From Spirochaetota bacterium (GTDB lineage Bacteria > Spirochaetota > UBA4802 > UB4802): a stretch of DNA of 42,779 bases. Numbering within the stretch: the first letter of the stretch is position 1; each line of letters opens with the position of its first letter. Position numbers and translations under genes: made by a program. Of the stretch, positions 1 through 42,779 are shown one piece after another. Where the stretch lies: the NCBI GenBank assembly GCA_040756435.1, contig JBFLZD010000033.1, positions 1 through 42,779 of the forward strand, in the 5' to 3' direction. The notes under the pieces were generated by a model, which searched no databases, was not told the origin of the DNA, and was given only the letters and a program-made list of their open reading frames with translations.

Positions 1-39
1 AGTAAATTAAAGAAAAATCATGGAAAAAGTAAAGAACAG

Positions 40-2403
40 CTACAAGCGTTGTTGCTTTTTCTGCATCTTATTTTTATACATTATTGAATCAGCCAATGAT
101 AGCACTTCATCTAAATTTGAAGAGCTATCACCAAGAAATACACTCCCCACGCTGAGTGAAATAGTGTACTGACGAAGACTTTTTTTATTAAACTCATTAG
201 TATTTTCTGTAAGGCGTTGCTGCATCATTTCAATGAAATGTTTTTCACAGTCAATAGCAAGTACCGCAAATTCATCACCACCTAACCTTCCAATAATATC
301 CGAGTCCCTGAAGCTTAAGCGCAAAATTCCGGCAACATCAATCAACGCCTTATCACCTTCATGGTGTCCCATAGTATCGTTGATTATCTTCATATTGTCC
401 ATATCCACATAAAAAAGCGCTATGCCTTTCCCTGTGCGTTTGCTTAATTTTAATTGCTGCTCAGCTAACATGGTAAATCCACGACGATTATACAGACCCG
501 TTAGCTCATCTTTAATTGCCAGCTCTTTTAACTGCTCACGCATTACAATGAGTGGTGTAATGTCAGTTGCAATGCATACCACCCGTTCAAGCTTACCCAC
601 TGCATTATAAACATTAGAAGTAGTGATGCTGATATGAGTATCCTTCCCCTGCCTGTTTAAAATCCGTATTTCAAAGTTATTGACACCACCATTCTGTATC
701 ATATCAACAAACTGGCGAATTTTTCTTTTATCTTCATTGGGATGAAGGATACTTCTAAACCAGTGAGTGCCCCCAAGATTTTCCAATGTATATCCTGTGA
801 GCTCTTCAAAATAAGTATTCACAAAAATAATGTTTCCTGCCCTATCCATTTCTACTACTGCAGCAGGAATACGGTTTACCAGGTGGCGATAACGACGCTC
901 GGATTCTACCAGTGCACGTTCGGCTTCTTTTCGCTGTGTCACATCCCTTATGACAGCAAGTACCCTATCTTTAAGCATTGGAACAAGTCTGGCCTCGCGC
1001 CACCTGGTTTGCCCCTCTATTTCTATAGGATATTCAATGCCAATAACTTTATTGGTAGCCAGAGCTTCTTTCAATGCATTTCTATAGAGTGTTGCAATAT
1101 GTTCAGGTACTATCTCATAAAAACGCTTACCTATTACTTCTTGCGGTGTTGCATAGAGCTTCATCTCTTCGCCAAACTGATAATCATAAATCATTCCTTC
1201 TTTATCAGCAATGACATACAAATCGGGAAAGGCTTTTACTATGGCTTTTAAATTAGTGGTACTTTTTAAGAGCTCTATCTCCATCCTTTTTTGTTCAGTA
1301 ATATCCTCACCGGAACTCATTGTACCAATAATGTTGCCATGAGCATCAGTCAACACAGTGTTATGCCATGCAATGAAACGCAAGTTCCCATACTTTGTCA
1401 TAACCGGGTTTTCATAAAATTCAACCGGTTTTATATTGCCTTTCATTAATTCAAAGTAAACGTTGCGCACACCTTCACGCATATCCTGAGGCACACACGT
1501 ATCAAACCAATCTTTGCCTATGAGTTCATCATATGCATATCCTAAAATTTCGCAGGCTTTTTTATTTGTTAAGGTAATGGTTCCCTTTTCATTGAGTATC
1601 ACCATCATATAGGGTGAGATGTCTAAATACTTCTGAAAGGTATCGCGCTGTTCTTTTATCTGGTCCTGAAACTGTTTCTGTTGGGTTATATCGTTAAACA
1701 GCAGTACACAATATGATGTACCATTTAAGGTGTAACGTGAAATGACGAACTTAAACCAGTGTGGAATACCCGCAAGGTTTATAGTATTTTCAAGCGATAT
1801 GCTTTCAGCTTCGTGGTGAATAATTTTTTCAATAGCTGAATGTAATAATGTATGAAAGTTTTGGTCAAAACATTCAAGCTGGTTACAAAAATCAAAGAAA
1901 TTCTTTTCTATAACCTGTATAGGCTTAAAATTTGTCCCAACCATGGTATTTATAAATTGCATCCACACCTTATTGGCAAGTACAATAGCACCGTTTTTGT
2001 CCAGTACAACTATCTGACGGGGTATATTATCAAGAATTGATTGTAACAGTTTATAATGTTTTTCAATGTCTGCAAATTTTTCTTCAACAATAAGGCAGTA
2101 ATGCTCATCATCAATATGCACAATGGAAACATTTATTCTTTCTGAATTATGCAGTGCAATTTCTGTAACTGTTACTATCTCTTTTGTGTAATCAAGCTTC
2201 TGTGCTGTTTTATGTATCTTCTGTGCATCAGCAAACATTGCGTCAACGGTGGAGCCAATAAGCTTATTAATAGGTATGGCTACAATGCTTGCAAAGGATG
2301 TATTAGCAGTAACTATCGCCCCCTGCTTTGTAAAAACAATAACGGGCTGCTTGATATAATCAAAGAATGCAAATTTTTTTTGTTTGTGATTTTTCATACA
2401 CAT
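40..2403 (-). CDS. PAS-domain sensor diguanylate cyclase
   Basis: Predicted cytoplasmic sensor of 787 residues that makes cyclic di-GMP from two GTP. Five PAS-like modules can be followed at roughly residues 15-105, 118-245, 255-380, 385-490 and 500-620; several end in the usual DIT.QK/R exit motif. A C-terminal GGDEF domain starts with DELTGLYNRRGF. The catalytic GGDEF motif is intact at residues 708-712, and an inhibitory-site RxxD (RDSD) lies five residues upstream, so product feedback is expected. No transmembrane segment or signal peptide is visible, so the signal is probably internal (redox, gas, ligand). The start is uncertain: ATG at 2403 and a second ATG two codons later both lack a clear Shine-Dalgarno. 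It is transcribed alone on the minus strand. The protein itself carries one copy of the GGCGATAGTT motif at 2311-2320. Confidence 0.93.
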   Translation of the reverse strand: MCMKNHKQKKFAFFDYIKQPVIVFTKQGAIVTANTSFASIVAIPINKLIGSTVDAMFADAQKIHKTAQKLDYTKEIVTVTEIALHNSERINVSIVHIDDEHYCLIVEEKFADIEKHYKLLQSILDNIPRQIVVLDKNGAIVLANKVWMQFINTMVGTNFKPIQVIEKNFFDFCNQLECFDQNFHTLLHSAIEKIIHHEAESISLENTINLAGIPHWFKFVISRYTLNGTSYCVLLFNDITQQKQFQDQIKEQRDTFQKYLDISPYMMVILNEKGTITLTNKKACEILGYAYDELIGKDWFDTCVPQDMREGVRNVYFELMKGNIKPVEFYENPVMTKYGNLRFIAWHNTVLTDAHGNIIGTMSSGEDITEQKRMEIELLKSTTNLKAIVKAFPDLYVIADKEGMIYDYQFGEEMKLYATPQEVIGKRFYEIVPEHIATLYRNALKEALATNKVIGIEYPIEIEGQTRWREARLVPMLKDRVLAVIRDVTQRKEAERALVESERRYRHLVNRIPAAVVEMDRAGNIIFVNTYFEELTGYTLENLGGTHWFRSILHPNEDKRKIRQFVDMIQNGGVNNFEIRILNRQGKDTHISITTSNVYNAVGKLERVVCIATDITPLIVMREQLKELAIKDELTGLYNRRGFTMLAEQQLKLSKRTGKGIALFYVDMDNMKIINDTMGHHEGDKALIDVAGILRLSFRDSDIIGRLGGDEFAVLAIDCEKHFIEMMQQRLTENTNEFNKKSLRQYTISLSVGSVFLGDSSSNLDEVLSLADSIMYKNKMQKKQQRL

Positions 2404-2649
2404 CCAGCACTGGCAAACATTGTTTGATACAATATAATAAACATATAATAATTCAAATGAATTTTTTAAAAATGTAAATATATTGGCGATAGTTCATTGA
2501 ATAAAACTTTTTTGTTATAGTTGTTATATAATTGTAACAGTTACAAAAGAATATTTCAAGAAAAAATAATGATAATTTGTAGAATAGTATCTTGCTGGCA
2601 AATAGTTAAGCTTTGATGAAGTTTTATGCTCTGACCCAAATTCTTATAA
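2404..2649. other. intergenic stretch, no gene seen
   Basis: About 300 bases separate the diguanylate cyclase from the first acyl-CoA dehydrogenase. The stretch is AT-rich and holds one exact GGCGATAGTT motif (2485-2494), the word GCTCTGACCC (2628-2637) that recurs at three other places as an apparent element end, and then the dehydrogenase terminator. No reading frame with coding character was seen. Confidence 0.6.
2485..2494 (+). repeat. copy of the GGCGATAGTT iterated motif (intergenic)
   Basis: One of eight exact copies of the decamer in the window. The others are at 2311-2320, 9043-9052, 14641-14650, 23472-23481, 25635-25644, 29319-29328 and 30662-30671. This copy and the one at 23472-23481 are intergenic; the others lie in genes. 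Near-copies keeping GGCGATAG are at about 10147, 16734, 21107, 22175 and 23822. Confidence 0.8.
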
Positions 2650-2683
2650 AAAAAGCGCATCATATCATGATATATGATGCGCT
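2650..2683 (-). terminator. Rho-independent terminator of the first acyl-CoA dehydrogenase
   Basis: A perfect 12-bp stem (AGCGCATCATAT paired with ATATGATGCGCT) with a short loop. On the minus strand it is followed by a run of six T. It lies about 25 bp past the stop codon of the gene at 2707-4590. Confidence 0.85.
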
Positions 2684-2706
2684 CTTTATTGCTATGATGT
2701 TTAATT

Positions 2707-4590
2707 TTATTCTAATGGTACACCGGTAAAAATATATTCATTGGCTTTAACTACTGCTGCTTCCCCATCAAGGATGTAGTCAACCATACCAAAGAATTTC
2801 TTGAACTCAGCACCAAGGAAGAATTGTGATGACAGGACCTTACCGGTGTAATACGCAGCTTCACTATTATCTGCCAATAATGCTGTGAGGTCATCACCCT
2901 TCTTGTCACCCACTATTTCTTTCATCTTTGGCTGTGTAATTGAAAGCATCCATAAATGCAGCCATCCCAATGTAAACATTGACAGTGCCTGCTGTAATGG
3001 TGTGGCATTGGCAAAGATATGCAAAAATTTGCCAGCAGCCATCTGGTCTTTAAGATAGTTGACTACTGTATCAACTTTTTCAAGTCCCTTCTGGACTATA
3101 GCGACATATTTATCGTCTACTATGCCTTTTGCCTTATCAATAGTTTCCTGTACTCGCTTCTTGAATACAGTATAATTATACTGTTCAGGATTCATCAGTA
3201 TTTTACGCATTGTTAAGTCCATTGACTGAATACCATTGGTACCTTCGTAAATGGAAAGTATTTTAGCATCACGTGCAAACTGCTCAACAGGATAATCAGA
3301 ACAGAAGCCATAACCACCGTATACCTGGATAGCCTCGGCGGTAACTTTCCATGCATTGTCGGTATTGCCCGCTTTCGTTATTGGGATCAAGAACTCAATC
3401 ATTGCCTGAGCTTCTTTCTTTCCTTCGCCATCAAGCACATGGACAAGGTCTTCCTGATAGCCAACGTAATATGTTAAAAGCCTCATACCTTCAACATACG
3501 ATTTCATCCACAGTAACATTCGCTTAACATCGGGATGTTTAATTATTGTAACTTTGGGTGCATCCGGGTTGAGCATCTGTGTTACATCAACACCCTGAAT
3601 TCGGTTGCGTGCATATTTTATTGCATGCATATATGCAGCACTTGAAACAGCCAATCCCTGCAAACCAACATATAGACGTGCTTCATTCATCATCTGGAAC
3701 ATGATCTTCATACCCTGTCGTTCCTGCCCCAGCAACCAGCCTATACAATCACCATTGTCACCAAAGTTCAATGTACAGGTAGCAGAAGCTTTTATACCCA
3801 TCTTATGCTCAATACCAGAACATATTACATCATTGAATTCCAGTGATCCATTGGGTTTCACACGGTATTTAGGTACAATAAAAATAGATATTCCTTTTGT
3901 TCCGGGTGGGTCTCCTTCTATACGTGCAAGGACAGGGTGAATGATATTTTCAGGCATGTCATAATCGCCACCACTAATAAATATCTTCTGCCCTATAATT
4001 TTATAGGTACCATCACTCTGCCTGATAGCTTTTGTTTTAAGATTCCCAACGTCAGAACCTGCATCAGGCTCGGTCAAACACATAGTGCCTGTCCATTGCC
4101 CTGTAATCATCTTTGGTATATACAGGTCTTTCATCTCCTGAGTACCAAAGTTTTTTATTAAGTTGAGGGCACCAATGGTTAATGCTGGATACATTGAAAA
4201 GGCTACACTTGCAGCTGTAAAAAACTCCGTACAACATTGGCCAATTGCCTGTGGCATTCCCATGCCACCAATTTCAGGATCATTTACCAATCCAATAAAC
4301 CCCGCATCATACATTGCCTGCAATGCTGGTTTATAACATTCAGGTAATATTACTTTTTTTGTATCAGGTTCGTACTTAACACCAATTTTATCCCCTTCCA
4401 TATTTGCCGGATATACTTGCTCAACAGCTATTGTTTCTGCAAGATTCAATACATCTTCAAATGTATCTTTATCAAAATCAGCAAACCGCGGGTATTGAGT
4501 TAATGTATCAACACCTAATACTTCAAACAAAACAAATCGCGTATCCCGTGTGTCCACCAATGGGTTTAGCGACATTACTCCAGTTGCCAT
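2707..4590 (-). CDS. acyl-CoA dehydrogenase, long FadE5/DmdC-like type (paralogue 1)
   Basis: FAD-dependent acyl-CoA dehydrogenase of 627 residues, which would introduce the 2,3-double bond in an acyl-CoA and pass electrons to ETF. The length, about 230 residues more than ordinary acyl-CoA dehydrogenases, and the extra C-terminal helical region (residues ~465-627) match the FadE5/DmdC-like class. The CLTEPDAGSD motif that contacts substrate and flavin is present, as is IYEGTNGIQ with the probable catalytic base Glu449. An AGGAGGT Shine-Dalgarno precedes the ATG. A closely similar paralogue lies immediately upstream on the same strand. Each has its own terminator, so they are probably separate transcripts. 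The substrate (fatty acyl, aryl or methylthio-propionyl CoA) cannot be told from sequence. Confidence 0.93.
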   Translation of the reverse strand: MATGVMSLNPLVDTRDTRFVLFEVLGVDTLTQYPRFADFDKDTFEDVLNLAETIAVEQVYPANMEGDKIGVKYEPDTKKVILPECYKPALQAMYDAGFIGLVNDPEIGGMGMPQAIGQCCTEFFTAASVAFSMYPALTIGALNLIKNFGTQEMKDLYIPKMITGQWTGTMCLTEPDAGSDVGNLKTKAIRQSDGTYKIIGQKIFISGGDYDMPENIIHPVLARIEGDPPGTKGISIFIVPKYRVKPNGSLEFNDVICSGIEHKMGIKASATCTLNFGDNGDCIGWLLGQERQGMKIMFQMMNEARLYVGLQGLAVSSAAYMHAIKYARNRIQGVDVTQMLNPDAPKVTIIKHPDVKRMLLWMKSYVEGMRLLTYYVGYQEDLVHVLDGEGKKEAQAMIEFLIPITKAGNTDNAWKVTAEAIQVYGGYGFCSDYPVEQFARDAKILSIYEGTNGIQSMDLTMRKILMNPEQYNYTVFKKRVQETIDKAKGIVDDKYVAIVQKGLEKVDTVVNYLKDQMAAGKFLHIFANATPLQQALSMFTLGWLHLWMLSITQPKMKEIVGDKKGDDLTALLADNSEAAYYTGKVLSSQFFLGAEFKKFFGMVDYILDGEAAVVKANEYIFTGVPLE

Positions 4591-4821
4591 AAAAAGACCT
4601 CCTGTATTACAATTTTAATATATATTTGGTGGTATTATGTTAAATACCATAATTCCTGATTTCACAATATTTTTTTTATTTATTTTGTCAATAATTTGTT
4701 GTCATATAAATAATGTTCTTTAACAGTAAATTTTGTTTTTTTTATAATAACAAATTAATAAAAACAACCATCAAACAATGAAACCGGATTGCCACTACAC
4801 CTCATTGCATTAACAAGCTAT

Positions 4822-4853
4822 AAAAAAAGGCAGGTGAAAACCCGCCTTTTTTT
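4822..4853 (-). terminator. Rho-independent terminator of the second acyl-CoA dehydrogenase
   Basis: AAAAAAAGGCAGGT and ACCCGCCTTTTTTT form a long stem with one mismatch around a GAAA loop. It is symmetric enough to work on either strand and lies 24 bp past the stop of the minus-strand gene at 4877. Confidence 0.88.
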
Positions 4854-4876
4854 GGTAAGACTGTATATACCATCTC

Positions 4877-6748
4877 TTATTCGTTTAACGCCCCGGTAAA
4901 TATTTCTTCACTTGCTTTAATAACAGCAGATTCACCACTGAGGAGCGCTTCAATTTTGCCAAAGTATTTTGGAAATTCAGCACCTAAATAGAACTGTGAC
5001 GATAATACTTTTCCACTATAGAATGCAGCTTCAGCATTATCTTTAAGCAATGCTGCTCGTTCTTCACCTTTTTTGTCACCAACAAGCTCTTTCATCTTTG
5101 GCATTGTTATACTCAAGCTCCACAGATGCATCCATGCAATAACCAGCATATACATTGCCTGCTGTAATGGTGTTGCATTTGCAAACAGGTGGAGGAACTG
5201 TCCTGATGCCATCTGCTGTTTCATCATTTCTATAACTTCATCCAGCTTCTGAATTCCACGCTCAACAATAGCAACATATTTGTCTTCAACAACACCCTTT
5301 GCCTTATCAATGGTCTGTTGCATGCGTTTCTTAAGCACTGTATAATTGTACTGCTCAGGATTCATCAAAATCTTACGCATGGTAAGGTCCATTGACTGGA
5401 TGCCGTTTGTTCCTTCATATATTGCAGTTATCTTTGAATTTCTCATCATCTGTTCAACTGGATAGTCAGCAACAAATCCATATCCACCATAACACTGCAT
5501 AGCTTCTGAAGTTATCAATACTGACATATCTGAACAACCAGCTTTTTCTATTGGTGTAATTATCTCAACCAGAGCCTGTGCTTCTTTTGCTGCTTCACCT
5601 TCCAAAAGCTGTGCCAGCTCATAATTGAGGTACAGATAGTAAATCATAGCTCTCTGGCCTTCTAGATATGACTTCATCCATAGAAGCATTCTCTTGACAT
5701 CAGGATGATTGATGATGGTTACACCTTTTGCCTCGGGATTAAGCATCTGTGTTACATGAACGCCCTGTACACGATTCTTACAATAGGTAACTGCATGCAT
5801 GTATGCTGCTGAAGCACATCCGTGAGCCTGTAGACCAACACCCATACGAGCATAGTTCATCATTTTGAACATGATCTTCATACCCTGGCGTTCCTGCCCC
5901 AGCAACCAGCCTATACAGTTATTGTTATCACCAAAGCTCAATGTACATGTTGCTGATCCTTTGATACCCATCTTATGCTCAATACCAGCACATGTTACGT
6001 CATTGAATTCACCCAATGAACCATCAGGATTTACTCTGTATTTTGGAACTATAAAAATAGAAATTCCTTTTGTTCCGGGTGGGTCTCCTTCAATTCGTGC
6101 TAATACCGGGTGAATCATATTCTCATAATAGTCATTGTCGCCAGAAGAAATGAATATTTTCTGTCCATAGATCTTGAATGTACCATCAGGCTGGCGAACG
6201 GCTTTAGTCTTTAATGCTCCAACATCAGAACCTGCATCAGGTTCAGTTAAACACATGGTTCCGCCCCATTTCCCTGAATACATATTTGCAAGGTACATAT
6301 GCTTCTGTTCTTCGGTGCCAAATGCCTCAATAAGCTCTGCAGCACCATGGGTTAATCCAGGATACATCAATAATGGGTAGTTAGCAGCACAGAAATATTC
6401 ATTACATGCCCATGAAATTACCTGGGGTATACCCATACCACCCCACTCATCAGATACATCCATTCCACCAAAACCTGCTTCATAAAATGCATCAAGTGCT
6501 GCATGATAGCATTTGGGAATAGAAACCTTTTTGGTTGCTCCATCATAATGGCAACCTTCTTTGTCCCCTTCAGCAAACGTAGGATAAATCTGCTCAACTG
6601 CCATGGTTTCTGCCAGATTAAGCATGTCCTCAAACATATCCTTGTCAAATGAAGAGTACTTTGGAAGCTTTGTCAGCTGCAATACATCCATCATTTCATA
6701 GAGGACAAAGCGCACATCCCTTGAATCAACCAGTGGATTTAACGCCAT
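4877..6748 (-). CDS. acyl-CoA dehydrogenase, long FadE5/DmdC-like type (paralogue 2)
   Basis: A 623-residue paralogue of the neighbouring dehydrogenase, with the same architecture and long identical stretches. CLTEPDAGSD and IYEGTNGIQ are both kept, with probable catalytic Glu445. The C-terminal region of ~180 residues aligns end to end with that of paralogue 1. An AGGAGG Shine-Dalgarno precedes the ATG. The pair looks like an old tandem duplication with later specialisation: the two differ most around residues 90-110 and 340-400, which could change acyl-chain choice. The 1.6-kb repeat-rich, gene-free region lies upstream, so the promoter must lie within the first few hundred bases beyond 6,749. 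Confidence 0.93.
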   Translation of the reverse strand: MALNPLVDSRDVRFVLYEMMDVLQLTKLPKYSSFDKDMFEDMLNLAETMAVEQIYPTFAEGDKEGCHYDGATKKVSIPKCYHAALDAFYEAGFGGMDVSDEWGGMGIPQVISWACNEYFCAANYPLLMYPGLTHGAAELIEAFGTEEQKHMYLANMYSGKWGGTMCLTEPDAGSDVGALKTKAVRQPDGTFKIYGQKIFISSGDNDYYENMIHPVLARIEGDPPGTKGISIFIVPKYRVNPDGSLGEFNDVTCAGIEHKMGIKGSATCTLSFGDNNNCIGWLLGQERQGMKIMFKMMNYARMGVGLQAHGCASAAYMHAVTYCKNRVQGVHVTQMLNPEAKGVTIINHPDVKRMLLWMKSYLEGQRAMIYYLYLNYELAQLLEGEAAKEAQALVEIITPIEKAGCSDMSVLITSEAMQCYGGYGFVADYPVEQMMRNSKITAIYEGTNGIQSMDLTMRKILMNPEQYNYTVLKKRMQQTIDKAKGVVEDKYVAIVERGIQKLDEVIEMMKQQMASGQFLHLFANATPLQQAMYMLVIAWMHLWSLSITMPKMKELVGDKKGEERAALLKDNAEAAFYSGKVLSSQFYLGAEFPKYFGKIEALLSGESAVIKASEEIFTGALNE

Positions 6749-6979
6749 AAAAAACCTCCTGCTTTTAAATTATAACAAATGTTAAAATATTACACATTCA
6801 GGTGTATGTTAAGATTTAATGCACATACACACAAATACATTGTTACGCTACAATACGGTATTTTTCTGTCAATAATGAAAATATATTTTTTTGTATAATT
6901 TATTTCAAACATACGAAAAAATATATTTTATCGTCTTAAAACTGATATGTACATATTTATTAAATTGTAAATTGCTTTA
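6749..6979. other. AT-rich upstream region, no gene seen
   Basis: This is the very AT-rich leader and promoter region of paralogue 2. No terminator, RNA gene or reading frame was recognised. It ends where the composite repeat begins. Confidence 0.5.
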
Positions 6980-7391
6980 TCCATCTCTGCGGTCTCTGTG
7001 TGAGACAATCTGATGCATCACGCAGAGTACGCAGAGTGCGCTGAGTTATTGGAGAGATAGCTGGATTTTGGGGCAGATACTTAATGGATAGGATGACTTG
7101 TTGCATATACGTCATTCCGGTCATCTCTTTTTGTCATTTCGAGCGTAGCGAGAAATCTTTGCTTCACTCTTTAAGATTTCTCAGTCACTTCGTTCCTTCG
7201 AAATGACAGAGTAATACCGTCATTCCGGGCTTGACCCAGAATCTTTATCCTCACCATTGTGGATCCTGAATCGAGTTCAGGATGACTGCACTGAATCAAT
7301 CCTGAAATAAATTCAGGACATGGTTCAGGATGACACACTGTTATTCATTACAAAACCCCGAAGGGGTGATATTATTGTAAGATGTCAGAGC
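6980..7391. repeat. composite intergenic repeat, copy 1
   Basis: First of two direct copies (the other is 7401-7835). In order it holds: an imperfect palindromic block rich in CGCAGAG (6985-7055); a long inverted repeat that starts GTCATTTCGAGCGTAGCG and ends CTTCGAAATGAC (7133-7207); a second palindromic block built on GTCATTCCGGGCTTGACC and TCAGGATGAC (about 7220-7286); and a CCCC-GAA-GGGG hairpin with the tail TGATATTATTGTAA (about 7355-7382). It ends with GTCAGAGC. No protein is encoded. It looks like several small non-autonomous elements nested or stacked together. Confidence 0.85.
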
Positions 7392-7400
7392 TTCACCCTC

Positions 7401-7835
7401 TCCATCTCTGCGGTCTCTGTGTGAGACAAACTGATGCATCACGCAGAGTACGCAGAGTACGCTGAGTTATTGGAGAGATAGTAGGATTTTGAGGCAGATA
7501 CTTAATGGATAGGATGACTTGTTGCCTATACGTCATTCCGGTCATCTCTTTTTGTCATTTCGAGCAATCCTTTATGTCATTTCGAGCGTAGCGAGAAATC
7601 TTTGCTTCCCCCTTTAAGATTTCTTAGTCACTTCGTTCCTTCGAAATGACAGAGTAATACCGTCATTCAGGGCTTGACCCGGAATCTTTATCCTCACCAT
7701 TGTGGATCCTGAATCGAGTTCAGGATGACTGCACTGAATCAATCCTGAAATAAATTCAGGACATGGTTCAGGATAACATGCTGCTATTCACTAAAAACCC
7801 CTGGAGGGGGTGATATTATTGTAAGGGGTCAGAGC
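7401..7835. repeat. composite intergenic repeat, copy 2
   Basis: This copy parallels copy 1 over its full length with scattered substitutions. One clear difference is a ~23-bp partial duplication of the GTCATTTCGAGC segment just before its inverted repeat at 7576-7650. Its hairpin is CCCCTGGAGGGG with the tail TGATATTATTGTAA, and it ends GGGGTCAGAGC. The order of sub-elements is the same, so the whole block was duplicated after assembly. Confidence 0.85.
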
Positions 7836-7850
7836 ATATATTCATAACAA

Positions 7851-7879
7851 AAGAGACTGCTTTACGAGCAGCCTCTTTT
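7851..7879 (-). terminator. terminator after tRNA-Leu
   Basis: AGAGGCTGCT and AGCAGTCTCT form a 10-bp stem with one mismatch around a short loop, flanked by T runs on both strands. It begins four bases past the 3' end of the tRNA on the minus strand. Confidence 0.8.
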
Positions 7880-7882
7880 TTT

Positions 7883-7964
7883 GCCCAGGACGGGACTTGA
7901 ACCCATACGGGAGATTCCCACATGCCCCTCAAGCATGCGTGTCTACCAGTTCCACCACCTGGGC
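7883..7964 (-). tRNA. tRNA-Leu (anticodon GAG)
   Basis: Read on the minus strand, the 82-nt sequence has a 7-bp acceptor stem (GCCCAGG with CCTGGGC). It has a D arm with the conserved AACTGGTAGACAC, an anticodon loop CTTGAGG with anticodon GAG, a long variable arm typical of class II tRNA, and a T arm with GGGTTCAAGTCCC. The CCA end is not encoded. It is a single-gene transcript between a promoter with an extended -10 and a terminator. Confidence 0.97.
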
Positions 7965-8004
7965 TAATACAATTATTTGGATACTACTATTTTTGAATAC
8001 AACT

Positions 8005-8013
8005 ATTATAGCA
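8005..8013 (-). promoter_or_regulatory. extended -10 promoter of tRNA-Leu
   Basis: On the minus strand the bases read TGCTATAAT: a perfect -10 hexamer with a TGn extension. It lies about 40 bp upstream of the tRNA 5' end. No good -35 is seen, which is normal for extended -10 promoters. Confidence 0.55.
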
Positions 8014-8129
8014 CAAATTTGTAAACATTTTATTTTGCACTTATTTTATGTCAAGAAAAATGTATCATAAAGTAACAGTAAAACCATTAATTATTCCTAA
8101 ACGTGGAAATTTTAACAAAATATAAAATT

Positions 8130-8343
8130 GTGTACACGGGGCGGTGTCCCAAAACAATCCGTGGAGTTCTCAATGACGCGGGTGCAAAGTCATTGCGAGC
8201 GCAGCGCTTGTACTGAGCTTGTCGAAGTGAAGCAATCTAAATAGCACAGAAGACAAGATTGCTTCGTCACTTCGTTCCTCGCAATGACAGTATGGCAAAA
8301 GTCATTGCAGAAGATGTCTTTTGAGACAACCCCGGGTGTACAC
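8130..8343. mobile_element. MITE-like element with GTGTACAC inverted ends
   Basis: A 214-bp non-coding element. The left end (GTGTACACGGGGCGGTGTCC) and the right end (GGACAACC-like, closing with CCCGGGTGTACAC) are imperfect inverted repeats of about 27 bp. Inside lies a second long inverted repeat, 8189-8288, starting GTCATTGCGAGCGCAGCG and ending GTTCCTCGCAATGAC. Its loop carries a small palindromic insert with GAGCTTGTCGAAGTG. No clear target-site duplication was found, so insertion is inferred from the ends only. Confidence 0.65.
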
Positions 8344-8412
8344 TATATTCATTATGAAATTTTTTAAGGAATTATTACTGCAATGAAACAAAAATTTATT
8401 ATTTCTCATTTA

Positions 8413-9558
8413 CTATGGCAAACGAATCCTTGAAGATTTCAGAAGAGGTAAAAACACTTCTCTTTCTTCATGTTGTATTGCAATAACATCTTTTTTGCAT
8501 TTGTTGTAGCACTGCAAGCAACCAATACATAAATTTTTATCAATTACTGGTTTATTATCCTGCAATGTGATCGCTCTAACAGGGCAATATGTAACACATA
8601 AACCACAACCAGTACATTTTTCTAGTTCCACAATATATGCATAATAAAATGTTTTAAAATGTAATGAATTTATTCCCCTGTTATATGAACCCAACACACC
8701 GCAGCAATCCCAGCAACAATTACAGATTGCAATCTCCTCGTTATCAATCCGATCTTTGTCATGCCATACGATATGCACACCACCTTTCTTCTTTGTTTCA
8801 TCTATAATCGTTACTGCTTCTTCTCTGGAAATAAATCGCCCAAAACCATATTTGACTGCATGCTGACTGAACTTCCCCAACACTATGCAGGCTTCCAGTG
8901 GCATTTTCAATCTGCACTCTATACCCTCCATCGTTTTCCACTGTCTGCAAAAACAATGCACCACAGCAATCAATCCTTCATCGCCGTAACGAGCAATCAG
9001 TTCATTTATAGATGTTGATGGTAGAACCTGGCTTTTTTCAGGAACTATCGCCTTATTTAAAACTATCTTTTTACCTGGGCTGGCCGGTTTGATAACATTG
9101 TGAGGAGCAGTGTTTTTATTGCTCCAGTTTCTAAGTTGCCTGATAGGCGTAACATTGTATTTTTTCCATGAATTAAAAAGCCTGGTAAGCCAGCGTGCAA
9201 ATTGCCTTTTTTCTGATGTGGTGCTGCCATTACACAGATACACCTCAAACCATCCTAACATTATAGGTGAGACAGTAAACAATTCCTGCTCTCCATGCAC
9301 CCTGGACCAGATCATACCCTTGGCAATGAGTGATGAAAAAACCTCACGTGCTGTGTCAGAGGGCATGTTGACTTTTTTAAATATTGCATCACGGGTGGCA
9401 GCATCTTTCCCCATAGAAAGCAAAAAGTCAACCTCCTGTGGAGATAACACTGAATCAAAAACCTTAAGCAGCGTTACTGTAACAGGTATTGACGAAGACG
9501 ACTGGTTATTCATCATCAAAGCCAGTCGTGCTAATTTCAAGTAATTGTTTTTTGGCAT
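8413..9558 (-). CDS. winged-helix-like / Cys-rich / 2[4Fe-4S] ferredoxin protein
   Basis: A 381-residue cytoplasmic iron-sulfur protein. Residues ~30-120 look like a winged-helix domain that ends at a VSPIMLGWFEVY segment. The middle carries a Cys-rich domain with HCFCR (about 203-207), two further Cys, and CNCCWDCC near 280. The C-terminus has two classical [4Fe-4S] motifs, with Cys315, 318, 321, 325 and Cys344, 347, 350, 354. Proteins of this plan occur in anaerobes as electron-transfer or redox-sensing factors; no specific reaction is assigned. The ATG lies 3 bp after the stop of the upstream TPR gene, so it is probably translated by coupling as the last gene of the operon that starts with the potassium channel. 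A GGCGATAGTT copy lies in it at 9043. Confidence 0.8.
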   Translation of the reverse strand: MPKNNYLKLARLALMMNNQSSSSIPVTVTLLKVFDSVLSPQEVDFLLSMGKDAATRDAIFKKVNMPSDTAREVFSSLIAKGMIWSRVHGEQELFTVSPIMLGWFEVYLCNGSTTSEKRQFARWLTRLFNSWKKYNVTPIRQLRNWSNKNTAPHNVIKPASPGKKIVLNKAIVPEKSQVLPSTSINELIARYGDEGLIAVVHCFCRQWKTMEGIECRLKMPLEACIVLGKFSQHAVKYGFGRFISREEAVTIIDETKKKGGVHIVWHDKDRIDNEEIAICNCCWDCCGVLGSYNRGINSLHFKTFYYAYIVELEKCTGCGLCVTYCPVRAITLQDNKPVIDKNLCIGCLQCYNKCKKDVIAIQHEEREVFLPLLKSSRIRLP

Positions 9559-9561
9559 TCG

Positions 9562-10026
9562 TTAATTATTAGTAATCTTTAAAAGTTCAATCATTGTTGA
9601 GGCATCTTTAGCATAGTTTGAATCAGGGTATTCTTTTATAAGTTGTGTAAACGCTTTTACTGCATCATCCTCAAAACCCATTTTATTGTAACATATCCCA
9701 ATCTGGAAAAGGCCATACATGCCATCATCCGTCAAAGGGAATTCTTCAAAAAGGCGCTTGTAAATACTAACAGCTTTAGTATATTGTGAATTATCAAAAT
9801 AAATAGCTGCTATAAATCGATATGCTTTTGCTCTGTGCAATCCGTCAACATAAATATCTAAATATTCATAAAATTCATTTAGAGCCTTCTGATGTTCATT
9901 AATTGAAACAAAAAAAAGTCCCTGCTGAAATTTTTTGTCATCTGCTTCCTGCTGCATTGTTCGTTTTTCCTGAGCAGCTAATGGTAGAGCAACAAGCAAC
10001 AGTATAATCGTTATAATATTTTTCAT
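9562..10026 (-). CDS. small exported TPR protein
   Basis: A 154-residue protein with an N-terminal signal peptide (MKNIITIILLLVALPLAAQ), so it is periplasmic or outer-membrane anchored. Three tetratricopeptide-type repeats follow; the clearest are around KAYRFIAAIYFDNSQYTKA and GICYNKMGFEDDAVKAF. TPR proteins of this YbgF/BamD-like size serve as scaffolds. The start at 10,026 is preferred over an in-frame ATG at 10,047 because AAGGAG lies 6-7 bases upstream and the signal peptide begins there. It sits between the cNMP-binding protein (stop 21 bp upstream) and the iron-sulfur gene (3 bp downstream). Confidence 0.82.
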   Translation of the reverse strand: MKNIITIILLLVALPLAAQEKRTMQQEADDKKFQQGLFFVSINEHQKALNEFYEYLDIYVDGLHRAKAYRFIAAIYFDNSQYTKAVSIYKRLFEEFPLTDDGMYGLFQIGICYNKMGFEDDAVKAFTQLIKEYPDSNYAKDASTMIELLKITNN

Positions 10027-10047
10027 TGTACACTCCTTCAGCATCAA

Positions 10048-10563
10048 TTATATTCCTTTGGCCTCACCAGATATCTCTTCAACAAGTGCACTGAACAATG
10101 TAATGACATCATCATTGGTTCTTCGTAGTCTTTGTGCAAGTTGCAGGGCGATAGCTCTTGTTAAAATCAACCCTACACGGGGATTGGCATCACCATAGGC
10201 AATAAAGTCTTTGCGTTTTAACACCAGGCAATCACAATCACGTTTTGCAACTACAGTTGCCGAACGTTTGTCCCTATCAATCATGGCTAGTTCACCCACA
10301 TAAAGTGGCGTTTCATCAGCATTCATTGCCACCACCGTATATGGCTCATTCTGTAATGTCCGTTTCTGTATTTCTATTTCTCCATTTACTATGATATACA
10401 GTTCATCACCAATATCACCTTCTTTAATGACTATCCTGGATTTTTTTATCTTTTTATAACTGCATAATTCTGCTAAATCTTTGATAACATCTAAATCCAG
10501 ACCTTTAAAAAGCGATAGTTTCTGTAACTTTTTAATTAATGTTTCATCAATTTGTATCGTCAT
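10048..10563 (-). CDS. stand-alone cyclic-nucleotide-binding-domain protein
   Basis: A 171-residue cytoplasmic protein that is almost wholly a cNMP-binding (CRP-like) beta-roll. The phosphate-binding cassette GELAMIDRDKRSATV is at residues 90-104, with the cassette Glu91 and Arg100 in place, so it should bind cAMP or cGMP. A C-terminal helix of ~40 residues (Arg-rich, QLAQRLRRTND) follows, but there is no DNA-binding helix-turn-helix, so it is not a transcription factor of the CRP type. Its ATG lies 9 bp after the stop of the potassium channel gene. A role as a separately encoded ligand sensor for the channel is inferred from position only. A near-copy of the iterated motif (GGCGATAGCT) lies within it. 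Confidence 0.88.
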   Translation of the reverse strand: MTIQIDETLIKKLQKLSLFKGLDLDVIKDLAELCSYKKIKKSRIVIKEGDIGDELYIIVNGEIEIQKRTLQNEPYTVVAMNADETPLYVGELAMIDRDKRSATVVAKRDCDCLVLKRKDFIAYGDANPRVGLILTRAIALQLAQRLRRTNDDVITLFSALVEEISGEAKGI

Positions 10564-10572
10564 GATTTTGCC

Positions 10573-11799
10573 TCAAACAATTTCACTTGAACCTTCTATC
10601 AACACCGCTTTGGAAAAATTTTTTATTATGTAATTTTTATCAGGATTTAAAACAGGGTAATTGGGAATCATAGTCTTTACTATGCGCAAATTATCTACAA
10701 GCTTCGATATATCAGGTGTTTTCTGTGCTTCCTGCAATGCCAATCTTTTACGATCATAAAAATTTCCTGTGTTTTCAAGCAGCCCTATGAGTATTTTATT
10801 TTTTTTGGCAAAATACTCAACCAACTCACCAAATGGTTTATTGATAAAATGAGCAGGAATTTCGTCAGTTGTCAATGATACGGGAGTACTGACATCTATA
10901 AGTTCACCAATAACATGGGCAAGGCCACTTTTTGCAAATACATCAGCTATAATATTTTTGCTGTAATTGTTTGTCAGTATTACCTCATCACATCCCGACA
11001 AACGCAGATACCGCTCATATTTTTGATCAATAATTTCAGCGCATACATATACACTTTTTGAAATTGCCTTGATTGACATTACCGACATAACCGTACGGGA
11101 ATCTGCATCCTGCCCTGACTTCCCCAACTCATCGGCAAGTACCAGCACCTTTCTGGCATATCGAATATTTGCCCTGTTTAATACATGTTCATCAATGTGG
11201 TCACCATATACATAATGTATATTGGAAAAAAGAATATTGCTTTTCAGGTTTTCTATCTGCTCAGATTCAGCCATACATACCAGCACCACATCATACCCCG
11301 CAAAATCCTCTTTTCGCATAGCAATATTTGAAAGCACCATTGCCATATCTTTTTTCCAGCCGCATATTACATAATGATTTTTAATTTTCACAGGTTTTAG
11401 CCCTCTGTCTTCTTTCAATTGTTTTTCTACAAGCGTAGAAGCAATATTACCGGTAATTACACCAACCAGCGCCATTCCAAAAAACATTGTAAGTATCCCA
11501 ATAATTCTTCCCAATCTCGAAATTGGGTACTTATCCCCATACCCAACCGTTGTTGATGTAACTATTGCCCACCAAATTGAATCTTCAATTGAGTTAATGT
11601 TACTCTCTACAATTTCACTTTGCCCATGCCTGGTAATTGTCCGCGTATATCCCTTTTCAATATAAAAAATGGCTGTTGAAAATATGAACAGAACCAAAAA
11701 ACAAACAGCAAAAATTCTGAATATCAAACTATGAAATAAATTATGAGTAATGATTCGAGCATTTCTATACAGGTTAAGATTTGTATTTTTTAATTTCAT
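10573..11799 (-). CDS. two-TM potassium channel with RCK (TrkA-N) domain
   Basis: A 408-residue ion channel of the MthK-like plan. TM1 is at residues ~25-47. A pore loop follows with the selectivity filter TVGYGD at residues 84-89, and TM2 lies at ~97-118 (IIGILTMFFGMALVGVITG). A cytoplasmic RCK domain from residue ~137 opens with the NHYVICGW Rossmann strand, and an RCK-C-like tail follows. The family forms tetrameric K+ channels gated by ligands on the RCK ring. It heads a four-gene minus-strand operon with cNMP-binding, TPR and iron-sulfur proteins at gaps of 9, 21 and 3 bp. The start has no strong Shine-Dalgarno. Confidence 0.92.
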   Translation of the reverse strand: MKLKNTNLNLYRNARIITHNLFHSLIFRIFAVCFLVLFIFSTAIFYIEKGYTRTITRHGQSEIVESNINSIEDSIWWAIVTSTTVGYGDKYPISRLGRIIGILTMFFGMALVGVITGNIASTLVEKQLKEDRGLKPVKIKNHYVICGWKKDMAMVLSNIAMRKEDFAGYDVVLVCMAESEQIENLKSNILFSNIHYVYGDHIDEHVLNRANIRYARKVLVLADELGKSGQDADSRTVMSVMSIKAISKSVYVCAEIIDQKYERYLRLSGCDEVILTNNYSKNIIADVFAKSGLAHVIGELIDVSTPVSLTTDEIPAHFINKPFGELVEYFAKKNKILIGLLENTGNFYDRKRLALQEAQKTPDISKLVDNLRIVKTMIPNYPVLNPDKNYIIKNFSKAVLIEGSSEIV

Positions 11800-12095
11800 A
11801 TTCTGCCATTCAAAAATGTAAAATTTTTGCGATAGTTCATATGAATTATCGATAGGTTCTGAAAAAAATATTACTAAAATATTATGTCACTTCAAAGATT
11901 ATTGCATACTATTTTTTTAATGAGAGCACACCGCCTATCCATATAATAGTAAGGGTGTACTTAACACTTTCCATAAAATACTATTATGAGATAGTTACTG
12001 AAAATACCAATTGATTTTAAATTATATCTAATGGAATAACTTTGGAGAAAGTTTTACAGGTTTTATTTTTTTATTATAATTATTTTTTAAATAAA
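11800..12095. other. intergenic stretch upstream of the K+ channel operon
   Basis: About 300 bp with no coding frame. It holds a TGCGATAGTT near-copy of the iterated motif (about 11829-11838) and a 9-bp inverted pair ATAATAGTA / TACTATTAT around 11,945 and 11,985 that could be an operator or a weak hairpin. No confident promoter hexamers were picked. Confidence 0.4.
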
Positions 12096-12123
12096 AAAAG
12101 GGGAGATGGCCTCCCCTTTTTAT
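12096..12123 (-). terminator. Rho-independent terminator of cfpA
   Basis: AAAAAGGGGAG and CTCCCCTTTTT form a perfect 11-bp stem, flanked by A and T runs. It begins 23 bp past the cfpA stop codon on the minus strand. Confidence 0.9.
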
Positions 12124-12145
12124 GTGATTTTGTGTTTATTCTCTT

Positions 12146-14086
12146 TTACAGCTCTTTCAAACCTCTTTTGGGCTTGCTCTTTGATGATGAAAGGTCAACA
12201 GATCCTTTTATTTCACCTTCAGACTGCGCCTTGTATGCTGCTTCAAAAATATCTTCTTTCATTTCTGCCTGAGCAAATGACTGGTCAATATCTTCGCGGA
12301 CTGTTGATCTTCTGCGTTTGAATGTTGCAAATGCTGCATCCTGGAATCCTCGTGATACACTGTAGAGGAATTCATTCAATACGTTTGCCATACCTTTAAG
12401 CATATACTGCTTACGCTTAATGGTTGTAACATCAACATCCAGTACAAGACCCGGCTGGATATGATGTGGGTTAATCTTATAGGTAAACTCATTGAATCTT
12501 CTTTCAAGGAAGTTAATGCGCTCATCCAGAATAACTCTTTCAATTGGGTTCTGGAAGCCGTGCATCTTCTGCAGCATTTCGCGCAGATATTTAAGCTTGT
12601 TCTTCAAATTGTGGATTCTGTCTTCATATGTTCTGTTATTCTTTTCAACAAAAGAATTTTCATTATACATTTCACCAATTTCATTCCACAATACTGAATT
12701 TGGATCAGCATCCTCTTCGCGTTTGTTCCTTCTCCAATCTCTTGACATTAATCTATTTGCCAGGTCATCAAAGTCACGGAGTGAACGGAAGCGTTTCTTT
12801 GATTCATAGTGTGCATGCACCACATCCCATACCCTCAGTATTTCACGAGTAAAAGCATCCATCTGGCGGTCAAATTCCTTCTTTGCTTCACGCAGTTGGT
12901 TTTGATCATAGTATGCAAGACGTATTGCATAGCGCTCATCCGGAAGAACTGTTTTATCCAGTTCCTCGTATTCACGAATCTGGCATATACGGGCGTTTTT
13001 CATGTTATCACATACCTGATACCCTAATTTGGAAGTATCAAGTATTGAAGTGATAGCATTTACTGCTGTGTTGTACCCGCGGTTACGGATATTTTCTTCA
13101 TCAATGATGTATTTGATATTTTCACGAATATTTAGTGGATCATATTCTTCAATGTCGATTTCTGCGCGTAGTCCTTCAATCTTGTCAAGGAACTTCTTGG
13201 CAAGAATGGTGTAGCGTTTTGATTTTTCATCTTCTTTTTCATCATCAGTGAAGTTTTCGATACGTTTAATCTTTTCAAACATCACTTCTGTACCCGTCAA
13301 CTCACTCTTGCCCTGATCAAGCAGCTCTTCTTTAAGTATCTGGATCTGCTTATCAATCAACTCATGAATGTGTTTCTGGATAGCATCCTTCAACAACGAT
13401 TCTACGGTTACCTGATAGTGATAAATGGGGCTTATTAATTCACTATCAAGGATGTTAACCGAAAGCTTCACATCATACACATATTTTGGCCTGAGTTCAT
13501 TGTCCTTGAATACGCACTTGATGATTGCATATGCATTTTCACCACGGATGAATGCACCAACATCAGTTTTCTGGCGCAGTATTGCATTTGTTTCATTTTC
13601 CAGGTCATTCATTCCTCTCTGGATATGCCCCTGCAGGTGCCCATACATATTCACGATAGACTTTTCAATTTCACCAGTATTAAACTTATCCGAACCGCCT
13701 ATCTTATCAAGAAGCTCCATTATTTCTCGAGGGGTGTAGCGTGCAAGGCCTTTTGCTTCTTCCCTATCCACAAAGTCACGAACTTTCTTGATAAATTCAT
13801 CTTCCATGGTTACCGTATACCGGTTGAACATGTTTACGTATGTCTGGTTGACATAATTGTACAGCTTTTCTTTTAAGCCACCCATCACATCCAATTTTTT
13901 CAAAACTTCTTCAGGAAGCTTGTTCTGCACATGGTTTACAAGCTTATCTACCGTTTCATCCAGAATAAGTCTTGCTTCAGCAACCTTATCGCGGCCTTCC
14001 TGAGCTAATGAATTTCGTGAACCAACCGCACTTGGTTCGGTTGGATGTACTTTATTAGGGCTTTTTGGGAATTGAGCTATTGACAT
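12146..14086 (-). CDS. cfpA: cytoplasmic filament protein CfpA
   Basis: A 646-residue, charged, largely helical protein that I recognise as CfpA, the subunit of the ribbon-like cytoplasmic filaments that lie under the flagellar filaments in treponemes and related spirochaetes. The length is close to the treponemal protein (about 680). Long heptad-like stretches run through residues ~30-130, 230-330 and 480-560. No signal peptide or membrane segment is present. A perfect AGGAGGT Shine-Dalgarno lies 7 bases before the ATG. It has its own promoter and terminator, as expected for an abundant structural protein. In Treponema, loss of CfpA disturbs cell division and chromosome segregation (family knowledge). 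It is the main taxonomic marker of the window. Confidence 0.9.
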   Translation of the reverse strand: MSIAQFPKSPNKVHPTEPSAVGSRNSLAQEGRDKVAEARLILDETVDKLVNHVQNKLPEEVLKKLDVMGGLKEKLYNYVNQTYVNMFNRYTVTMEDEFIKKVRDFVDREEAKGLARYTPREIMELLDKIGGSDKFNTGEIEKSIVNMYGHLQGHIQRGMNDLENETNAILRQKTDVGAFIRGENAYAIIKCVFKDNELRPKYVYDVKLSVNILDSELISPIYHYQVTVESLLKDAIQKHIHELIDKQIQILKEELLDQGKSELTGTEVMFEKIKRIENFTDDEKEDEKSKRYTILAKKFLDKIEGLRAEIDIEEYDPLNIRENIKYIIDEENIRNRGYNTAVNAITSILDTSKLGYQVCDNMKNARICQIREYEELDKTVLPDERYAIRLAYYDQNQLREAKKEFDRQMDAFTREILRVWDVVHAHYESKKRFRSLRDFDDLANRLMSRDWRRNKREEDADPNSVLWNEIGEMYNENSFVEKNNRTYEDRIHNLKNKLKYLREMLQKMHGFQNPIERVILDERINFLERRFNEFTYKINPHHIQPGLVLDVDVTTIKRKQYMLKGMANVLNEFLYSVSRGFQDAAFATFKRRRSTVREDIDQSFAQAEMKEDIFEAAYKAQSEGEIKGSVDLSSSKSKPKRGLKEL

Positions 14087-14208
14087 TTATTGACCTCCTT
14101 GATTAAATACATTTTTGTCAAAGATGCATAATATATAGTTATACTTACTGATGCACCGTATGCTATGTTGAAATACTCTACCATTGGCAAAAAACGTTTG
14201 AATGTAAT

Positions 14209-14237
14209 ATTTAAATTAATATCATTTTGCTTGTCAA
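14209..14237 (-). promoter_or_regulatory. candidate sigma-70-type promoter of cfpA
   Basis: On the minus strand TTGACA (14232-14237) is followed 17 bp later by TTAAAT (14209-14214). The implied start near 14,202 gives a leader of about 115 nt. Confidence 0.5.
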
Positions 14238-14283
14238 CGCTTTATTTAAAAATTTATCAAAAAATTTTAATTATTACAGCCTC

Positions 14284-15390
14284 TTATCCCTCATAATATT
14301 TAAAGGTATAGTTAGCAATTTTGAAAATATCTCCATCGTTTAACATATCACCAGCATCCTTGTTGACAAACTGCACTGCATTTTCTGGTGCAATAAGCTG
14401 GCATTTAATAGCTTTATTGAACCATACCGCTTTAAGCAATATTGGCGTGCGCAGTGCAAAATCGTGAATTCTGATTAGATTATGGCTATCTTTCCCTATA
14501 GATATGGTTCTGGAGTTTTTTGCGGTAAGGTTTACTTTTTCAATCGTCGGCTCAAGAAGCTCATTATTCCAGTATTCAAGTGCACCTCTTACCTTAAGCT
14601 GAGCTACACGGCGTAACAACAGCAATAAAATAATTAAAAGAACTATCGCCACTACTATAATAAAAATAGGGTGCATATAGAACGGGCGAGTATTAATTTC
14701 CTTTACCTTTGCCATGGTATCGATATCCTTTTTAAGGTCCTGTGTAATTACCTTATCAAGCCCTTCACGTGCATCAATCACTTTGGTATACTGTGATATG
14801 CTTTCCTTAACCTCTTTTTGGACCCTGGCTATATGGCTGTCCTTTTGCATCTGGCCCAAATTAACAAAGAAGATAAACCATTCATTACCCGAATATTGTT
14901 TTGCAATTTTTTTGACATCATAACGATGTGCCCGTGCATATGGTGGCGGATCATCTATGGCATCAGTTATAACAATAATAACCTGCTCCCTGTCAGGGTC
15001 TTCAGCCTGCAGCTTCTTTGCCTTATCAAATACGGCTGTCATCATAGCCATGGTATATGTCCACTTGCCACCAGCTTCAACCATGGATATATATTTATTC
15101 AGTATGTCCTTATTGCTTTTATGCTTAATATAAACAGTTGGATAGATTTTAACTTCAGTATCAAATGTAACAAGTGTCAGGCTGTCATTATCATCAAGCT
15201 GATCAATAAATTTGGGTAAGCTCCTCTTTACCAGCGGCATAATATTTTTGCCACCAAAGCCAGCCATGGATAATGATGTGTCAATAACAAGGAGCAAATC
15301 CTTTGATTTTGCAAATGCGCCTGCATTGCACAAACCAATACAAAGAGCAAAAACAATTATTAAATTGAATATTGTATATTTTGCTTTCAA
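14284..15390 (-). CDS. exported VWA-domain protein with C-terminal FHA-like domain
   Basis: A 368-residue protein with four parts: a signal peptide (residues 1-28); a von Willebrand factor A domain with an intact MIDAS motif (Asp37, Ser39, Ser41, and the later ITDAIDD); one transmembrane helix at about 239-259; and a cytoplasmic FHA-like fold (about 293-368) with SIGKDSHNLI and a closing LNDGDIF. The VWA part would lie outside the inner membrane and the FHA-like part inside. FHA domains bind phosphothreonine, but the usual Arg and Ser-x-x-His are not evident here, so binding is unproven. The start codon is TTG at 15,388-15,390, supported by AAGGAG eight bases upstream. A GGCGATAGTT copy lies at 14641. 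Confidence 0.82.
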   Translation of the reverse strand: MKAKYTIFNLIIVFALCIGLCNAGAFAKSKDLLLVIDTSLSMAGFGGKNIMPLVKRSLPKFIDQLDDNDSLTLVTFDTEVKIYPTVYIKHKSNKDILNKYISMVEAGGKWTYTMAMMTAVFDKAKKLQAEDPDREQVIIVITDAIDDPPPYARAHRYDVKKIAKQYSGNEWFIFFVNLGQMQKDSHIARVQKEVKESISQYTKVIDAREGLDKVITQDLKKDIDTMAKVKEINTRPFYMHPIFIIVVAIVLLIILLLLLRRVAQLKVRGALEYWNNELLEPTIEKVNLTAKNSRTISIGKDSHNLIRIHDFALRTPILLKAVWFNKAIKCQLIAPENAVQFVNKDAGDMLNDGDIFKIANYTFKYYEG

Positions 15391-15510
15391 GGCGAACTCC
15401 TTATACTATATAAATTTTATCTATCAGGGAAATTCAATATATCTTGAGTTAAAAGCTAAATGATAAAAAATCATTAGTCAAGTAAAATTAATTTTTATTT
15501 TATAAATATT

Positions 15511-16215
15511 TTAATACTCTCTGTACCGCCGTGTTTCTTTTACATAATTCCGCAAGTCAAGAGAATGCTTTTTGTCAACATCAAGATACTCATTCATCAA
15601 AATAAAAAACCACAATAGGGTATCTTCTTCCGTCTCCAATGCCACGAATTTTCGTTTTTCTCTCCAGTCTTTAATAATTATGCCCTTTCCCACAATCATC
15701 ATGATATCAAATTCAAGAGTATTATCTATACTGCGCTCAATATAGTAATCCAGTATTGTATTTTTTAATTGAGGCATTTCAATTTCACTGGAGCCTGCAA
15801 TGACAAATGCAGGTATAAGAACTGATTCTTCCAGTTCTGCAAATTTATTAAGTTTTTTTGTCAATGCAACATTATTCAATATTTCAGGAAGTTGCTGTGA
15901 ATTTATGCAGTCAACCACATGAAAAGTCCCATATACTAATTCAGATGGGATATGGCCATTCATCATCTGTTCAACAATATTCCATTTTTTAAAATACGCA
16001 ATGAAATCCACCGTTTTGGGGACATAACCACTTGCATCAACCGGTTTTTTATCCGATATAACAAAATCATTAGGAACAATATCCTGTAAAAGGTTTATAA
16101 TCTTTTTAGCATTAAATTCTTCTTTAGCATGTACCTTCTTTGCAGTTTTTTTGTTACCTTTTGATTCCTGAACACCCAAACGTTGCTGCAACGTTGAAAA
16201 ATATTCTTTTAACAT
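15511..16215 (-). CDS. uncharacterised protein
   Basis: A 234-residue soluble protein that I do not recognise. The N-terminal ~35 residues are Lys-rich and probably flexible; the rest looks like a mixed alpha/beta fold, with hydrophobic strands around residues 135-145 (VLIPAFVIAGSS) and 170-180. There is no signal peptide and no membrane segment. GGGAGAAG precedes the ATG, so it is well translated. It lies between the VWA gene and the TPR/FN3 pair on the same strand, so it may share their role, but nothing in the sequence shows a function. The 120-bp gap to the VWA gene suggests a separate promoter for the latter. Confidence 0.7.
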   Translation of the reverse strand: MLKEYFSTLQQRLGVQESKGNKKTAKKVHAKEEFNAKKIINLLQDIVPNDFVISDKKPVDASGYVPKTVDFIAYFKKWNIVEQMMNGHIPSELVYGTFHVVDCINSQQLPEILNNVALTKKLNKFAELEESVLIPAFVIAGSSEIEMPQLKNTILDYYIERSIDNTLEFDIMMIVGKGIIIKDWREKRKFVALETEEDTLLWFFILMNEYLDVDKKHSLDLRNYVKETRRYREY

Positions 16216-16303
16216 TATTTGCTTCTCCCAAAAAATAACTTATTTGTAGTATAGTTATTATGCTTTTTTTGTCAAATCATATTAATGGTGTGGAAATTGT
16301 TTA

Positions 16304-16339
16304 TACTATAAAAGCGAACACAAGTTCGCTTTTATAGTA
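16304..16339 (-). terminator. strong hairpin, probable terminator of the TPR gene
   Basis: A perfect 16-bp stem (TACTATAAAAGCGAAC with its complement) around an ACAA tetraloop. It lies 20 bp past the TPR stop. There is no long T run on the minus strand, so it may also act as an mRNA 3' stabiliser. Confidence 0.7.
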
Positions 16340-16359
16340 ATAATACTATCACATTTACA

Positions 16360-17592
16360 TTAAAATTCAGCTACGTTAACATCATCAAATTCACCTGTAA
16401 CTGAACCACTAACCTCTTCATCTTCTTCAAGTCCTAATTCCTCATCTTTTGTTTTCTTCTTTTGTTGTTGTGGCTGTGGTTTGACTTCTTCTTCAACACT
16501 TCCCTCTTCCAATGATTTTTTCCCTTCTATTATATTCTGCAATTCTGTTGTGCTCATATTTTTCCACTCTTTTGCAACAGCTACATATTTACCATTTGGA
16601 TATTCACGCAGATATCTCTGGAATTCTCGCGCCGCTAAGTCAAACTTTTTCTGCATAAAATATGCATATCCTTTCTTTATCTGAGCATCCTGATTTTTGT
16701 GGTTAAAATCATTAGTAAGGGCTTTATTAAAATAGGCGATAGCTCTGTCAAATTGCCTCATTGCAAAATATGATTCACCAGTCCAGTATAATGCATTCTC
16801 AGACAATCTATCCCCTCCAAAATACGTCAATACACGGTTAAAGAATCCTATAGCTTCATTGTACCGACCATTCCTGAAAGCGTTGAGTCCACTTTTGTAT
16901 GCCTGAATTTTGTAAGCATTTTTAACATCGCTGGTATATTGACTTACGGCACCAAAATACCGTAAAAAGTAATCATAATGATTATATGCTTCATTATCCA
17001 TACCCAAATGCTTCAGTGCACGTGCACGTCCTAAAATTGCTTCTTCATTGCTGCTGTCCTCATTTACCGCTATATCAAACATCCTCTTTGCTTTCATTAC
17101 TTCCCCGGTTTTAAGATAAAGATGACCAAGTTCAGAATATATCTTACTTCGGTACGGCTTATCCATTGAAGCATTAAGTAATGTCAACAACTGATGAGCA
17201 CTTTCTTCATTGTAATTTTGCAACCAGTTGATGTGGGCTATACGTGCTAAAATATTTTTATAGAGATCCTCTGAAAGGTCTTTTCTGTTATTCTTTACCA
17301 GATAAACATATTTAAGATACGCTAACCTGTTTAAATTTAATTTTTCATAACACTGACCTATATAATAATAAGCCTCAACAGCAGTTGTAGTATCCGGATA
17401 GCGGGCTATAATTTTAGTAAGTATTGAAACTGCCTGGCTAATAGATTCCTTATCTCCTCTTTCATAAATAAGAGTTGCTTCGGTCAACAGTTTTTTTGCT
17501 TCATTTCTGGGCTGTATAACCTGTACATAGTATATAAGCAAACATACACCAATAAGTATAAGCAATGCCCCTGTTAATGTTTTTGTTTTCAT
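16360..17592 (-). CDS. membrane-anchored TPR protein
   Basis: A 410-residue protein with one N-terminal membrane anchor (residues ~4-23, ALLILIGVCLLIYYVQV). Tetratricopeptide repeats run through most of the length (about 30-350); clear units include EAYYYIGQCYEKLNLNRLAY and NALYWTGESYFAMRQFDRAI. A Gln/Lys-rich and then very acidic tail of ~60 residues ends the protein. The acidic tail may bind a basic partner. I chose the ATG at 17,592 because AAGAGGT lies just upstream and the membrane helix then starts at once; an in-frame ATG at 17,616 is possible. It lies directly after the FN3/TPR gene, and the two probably form an operon. A near-copy GGCGATAGCT lies in it. Confidence 0.85.
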   Translation of the reverse strand: MKTKTLTGALLILIGVCLLIYYVQVIQPRNEAKKLLTEATLIYERGDKESISQAVSILTKIIARYPDTTTAVEAYYYIGQCYEKLNLNRLAYLKYVYLVKNNRKDLSEDLYKNILARIAHINWLQNYNEESAHQLLTLLNASMDKPYRSKIYSELGHLYLKTGEVMKAKRMFDIAVNEDSSNEEAILGRARALKHLGMDNEAYNHYDYFLRYFGAVSQYTSDVKNAYKIQAYKSGLNAFRNGRYNEAIGFFNRVLTYFGGDRLSENALYWTGESYFAMRQFDRAIAYFNKALTNDFNHKNQDAQIKKGYAYFMQKKFDLAAREFQRYLREYPNGKYVAVAKEWKNMSTTELQNIIEGKKSLEEGSVEEEVKPQPQQQKKKTKDEELGLEEDEEVSGSVTGEFDDVNVAEF

Positions 17593-17619
17593 AAATACCT
17601 CTTGACTTCTATTCATAAA

Positions 17620-19443
17620 TTATTGTACTCTTGATAATGCAAAGTCCCTCCAGAATTTAGCTTCTTTGGGATAATACTTTGCCACATCACTTTTCATAAT
17701 ATATTTAAGAGCCACTTTATATTGCTTCAATTCAATATAACTTCTGCCTATAAAAAGATAGGCTTTTGCAACCTCTTCAGGTCTTTCGGCATTCTGCACA
17801 AATGCCGTGAGGCTATCTATACTTGATTCATACTTTCCTTTGTAGAATGTAGCTGCTATTATTTTATTTACATTAGAGGTTGATAGCAATTTTTGCTGCG
17901 GTTTTTCCTTCTCAACTTCTTTCCGGGGCTCTTCTTTTTCAAGCTCAACTTCAGGTTTTTTAATTTCTTCTTTTTCAGGTTCAGGAAGAACTGGCGTAAC
18001 CTTTGCTGCTACTTGCCGTGTTACCTTGACTGGTTCTGCAGTACAATTAATACCCTTGATAATCTTGAATTCGGGATCTATATCATAGGTTTCAGGAACA
18101 AGAGTATAATAATAAGTACCTGTAGGTATATCACTGTCAGTATACTCATTAGCTGTTACATTCACCACATCTACAAGAAATGCATCATTGATATCCTGTG
18201 ATGTAGTTGGTGCAGTTGTCGATCTGAATAATTTAAAATATCGGCTGCCAGATGAACCTGTATATGACCAGGAAATTTTTACCAGGCCATTATGTTCGGA
18301 CGCTTCAATCAACTTTAACCGTATAGGAGCTCCAATAACAACAGGTTTTGTTGTATAATTGCTATCTGCCTTTAACGTTGTATCAATGGAACCGTCTTCA
18401 AGTATGGCCAACACTGCAAAAAAGTGTGATCCCGGTACCGGCTTTTTATCTACATACTCCAATTTGTTTGATTCTACTGTGGCTACTTTTGTTGCCATAG
18501 CCAGTGTCTGGGCATCAACAATGGGTTGTGTATGTCTGTAAACCACAAAAGACTTTACATCAATATCAGGTTTGCTCCAGGTTATCTTCAGGGAACCTTC
18601 ATCCACATCAGCCCTGATATTAGTGACAAAGACATCACGGCGTATAATAACCGAAACCGGGTTAGCAGTATAACTTTGATCAGGTATTAATTGAACATCC
18701 TCATTGCCCTCGATATCCCGTACTGTGACAGCATAAAAATATTTCCCTGACTGTGTAATTGTGCGATCAATAAAGCTTTCACTATCTGCCTGAACCTGTC
18801 CAATTAGTTTTGCATTTTTAATACGTTCGGGACTGTTTAATGGCTCTGTAGCTCTGTAAACATTATACACAATGTTGGGTTGCTGTACACCCTTCCACGT
18901 CAACAGGACTTGAGTCTTATTTACCACCCGTGCATACAATAATGTAATTTGTTCAGGTAAGCGTTTTTGTGGAACTTCAGGAATCTTTTTTTTAATTACT
19001 ATCGGAGCACTTGTATAATTGACATCAGGATATAATGATATATCCTTTTCAAGTATTTTATCTCGTGCTAATACTACGTAATAATATTGCCCCGGTGGAA
19101 GATTTGAATCGATAGCTACCGGTTCAGCACCTGCCAGTACAATTTTTACTGTTGCTGCCTGTAACGCAACCTCAGCTGATGAAGGAACTACGGTTGTTCT
19201 TCCTATAAGAAAATCATTCTTTGCGTCTGGATCAACACTGAAGGTAATTTTTATAGCTCCTTCAACCTCATTAATTAATTCTGCTTTTATATTTCGTGCA
19301 ATATGGACTGGCAATCCCGGTTTTGGTTTGACTTCAGTTTTTTTATAATCTTCCAATAAGAATTGGGCATAAACATAATAAAAACAAGAAAACAGCACAC
19401 ATAGTGAGATAATAATTTTTATAATTATTGTCCTCTTACCCAT
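17620..19443 (-). CDS. exported protein with four FN3-like repeats and a C-terminal TPR-like domain
   Basis: About 607 residues. A signal peptide (IIIKIIISLCVLFSCFYYVYAQ) is followed by four fibronectin-type-III-like repeats of ~100 residues at about 35-130, 140-240, 245-350 and 355-460. Each has a YYY/FFxV strand and closes with an NYT/SYT..P[VI] motif. A Pro/Glu/Lys linker (about 465-510) leads into a helical TPR-like domain that resembles the next gene. It is probably a periplasmic or surface scaffold. ATG at 19,443 is chosen because the signal peptide starts there and AAGGA lies upstream; an ATG at 19,464 is in frame. It is the first gene of the pair with the membrane TPR protein. Confidence 0.8.
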   Translation of the reverse strand: MGKRTIIIKIIISLCVLFSCFYYVYAQFLLEDYKKTEVKPKPGLPVHIARNIKAELINEVEGAIKITFSVDPDAKNDFLIGRTTVVPSSAEVALQAATVKIVLAGAEPVAIDSNLPPGQYYYVVLARDKILEKDISLYPDVNYTSAPIVIKKKIPEVPQKRLPEQITLLYARVVNKTQVLLTWKGVQQPNIVYNVYRATEPLNSPERIKNAKLIGQVQADSESFIDRTITQSGKYFYAVTVRDIEGNEDVQLIPDQSYTANPVSVIIRRDVFVTNIRADVDEGSLKITWSKPDIDVKSFVVYRHTQPIVDAQTLAMATKVATVESNKLEYVDKKPVPGSHFFAVLAILEDGSIDTTLKADSNYTTKPVVIGAPIRLKLIEASEHNGLVKISWSYTGSSGSRYFKLFRSTTAPTTSQDINDAFLVDVVNVTANEYTDSDIPTGTYYYTLVPETYDIDPEFKIIKGINCTAEPVKVTRQVAAKVTPVLPEPEKEEIKKPEVELEKEEPRKEVEKEKPQQKLLSTSNVNKIIAATFYKGKYESSIDSLTAFVQNAERPEEVAKAYLFIGRSYIELKQYKVALKYIMKSDVAKYYPKEAKFWRDFALSRVQ

Positions 19444-19627
19444 TAAGAAATATATCCTTGTCATTCCAAAATTTTTATTACAATAGATTTAATACCTTGC
19501 AAAAGATGATAATTACGGCAGAAATCATCCTACTAGTATATTTCGGAATTATTAATACTACACTTAAAGTATTATTACAAATTTAAGGATAAATCATATA
19601 AAAAAGTCGATAGCCTATGAAAAATAC

Positions 19628-19656
19628 TTGACCTTTGAATTGGCCTTTGTTTAAAT
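19628..19656 (+). promoter_or_regulatory. candidate promoter of the TetR gene
   Basis: TTGACC (19628-19633), a 17-bp spacer, then TTAAAT (19651-19656): the same hexamer pattern as the cfpA promoter. The implied leader is about 75 nt, and the tract between holds short inverted pieces (GCC...GGC near 19,685-19,700) that could be an autoregulatory operator. Confidence 0.4.
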
Positions 19657-19738
19657 ACTATCAGCTTATAGTTTTTTGTAATTGTGCCGTTATTGTGGCA
19701 ATTTTTTTAATCATAATTTTATGATATAGTTTATTTTT

Positions 19739-20329
19739 ATGGACAAACAGGAAAAAATACAAAAAAAGAAAACGATAATACTTGAAGCACTGAAACGTTT
19801 ATTACAAAATGATGTTTATTCACGCATAACAGTTCAAAGTGTTGCTGATGAAGCAGGCTTTTCTAAAGGAGGTTTGCTTCATTACTTCCCTACCAAGGAA
19901 GAGATGTACATTGAATTTATGGAATACCTCTTCAATGAAATTAATAATGACCACAGAAATGTTTTAAAAGGAAATCTCCATTCTAAAGCTAAAGCAAGTA
20001 TTTCAGCAATGTACGGTGTTGAACGTTTTTTCCTGGATCCAGGTACTGCAAAGATATTTATCAATCTCGTTCTTTATGCATATGAAGATGAAAAGATAAT
20101 GATCCGCCTAAAAGAGTTTATACGCCGACATCTAGAATTGTATAAAACAATAATAGATGAGGCTCGAGAAGACCTCCCACAACGTCGAAAAACCGATTTA
20201 GATGCCGAATTTCATGCTCGTATAGCTCAGATCATTGTTATATGTTCAGGTCTATTTGAATCTATAGACCCTTTACCCATGGATGGTTTTAACCTGATGC
20301 GATACATTATCTCTCTTTTCAGAGGATAA
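19739..20329 (+). CDS. TetR/AcrR family transcriptional regulator
   Basis: A 196-residue one-component regulator. The N-terminal helix-turn-helix is clear: ITVQSVADEAGFSKGGLLHY, then FPTKEEMYIEFMEYL, at about residues 25-65. The C-terminal helical ligand-binding domain is not diagnostic. It is transcribed divergently from the FN3/TPR pair across a 295-bp gap, so it may control that pair or itself; no transporter gene, the common target, is adjacent. The start has no strong Shine-Dalgarno. A terminator-like hairpin lies ~250 bp downstream. Confidence 0.9.
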   Translation: MDKQEKIQKKKTIILEALKRLLQNDVYSRITVQSVADEAGFSKGGLLHYFPTKEEMYIEFMEYLFNEINNDHRNVLKGNLHSKAKASISAMYGVERFFLDPGTAKIFINLVLYAYEDEKIMIRLKEFIRRHLELYKTIIDEAREDLPQRRKTDLDAEFHARIAQIIVICSGLFESIDPLPMDGFNLMRYIISLFRG

Positions 20330-20868
20330 TGAGCAACCAGGGAATTTACTACAGACCCTTAAGTTTTTATGGAAGCAGATTTAATGCAAAATTCTTTTTT
20401 TATATTATAGGGTAAACTAACAACCACTACTCACAGTATTCTGGACATCAAAACAAATTAATATGTATTCAGGATATGAAATATTTGCAAAGAGTTCCAC
20501 ATAATCATGATAGAAACAGGCAAATTGCTGAAAATTTAAGTAATAATTTTCATTCTCATTCCAATGAAATAGAGAGAAAAATCTATATTTTTAAAAGCGT
20601 ATAGATTTTTTTCATTCCGCTAAAGAGGGATTTCCAAGATGACATTTTGATATAAATTTTATTTGATGGTCTTGGATGGCTTATATTCCCTCTTGCAGAT
20701 TGATTACATCGGAATACTGAAATATAATTCATGTATATATTATTTTATATACATAAATTATACATGACATAATAATTTAAAAAGTCAATTATTTATTGAC
20801 AGTTTTATCAATACATATAATAATGCCATGAGTATGTATAACTATTCATTATTCAGGTGGTGATTATT
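20330..20868. other. intergenic stretch between TetR and MCP genes
   Basis: About 540 bp without a coding frame. It holds a terminator-like hairpin (20577-20612), a loose long inverted pair (AAGAGGGA near 20,624 with TCCCTCTT near 20,690), and a 9-bp perfect inverted repeat ATGTATATA...TATATACAT at 20732-20755, which could be an operator of the chemoreceptor gene. Confidence 0.45.
20577..20612 (+). terminator. terminator-like hairpin downstream of TetR
   Basis: AAAAATCTATA and TATAGATTTTT form a perfect 11-bp stem around a 12-nt loop, and a T run follows. It is symmetric and could act on both strands. Confidence 0.6.
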
Positions 20869-22404
20869 ATGGTAAATAATAATACCCGAACAGAATTATT
20901 TAACGAAATTATCTACAATAACCATAAGCGTTTATTTAAAGCATTTGCCAGTATTACTGTGTTAGCATTAACTGCAACGTTTATAATATACATTACCAGA
21001 ACTGGTTCACACTATTTAACCCTATTTGATATTATCCTAACAGGTTTTCTTGCTGCTGTCGTGTTATCAACGGGCTTTTATTTTGTAAAAAAATTACGAT
21101 ATGAACGACTATCGCCCTATATTTCAATATTTACTGTCATGTTATCACTTTTCATTTTCCAATATATAATATATGGCTCAAGAGAATTATTTGCTACTCA
21201 TTATATAGTACTTGCCTTATCAGTATTTTATTTCAACACGCAGGTAGCTATTTTTGCATTTATTATGGTAGTAATATCTCAAATACTCCTTTTTATACTG
21301 CGTCCTCAATTAATACCCGAAGGTCCGGTGGGTAGCATCATTGGTGTAAGGTTTTTAATCTATATATGGGTTGGTATTTCGGCAGTTTTTGGCACAAAAG
21401 CAACTCGTATGCTTTTAGATCTGGCACTTGATAAAGCTGATGAGGCCAACAATAAGCATGAACGCATTGCTGTCATTGCCCAGAATGTTGAACATTCAGT
21501 TGGAGTTTTGAATGAAAAATCTATTGAGCAGGCTACCGTAGTAGATACCATTAATGATCTAGCAAATAAACAGGCTGCATCACTTGAAGAAATTTCAGCA
21601 TCAGTGGAAGAACTTACCAGCAATGCTGAAAATATCAGTAACACCGCACGTTCACTGTACCAGGAAATGCAGATTGCAAACGAATCAGTAACTGACCTGA
21701 AAAAAGTATTTGAAGAAATTACAAAAAGCGCCGGGACCATAGCTCATGCCATTGAAACCATTACATCTTTATCCAATGACTCAATACAAAAAATGGATGA
21801 TACCCTTAAGCAATTTCAGGATCTTATTACCTTTAGCAATAATATGTCCTCATTTGTTGAAGTTATTAACCAGATAGCTGACCAGGTCAATTTACTATCA
21901 CTGAATGCTTCTATTGAAGCTGCACGTGCAGGTGATGCCGGCAGAGGCTTTGCCGTGGTAGCTGATGAAATATCAAAATTAGCTGATGCCACCGCACAGA
22001 ATGCATCGCAGATAGGAAAAATTATTGAACAAACACAAAACCTGATGCGTTCAAGCAATACCAGTATAACTGATACATCACAATTTTTATCAAAACTTAA
22101 TGAGGAAATACGCACAATAATGAAGGAGATATCTCATACCAATACGCTGATTCAGGATGTCAATGTATCTATTAGAGCTATCGCCAATTTAAATACTCAG
22201 ATTTATAATGCAATTGAAACAATTGAAACATCAACCAGCGAGCAGCGTATTGCTAACGAAGAGGCATCAAAGACTATTGTATATGTGTCAGATGCTGCGC
22301 AAAATCTAACGGATATTGTCAATACAGTATCCAATGTAGCATCAACTATCAAAGACATTGCTCAGAACCTATATACATTGGTTCAGGCTATGACAAAGGC
22401 ATAA
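20869..22404 (+). CDS. methyl-accepting chemotaxis protein with six-TM sensor region
   Basis: A 511-residue chemoreceptor. Residues ~25-185 hold six predicted membrane helices with only short loops and no periplasmic ligand domain, so the signal is sensed in or near the membrane. There is no clear HAMP domain. The C-terminal half is a four-helix-bundle signalling domain with the hairpin tip [30 protein letters not shown] in the expected form (given here only as a landmark around residues 340-370). ATG at 20,869 is preferred over an in-frame GTG at 20,857 because AGGTGG lies 8 bases upstream of the ATG. Its stop abuts the stop of the convergent hemerythrin gene without any spacer. Two near-copies of the iterated motif lie in it. 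Confidence 0.9.
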
Positions 22405-22812
22405 TTATTCAACATTTTTTGACTGAAAAAAACTTTTGTATTTTTTATCGCTAATTAAAATATGATTTGTCAGCCAATCTTTTAAAAAATTCATTAACTC
22501 TAATGAAAAAACGGTTTTCCCTTCCTGGTATCGCGTATAAAAGTCCATAACCTGATCTGTCAATGCATTATGTTCTTTTTTATGTTTTTCATATTCTGGA
22601 TAATCATAGAGCACCATATAATCTTCTTCATGCTTAAAATGAATTTTTGTATAATTCACCAGATTTTGCAATATTTCTTCCATTGTTTTCTTTGCGCTGC
22701 CTGAAAGCAAGGCATGATTTAATTTATTGACTAATGAAATCAGCTGTTTGTGTTCATTGTCAAACACTGTAACCCCTACACTTAAATGTTCACCCCATTC
22801 TATAAATTCCAT
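22405..22812 (-). CDS. bacteriohemerythrin
   Basis: A 135-residue non-haem di-iron O2-binding protein. All the expected iron ligands are visible: His21, His58, Glu62, His77, His81, His117 and Asp122, with the correct HxxxE, HxxxH and HxxxxD spacing. The ATG at 22,812 is preferred over an in-frame GTG at 22,824 because GAGGTG lies directly upstream of it. It is cytoplasmic, and it probably delivers or buffers O2 or senses it. It follows the thioredoxin-like gene by a few bases on the same strand, so the two make a likely redox operon, and it meets the chemoreceptor tail to tail. That pairing is suggestive of aerotaxis but is only positional. Confidence 0.93.
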   Translation of the reverse strand: MEFIEWGEHLSVGVTVFDNEHKQLISLVNKLNHALLSGSAKKTMEEILQNLVNYTKIHFKHEEDYMVLYDYPEYEKHKKEHNALTDQVMDFYTRYQEGKTVFSLELMNFLKDWLTNHILISDKKYKSFFQSKNVE

Positions 22813-22823
22813 TATACACCTCA

Positions 22824-23321
22824 CTATTTCCCACAGTCTTTTTGCTGCATATATTCATGAAAAGATACTTTCTTTTTGTAACATTCATCCTTCATATAAT
22901 CAAGCAATGATAAAAATACATCAGCCTTTATATAGCCTGGTATGCGAGTAACGAGCTTCCCTTCTTTATCCATGAATACCAGTGTTGGCAGGCCTTCTAC
23001 TCCGCAGTATGCGGCAAATTCCTGCGCACTGTAGGTTTTATTTTCAAATGTAATGGTATCATTCTTTTCAACATTGATGCGTATTGCTATATAATCCTTG
23101 CTTAATTTTTTTTCAACTGCAGGATTGGCAAAGGTTTCCTTATCCATTGTTTTGCACCAGATACACCAGTCTGCATAAAAATCAATGACAGCTGGCTTTT
23201 TGGAATTTTTTACCGCTGCAATACCTGAGTTAAAATCATACCACTTTATCTGACTATAGATGGTATACGTGCCTAACAGCACTATACTTATTGCTACTAT
23301 ATATGGTATTCTTTTTTTCAT
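22824..23321 (-). CDS. exported thioredoxin-like protein
   Basis: A 165-residue protein with an N-terminal signal or anchor (MKKRIPYIVAISIVLLGTY) and a thioredoxin fold with the active site WCIWC (Cys53, Cys56). The cis-proline GLPTLVF is present. It resembles the thioredoxin_7/SoxW/DsbD-gamma type, so it is probably a periplasmic disulfide reductase. AGGAGG lies eight bases before the ATG at 23,321, which decides this start over upstream in-frame codons. The stop overlaps the Shine-Dalgarno region of the hemerythrin gene, so the two are likely cotranscribed. Confidence 0.9.
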   Translation of the reverse strand: MKKRIPYIVAISIVLLGTYTIYSQIKWYDFNSGIAAVKNSKKPAVIDFYADWCIWCKTMDKETFANPAVEKKLSKDYIAIRINVEKNDTITFENKTYSAQEFAAYCGVEGLPTLVFMDKEGKLVTRIPGYIKADVFLSLLDYMKDECYKKKVSFHEYMQQKDCGK

Positions 23322-23591
23322 TATATGTATTCCTCCTCTCATATAGGATTCAACCACCATTTTCTTATAGATGAATCACAACATAGATTACTAAGTTACG
23401 CTTTGTTTACCATAACTATCATCTTCCTTATACTACTAAAGCAACTTTACACAGTGATGCGCTTTGCCATGAACTATCGCCAAACATAGTTACATAAGTA
23501 TTACAGATTCTTCTTAAATTAGTGTAGCAATTTTTTTGCAAAGACTAAAAAAAATGATACGCTTTTATTAATAAAATTGGCTACAACTGGT

Positions 23592-23993
23592 ATGAATAAA
23601 AAAGCTCTAGCATCTCCCTGTGGAATTTTTTGTGCTGCATGCCCCCGGTTTTACAAATATGGCATTTGTAAGGGATGCCGTGCAGACACATTTCATGACG
23701 CCTGTGAAATCTACGACTGTTGTGTTCGTATTGGTGGGATGGAATTTTGTTTTGAATGCGACCTTTTTCCCTGTCAGCGCCTTAAAACTTTCAGTAACTA
23801 TCACCCCAATGAAAAATTTGCGCACTATCGCCACATAGTGATAGACAATCTATTGAAAATTAAAGAAATTGGTATTGAAAACTGGTACATTATAATGAAT
23901 CAGAAATTCATGAACGGTGAATACGGCATCCAGCAAAGAAATCCTGATGGTTCCTTTGACACTTCACCCTGCCCTTGTAATACAACCAAATAA
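23592..23993 (+). CDS. DUF3795 Cys-rich protein
   Basis: A small protein of 133 residues with many Cys in paired motifs (SPCGIFCAACPRF, CKGCRAD, DCCVR, CFECDLFPC). It matches the DUF3795 family, whose members may bind zinc or an iron-sulfur centre; no biochemical role is established that I know of. The start is uncertain: ATG at 23,592, or a TTG five codons upstream, with no good Shine-Dalgarno for either. It stands alone on the plus strand, divergent from the thioredoxin gene. The motif GGCGATAGTG (near-copy) lies in it. Confidence 0.82.
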   Translation: MNKKALASPCGIFCAACPRFYKYGICKGCRADTFHDACEIYDCCVRIGGMEFCFECDLFPCQRLKTFSNYHPNEKFAHYRHIVIDNLLKIKEIGIENWYIIMNQKFMNGEYGIQQRNPDGSFDTSPCPCNTTK

Positions 23994-24003
23994 TATAAAA
24001 TGC

Positions 24004-24032
24004 TTGACATCCTACCATTACAATGTTATTTT
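24004..24032 (+). promoter_or_regulatory. candidate promoter of the HATPase-mqnD-mqnB operon
   Basis: A perfect TTGACA (24004-24009), a 17-bp spacer, and TATTTT (24027-24032). The predicted start is about 20 bp upstream of the ATG at 24,061. Confidence 0.6.
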
Positions 24033-24060
24033 ATCGATAGCGGATTAAAAGGTATAGACT

Positions 24061-24747
24061 ATGACTATTGATGAAGCAATAAACCTTAATAAACCCATTA
24101 TTATTAAAGCATATTCGGTTAGCGAATCTATTGAACATTATATCAAACTGGTTTTGACTAAGATTTTACAAAAACACCATTGCCAGGTACTTCTTATCCC
24201 ACTATACACCGCTGTGAAGGAACTTGTTGTGAATGCTGTAAAAGCCAACCAGAAGTTTATATATTTTGAAGGCAAAAAATCATATGAGTCTGTGTTCTTT
24301 GACAGTGAGAAAGCACTCCAGCTGTTCAGGTTAGAAATGACGCGAAGTGATGCAAAATATTTAGACACCTTAGCACGCAAAAATAATCTGTATGCACTGA
24401 CAAGTATAACTGTGATTGATAAAAAATTATGTATTGATGTGGAAAATCCCACCCCTATGAATGAAACCGAACGAGACGCAGTTGCAAAAAAATTAAAGAT
24501 TGCCCAACAATGCCAGGACATAACCGATTATTTTATTCAGGCTCAGGAAGATGACTATAAAGAAGGTGCCGGATTGGGCCTGGTTTTAATTACCATGATG
24601 CTGAAAGGCATGGGATTGACTCAATCCAATTTTATTATTGACTCTGATTATGAAAAAACTATAGCCTCAATTATTGTGCCATTGACACAGGCCACATTAC
24701 AGGAATACCAGAAGCGTATTTCAGAAACCACTCCAAAGATTGCTTAA
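24061..24747 (+). CDS. stand-alone HATPase-type ATP-binding protein
   Basis: A 228-residue soluble protein with a GHKL/histidine-kinase ATP-binding fold. The N box (KELVVNAVKAN, with Glu54 and Asn58) and the G2 box (EGAGLGL, residues 168-174) are intact. No phospho-acceptor His/dimerisation domain, sensor domain or anti-sigma partner is visible. It is thus either an atypical kinase with the acceptor encoded elsewhere, or an ATP-dependent switch protein. It begins 20 bp after a good promoter and ends 6 bp before mqnD, so it is part of that operon. This is an unusual partner for menaquinone genes. Confidence 0.78.
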   Translation: MTIDEAINLNKPIIIKAYSVSESIEHYIKLVLTKILQKHHCQVLLIPLYTAVKELVVNAVKANQKFIYFEGKKSYESVFFDSEKALQLFRLEMTRSDAKYLDTLARKNNLYALTSITVIDKKLCIDVENPTPMNETERDAVAKKLKIAQQCQDITDYFIQAQEDDYKEGAGLGLVLITMMLKGMGLTQSNFIIDSDYEKTIASIIVPLTQATLQEYQKRISETTPKIA

Positions 24748-24753
24748 TCAACT

Positions 24754-25542
24754 ATGTTATCATTAGCGTTTTCATCCTGCCCCAACGATACCTTTATTTT
24801 TCATGCCACTGTTCATAAATGTATTGATACCCATGATTTTGAATTTGATGTACACATTGATGATGTTGAGTCATTAAATCATGCAGCCCTGACACAACGC
24901 TATGATATAACCAAACTGTCATTTCATGGCTATCTGTATGTGCAACAATACTATGACCTTCTTGACGCTGGTGCAGCACTGGGATTTGGCTGTGGCCCTT
25001 TGGTGGTAACACGTAAAGGGCTTACCAATCTTCTTAATGCAACAATTGCCATACCGGGTCAATATACCACTGCACATCTTTTATTTTTGCTACGGTTTGG
25101 CAATTTGTGTAACATTACTCATGTACGCTTTGATGAAATATTGCCAGGCATCAATAATGGCCTATTTGATGCCGGCGTTATAATTCATGAAGGACGGTTT
25201 ATCTATCACCAGTATAATTGTGACATGCTGATTGACTTAGGTAAATGGTGGGAGGATGTTACAGGTATGCCCATTCCATTAGGATGTATTGCCATTCATA
25301 AAAGACATGCACACAGTAAACCTCTGATTGAAGAATCCATCCGTCAATCAATACTGTACGCCCGTAAAAATCCTGATGTATCAAAAGAATATATCCGTTC
25401 ACTTGCACAGGAGTTGGATGATACAGTGATACAGCAGCACATCGACCTTTATGTAAATGATTTCAGTTTGTCGCTGGGGACTACTGGTATGAAAGCGCTG
25501 CAAACACTAAAGGAAATGGCACAATGTCGCGGAATATTGTAG
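24754..25542 (+). CDS. mqnD: 1,4-dihydroxy-6-naphthoate synthase
   Basis: A 262-residue cytoplasmic enzyme of the futalosine route to menaquinone. It converts cyclic dehypoxanthinyl futalosine to 1,4-dihydroxy-6-naphthoate. The family hallmark CPNDTF is at residues 9-14, and the DVESLNHAALTQRYDITKLS region and the periplasmic-binding-protein-like fold match MqnD. The length is normal. It overlaps the start of mqnB by 19 bp, so the two are translationally linked. Their presence means that the quinone pathway here is the futalosine one, not the Men (o-succinylbenzoate) pathway; mqnA, mqnC and mqnE must lie elsewhere. Confidence 0.9.
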   Translation: MLSLAFSSCPNDTFIFHATVHKCIDTHDFEFDVHIDDVESLNHAALTQRYDITKLSFHGYLYVQQYYDLLDAGAALGFGCGPLVVTRKGLTNLLNATIAIPGQYTTAHLLFLLRFGNLCNITHVRFDEILPGINNGLFDAGVIIHEGRFIYHQYNCDMLIDLGKWWEDVTGMPIPLGCIAIHKRHAHSKPLIEESIRQSILYARKNPDVSKEYIRSLAQELDDTVIQQHIDLYVNDFSLSLGTTGMKALQTLKEMAQCRGIL

Positions 25543-26153
25543 TTTTGCAATTTGCAACACAACTTGAGGCAAAGCCCATTATTGAAACATTACGGCTATC
25601 ACCATTGCAACAAAAACCTTTTGTATTATACAGGGGCGATAGTTCATTGTATGCAATCATTGGCGGTATAGGAATCACCTCCGCTGCTATTGCTGCTACC
25701 TACGTGTACACTATACTCAATGCTGACAAAATAATTAATATAGGAGCCGCAGGAGCTCTTGCCCATAGCCTTTCACCGGGAACGATTGGCACTGTTACAT
25801 CAGTATATGATACCACTCGATTTGACTTTGATACCGAAAAGCCTTTTACCTATGCTCTGACCCCAATAGATACTATAACACGGCTAACCTGTGTGAGTGT
25901 AACCAAACCGCTGCGCACCAGTGAAGAGCGAAAGCAGCATGCACCGATTGCAGATATTGTTGACATGGAACTTGCAGGAATAGCGCGAGCAAGCCAAAAA
26001 TTTTCAAAACAATGCTATGCAATAAAATATATAAGTGACACAGCACAACACAATACCCATCAGGATATTGTGCAGAATATCATTCTCCTGTCACAGGTAA
26101 CAGCACCAGAAATAGTTACGCTTGTACAATCATTAATTACTATAATACAATAA
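25524..26153 (+). CDS. mqnB: futalosine hydrolase
   Basis: A 209-residue nucleoside hydrolase of the PNP/MTAN superfamily. It releases hypoxanthine from futalosine to give dehypoxanthine futalosine. Landmarks include GGIGITSAA (early nucleoside-binding loop), NIGAAGAL, VDMELAG (ribose contact) and KYISDTA (base/catalytic region). The start overlaps the mqnD stop by 19 bp. The stop lies 5 bp from the stop of the convergent chemoreceptor. A GGCGATAGTT copy is at 25635-25644. A generic nucleosidase is the only real alternative, and the operon position argues against it. Confidence 0.88.
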   Translation: MSRNIVVLQFATQLEAKPIIETLRLSPLQQKPFVLYRGDSSLYAIIGGIGITSAAIAATYVYTILNADKIINIGAAGALAHSLSPGTIGTVTSVYDTTRFDFDTEKPFTYALTPIDTITRLTCVSVTKPLRTSEERKQHAPIADIVDMELAGIARASQKFSKQCYAIKYISDTAQHNTHQDIVQNIILLSQVTAPEIVTLVQSLITIIQ

Positions 26154-26158
26154 CAGGC

Positions 26159-27922
26159 TTATTGTTCCACCAATTCTGCTGCCATTGCATCTACCTGCTT
26201 TGCACTTTCCAGTAATTTTTCAGCAGAATCAACAGTTCTCTGTATTGATTCATTGATATTAGATATAGCTTTGGTAATTTGCTCCAGACCAACCTTTTGT
26301 TCACGAATTGATATCACGACCATCTCGGACTTTTGCCGCATATTATCAGCTTCATTTTCCACTTTACTTTTTATCATATCCTGCGAATGCATCTGATTGT
26401 TTATATCTTTGATTTGATTATTTATAGAATCTATTAGATTAGCAATTTCATTAATTGCCTTTACTGTCTGGTCAACCTCAACCATTGCACTATCAATTTC
26501 ACTGATATTGCGCTGAACCAGTCCACTAATATCCTTGATGCTGTTTGCTGTCATATCTGCAAGTTTGGACACCTCATTTGCAACTACCATAAACCCTTTA
26601 CCTGCTTCTCCGGCGCGTGCAGCTTCTATTGATGCATTAAGTGATAGCAAATTGATCTTATCAGATATATCATTAATTATCTCTATAATATTTGTCATCT
26701 CGGCTGAACTTTGTGATACTGTGCGTAAACTATCAATCATAGTCTGGAGTTTGGCTACACTTGAATCAGTTGTCTGCTTAACATTTGATGATATCGTGAT
26801 AGCATCTTCCACTCTTTTTCGTACAACCACTATAGCTTGCGACAACTCCTGTAATTGCTGCATAAGAGCATCAACCGCTTTTGACTGGTCTTCTCCAGTT
26901 TCTGCAATTGATTCAGCATTTGCTGCAATTTCCTCTGTTGTTGAAGTAATTTCTTCCATCGTTGCCGCTTCATCACGTGTATTTGTAAATAGTACCTGCG
27001 CATTATCTTTTAATTTCACAGTCAGGTCCAGAAGCTTTTTATTTAATTCTTTCCCCTGATTTACAAAATTCTGTAAATATAAAGCCAGAATATTAACATA
27101 TTGTGTAACAGCACCTATTTCACTCCTGTCAAGCATTGGTATTTGCTCAATATGAAAATCTCCTTCTGCCAGCTTTTGTAAATTATTGATAGTCATTCTC
27201 ATGCCTTTTCGTATTCCCTGTGTTGATTCATATAACAATACTATCATGGTAATTAATGACATAACCGTAACAAATAGTATATACCCTGTAATTTTTTCTA
27301 CTTGAATCAGTTGTGCTTGCAAAAGAATAATCATCAATGTCATAATAACCAGCGGAATAGTCAACGTTGCCATTACCGTTAAAAATAGCCTGATAGGCAA
27401 ACTAACCAGGGAATATTGTTTTCGTGAAAAATTTATCTGAGCTAATGAAGGTATTTTTAATACCTGTGAGAGCATGTTTTCGGTGGTGAAATATGATATT
27501 ACTGCATTCACGGTAGCACTCATAAATACATCTATCAGGTATATCTTAATTCTTCCAAATTCAACATAGTCCAGGGAATACATACAGAAGAATATAGCCA
27601 CTAATCCACAAAACCATCGCAAAGAAATAATGAGTGCTTCAATTCGTGGATAATTAAGCAATTTTAACTTAACTTTTTCTAAATCAACACCATCATTAAT
27701 CTTTTTGAAAAGCCTTTTTAAAATAAAAAAACGAATATACGTTCCAATAATCAAAAACAATACTGAAAAAATAAGTGAAAACACATTTAAAGCTTTTACA
27801 GCTTCTTCATCATAATGTCCGGTTAATTTACCAAAAACATTTACCAGAGGGACAACAATAAAATTAATGTAAATTTCAATGCGTAATGTTAGTTTCCAGA
27901 TAAACTTTTTACCAATTTGCAT
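26159..27922 (-). CDS. methyl-accepting chemotaxis protein with six-TM region and HAMP
   Basis: A 587-residue chemoreceptor. Six predicted membrane helices lie within residues ~15-245, again with no large extracytoplasmic domain. A HAMP-like linker follows ([15 protein letters not shown], about 250-300) and then a full signalling domain with the tip [27 protein letters not shown] lies just before the ATG. It is convergent with mqnB (5-bp gap). Unlike the other chemoreceptor in the window it has a HAMP domain, so the two are not simple duplicates. Confidence 0.88.
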
Positions 27923-28464
27923 TCAATTCACCTCCTTTTAAAGAAAACAATTACTGTATCATTTTTATAAGGTTGGCATACCAAAACTGTAATTATTATA
28001 CGCTCATGTAATTGCTTTTTTCTTATTTTAAGTACTGTTTTAAGCATGTTTATATTATTAAAGAAGGTTTTGAGAAAACTTTTGCTATTGCACATATTTT
28101 TAGGGGATATTATATTCATCAATAATTCCTTACAATAGATAGCACCCCTTTCTTTATATATGGATCAACCTAACATAATATTATAACATTTTTCAAGAAT
28201 TTTTTATATTCAAAACAAGCAATAATTCCAAAAAATTTTTTAGTATAAAGCAATGAATTAATACCCTATTGCAATTGGTAGCCAGAGCAATAGATAATTT
28301 ATAGCATGAAAAAAGTTATATAGTAAATACTATTTCATAATTTTAAATTTACATACCGTTTGTATAACACATAAAATATTTGAAATTATCATTGAAATTA
28401 TATAGACTGTTTGTAGTGTGAAAGTACAGGTAAACGTTGAACATTGATTTAACAAGAGGTTATA
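27923..28464. other. divergent intergenic region, no gene seen
   Basis: An AT-rich region of 540 bp between two divergent genes that must hold both promoters. A 64-codon frame here (27928-28122) starts inside the likely chemoreceptor leader, has no ribosome-binding site and no familiar sequence, and was not accepted. Confidence 0.45.
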
Positions 28465-29280
28465 ATGCCAACAAAGACTCAAAAAAATGATACCAAAACC
28501 CAATTCTGCGCATTCTGTGAACATACCGGCATTGTGCGAAATCCCCATTTTGAAGAGATAGGTCAGGAGCCGTTAGTACCCTGCCCGCGCTGTGTGTTGA
28601 ATAAATGCCAGTGTGGTGGACAACCTCCGTATTACATAGAAAAAGACGGCACAATATCTGATTGCTATTGTCGTGAAATTAGAATGAAGATTAATCGCAT
28701 TAAAGCAATTTACTCACGGTGTGGCATTGACAAAAAATATCAGTGGCGCTTTTTTAATTCCTTTGAAGCCAATTCAAAATTAGCCTCCAACGCAAAAAAT
28801 GTAGCATACGATATCGTTTCAAAATTTCCGGATGTGCGCAAAGGACTTTTTTTATGGGGAAATCCTGGAACTGGCAAAACACTGCTTTCTTCTATTATTT
28901 TAACAGAGCTCATCATACGCCATGCCATTGAAGGACGCTTTATAAAAATTTCCCGCACATTTTTTAACAAACTGCGTGCAACCTTTGCCGAAGGTTCTGC
29001 CACTTACGGTACCGCGCAGGAAATTGAGTATGAACTGGAAAACGCTGATGTACTTGTGGTAGATGACTTTGGTGTCCAGCGCGATTCCCCCTGGGAGCAG
29101 GAAACTTTGTATAATTTAGTTGATGCACGCTACGAGGCCGAAAAATTTACTATATTCACTTCTAACGTTGACCCCAAAAGTGCACTTGCCGATATTGCCG
29201 GGGGACGGGTGTTATCGCGCATTAAAGAAATGTGTACTATTTTAGAGCTAACAGGTCCTGATTACAGGGAAAAATTATAA
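28465..29280 (+). CDS. DnaC/IstB-like AAA+ ATPase with N-terminal Cys motifs
   Basis: A 271-residue protein. The N-terminal ~70 residues carry paired Cys motifs (CAFC, CPRC, CQC, CYC) that could form one or two zinc sites. The rest is an AAA+ domain with Walker A GNPGTGKT (132-139) and Walker B VLVVDDFG (195-202). This is the plan of DnaC-type helicase loaders. No IS21 transposase is near, so it is a cellular protein and not IstB. AAGAGG precedes the ATG. Its stop codon overlaps the folK ATG (TAATG), so it heads a coupled dnaC-like/folK/panB operon. Confidence 0.87.
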   Translation: MPTKTQKNDTKTQFCAFCEHTGIVRNPHFEEIGQEPLVPCPRCVLNKCQCGGQPPYYIEKDGTISDCYCREIRMKINRIKAIYSRCGIDKKYQWRFFNSFEANSKLASNAKNVAYDIVSKFPDVRKGLFLWGNPGTGKTLLSSIILTELIIRHAIEGRFIKISRTFFNKLRATFAEGSATYGTAQEIEYELENADVLVVDDFGVQRDSPWEQETLYNLVDARYEAEKFTIFTSNVDPKSALADIAGGRVLSRIKEMCTILELTGPDYREKL

Positions 29281-29741
29281 TGGTAGCGTGTGCATACATA
29301 TTATTGGGAAGCAATATGGGCGATAGTTACCAATATATTGCCACAGCCATTGAAAAACTGTCCACACTGGAAAAAACAAAAATTGTAACACAAAGCAGTG
29401 TAATAGTAACCAAACCCTTAGAATTTATCATGCAGCCCGATTTTGTAAATACAGTTATAGCACTGCAAACGCAACTGCCACCACACACATTGCTTGAAAA
29501 GCTTCAAGAAATTGAGCATGCACTGGGAAGGGAACGAACCATTCCCAAAGGACCCCGCACTATTGACTGCGATATATTGCTTTACAATGATATGATTTGT
29601 TCAACACCAACACTTACCCTTCCTCATCCGCAAATATACACACGCCCCTTTGCCGCACAGCTTTTATTTGAAATTGATCCAGACATCATTGATCCAATTT
29701 CACACAAACCATTACGGGAGGTAGTGCTATGCCATCAATAA
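29280..29741 (+). CDS. folK: 2-amino-4-hydroxy-6-hydroxymethyldihydropteridine pyrophosphokinase
   Basis: A 153-residue enzyme of folate synthesis. It transfers pyrophosphate from ATP to 6-hydroxymethyl-dihydropterin. ILLGSNMGD at the N-terminus and the signature GPRTIDCDILLY are intact, and the length is normal. It starts on the last base of the preceding stop codon and overlaps panB by 13 bp, so it is translationally coupled on both sides. A GGCGATAGTT copy lies at 29319-29328. Confidence 0.95.
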   Translation: MVACAYILLGSNMGDSYQYIATAIEKLSTLEKTKIVTQSSVIVTKPLEFIMQPDFVNTVIALQTQLPPHTLLEKLQEIEHALGRERTIPKGPRTIDCDILLYNDMICSTPTLTLPHPQIYTRPFAAQLLFEIDPDIIDPISHKPLREVVLCHQ

Positions 29742-30532
29742 AAAACATCAAAGATTTTGCAAAGATGAAGCAATCAGCCCAGCCTATAGCCATGATAACC
29801 TGTTATGATTATGCATTTGCGCGTGTGGTAAGCGAAACTGATATAGATGTCATACTGGTTGGCGATTCTTTGGGGATGGTTGTGGCAGGCTATGACACCA
29901 CCATACCGGTAACCCTTGACCAGATGATTTATCACACCAGCATGGTACGCCGCGGTGCGCCCAATCATTTTATAGTAACCGACCTTCCATTTATGAGCTA
30001 TCATGTATCCATTGAAGATACCATGCGTAACTGTGGGCGCATCATGAAAGAATGTAACACCAATGCAGTGAAACTTGAAGGCGGAAGAGACTTTGTGCCA
30101 GTTGTAGAAGCACTTACAAAAGCATCAATTCCTGTAATGGGGCATTTAGGGCTAACACCGCAATCGGTGCATAAATTAGGTGGATACTCTGTACAGGGAA
30201 AGGACGAAGAACAGCGCAAAATCATAATGGAGGATGCACTATTGTTACAAAAAGCTGGTGCATTTGCACTGGTGCTTGAAATGGTTCCCGAGCAGCTTGC
30301 ACAAGAAATAACTGAAGCGCTTGATATACCCACCATTGGCATAGGAGCAGGTCGCTACTGCAATGGACAGGTTCTTGTTATTAACGATATGCTGGGCCTA
30401 AACAAAGGATTCAATCCAAAATTTTTAAAGCGCTATGCCGACCTTTATACCACATCACAGCAGGCAATACAGGATTACTGTAAAGAAGTAAAGGAACATA
30501 TATTCCCTGCAGAAAGCAATGTGTTTAAATAA
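29729..30532 (+). CDS. panB: 3-methyl-2-oxobutanoate hydroxymethyltransferase
   Basis: A 267-residue enzyme of pantothenate synthesis. It adds a hydroxymethyl group from methylene-tetrahydrofolate to ketoisovalerate. Landmarks: MITCYDYAFARV, the metal ligand region VGDSLGM, VTDLPFMSY, KLEGG, and LEMVP with the catalytic Glu. GGGAGG precedes the ATG. The folK-panB link makes sense because PanB uses a folate cofactor. Its stop abuts the stop of a convergent gene with zero spacer. Confidence 0.97.
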   Translation: MPSIKNIKDFAKMKQSAQPIAMITCYDYAFARVVSETDIDVILVGDSLGMVVAGYDTTIPVTLDQMIYHTSMVRRGAPNHFIVTDLPFMSYHVSIEDTMRNCGRIMKECNTNAVKLEGGRDFVPVVEALTKASIPVMGHLGLTPQSVHKLGGYSVQGKDEEQRKIIMEDALLLQKAGAFALVLEMVPEQLAQEITEALDIPTIGIGAGRYCNGQVLVINDMLGLNKGFNPKFLKRYADLYTTSQQAIQDYCKEVKEHIFPAESNVFK

Positions 30533-31453
30533 TCAACGCGGAAAGCGTTTGGCATTTTCTTCATTATATTCGGTAATCATTTTTTCAATGGCTGGATCAT
30601 CAGGATCTTCCCACTTTGGCAATTCAAAAGAATGTTCATAGCTTGTGATTTTTGCATCAGTAACTATCGCCCGTAAAATTCCAATGCGTGAACCGTTTGG
30701 CCCTGCCTGCACAATTAATGTATTGCCCACTTTAACAGGCTTTTTAACAAGCGTTTGTGAATGCCCGCCAACAATAAGCGCAATTTGCGGAAACAAAACT
30801 GCCAGCTCTTTATCCTTTTCAAAACCTAAATGCGAAATAACAACAATAAAATTGCCAGTTAAAAATTTTATCTCTTGTTGCAAAGCTTCTTTGGGATTGG
30901 AAATTTTTATTTTTGACACAATCTCGTTTGGATAATACTTAAATGCATCATTATCAATAAGTGCTGTAATTCCAATTGTTTTTTTACCGATAGTTACTGT
31001 TACATGTTTCTTTGGCGATTGCCATTTGCCACCTGCAAAATACTGAAGATTGGCACACACAAATGGCAACTCATTTTGATACTGGTACAATGTATCAATG
31101 CCTGCAGCAAACTCCTGATCACCAATACCAACAGCTGTATATCCAATGTGTTTATAGCCCTTGATTAAATATTTGGTAAGCAATGTATCAGGATAGTAAC
31201 TACAGAAGTCACCACTTTCTAGAAGTAGCGCACCGGGATATTTTTTCTTTAACTGAGCTATAGCATACCCGCGCTTAACAAGTCCACCCTTTGGATCAGC
31301 ACTACACTGGCAGGCTTCCAGTATGCCATTGAGTGAATTGGTATACAAGAAAGTTATTTCATTCTTTTGATTTTTTTCTTGCGAATATGCAATACTTAAA
31401 ACAACAGCACATATCACTATTATAACAATAAATATTATGACGTTAAATTTCAT
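30533..31453 (-). CDS. exported metallophosphatase / 5'-nucleotidase-like protein
   Basis: A 306-residue protein with an N-terminal signal peptide or anchor (IIFIVIIVICAVVLSIAYSQ) and a calcineurin-like fold related to UshA and SoxB-type N-terminal domains. The usual TND.HG metal motif is replaced by TNSLNG, followed by an EACQC pair of Cys and GGLVKR. This is the form seen in a subfamily with a Cys-x-Cys loop. Later ligand motifs read ESGDF, SHLG and GGHSQ; the last His of GHSH is Gln. So a normal dinuclear site is doubtful and the substrate is unknown. ATG at 31,453 is chosen because GGAGG lies 10 bases upstream; an in-frame ATG at 31,462 is too close to it. Confidence 0.8.
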   Translation of the reverse strand: MKFNVIIFIVIIVICAVVLSIAYSQEKNQKNEITFLYTNSLNGILEACQCSADPKGGLVKRGYAIAQLKKKYPGALLLESGDFCSYYPDTLLTKYLIKGYKHIGYTAVGIGDQEFAAGIDTLYQYQNELPFVCANLQYFAGGKWQSPKKHVTVTIGKKTIGITALIDNDAFKYYPNEIVSKIKISNPKEALQQEIKFLTGNFIVVISHLGFEKDKELAVLFPQIALIVGGHSQTLVKKPVKVGNTLIVQAGPNGSRIGILRAIVTDAKITSYEHSFELPKWEDPDDPAIEKMITEYNEENAKRFPR

Positions 31454-31696
31454 TATACCCATGCCTCCGTAACGAATATTTCACTTTTATGTATTAAAAA
31501 ATTAAGATTAAAACCTACCTTGATTGCCTATATTACAGCGAAAAAAATTGCATATCAGATTATTATAATCACTTTTATTGTCTGGATTGCTATTATTGTA
31601 ATCACCGATAAGCCATTATATATAGACGCTTATATTAGGCTGTATGTTACCTTTATGTATTAAATTTTCAATAATTTTTTTGTTTAGCTTTTATTG

Positions 31697-31707
31697 GCTC
31701 TGACCCC
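31697..31707 (+). repeat. GCTCTGACCCC element-end word
   Basis: The same word, or its complement, ends both copies of the composite repeat (7384-7391 partly, 7825-7835) and stands beside the terminator at 2628-2637. Here it borders the relic of the coiled-coil gene. It looks like the scar or end of a small dispersed element. Confidence 0.4.
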
Positions 31708-31709
31708 AA

Positions 31710-31905
31710 CACCTTTTATAAAAGGTTTTTCGTAACGATTAAGCCAAAATGCACTTTACACATAAAAAGATGTAATAGTTGATACCGTGCATAATACCTG
31801 ATATAAACAAGAGAAATGCTAAATGCAGAAGTATTCATGTATTATGACACCATACAAAATCTAGAGCAGGTACGTATTGAGTTTTCATAAAAATTTGTTT
31901 GGTAT
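31710..31905 (+). pseudogene. decayed copy of the coiled-coil gene at 40,194
   Basis: The plus strand aligns with positions ~40,205-40,410 of the intact coiled-coil gene over about 190 bp, at roughly three identical bases in four. The word CAGGTACGTATTGA is shared exactly. The relic has a Trp codon changed to TGA (31799-31801) and a single-base deletion shortly after it, so it cannot be translated through. The start region and the 3' half are lost. It also contains a 16-bp perfect palindrome (31711-31726, ACCTTTTATAAAAGGT) followed by T, which may now act as a terminator. The rest of the 31,454-31,981 gap is AT-rich with no gene. Confidence 0.75.
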
Positions 31906-31981
31906 AATGGATAAATTATTATACAACCGCTCAGGAAGCAATGCCTGCATTTTCTATTCTTATCATGCAATAAAAAATATT

Positions 31982-33067
31982 TTAATTTTGTATTTTCAAA
32001 CCACACCACCCAGCAGGTATTTCTCCACGAATCAACGAACGTGAAACACCACCATATAGGTTAACCTCTGGAGGGATGGCTTTTTTTTGTTTAATTTTAA
32101 ATGTTTTTGATTCAATCTGTGTAAAACGGCCTAACCGCAAAGGTATTAATTCATTTGAATTACATACAGTAGTTATATTTTCTTTTACTTTTGGATCTAT
32201 TGGATGTTTTTTATTATTTAATATTTCCAGGTTAAAATCCATCAAACTCTTCATTATGAATTCAATATTAAGAAAATCCCCTAATTTATAATTATTAACA
32301 AACTTTTTTAATCCATCTTCATCAATGGTAATTTCTCCTTCAGCAATGCATTCATCTTTATTTATATAGTGGCTAGCTGACATCTCAGTATAGATGGGTA
32401 TTCCTTTTTGCTGCTTACCTTTTCCAATTATCCTCACGGTATCTAAAAGAACCGTTTGGTTTTTAAACATTAAATCTGATACTTTCATAAACCTGAAAGG
32501 ATCAAGTCCTATATCAAATATTGCATTAGTATCTTTTTTCATTATTTGCATTTCGAAATCAGTTGATTGAAAATTTTTTGGTTTATTATTTTTAAATAAT
32601 TTAACATTGGGATACATATTATTTTTTTTTCTTAATGATTCCAGCAATGCTGTCCTTAATGCTCCTTTCAATGTTGAACCTGGAATATAAGGTTTCATGC
32701 TGAGTTCATCTTTAAAAATCTTATAAATTATTGCGTATGGATTGCTATCGACCCCTTGAATAAATTGGGGATGTGCCTGAACTCTTTGTATAATAACATC
32801 TAAATTTTGCAGTGCAACATTTTGCAGGATAGACCGTGCCCTCAAAAGCTTTTCTTTATCTTTTTTTATATCAGCAACAAGGGTATCCATAATGCTGAAA
32901 AATTGTTCTCTTTCTTTCTGGCTCATGAAATTAAAAGCTTTATTAAAATCAATAAGCATTATGGACTTTCCATCTTTAGTTGGCAATAATTCAAATATAC
33001 TATAAAATTCGCCGCTATGTATGATAAGTGGTGTAATGATATGTATTTTAACGGTATATGATTTCAT
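31982..33067 (-). CDS. csm5: type III-A CRISPR RAMP protein Csm5
   Basis: A 361-residue Cas7-like subunit that caps the crRNA 3' side of the Csm complex. The RAMP motif YIPGSTLKGALRTAL (about residues 135-150) and a C-terminal GGVSRSLIRGEI.AGW region fit Csm5. It is the last gene of the cas6-cas10-csm2-csm3-csm4-csm5 operon. AGGGGT lies upstream of the ATG. No csm6 or other CARF effector follows: the next 500 bp hold only a gene relic. Confidence 0.88.
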   Translation of the reverse strand: MKSYTVKIHIITPLIIHSGEFYSIFELLPTKDGKSIMLIDFNKAFNFMSQKEREQFFSIMDTLVADIKKDKEKLLRARSILQNVALQNLDVIIQRVQAHPQFIQGVDSNPYAIIYKIFKDELSMKPYIPGSTLKGALRTALLESLRKKNNMYPNVKLFKNNKPKNFQSTDFEMQIMKKDTNAIFDIGLDPFRFMKVSDLMFKNQTVLLDTVRIIGKGKQQKGIPIYTEMSASHYINKDECIAEGEITIDEDGLKKFVNNYKLGDFLNIEFIMKSLMDFNLEILNNKKHPIDPKVKENITTVCNSNELIPLRLGRFTQIESKTFKIKQKKAIPPEVNLYGGVSRSLIRGEIPAGWCGLKIQN

Positions 33068-33117
33068 ATAATAATACCCCTACTACTACTCATTAATTCT
33101 ATAAATAGCAACATCAA

Positions 33118-34071
33118 TCATGTTGTTATACCAACATCATTAGAATAATCAAAATATACAGGATAGGCATAAGCATATTGCCGTATTCTATAATCTGTGT
33201 GGACATTGTTTAGTAATTTACCATTTTTACCATTAGTTGTAAAAAACGTTGACCCAGCTTTATACAATACTATGGGCTTTTTATTAAAAAGCAACTGCCC
33301 ATTTATACCTTTTTGACTAAATTCTCCACCTAATTTGCCATACTTTGTTATTGTAGTATAACATAACGGTTGAAGGTTTTGACCAGCACAATCACTTAAC
33401 GTAACAAAATACTTTCCCTGGTACCCAAAAATGTTTTTTTCAATTACATCTAATTCATCAATTTTGACATCAAATATCCCTTTACCAGTAGAAGCATCAC
33501 TACCAAATCCCATCTGACAAGCTGTAAAAAATGCATTTTTAAAAATATCAGAATAACTGTCATCAAATTCAGTTACGTATACATTGTAACACATGCCATC
33601 CACGTTATTATAATAATAACTATTAGTAAATAATACCCCTTTCCTTACCATACCCGTAATACGGCTTATTGAGTTTCTTGTGATATCTATCTGACCTGGT
33701 TCAATTTTTTCTATTTCTGGAAGGTTAAGCTCTTGTATCAATAAATCTTGATTATAATCTTTTTGATATTTTTCAAATAATTCTAGCGAGATACATTTCA
33801 AATTTTTTAGTTTTTTATCACTTTCTATTTCTGAAATTGAATCCTTTAATGTAAAGGTTAATTGTGGCTTGTACATATAACCTTGCGGTATAAGTGAAGA
33901 AATAATAATTGGAATTGAATTGTTATCATATTCTTTAAGAAAGGATATTAGTGTATTTTCGCCATATAGAAATCGAATATACCAACATACAGTCCCAAAA
34001 ATTGTATCAGCAGAAAATATATCAGAAAACAGTGAAAGTGGTTTTAAAATATATTTATATTGCCGTTTCAT
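33118..34071 (-). CDS. csm4: type III-A CRISPR RAMP protein Csm4
   Basis: A 317-residue Cas5-like subunit that binds the 8-nt 5' handle of the crRNA and joins Cas10. The early SDIFSADTIFGTVCWYIRFL stretch (about residues 15-34) is typical of Csm4. A Gly-rich segment, FGSDASTGKGIFDV, lies mid-protein. It sits 11 bp after csm3 and 50 bp before csm5. Confidence 0.88.
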   Translation of the reverse strand: MKRQYKYILKPLSLFSDIFSADTIFGTVCWYIRFLYGENTLISFLKEYDNNSIPIIISSLIPQGYMYKPQLTFTLKDSISEIESDKKLKNLKCISLELFEKYQKDYNQDLLIQELNLPEIEKIEPGQIDITRNSISRITGMVRKGVLFTNSYYYNNVDGMCYNVYVTEFDDSYSDIFKNAFFTACQMGFGSDASTGKGIFDVKIDELDVIEKNIFGYQGKYFVTLSDCAGQNLQPLCYTTITKYGKLGGEFSQKGINGQLLFNKKPIVLYKAGSTFFTTNGKNGKLLNNVHTDYRIRQYAYAYPVYFDYSNDVGITT

Positions 34072-34082
34072 CTTTGTATAAC

Positions 34083-34727
34083 CTATGATAATGGTTCATC
34101 GTCAAGATATAAATCTTTAAACTGAATCTTACCATAACCTCTGCTTCCACTCCCACCTAATGCATCCTTTTCAAGGAGTTTGAGCCCTTCTCGCAATAAA
34201 TCAGTTATTTCCTTCCCATCCCCATCTTCTTTGAATATTCGTAGAGAAATTTCAAAATTAAATGATAATCCTGCTATAACTCGTTCTGACTGACGAGGAT
34301 TTAAAGCTCTACCTTTTATTCTATCTATAGTATTTTCTGTTTTTGCTTCGGTGGCCAATATATTGCGTTGTTTGAGCAATTCAATTGATTCGTCATCTAG
34401 AAAAGCATCCCTGAAAATTGCTCGTGTAATACCAACTTCTGAATCTTTATTGGTATTACCAAATGTTTTACAAATATGACACTTCCCACAATTACATGGT
34501 CCCCCTTTTTCCTTATCAAACTTATCCATATGAAGTTCCAAGAGACTACGTATTTTACCTTTAAGTGAAGAACCAGGTATATAAGGATAACCAGTTTTAG
34601 GGTCCTTAATTACAGGGTTATCAATACCACCAATTTCAATACCTTCAGTACCTCCGCCAATATGAAGTCCTGTCTTTAAATATATCTTTCCTTTAATTTT
34701 TTTAATTGTTAAATTTGCTATTTCCAT
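34083..34727 (-). CDS. csm3: type III-A CRISPR backbone protein Csm3
   Basis: A 214-residue Cas7-like subunit that forms the filament backbone and cuts target RNA at 6-nt steps. The probable catalytic Asp is Asp36 in GGIDNPVIKDP. YIPGSSLKGKIRSLLE and the C-terminal GSGSRGYGKIQF are the RAMP landmarks, and CNCGKCHIC is a probable zinc site. AAGGAGG precedes the ATG. With the Asp intact, target-RNA cleavage should be active. Confidence 0.93.
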   Translation of the reverse strand: MEIANLTIKKIKGKIYLKTGLHIGGGTEGIEIGGIDNPVIKDPKTGYPYIPGSSLKGKIRSLLELHMDKFDKEKGGPCNCGKCHICKTFGNTNKDSEVGITRAIFRDAFLDDESIELLKQRNILATEAKTENTIDRIKGRALNPRQSERVIAGLSFNFEISLRIFKEDGDGKEITDLLREGLKLLEKDALGGSGSRGYGKIQFKDLYLDDEPLS

Positions 34728-34748
34728 ATATTTTCCTCCTTATCTGAT

Positions 34749-35153
34749 TCATTTCTGGAATTTTTGAGTTTTTGTTTTACCTTCAACTTCTGAAATATAT
34801 GTATAATACGCTATTATTGCCTGGTAATGCATCAAAAATATTTTAAAATCAGAAATTGTTTTTATCTTATCTATTTCTTCATCCATATATTCTTTATAAT
34901 CATTTGATACCAAAAACTTATTATTTGATTTTCTACCTGCACTGTAGGCAATCTTTGATTTTATAAATTTAATATGGGGTAAAATTTCTTTTTCAAACCA
35001 CGCATCATTTGCATCTTGATTTTCATCTATTTTCCGCTCAATAATCTTAAAATCATCATAGAACTTCCGTATCTGGTTTTTATCAATATTGATAAAATCC
35101 GCTGCTTTTTTCTCAGCATCTTTTGTTACATATGATTCGGTTAATTCTATCAT
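34749..35153 (-). CDS. csm2: type III-A CRISPR small subunit Csm2
   Basis: A 134-residue, Lys/Glu-rich, all-helical small subunit. KNQIRKFYDDFKIIERKI near residue 30 is the family's most recognisable stretch. The ATG lies 2 bp beyond the cas10 stop codon, so the two are coupled. Position and size support the call more than sequence does. Confidence 0.85.
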   Translation of the reverse strand: MIELTESYVTKDAEKKAADFINIDKNQIRKFYDDFKIIERKIDENQDANDAWFEKEILPHIKFIKSKIAYSAGRKSNNKFLVSNDYKEYMDEEIDKIKTISDFKIFLMHYQAIIAYYTYISEVEGKTKTQKFQK

Positions 35154-35155
35154 TG

Positions 35156-37540
35156 TTATGCCTCCTTATGATTTATTTCTTTTTCTCGTGTTTCATATAA
35201 TGCTAATGAAATAATTGTTTCCAGAATATATGGCTTTAAACGTGAATAATCTTCAAAACACTGCTCAAGATATTGCAACTCTTCTTTATTTACCAATTGG
35301 CCATCTTTTTTAATTATTATATTCCTGCTAACGTCATATTTAAAATATGGAATATATATTAAATCCTCTGATGGTTTAAACTTATTTCTATATACCTTTT
35401 TTGCCATACGTGAATACTTCAGCAATCTGTATAAAAAAGAATGGTTAATTTTTGATTCAACACTATTATTTTGCTCAATAAACCATTGGGCTTTTTGATG
35501 TATATCACGTAATTGATCATATGAAATTACATTAAAATAATGTATTCTATTCCTACCACCATCTTTCGCTTCTTTTAATTTTTCTTCTGCCATGAGTGCA
35601 CTTTTGCTCATAGGATAATCAGGTTTTTGAATATATGTTCCGGTTGAGAAATGCAAATCCGGATGGTTACATACAAATTCTTTAAATTTTCTTTCAACAG
35701 TATCCATGAAATCTATTACTTGATTCCATGGAGCTATAACAAATAAATCATCTCCACCAGAAAATACTGTATAGATATTGGAAAATTCTTTTTGTAAAAC
35801 ATCTTTTATTACAAGATTAAAAAAAACATTGAACATCCGTGATAGTGTAACATACCGTGATACCGAAAGATCCTGTATGCCCTGGCTAAATATACTACCC
35901 ATGTTATCTACATCAAGTTTGATGTATGCTAAAAAAGCAGAGCCTACACCTCTTTTTTTATTATTATCTTTATCATTATAATATATTATAGCTGATTCTG
36001 CTATTTCTTTAAATTCTAATGTTTTATTATCCTTTTGAGGAACATAATTATTATACATTAGAAATGGTAGGTTTGAATCATTATCAAAACTAAAAGCACT
36101 AATAATGTTTTCATTAGAATTTAATGTATCTACAATGCTCATTGATATTTTTTCATTAAAATAGTTTACATCTCCACGCCTTTTACTAAAAAGAACAATA
36201 CTATTTTTAGTAATTTTAGAACCTATTTTAAACATTTCATCACATGAATTGCATCTTTCTTCTTCATGACCCGGCACAGGTGAATACCTACCACAAGATT
36301 TGCATAATTCACCTTCGTCATAATTTATATCAATAATACAATCTCCATTTTTTAATATATTATAAAATTTACGCGATTTAGCTATAGCCAATTTGTAATT
36401 TATTGTTTTGATAACATTACCAAATGATTTTAATTTCATCTCATCCTGAGAGGCTTCTAAACTATAATCATAAACTACGGTGAAATCGCCATGGAATGTA
36501 TTGAAAAACCATTTATCTGCCTCTTGAGTAAATTTCCTTATTGTATCTTTTATGTGTGGTAAATTTGGCAAAATAAGAGTAAATTTTCCACCTGCATTCA
36601 TCAATTGAACAAAGGGTGGTATTCCTAATGTATCACAAAGAGCATAGCAGTATGCCTGAGCTATCATAGCAACATATAATGATCGCCCTCTTATTATCTT
36701 TGATGAACCAGGAAATGCTTTTTGTTGATGCTGAAAAATAAATTGCTGGATACCTGATAGGTCACCTGCAAAAAATAGAAATGGTTTATCTGTAGTGCTC
36801 CCTTCATCGTGAAGTACTTTTAATACTAATGCTATTGCTGCTGTCGTTATAGCATGATCATATAAAGAAATGTCACAATATTTGTCATTTGTTGCTGATG
36901 GGATACACCAGCAATATTTTTGCAATAATGAAATAATATTATTAACAAAGTGATTTAAACCATATACTGGTTTATATTGTTGTATAGATTTTTCTAAATC
37001 TTTAACAAATGCACCCCATAATGTTTTATATTGATCCGCTAATATTGTAGTCTCTTCTTTTATTTCAAAAGGATATACGTTTTCAGGAGTTAAAGGTTTT
37101 AAATTATACCCATAAAGTGTATTAATACTTTTACTTAATGATATTCGGGTAAATACTGATCGCAAGTGACGTTTAAAATGACCACCCTTAACGTAATCTG
37201 TTTCATCACTGCGGTCACTTGCAGCAGATATGTTATCGGCTAAATCTATAATGCTTTCATCAGGAGTACTTGCATTATGATGTTTTGCAGCAAGATTCTT
37301 TACTTTTATCCAATCAAGTTCTCTTGGCAGATTTATTGTTTTACAGTCATTTTCAAAAAAGTCATATGTCCATAAAGCATGACGATGTGAATATCTACCG
37401 CTACTATGTGAAGGAAGTACAATAGCTTCAATTTCCCTTGGAAAAGCTGCATGTTCTTTGCCTTCATAAGCTCTTTCTTTAAATTTTCCTATGTCATGAA
37501 ATAATGAAGCAATTATAATTTCATAATACTCTTTTTTCAT
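35156..37540 (-). CDS. cas10: type III-A CRISPR large subunit Cas10/Csm1 with HD and GGDD
   Basis: A 794-residue multidomain effector. The N-terminal HD nuclease is intact (His15-Asp16 in LFHDIGKF), so target-dependent ssDNA cleavage is likely. The first palm domain shows AGDLSGIQQFIF (about 260-271). A zinc finger has CKSC and CNSC. The second palm carries GGDD at 595-598, the site that makes cyclic oligoadenylates. A helical C-terminal domain ends the protein. AGGTGTG precedes the ATG. Both activities therefore look alive, although no cyclic-oligoadenylate-activated effector is encoded in the window. Confidence 0.95.
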   Translation of the reverse strand: MKKEYYEIIIASLFHDIGKFKERAYEGKEHAAFPREIEAIVLPSHSSGRYSHRHALWTYDFFENDCKTINLPRELDWIKVKNLAAKHHNASTPDESIIDLADNISAASDRSDETDYVKGGHFKRHLRSVFTRISLSKSINTLYGYNLKPLTPENVYPFEIKEETTILADQYKTLWGAFVKDLEKSIQQYKPVYGLNHFVNNIISLLQKYCWCIPSATNDKYCDISLYDHAITTAAIALVLKVLHDEGSTTDKPFLFFAGDLSGIQQFIFQHQQKAFPGSSKIIRGRSLYVAMIAQAYCYALCDTLGIPPFVQLMNAGGKFTLILPNLPHIKDTIRKFTQEADKWFFNTFHGDFTVVYDYSLEASQDEMKLKSFGNVIKTINYKLAIAKSRKFYNILKNGDCIIDINYDEGELCKSCGRYSPVPGHEEERCNSCDEMFKIGSKITKNSIVLFSKRRGDVNYFNEKISMSIVDTLNSNENIISAFSFDNDSNLPFLMYNNYVPQKDNKTLEFKEIAESAIIYYNDKDNNKKRGVGSAFLAYIKLDVDNMGSIFSQGIQDLSVSRYVTLSRMFNVFFNLVIKDVLQKEFSNIYTVFSGGDDLFVIAPWNQVIDFMDTVERKFKEFVCNHPDLHFSTGTYIQKPDYPMSKSALMAEEKLKEAKDGGRNRIHYFNVISYDQLRDIHQKAQWFIEQNNSVESKINHSFLYRLLKYSRMAKKVYRNKFKPSEDLIYIPYFKYDVSRNIIIKKDGQLVNKEELQYLEQCFEDYSRLKPYILETIISLALYETREKEINHKEA

Positions 37541-37568
37541 ATATCACACCTAATAAAACGATAATAGG

Positions 37569-38495
37569 TCATACAACCTGTATAGCTCCAAATCCAAATG
37601 ATGTGTTATTCCCAATATTAATAATTTCTCCAATCTTTAATAATGGATATATTGATTCAACATTCCCAGAAAAGATTGCTTTACCTTTATACCCACTTAA
37701 TGGCATTTTTTGATTCCTTCTTTTAGAATATCTTTCAATAAATTCTAATCTAATATCCTGTGATACACAATGTATTGAATTAAAATCAATGTTGCTTATA
37801 TCTACTATGACGGGATTGTTCTCAAAAAAATAGGAAATAATTTCAATTTTTCTTCTAATATTTTTTATAATAGTTTCAATATCAACGTATTTCTGATATT
37901 TACCATTTGATTTGATTTTACATGGCGTTAAAAATGAAATTTCTAATGTATCAGAAATGTAATCATTATTGCAACATGAAAATGCTTTAAGATCACTTAA
38001 TTGGATGGTTTCTCCATTATATATTATGGAATTGCTTGCATAATCATGTATGCTTTTTATTGTAAATCTTCCTCTTTTAATGCCTATGCCTTTTTCACCC
38101 AATTCCATGAACGCATGGAGAATATTTGGAAAATATTTAAATGCATCACCAAAAAGTGAAAACTTAAAGGTAAAAGTATCACCCTTTTCAAATTGAACAG
38201 GGTAATCAAATAAAGGAGTCAATGCAAAAGGATGGGGTATATATTCAGATTGGCTCATCTTTTCAGAAGGTTTTATATTGGGAGTTTCAAAAATTATGGC
38301 ATAAACACACATAGTTACCAGGGGGCATTCTATACAATACTTATGTTGTTTCATAATACATACAGAATTCTTCAATGCAACACCAAAACCACCTCTTAGC
38401 GCAATTCCTGGGAAATTTGGGAATGTTATTTGTGTAACAACTTCACAGTTAACTTTTAAAGCATATATATGTAAATTACGTAAAATATCCCACAT
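37569..38495 (-). CDS. cas6: CRISPR precursor-crRNA endoribonuclease Cas6
   Basis: A 308-residue RAMP-fold nuclease that cuts the precursor CRISPR RNA in each repeat. It carries the ALRGGFGVALKNSVC and C.EC...C.YAIIFETP region of the Cas6 group with a Cys cluster, and a Gly-rich C-terminus (GNNTSFGFGAIQV). An in-frame TTG at 38,588 would give 339 residues, but homologous Cas6 proteins start close to the LRNLHIYALKV strand, so the ATG at 38,495 is preferred even though it lacks a clear Shine-Dalgarno. It is the first gene of the cas operon. Confidence 0.86.
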   Translation of the reverse strand: MWDILRNLHIYALKVNCEVVTQITFPNFPGIALRGGFGVALKNSVCIMKQHKYCIECPLVTMCVYAIIFETPNIKPSEKMSQSEYIPHPFALTPLFDYPVQFEKGDTFTFKFSLFGDAFKYFPNILHAFMELGEKGIGIKRGRFTIKSIHDYASNSIIYNGETIQLSDLKAFSCCNNDYISDTLEISFLTPCKIKSNGKYQKYVDIETIIKNIRRKIEIISYFFENNPVIVDISNIDFNSIHCVSQDIRLEFIERYSKRRNQKMPLSGYKGKAIFSGNVESIYPLLKIGEIINIGNNTSFGFGAIQVV

Positions 38496-38560
38496 GATTG
38501 GTATTTTATATATTATATTTTTTATAACTTGTAAAAAAATTAAACTATACTTTTTATCTA

Positions 38561-38588
38561 ATATTATAATATGACATTTTTTTGTCAA
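38561..38588 (-). promoter_or_regulatory. candidate promoter/operator of the cas operon
   Basis: On the minus strand TTGACA (38583-38588), a 16-bp spacer, then TAATAT (38561-38566). The -35 overlaps a perfect inverted pair TGACA...TGTCA (38572-38587) that a repressor could bind. The predicted leader is ~60 nt. Confidence 0.5.
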
Positions 38589-38631
38589 ACAAAAAACACG
38601 GACACCACTATTGCCCCTGTTTTAAAATGCG

Positions 38632-39324
38632 TTATATAATAACACATAAACCTATATTAAACAACAACGCTCTAGTTTTAACATCAGTGATAATTGCGTC
38701 TTCATCTTTATATACTGTTGACAACCCACATTCATACCGCATTCCTAATTCCAAACTAAATTGATCACTTAATGGTATATCCAGTCCCAGGTCAATATAT
38801 AATCCAAAATCATCATCAAAATCAATTGTTTCTTTTTCAGTTGCTGTCCCATATATTGTTGTATAAGTTATTTCTACTTCTGTATCACCCACCATACCGT
38901 AATATGCTCCAGCACCTAAAAAAAAGTATTCAAAATATAATCTTATACCAACTGGTATGATTAAATATGTTGTACCAAAATCAAATGTTATATCATCAAT
39001 TGCAGTATATGCAGGATAATTAATGCTAAAACTTTTGTATATAGCAGCAAGGCCGGTATTTAACGCAACATTATCATTAACAAAATAACGATAGACAACA
39101 CCAATACCACCTGCACCACCTGGATCACTAGAAGGATCCCGCCATAATGTTGGATCACCATCAAGAACTATACCAAGAGTACTTCCGCTCCACGATGTAA
39201 AATCTGCACCAGAAGCACCCAGATAAAGATTTCCATTTAATTGAGAGTTCCCCTCCCGTGCTATTAATGGCATAGAAATAAAAGAAAATAGTACTACTAA
39301 TAAAAATAATTTATTGTTTAGCAT
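38632..39324 (-). CDS. outer-membrane beta-barrel protein
   Basis: A 230-residue protein with a signal peptide (FLLVVLFSFISMPLIAREG, cut near residue 23) and alternating hydrophobic/polar strands typical of a small barrel. There are several Gly/aromatic-rich turns, and the protein ends in a hydrophobic strand (ALLFNIGLCVII) although without a terminal aromatic. AAGGAAGG lies upstream of the ATG. It is codirectional with cas6, but a promoter sits between them, so it is probably a neighbour and not part of the CRISPR system. The ligand is unknown. Confidence 0.8.
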   Translation of the reverse strand: MLNNKLFLLVVLFSFISMPLIAREGNSQLNGNLYLGASGADFTSWSGSTLGIVLDGDPTLWRDPSSDPGGAGGIGVVYRYFVNDNVALNTGLAAIYKSFSINYPAYTAIDDITFDFGTTYLIIPVGIRLYFEYFFLGAGAYYGMVGDTEVEITYTTIYGTATEKETIDFDDDFGLYIDLGLDIPLSDQFSLELGMRYECGLSTVYKDEDAIITDVKTRALLFNIGLCVII

Positions 39325-39445
39325 GGTTTTTATACCTTCCTTTTTTAATAAATAAATGTCGTTGTATTTTTAGACTCAGAAAGGCATAAAAATATAGGTA
39401 TACTCTACATTCTTTTTTCTTAATTAAATTAACACCAGTCCATCA

Positions 39446-39903
39446 ATCCCCGGATAAAATGACATAAATAAACCGCAAGCACTATATAGCAAACTCCTAT
39501 CTATCCCACTGATGGGAAGGCATTATTGCACCGTAATCAATATAACCACCATATCTAAATCCACATAGTGGTGTCATTATTGTCCACAAGCTACATATCT
39601 CCACACCACCCAACCCACGGAGTGGGTGACACTATTGTAACAGCTCAATATAATCACCTATACAACCCCCAGCGGGATGACATTACTGTAACAGCTATAT
39701 ACAACCATCTAATCAATCCCTTGGAGGATGACATTATTATAACCACAAGCTGAGTAACACACCACCCAATCCACGGAGTGGGTGACACTATTGTAACAGC
39801 ACTAAACAACCATCTCATCCATCCTCAGCGGGGATGATATTATTGTAACCACCTAACTGAGTAACACATCATCAAACCCACGGAGTGGGTGACATTATTG
39901 TCT
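39446..39903. repeat. hairpin-repeat array 1 (nine units, ~54-bp period)
   Basis: Nine units start at about 39446, 39504, 39559, 39613, 39665, 39716, 39769, 39821 and 39876, so the spacing is 51-58 bp. Each is a short stem-loop (for example ACCCAC-GGA-GTGGGT) followed by a conserved tail close to TGACATTATTGTAA. Stem sequences differ between units but stay paired, including some T-G pairs. The sequences between hairpins are themselves related (CTGAGTAACACA twice, ACAACCATCT twice), so this is a degenerate tandem array and not a CRISPR with unique spacers. A 62-codon frame through it (39568-39753) is an accident of the near-multiple-of-three period. Confidence 0.85.
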
Positions 39904-40140
39904 TAAGGCTAACTTGAGTGTTTCGTAAAATAATATACAGTAACAAGTAATGTTTTATTATTGTTACCCTCACATTAATGGTTTTATTATAAAATTTTTT
40001 CAAAAATTTTAAAAATTTTTTAATTTTTTTATTCCAAAAGCGTTGTATAGATATAAAACACTGTGATGAAATGCAAGATGTATGTATGTGTACTACAATA
40101 GCATTTTTATTTTATGCTACACGGTATGGCAAATATCATC
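39904..40140. other. AT-rich spacer, no gene seen
   Basis: A very AT-rich stretch (with an A/T-only run near 39,990-40,030) between hairpin array 1 and the promoter of the coiled-coil gene. No frame, RNA gene or repeat was recognised. Confidence 0.4.
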
Positions 40141-40169
40141 TTGACATTTCATTACCTATGTGTTACACT
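40141..40169 (+). promoter_or_regulatory. promoter of the coiled-coil gene
   Basis: A perfect TTGACA (40141-40146), a 17-bp spacer, and TACACT (40164-40169). The start would fall near 40,176, which supports translation from the ATG at 40,194. Confidence 0.6.
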
Positions 40170-40193
40170 TAATATATGGAAGGAGATAAAAAA

Positions 40194-40736
40194 ATGGGCC
40201 AACATTTCTCAGCCGATGTATATGACATCTTTGAAAAGGCGTTTCATGGTAAAGAATATGCCAAAAAGGTATTATACGCACTGGAAGAGGTTATAGTGGA
40301 TACAGTACATGACACCTGGTATAAAACAAAAGAGGAACTAAAGGCAGAAGTTTTAAGTCATTATGCTACCAAGCAAGATTTGGAACAGGTACGTATTGAA
40401 CTTTTAGGAAAATTAGATGCATTATATCAAAAAACAGAAAGGGATAAAGCTGAACTACTTGGCATAATGAAGCAGGATAAGGCTGAGCTTGTAGGAGCAC
40501 TCCAACAAACCAGAGAAGAACTTTTAGGTATTATGAAGCAAGATAAAGCTGAATTGCTGGGAAAATTTGATGCATTGTATCACAAAACAGAAAAGGATAA
40601 AGCTGAAATTAATTTACGAATTGAGCATTTGGATAAAAAATTCAGTATTTATTTTGCAGCGTTATTTTTTATTGTCATTTTCTTAAATCAGAATGCTTTA
40701 GAATTTTTGGTAAAAGTGATAGGCTTGGTTAAATAG
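40194..40736 (+). CDS. coiled-coil protein with C-terminal membrane anchor (DUF1640-like)
   Basis: A 180-residue protein. After an N-terminal helix pair, residues ~55-150 form a long Glu/Lys/Leu coiled coil with YATKQDLEQVRIELLGKLDA and internal duplications (ELLGIMKQDKAEL twice, ALYQKTERDKAEL / ALYHKTEKDKAEI). A single membrane helix (IYFAALFFIVIFLN) ends it. It resembles the multi-copy DUF1640/CCDC90-like family. GGAAGGAG lies eight bases before the ATG at 40,194, which decides against the ATG at 40,176. It has its own promoter and terminator, lies between two hairpin-repeat arrays, and has a broken relative at 31,710 on the other side of the cas operon. The function is unknown. Confidence 0.8.
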   Translation: MGQHFSADVYDIFEKAFHGKEYAKKVLYALEEVIVDTVHDTWYKTKEELKAEVLSHYATKQDLEQVRIELLGKLDALYQKTERDKAELLGIMKQDKAELVGALQQTREELLGIMKQDKAELLGKFDALYHKTEKDKAEINLRIEHLDKKFSIYFAALFFIVIFLNQNALEFLVKVIGLVK

Positions 40737-40765
40737 ATTGTTTGTGGTGCATATATTTATAAAAA

Positions 40766-40798
40766 AACACAGGTAAATTTACTCCCTGTGTTCTTTTA
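40766..40798 (+). terminator. terminator of the coiled-coil gene
   Basis: AACACAGG (40766-40773) pairs with CCTGTGTT (40785-40792), and a T-rich run follows. It is 30 bp beyond the stop codon. Confidence 0.8.
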
Positions 40799-40920
40799 TT
40801 ATTATACATTATATTAAATTAATAGATCACATAGTTAAATAGTAATGCTTATGACTATAAATTGATAATGAAGTCAAATTTTTCTTCATACACCGCTGCC
40901 AACAACATCACAAACCCACC

Positions 40921-41508
40921 AACCCCAACGGTGTGACATTATTTTCAAGACATTCACCCGCCAAAATAAAAAACCCACAGAGTGGGTGACATTATTTTAA
41001 ACACCAGCAAAATATCACCACCCCACTGAACCCCGGAGGGGTGGCATTATTATAATCCCAGCAGTAGTGAAACATAACATAATCCCTGGAAGGGATGACA
41101 TTATTGTAACCACCTAGCGGAATATCACCACCCCACTGAACCCCGGAGGGGTGGCATTATTGTAAACCCCCTATCAGCGGGGTGCTTTGACTAGCGCTTA
41201 CTCCATCCCATCAACGTGCTCAGCAACCTCATCCATTGCTATTCATCACCGAACCCCCAAGTGATAGCATTATTTTCCATCCCCTTTGCGCCACCATCGA
41301 ACTCGATTGTTAAAAGCGTCACAACCCCAGAGGGGTGTAATTATTGTAACTACCTAGCGGAATGACACACCATCACAACTCCGGAGGGGTGGCATTATTG
41401 TAAATCCCCGTAGTAGTGAAATACAACAAAATCCCTGGAGGGGATGACATTATTGTAACCACCTAGCGGAAAATCACCACCCCACTGAACCCCAGCGGGG
41501 TGACATTA
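40921..41508. repeat. hairpin-repeat array 2, running into the CRISPR
   Basis: Units start at about 40921, 40972, 41029, 41081, 41139, 41252, 41323, 41377, 41430 and 41488, mostly 51-58 bp apart, with one decayed stretch (41,190-41,320). Stems include ACCCC-GGA-GGGGT, ATCCCT-GGA-AGGGAT, ACCCC-AGA-GGGGT and ACCCC-AGC-GGGGT, each followed by TG[AG]CATTATTGTAA. The words CACCTAGCGGAA and AGTAGTGAAA recur between units. At 41165-41190 a segment CCCCCTATCAGCGGGG closely resembles the core of the CRISPR repeat. The last unit continues without a break into the first, degenerate CRISPR repeat. Confidence 0.85.
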
Positions 41509-42779
41509 TTGTAAACCCCCTATTAGCGGGGAAGTTTTCCTACCAGAATTTTCAAAGTTTAAAAACTCTGTGAATATGCTATCAACGTCTCAATCCCCTA
41601 TTAGCGGGGAAGTTTTCCTACTTTTGTAATTTCTGAAAGTGAAAAAGGTAAAAAAAGATTTCGTCTCAATCCCCTATTAGCGGGGAAGTTTTCCTACACG
41701 ATAAAGATAATATGAAAAACTTCTTTATTAAAGTAAGAGGTCTCAATCCCCTATTAGCGGGGAAGTTTTCCTACTTTTGTAATTTCTGAAAGTGAAAAAG
41801 GTAAAAAAAGATTTCGTCTCAATCCCCTATTAGCGGGGAAGTTTTCCTACACGATAAAGATAATATGAAAAACTTCTTTATTAAAGTAAGAGGTCTCAAT
41901 CCCCTATTAGCGGGGAAGTTTTCCTACGAGTGAGTAAACCGTCCTCAACGTCCTCTTTCTTATCCCTGGTCTCAATCCCCTATTAGCGGGGAAGTTTTCC
42001 TACCATAAATGGTAGCAAAGACAAGATTAATAAGCTTGATAAAAAGTCTCAATCCCCTATTAGCGGGGAAGTTTTCCTACGGGGAGTCTGTAGTCGGTAC
42101 GATAGTGACCGACGTTAATACCAAGTCTCAATCCCCTATTAGCGGGGAAGTTTTCCTACATTTTTATGAGAGCAAACCATATGTGAGAATGACTGGACGC
42201 AGTCTCAATCCCCTATTAGCGGGGAAGTTTTCCTACTCAAAGGCAATGTAGCAAAGATAAATGGACTGGATAAATCTAAGTCTCAATCCCCTATTAGCGG
42301 GGAAGTTTTCCTACTAGTAATTTTGTTCCTGGAAAGGGTGGAGTAAGGGGTAAGGTGTCTCAATCCCCTATTAGCGGGGAAGTTTTCCTACGATTATGTT
42401 TATAAGTTGGAATTCACTAAAAAGGGTTTGTCTCAATCCCCTATTAGCGGGGAAGTTTTCCTACCAATTTTATTATATTTATATCATAAATTTAAACAAG
42501 AAAAGTCTCAATCCCCTATTAGCGGGGAAGTTTTCCTACCATACTAAACTAACGGAGGTTGTAAAATGAATTATCGGTCTCAATCCCCTATTAGCGGGGA
42601 AGTTTTCCTACGATAACGCAATATCCAGAAATATGTATGTTAGAAGCAGGGTTGGTCTCAATCCCCTATTAGCGGGGAAGTTTTCCTACCATAAATGGTA
42701 GCAAAGACAAGATTAATAAGCTTGATAAAAAGTCTCAATCCCCTATTAGCGGGGAAGTTTTCCTACGGGGAGTCTGTAG
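41509..42779 (-). CRISPR. CRISPR array, 16 full 35-nt repeats plus one degenerate, open at the window end
   Basis: The plus-strand repeat starts GTCTCAATCCCC, has TATTAGC in the middle and ends GGGGAAGTTTTCCTAC (35 nt). Full copies start at 41587, 41663, 41740, 41816, 41893, 41969, 42046, 42125, 42202, 42280, 42357, 42430, 42505, 42577, 42655 and 42732. The copy at 41509-41543 has a changed outer end. Spacers are 37-44 nt. Read on the minus strand the repeat ends ATTGAGAC, a good 8-nt type III crRNA handle, and the degenerate copy becomes the last repeat. So transcription is inferred to be leftward, with the leader beyond the window to the right. Two spacers are duplicated in tandem and another recurs at the end. 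Confidence 0.97.
41587..41927. repeat. tandem duplication of two spacer-repeat units in the CRISPR
   Basis: The 153-bp unit 41622-41774 (two spacers and two repeats) is identical to 41775-41927. Counting the shared repeat, the exact match is 188 bp. The two spacers begin TTTTGTAATTTC and ACGATAAAGATA. Confidence 0.95.

What the first reader, a model, noticed from the sequence alone, without database searches (positions are those of the whole stretch)
39446..41508. Regularly spaced hairpin repeats with compensating stem changes
About 19 short stem-loops stand 51-58 bp apart in two arrays around the coiled-coil gene. Stem sequences vary (ACCCAC/GTGGGT, ACCCC/GGGGT, ATCCCT/AGGGAT, CCAC/GTGG), yet both arms change together and some units keep T-G pairs. 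The tail TGACATTATTGTAA and the ~54-bp step are conserved. Covariation points to selection on a folded RNA or single-stranded DNA, not on the letters. Many loops are GGA, so one possible reading is a multi-site RNA sponge for a CsrA-type protein; others are REP-like elements or a structural DNA array. Two single copies also lie inside the composite repeats at 7.36 and 7.79 kb, so the unit is dispersed. All functions here are inference.
Basis: partly seen in the sequence, partly recalled or inferred. Interest (0 to 1): 0.82.

Follow-up and report, generated by a model that had tools for sequence, protein, structure and literature searches.

The report
Tandem REP-like hairpins, transposase-linked elsewhere
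The evenly spaced hairpins next to this CRISPR locus are copies of a short repeated DNA element that, in distant bacteria, surrounds genes for a single-strand-DNA (IS200-like) transposase previously reported to have no such companion repeats, so they look like an amplified mobile-type DNA repeat and not like an RNA sponge.

Summary
In detail: about 17 clear hairpin+tail units (plus 1-2 degraded ones) stand 51-57 bp apart at 39.45-41.51 kb, all on one strand, and the stem arms co-vary far above shuffles. The unit is a 27-nt core (AA + stem-triloop-stem + TGACATTATTRTAR) with sharp edges. It is scattered and arrayed in this genome (72 model hits) but not found in 58 relatives. The same unit and step occur in Bacteroidota and Ignavibacteria, where it flanks genes for a Y1 HUH (IS200-like) transposase with the Y---Q--HH motif ("subclass 1.2", which the literature lists as having no REP sequences). 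Around 30 such genes chosen by protein alone, triloop hairpins are dense within 500 bp and nearly absent beyond 600 bp. I read the arrays as orphan REP-type ssDNA hairpin elements: this genome keeps only remnants of the matching transposase, though its other REP-associated transposase genes carry solo copies. The CsrA-sponge reading is not supported: loops are not conserved as GGA, the CsrA context is lacking, and wobble pairs show no strand bias. The coiled-coil gene is probably a passenger. How arrays grow (ssDNA insertion of monomers, or unequal recombination) is inferred, not shown.

The parts
39504..39903 (+). Hairpin array 1: eight units, tails at 39518, 39572, 39627, 39678, 39729, 39783, 39835, 39890; steps 51-55 bp
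40176..40736 (+). Coiled-coil gene (186 aa, C-terminal hydrophobic segment) between the arrays; probable passenger
   Evidence: homologues in G001, G003 and G000:C9 lack arrays; a near copy at C16 has them
40922..41165 (+). Hairpin array 2, first part: five units, tails at 40934, 40987, 41042, 41096, 41152
   Evidence: two of its monomers (110 bp) are absent from the C16 paralogue
41252..41279 (+). Degraded unit
   Evidence: family D6
41324..41514 (+). Hairpin array 2, second part: four units, tails at 41336, 41390, 41445, 41501; the last tail abuts the terminal CRISPR repeat
7353..7380 (+). Solo unit (ACCCC-GAA-GGGGT + TGATATTATTGTAA) in a composite repeat
7795..7824 (+). Solo unit in a composite repeat, followed by GGGGTCAGAGC
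41509..42779 (-). CRISPR array, trailer end (transcribed towards lower coordinates; leader seen only in paralogous loci)
31982..38588 (-). Type III-A CRISPR genes: csm RAMP genes, csm2, cas10/csm1, cas6

Best explanation
The units are a family of REP-type extragenic hairpins: single-stranded-DNA substrates of Y1 HUH transposases of the IS200-like 'subclass 1.2' kind, present here as head-to-tail arrays without their cognate gene. Shown: one conserved 27-nt core with a co-varying stem and a fixed tail; the same core and the same 49-58-bp arrays flanking subclass-1.2 genes in distant phyla; only remnants of such a gene in this genome; solo copies beside the genome's own REP-associated transposase genes. 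Inferred: on the - strand the unit reads TTAC-AATAATGTCA-hairpin, a candidate cleavage end, then a conserved single-stranded stretch, then a hairpin, as at IS200/IS605 ends. The transposase would cut at unit ends and join ~54-nt monomers at the end of an existing unit, which grows head-to-tail arrays; arrays also change by gain or loss of whole monomers. Next to the coiled-coil gene and the CRISPR trailer the arrays are most likely passengers.
For: Same unit and step in Bacteroidota and Ignavibacteria. Units flank Y1 genes on both sides, mostly inverted, in L101, L104, L108, L111, L113; 4 of 30 loci found by DNA pattern alone hold such a gene directly beside the units. Around 30 such genes chosen by protein only, triloop hairpins fall from 6.3 per kb (<100 bp) to about 0.1 per kb (>600 bp). 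All carry Y---Q--HH, nearly all WQ. Remnants of that gene here, an intact one in a same-genus genome with nearby hairpins. Solo copies in the flanks of the genome's own Y1 genes, one of which scores as REP-associated tyrosine transposase. Sharp unit edges; monomers end at the tail, and a two-monomer difference separates paralogous loci.
Against: No intact subclass-1.2 gene is assembled in this genome, so the link is by homology. Only 9 of the 30 protein-chosen genes carry the ATTAT-type tail; the others have other hairpin families. The canonical GT[AG]G foot is absent. The published survey found no REP for subclass 1.2. Array growth by unequal recombination would leave the same traces.
Confidence: 0.72

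Rival explanations
1. Ordinary minisatellite: a palindrome was duplicated and spread by unequal recombination and slippage, with arms equalised by template switching inside the hairpin; no transposase is involved in array growth.
For: Whole-monomer difference between paralogous loci; higher-order ~107-bp periodicity in array 1; covariation can arise from quasi-palindrome correction.
Against: Does not explain dispersed single copies, the same core and step in unrelated phyla or the proximity to Y1 genes.
Confidence: 0.17
2. Multi-site RNA: the arrays are transcribed and the hairpins titrate CsrA or another RNA-binding protein.
For: Many loops are GGA in this genome's arrays (36 of 67); a csrA gene exists.
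Against: GGA loop not conserved elsewhere (1 of 117) or in solo copies here (28 of 34 GAA); 3-nt loop without A(N)GGA context; no wobble strand bias; no Rfam match; promoter-like sites near chance (16 against 10.1 +/- 3.9).
Confidence: 0.04
3. CRISPR-related: the arrays are degraded CRISPR repeats or a functional trailer element of the III-A arrays.
For: Arrays abut the trailer-end repeat in C33, C16 and C19, and a degraded repeat in C83; both repeats have CCCC..GGGG stems.
Against: Step 51-57 bp against about 76 bp; linkers are a few shared types, not unique spacers; arrays at C19:17.7 kb, C24 and C45 have no CRISPR beside them in the sequence read; the CRISPR loci look like duplicates, so the junction may be a single event.
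Confidence: 0.06

Closest known systems
REP sequences / REPtrons of TnpA-REP (RAYT) proteins (PMC6006769, PMC8266576, PMC3733652)
   Same: Short extragenic hairpin with a conserved flanking tag, many copies per genome, flanking a Y1 HUH gene, sometimes in tandem clusters.
   Different: No GT[AG]G foot; the tag is a 14-nt tail; flanked genes are subclass 1.2 (Y---Q--HH), for which no REP was reported; arrays are evenly stepped (49-58 bp).
IS200/IS605 insertion-sequence ends
   Same: Hairpin with a conserved single-stranded stretch 5' of it on one strand, tied to a Y1 HUH protein of the same class; the TTAC end recalls the IS608 target (from memory).
   Different: No gene inside the unit, many tandem hairpins instead of two ends, cleavage site not tested.
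TIRYT / TIRtron elements (PMC3733652)
   Same: The genome's own Y1 genes are flanked by GGGGTCAGAGC, which fits GGGGWSAS, and solo units sit directly next to it.
   Different: The window arrays carry no such motif and no gene; the unit itself is a hairpin, not a terminal inverted repeat.
CsrA/RsmA-binding small RNAs
   Same: Several hairpins with GGA in the loop in a row.
   Different: Loop not conserved, no A(N)GGA context, no evidence of a transcript.

Membership tests
REP / REPtron (broad sense) | Short palindromic extragenic repeat in many copies in the genome | tested here: met
   49 exact-tail matches, 72 model hits
REP / REPtron (broad sense) | Flanks a Y1 HUH transposase gene | tested here: met
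   Met for the unit family in other phyla and for solo copies in this genome; the window arrays themselves have no such gene beside them
REP / REPtron (broad sense) | Recognised and cut as ssDNA by the cognate Y1 protein | not testable with these tools
   needs biochemistry
Canonical GTAG REP | 5' GT[AG]G tetranucleotide at the foot of the hairpin | tested here: not met
   Core profile shows AA before and TGACATTATTRTAR after the stem; no GTAG foot on either strand
Subclass 1.2 TnpA-Y1 (the flanked genes elsewhere) | DH[IV]H, WQ, Y---Q--HH, about 150 aa | tested here: met
   definition
Subclass 1.2 TnpA-Y1 (the flanked genes elsewhere) | No associated REP sequences (as published) | tested here: not met
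   Hairpins strongly enriched within 500 bp of 30 such genes; units flank several on both sides
CsrA-sponge RNA | A(N)GGA in hairpin loops, conserved | tested here: not met
   GGA in 36/67 here and 1/117 elsewhere; preceded by stem C
CsrA-sponge RNA | Discrete transcript | not testable with these tools
   no expression data
CRISPR array | Near-identical repeats separated by unique spacers | tested here: not met
   Stems vary and linkers recur as a few shared types

The most novel reading that the evidence does not exclude
Subclass-1.2 Y1 transposases, listed as having no REP sequences, do have their own hairpin family and propagate it monomer by monomer as about 50-55-nt single-stranded units inserted at the end of an existing unit, so that regular tandem arrays are the normal product; such arrays persist as orphans after the gene decays, here at CRISPR trailer ends.
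Probability: 0.35. Interest if true: 0.68.

Novelty: new variant of a known kind. Interest (0 to 1): 0.52.

Why it matters
It links an unassigned, cross-phylum repeat (AACCCCGNAGGGGTGACATTATTRTA) to a specific group of IS200-like Y1 transposases described as lacking IS and REP features, and it suggests why some REP-type repeats form evenly stepped arrays. The claim is directly testable in vitro with one small protein and a few oligonucleotides.

Tried and rejected
CsrA sponge: no consensus context, loop not conserved. Known RNA family: none in Rfam. G-T pairs as evidence for a + strand RNA: 6 on + against 10 on -, no bias. Coiled-coil gene as functional partner: homologues in G001, G003 and G000:C9 lack arrays. 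Degraded CRISPR array: wrong step and shared linkers. Viral origin: no match in viral contigs. The genome's own Y1 type as sole cause: those genes lie beside solo copies, not beside the long arrays. Literature: in the held library no paper links REP sequences to CRISPR trailers; of ten papers that print CCCCGAAGGGG, the one on a bacterial repeat has it inside Synechococcus CRISPR repeats, and the others, judged by title only, look unrelated; the only survey found for Y1 proteins and REP in Bacteroidetes is PMC6006769. Its supplementary table could not be read, so the 'atypical' REPs of its subclass 2.6 could not be compared. A first MAFFT alignment of mixed stem lengths put the gaps at the ends and was discarded for two length classes. 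No structure prediction was run; it would not settle DNA recognition.

Full report
Observation. The window is contig C33 of the genome. On the + strand, units of the form stem-triloop-stem-TGACATTATTGTAA stand at 39504-39903 (eight) and 40922-41514 (nine, with a degraded stretch between), with steps of 51-57 bp. The tail pattern occurs 19 times in the window with up to 3 mismatches against 0.19 expected. Fully paired stem types in this genome are ACCCC/GGGGT, ATCCC/GGGAT and ACCCA/TGGGT; elsewhere there are also ACCAC/GTGGT, ACTAC/GTAGT, AGCCC/GGGCT, ACTCC/GGAGT and others.

Covariation. With the tail alone as anchor and the spacing chosen in the same way for real and shuffled arms, 335 of 375 stem cells pair (shuffles 286 +/- 5, maximum 304); for units from other phyla it is 750 of 1040 (576 +/- 15, maximum 629). 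The pair-count tool, run on hand-picked units that favour paired stems, agrees: scores 0.290 and 0.353, no shuffle as high, slid partners fail. Caveats: units of one array are related, and arms of a quasi-palindrome can be equalised by template switching. Mismatches do not prefer G-T on either strand (6 on +, 10 on -), so the fold could be DNA or RNA.

Range in the genome. An exact-tail pattern gives 49 matches and none for the reversed control; a covariance model gives 72 hits in this genome and none in 58 relatives, four of them of the same genus, under the stricter filters used there. Two forms exist. (a) Tandem arrays: C33, C16, C8/C83, C19 (two), C24, C45. (b) Single copies, mostly with a GAA loop and directly followed by GGGGTCAGAGC, in the composite flanks of the genome's own Y1 transposase genes, upstream of the gene and in one orientation. 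NCBIfam names that protein type REP-associated tyrosine transposase (82.8 bits, cut-off 80), and its GGGGTCAG motif fits the GGGGWSAS repeats of TIRYT genes (PMC3733652).

Range outside. A scan of 257 Gb of genomes for CCCC-loop-GGGGTGNNATTATTGTAA gave 30 loci, nearly all Bacteroidota, Ignavibacteria or Chlorobiota; viral contigs gave none. Several loci hold arrays with the same step (steps of 49-58 dominate). The core is sharply bounded, conserved from -13 to +13 around the tail with background on both sides. The 3' edge coincides with the end of the search pattern, but the 5' edge (two conserved A) does not.

Link to a transposase. Y1 genes sought in those genomes with Pfam PF01797 are in several cases flanked by the units on both sides, mostly inverted: L108 (seven before, three after, step 50-57), L111 (six ATCCC units before, two after), L101, L104, L113; L107 has them on both sides in one direction. 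Four of the 30 pattern loci contain such a gene directly beside the units. The proteins carry DHxH or NHxH, WQ and Y---Q--HH, the signature of subclass 1.2 of Quentin et al. 2018 (PMC6006769), for which that paper's table says REP: no. To avoid circularity I took 30 of the best matches to one such protein from 199 genomes of one order, by protein alone (the first is the query's own locus): triloop hairpins occur at 6.3, 3.9, 4.7, 2.2 and 1.1 per kb in successive 100-bp bins from the gene and about 0.1 per kb beyond 600 bp. Nine of the 30 show an ATTAT-type tail; the others carry other hairpin families, such as CGACCCC(GGA)GGGGTCG repeats at L160.

In this genome the matching gene is only a remnant: a piece with a stop at C104 (FQWQ*GYGAFSYS...YIMNQE) and a short piece at C57. 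An intact one is present in a same-genus genome, with nearby hairpins of related form. The window arrays are therefore best called orphan, though a copy in an assembly gap cannot be excluded.

How arrays grow. Monomers of 51-56 bp end exactly at the tail; linker sequence goes with the following hairpin more than with the preceding one (r = 0.41 against 0.22). Array 2 of the window holds two monomers more than its C16 paralogue at that point. This fits insertion of single monomers at a unit's end, as expected if a Y1 enzyme cuts at the TTAC end seen on the - strand, but unequal recombination would leave the same mark. This step is inference.

Surroundings. The coiled-coil gene has homologues in G001, G003 and G000:C9 without arrays, so it is not tied to them, although coiled-coil genes also lie beside the C24 and C45 arrays. 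The arrays abut the trailer end of CRISPR arrays in C33, C16 and C19 and a degraded repeat in C83; the leader sequence shows which end is which. These loci look like duplicates, so one event may explain all; no function is claimed.

Verdict. The repeat is real and structured, and best read as a REP-type ssDNA hairpin family of IS200-like Y1 transposases. New here, as far as the held library shows, are the link to subclass 1.2 and the regular tandem arrays. The CsrA sponge is unlikely.

Noticed in passing
window 41509-42779; L032 (C16), L034 (C19), L043 (C83): Hairpin arrays abut the trailer end of several CRISPR loci; C19 and C83 look like a leader with a single repeat followed directly by the hairpin array.
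   Followed up: partly
window 41587-41892: A 153-bp block of two spacers and two repeats is duplicated exactly inside the CRISPR array.
   Followed up: no
window about 42612-42654; L095 (C10): A spacer of the window's CRISPR array also occurs in the C10 array, whose far end is interrupted by other sequence.
   Followed up: no
window 40176-40736; L032, L194, L188, L189: Coiled-coil genes of this family differ in the number of DKAELLGIMKQ-type repeats between copies and species.
   Followed up: no
window 40000-40070; upstream of Y1 genes in L033, L037, L042: Coiled-coil genes and the genome's Y1 transposase genes share an AT-rich upstream stretch followed by GCGTTGTATA.
   Followed up: no
window 6950-7840: Composite repeat made of several repeat modules separated by GGGGTCAGAGC-type motifs, the same modules as in the flanks of the genome's Y1 genes, but with no Y1 gene here.
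   Followed up: partly

What the first reader, a model, noticed from the sequence alone, without database searches (positions are those of the whole stretch)
41139..41621. CRISPR repeat appears to share ancestry with the hairpin repeat
The CRISPR repeat core (AATCCCC-TATTAGC-GGGG) has the same stem as the hairpin units (AA[CT]CCCC ... GGGG). The last hairpin unit at 41488 runs straight into the degenerate CRISPR repeat at 41509-41543, and 26 bp after the hairpin at 41139 there is a second CRISPR-like core (CCCCCTATCAGCGGGG) with no array behind it. The same composite (hairpin, tail, CCCC..TAGTAG) is also visible in weaker form near 41051 and 41403. Either the CRISPR repeat grew out of this chromosomal repeat family, or old CRISPR repeats and hairpin units have been recombining. 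I know of no described case.
Basis: partly seen in the sequence, partly recalled or inferred. Interest (0 to 1): 0.72.

Follow-up and report, generated by a model that had tools for sequence, protein, structure and literature searches.

The report
Hairpin repeats beside a CRISPR tail
In this spirochaete genome the old, decayed end of a bacterial immune-memory (CRISPR) array lies next to a tandem array of small hairpin repeats, but the two repeat families are unrelated: relatives carry the same CRISPR repeat without the hairpins, and the likeness is only a generic CCCC/GGGG stem.

Summary
A tandem hairpin array (C4–NNN–G4–TGACATTATTGTAA units) runs directly into the leader-distal, degenerate last repeat of a type III-A CRISPR array (41511–41543). 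A second CRISPR core, CCCCTATCAGCGGGG, lies at 41168–41182. That core is the end of a 129-bp duplication (41054–41182 = 41403–41531, 11 mismatches) that stops exactly at the CRISPR stem. Three more such cores, and further hairpin/last-repeat junctions, occur elsewhere in the genome. Common ancestry fails every test. With the stem fixed, the resemblance is chance (P 0.28–0.34). Covariance models of hairpin and CRISPR repeat do not recognise each other. The hairpin family (about 120 copies) is absent from four congeners, two of which have the same CRISPR core. In one, the syntenic locus has an intact repeat where this genome has 2 kb of hairpins. A third congener shows the same orphan-core layout with no hairpins, its core cut at the same place by another palindromic repeat. 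Best reading: the decaying trailer end of the array was fused to a hairpin array, then copied by local and segmental duplication. An ordinary REP-like island; modest interest.

The parts
39440..39905 (+). Hairpin array 1: about 8 C4-NNN-G4 units spaced 51-55 bp, between the outer-membrane-protein gene and the 186-aa ORF
40176..40736 (+). 186-aa coiled-coil ORF with a hydrophobic C-terminus (read by eye), flanked by the two hairpin arrays; same layout on contig C16
40917..41515 (+). Hairpin array 2: units at 40971, 41028, 41080, 41138, 41322, 41376, 41429, 41487 (R1 matches)
41054..41182 (+). Upstream copy of a 129-bp duplication that carries the orphan CRISPR core at its right end
41168..41182 (+). 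Orphan CRISPR core CCCCTATCAGCGGGG, truncated after the 3' stem arm
41183..41195 (+). TGCTTTGACTAGC: decayed copy of an interspersed palindromic repeat (TGCTTCGACAAGC) that replaces the rest of the CRISPR repeat
41403..41531 (+). Downstream copy of the 129-bp duplication, ending inside the last CRISPR repeat
41511..41543 (-). Last (leader-distal) degenerate CRISPR repeat; its eight-base handle ATTGAGAC has been replaced by hairpin-unit tail
41587..42779 (-). CRISPR array, repeat GTAGGAAAACTTCCCCGCTAATAGGGGATTGAGAC in the inferred reading direction, 16 intact repeats up to the contig end; leader not in the window
31982..38588 (-). Type III-A genes csm5, csm4, csm3, csm2, cas10/csm1, cas6
38632..39324 (-). 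Outer-membrane beta-barrel gene that anchors the synteny with congener G004 (aligned) and G003 (read by eye)

Best explanation
Two unrelated repeat families have been fused at one place. The array belongs to a type III-A CRISPR locus read leftwards, so 41511-41543 is its oldest, leader-distal repeat, the part of an array that normally decays. In this species an amplified REP-like hairpin repeat formed tandem arrays; one of them became joined to the decaying last repeat, so that the repeat's final eight bases (the ATTGAGAC handle) were replaced by the hairpin unit's tail. The joined segment was then copied: as a 129-bp duplication in the window, about 190-220-bp tandem duplications on contig C16, and with larger segments to other loci (C16, C19, C83). 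In some copies the rest of the CRISPR repeat was overwritten by a second palindromic repeat (CTTCGACAAGC), leaving orphan cores. The hairpins need have no role in CRISPR function. Shown: the sequences, duplications, synteny, model tests and absence of hairpins in congeners. Inferred: array direction (from the conserved leader and the handle), the order of events, and a single original fusion.
For: The hairpin model finds 120 copies in this genome, none in congeners G001, G002 and G004, and two marginal hits in G003, one inside what reads as a coding gene. The CRISPR core CAATCCCCTATTAGCGGGG is exact in G001 and G004 and in MAG SKW14. G004 C112: membrane-protein gene, then about 130 bp, then an intact first repeat, where this genome has about 2.1 kb of hairpins plus ORF. 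G003: same kind of locus, tandem copy of trailer flank plus core, orphan core cut after the stem by CGCTTCGACAGGCTCAGC, no hairpins. The TATCAGC core variant of two orphans is also that of the single relic repeat at G003 C65, without hairpins. Stem-preserving shuffles: best score P 0.28, mean score P 0.34. Hairpin model matches no CRISPR repeat and CRISPR model matches no hairpin unit. Same junction in C33, C16 and C19, and a diverged one in C83. Duplication boundary exactly at GGGG. Conserved leader on the other side of the array.
Against: All four CRISPR loci of this genome whose trailer end is readable abut hairpin arrays (C33, C16, C19, C83), more than chance placement would give. This is attributed to copying of one fused segment, but C19 and C83 share only about 190 bp at 84% and independent fusions are not excluded. 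One hairpin subtype shares TCAATCCCC with the CRISPR repeat (9 bases; left-flank P about 0.07-0.08), so a small extra resemblance cannot be wholly dismissed. The order of events cannot be proved from one genome: loss of hairpins in the congeners is possible in principle.
Confidence: 0.86

Rival explanations
1. The CRISPR repeat evolved from the chromosomal hairpin family.
For: Both have a C4/G4 stem, and one hairpin subtype shares TCAATCCCC with the repeat.
Against: The repeat core is conserved across the genus and in SKW14 while the hairpin family was found only in this species. No similarity beyond the stem. Loop 3 versus 7 nt, and the hairpin's conserved TGACATTATTGTAA tail has no counterpart in the repeat.
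Confidence: 0.02
2. The hairpin arrays are degenerate former CRISPR arrays: the units are decayed repeats and the linkers decayed spacers.
For: Regular spacing of 51-56 bp; hairpin arrays end in CRISPR repeats at four loci.
Against: Linkers fall into a few repeated families rather than unique spacers. Hairpins also occur dispersed, far from any array, among other palindromic repeats. The stems co-vary and all 90 pair cells counted are paired, so the units are not decayed. The CRISPR model matches none of them.
Confidence: 0.04
3. Recurrent ectopic recombination or targeted insertion: hairpin units repeatedly join CRISPR last repeats through the shared stem, so the association arose independently several times.
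For: Four loci with a similar junction. In C19 the leader flank is collinear with G004 for 6.4 kb yet the array is down to one repeat followed by hairpins. The common linker GTAACCACCTA-GCGG offers short homology to CCTATTAGCGG.
Against: The junctions fall at nearly the same base with similar neighbouring units, and C16 and C33 share the ORF and both hairpin arrays (84% over 1,077 bp), as expected for copies of one event.
Confidence: 0.2
4. Assembly artefact joining unrelated repeats.
For: Genome in 126 contigs; several contigs end in these repeats, and C33 shares a spacer with C10.
Against: The junction recurs in four contigs with different flanks and with divergence; most are not at contig ends.
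Confidence: 0.03

Closest known systems
CGTC-tagged REP super-family (PMC3733652)
   Same: Short palindrome, high copy, mostly intergenic; a TGTC motif beside the stem in 42 of 90 units (the paper notes CGTC changed to TGTC in many repeats), stem starting A[TC]; the super-family is reported in Spirochaetes and has no dedicated transposase
   Different: Stem of 5-6 bp and 3-nt loop instead of 8-9 bp and 4-5 nt; forms head-to-tail arrays, whereas CGTC clusters are rare and dimers mostly head-to-head
Degenerate leader-distal CRISPR repeats (CRISPRDetect, PMC4869251)
   Same: Last repeat decayed at the leader-distal end; further decayed repeats lie beyond the array
   Different: Here the missing part of the repeat is replaced by hairpin-unit sequence and the decayed end has been duplicated with it
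Type III-A (Csm) CRISPR-Cas
   Same: csm1-5 and cas6 near the array
   Different: Nothing unusual seen in the cas genes; adaptation genes are not in the window

Membership tests
CGTC-tagged REP super-family | CGTC (or TGTC) motif at one end of the palindrome | tested here: inconclusive
   TGTC in 42 of 90 units, TATC in 25, others the rest
CGTC-tagged REP super-family | Stem of 8-9 bp and loop of 4-5 nt (PMC3733652) | tested here: not met
   Stem 5-6 bp, loop 3 nt
CGTC-tagged REP super-family | Clusters rare, head-to-head dimers predominant (PMC3733652) | tested here: not met
   Head-to-tail arrays spaced 51-56 bp
Type III-A CRISPR locus | csm1-csm5 genes with cas6 and a CRISPR array | tested here: met
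   NCBIfam cut-offs passed by csm1-csm5; Cas6 passes the Pfam cut-off but is below the NCBIfam one; array
CRISPR repeat (claim that hairpin units are a form of it) | Recognised by a profile of the CRISPR repeat | tested here: not met
   No hairpin unit matched at E<=5 in 123.5 kb
CRISPR repeat (41511-41543) | Recognised by a profile of the CRISPR repeat, in register with the array | tested here: met
   38.8 bits; 78 bp from the next repeat
CRISPR repeat (orphan core 41168-41182) | Recognised over the full repeat | tested here: not met
   Only model positions 9-29, 15.9 bits, E 0.19; its origin from a repeat is inferred from the duplication

The most novel reading that the evidence does not exclude
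Hairpin arrays and CRISPR trailer ends are recombination partners in this lineage: repeated exchange between them has redistributed leader-plus-repeat segments among at least four chromosomal loci and collapsed arrays to a single repeat.
Probability: 0.2. Interest if true: 0.5.

Novelty: new member of a known kind. Interest (0 to 1): 0.22.

Why it matters
It tests a tempting claim, that a CRISPR repeat was born from a chromosomal hairpin repeat, and finds against it using relatives. What remains of use is a clear picture of how the old end of a CRISPR array decays: palindromic repeats overwrite the last repeat and local duplications leave orphan cores that could be mistaken for CRISPR origins.

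Tried and rejected
The hairpin pattern had no exact match in viral contigs. The two marginal hairpin hits in G003 were read: one lies in what looks like a coding gene, the other is not a hairpin array. An origin of the orphan tail from a gene was considered, but it has no other copy in the genome; its first 13 bases are an interspersed palindromic motif. The first alignment of hairpin units was misaligned in the stem, so the model was built on units of equal length. CRISPR spacers were checked for 14-mers from the two window hairpin arrays: none. A search of papers for REP or MITE elements tied to CRISPR repeats listed no title that describes such a case; only the listed titles and abstracts, and three papers in part, were read.

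Full report
What is there. The window is contig C33 of a 3.6-Mb genome in 126 contigs; named relatives with the same CRISPR core are Spirochaetota MAGs. On the minus strand lie csm5, csm4, csm3, csm2, cas10/csm1 and cas6, then an outer-membrane-protein gene, hairpin array 1, a 186-aa coiled-coil ORF, hairpin array 2, and from 41511 a CRISPR array that runs off the contig. On C16, C10, C19 and in congeners G001 and G004 a conserved sequence (TCTTGGGGTTGTAACC... or close to it) follows the array on the side opposite the hairpins. I take it as the leader, so the hairpin side is the trailer and the repeat reads GTAGGAAAACTTCCCCGCTAATAGGGGATTGAGAC.

The observation. The hairpin unit at 41487–41515 runs into a degenerate last repeat at 41511–41543. 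The second core at 41168–41182 is real, but it is the right end of a 129-bp duplication, 41054–41182 against 41403–41531, with 11 mismatches; identity collapses immediately after GGGG. The weaker copies claimed at 41051 and 41403 are linkers and are not matched by the CRISPR model.

The rest of the genome. The core occurs in the arrays of C10, C16 and C33, as three orphan cores on C16 each following a hairpin unit, and once each on C19 and C83 between a hairpin array and a leader or leader-like sequence. Aligned, the last repeats, the single repeats and the orphans share one junction: hairpin tail, then the CRISPR repeat from about its ninth base. C83 is the most diverged.

Is the hairpin related to the repeat? 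Ninety hairpin units were collected. Nearly all have a 5–6 bp stem (ACCCC, ACCCCC, ATCCCC or ACCCAC with their complements) and a 3-nt loop. The stem co-varies: 15 distinct units, every pair kept, two pairs with changes on both sides. The CRISPR stem has a 7-nt loop. When the CRISPR flanks and loop are shuffled with the stem fixed, the best alignment score to any hairpin unit is reached in 27.5% of shuffles and the mean score in 34%. A covariance model of the hairpin finds no CRISPR repeat among its matches at E<=1 in 121.5 kb; one of the CRISPR repeat finds arrays, last repeats and orphan cores but no hairpin unit at E<=5 in 123.5 kb.

Relatives. The hairpin model has 120 matches here, none in congeners G001, G002 and G004, and two marginal ones in G003 that are not arrays. 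G001 and G004 have the same repeat core. In G004, contig C112 carries the membrane-protein gene and, about 130 bp on, an intact first repeat; here the same interval is about 2.1 kb of hairpins and ORF. Contig C8 of G004 is collinear over 6.4 kb with C19 here, up to the leader and first repeat; beyond it G004 has a further repeat before its contig ends, and C19 has a hairpin array. In G003, with a diverged repeat (GTCTCAATCCCCTATTCACGAGGAAGTTTTCGAAC), the trailer flank and the core of the last repeat are duplicated in tandem, and the upstream core is cut directly after its stem by CGCTTCGACAGGCTCAGC. No hairpin match reaches significance there. The orphan cores here are cut at the same base by TGCTTCGACAAGC or decayed forms of it, an interspersed motif with 19 exact copies in the genome against none for the reversed control. 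So orphan cores arise at this trailer without any hairpin.

Interpretation. The CRISPR repeat is very probably older than the hairpin family in this lineage, and the two share only a generic stem. The composites come from fusion of a hairpin array to a decaying last repeat, followed by copying. C16 and C33 share both hairpin arrays and the ORF (84% over 1,077 bp), and C19 and C83 share 84% over 190 bp at the junction, which suggests one fusion; recurrent recombination is not excluded. Decayed leader-distal repeats are a recognised feature of arrays (PMC4869251). The hairpins resemble the CGTC/TGTC-tagged REP super-family (PMC3733652) in layout but fail its stem and loop lengths, so I do not file them there.

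Noticed in passing
window 40176-40736: Coiled-coil ORF with a hydrophobic C-terminus and a variable number of internal repeats (KAELLGIMKQD type), flanked by hairpin arrays; relatives on C16, C9 and C24 and in G001 and G003; no confident Pfam or NCBIfam match.
   Followed up: partly
window 41622-42731: The CRISPR array holds repeated spacers (41622 = 41775, 41698 = 41851, 42004 = 42690) and shares one spacer (42612) with contig C10, so C33 and C10 may be parts of one array with internal duplication or an assembly break.
   Followed up: partly
L062 2131-2396: The four leader-proximal repeats of the C10 array carry TTTTAGC instead of TATTAGC in the loop, while the other five have the standard loop: a repeat variant apparently spreading from the leader end.
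   Followed up: no
window 6990-7830 and 8190-8330: Dense mosaic of several interspersed palindromic repeats (GTCATTGCGAGC, TTCAGGATGAC, GCAGAGTACGCAGAG types) with dispersed hairpin units at 7353 and 7795.
   Followed up: no
L136 2174-2285: Congener G003 has the CRISPR repeat with CCCC opposite GAGG, which breaks one pair of the stem that the other species keep.
   Followed up: no
L062 2783-2949: On C10 the array's far end meets sequence that looks like the end of an insertion element at the contig end.
   Followed up: no
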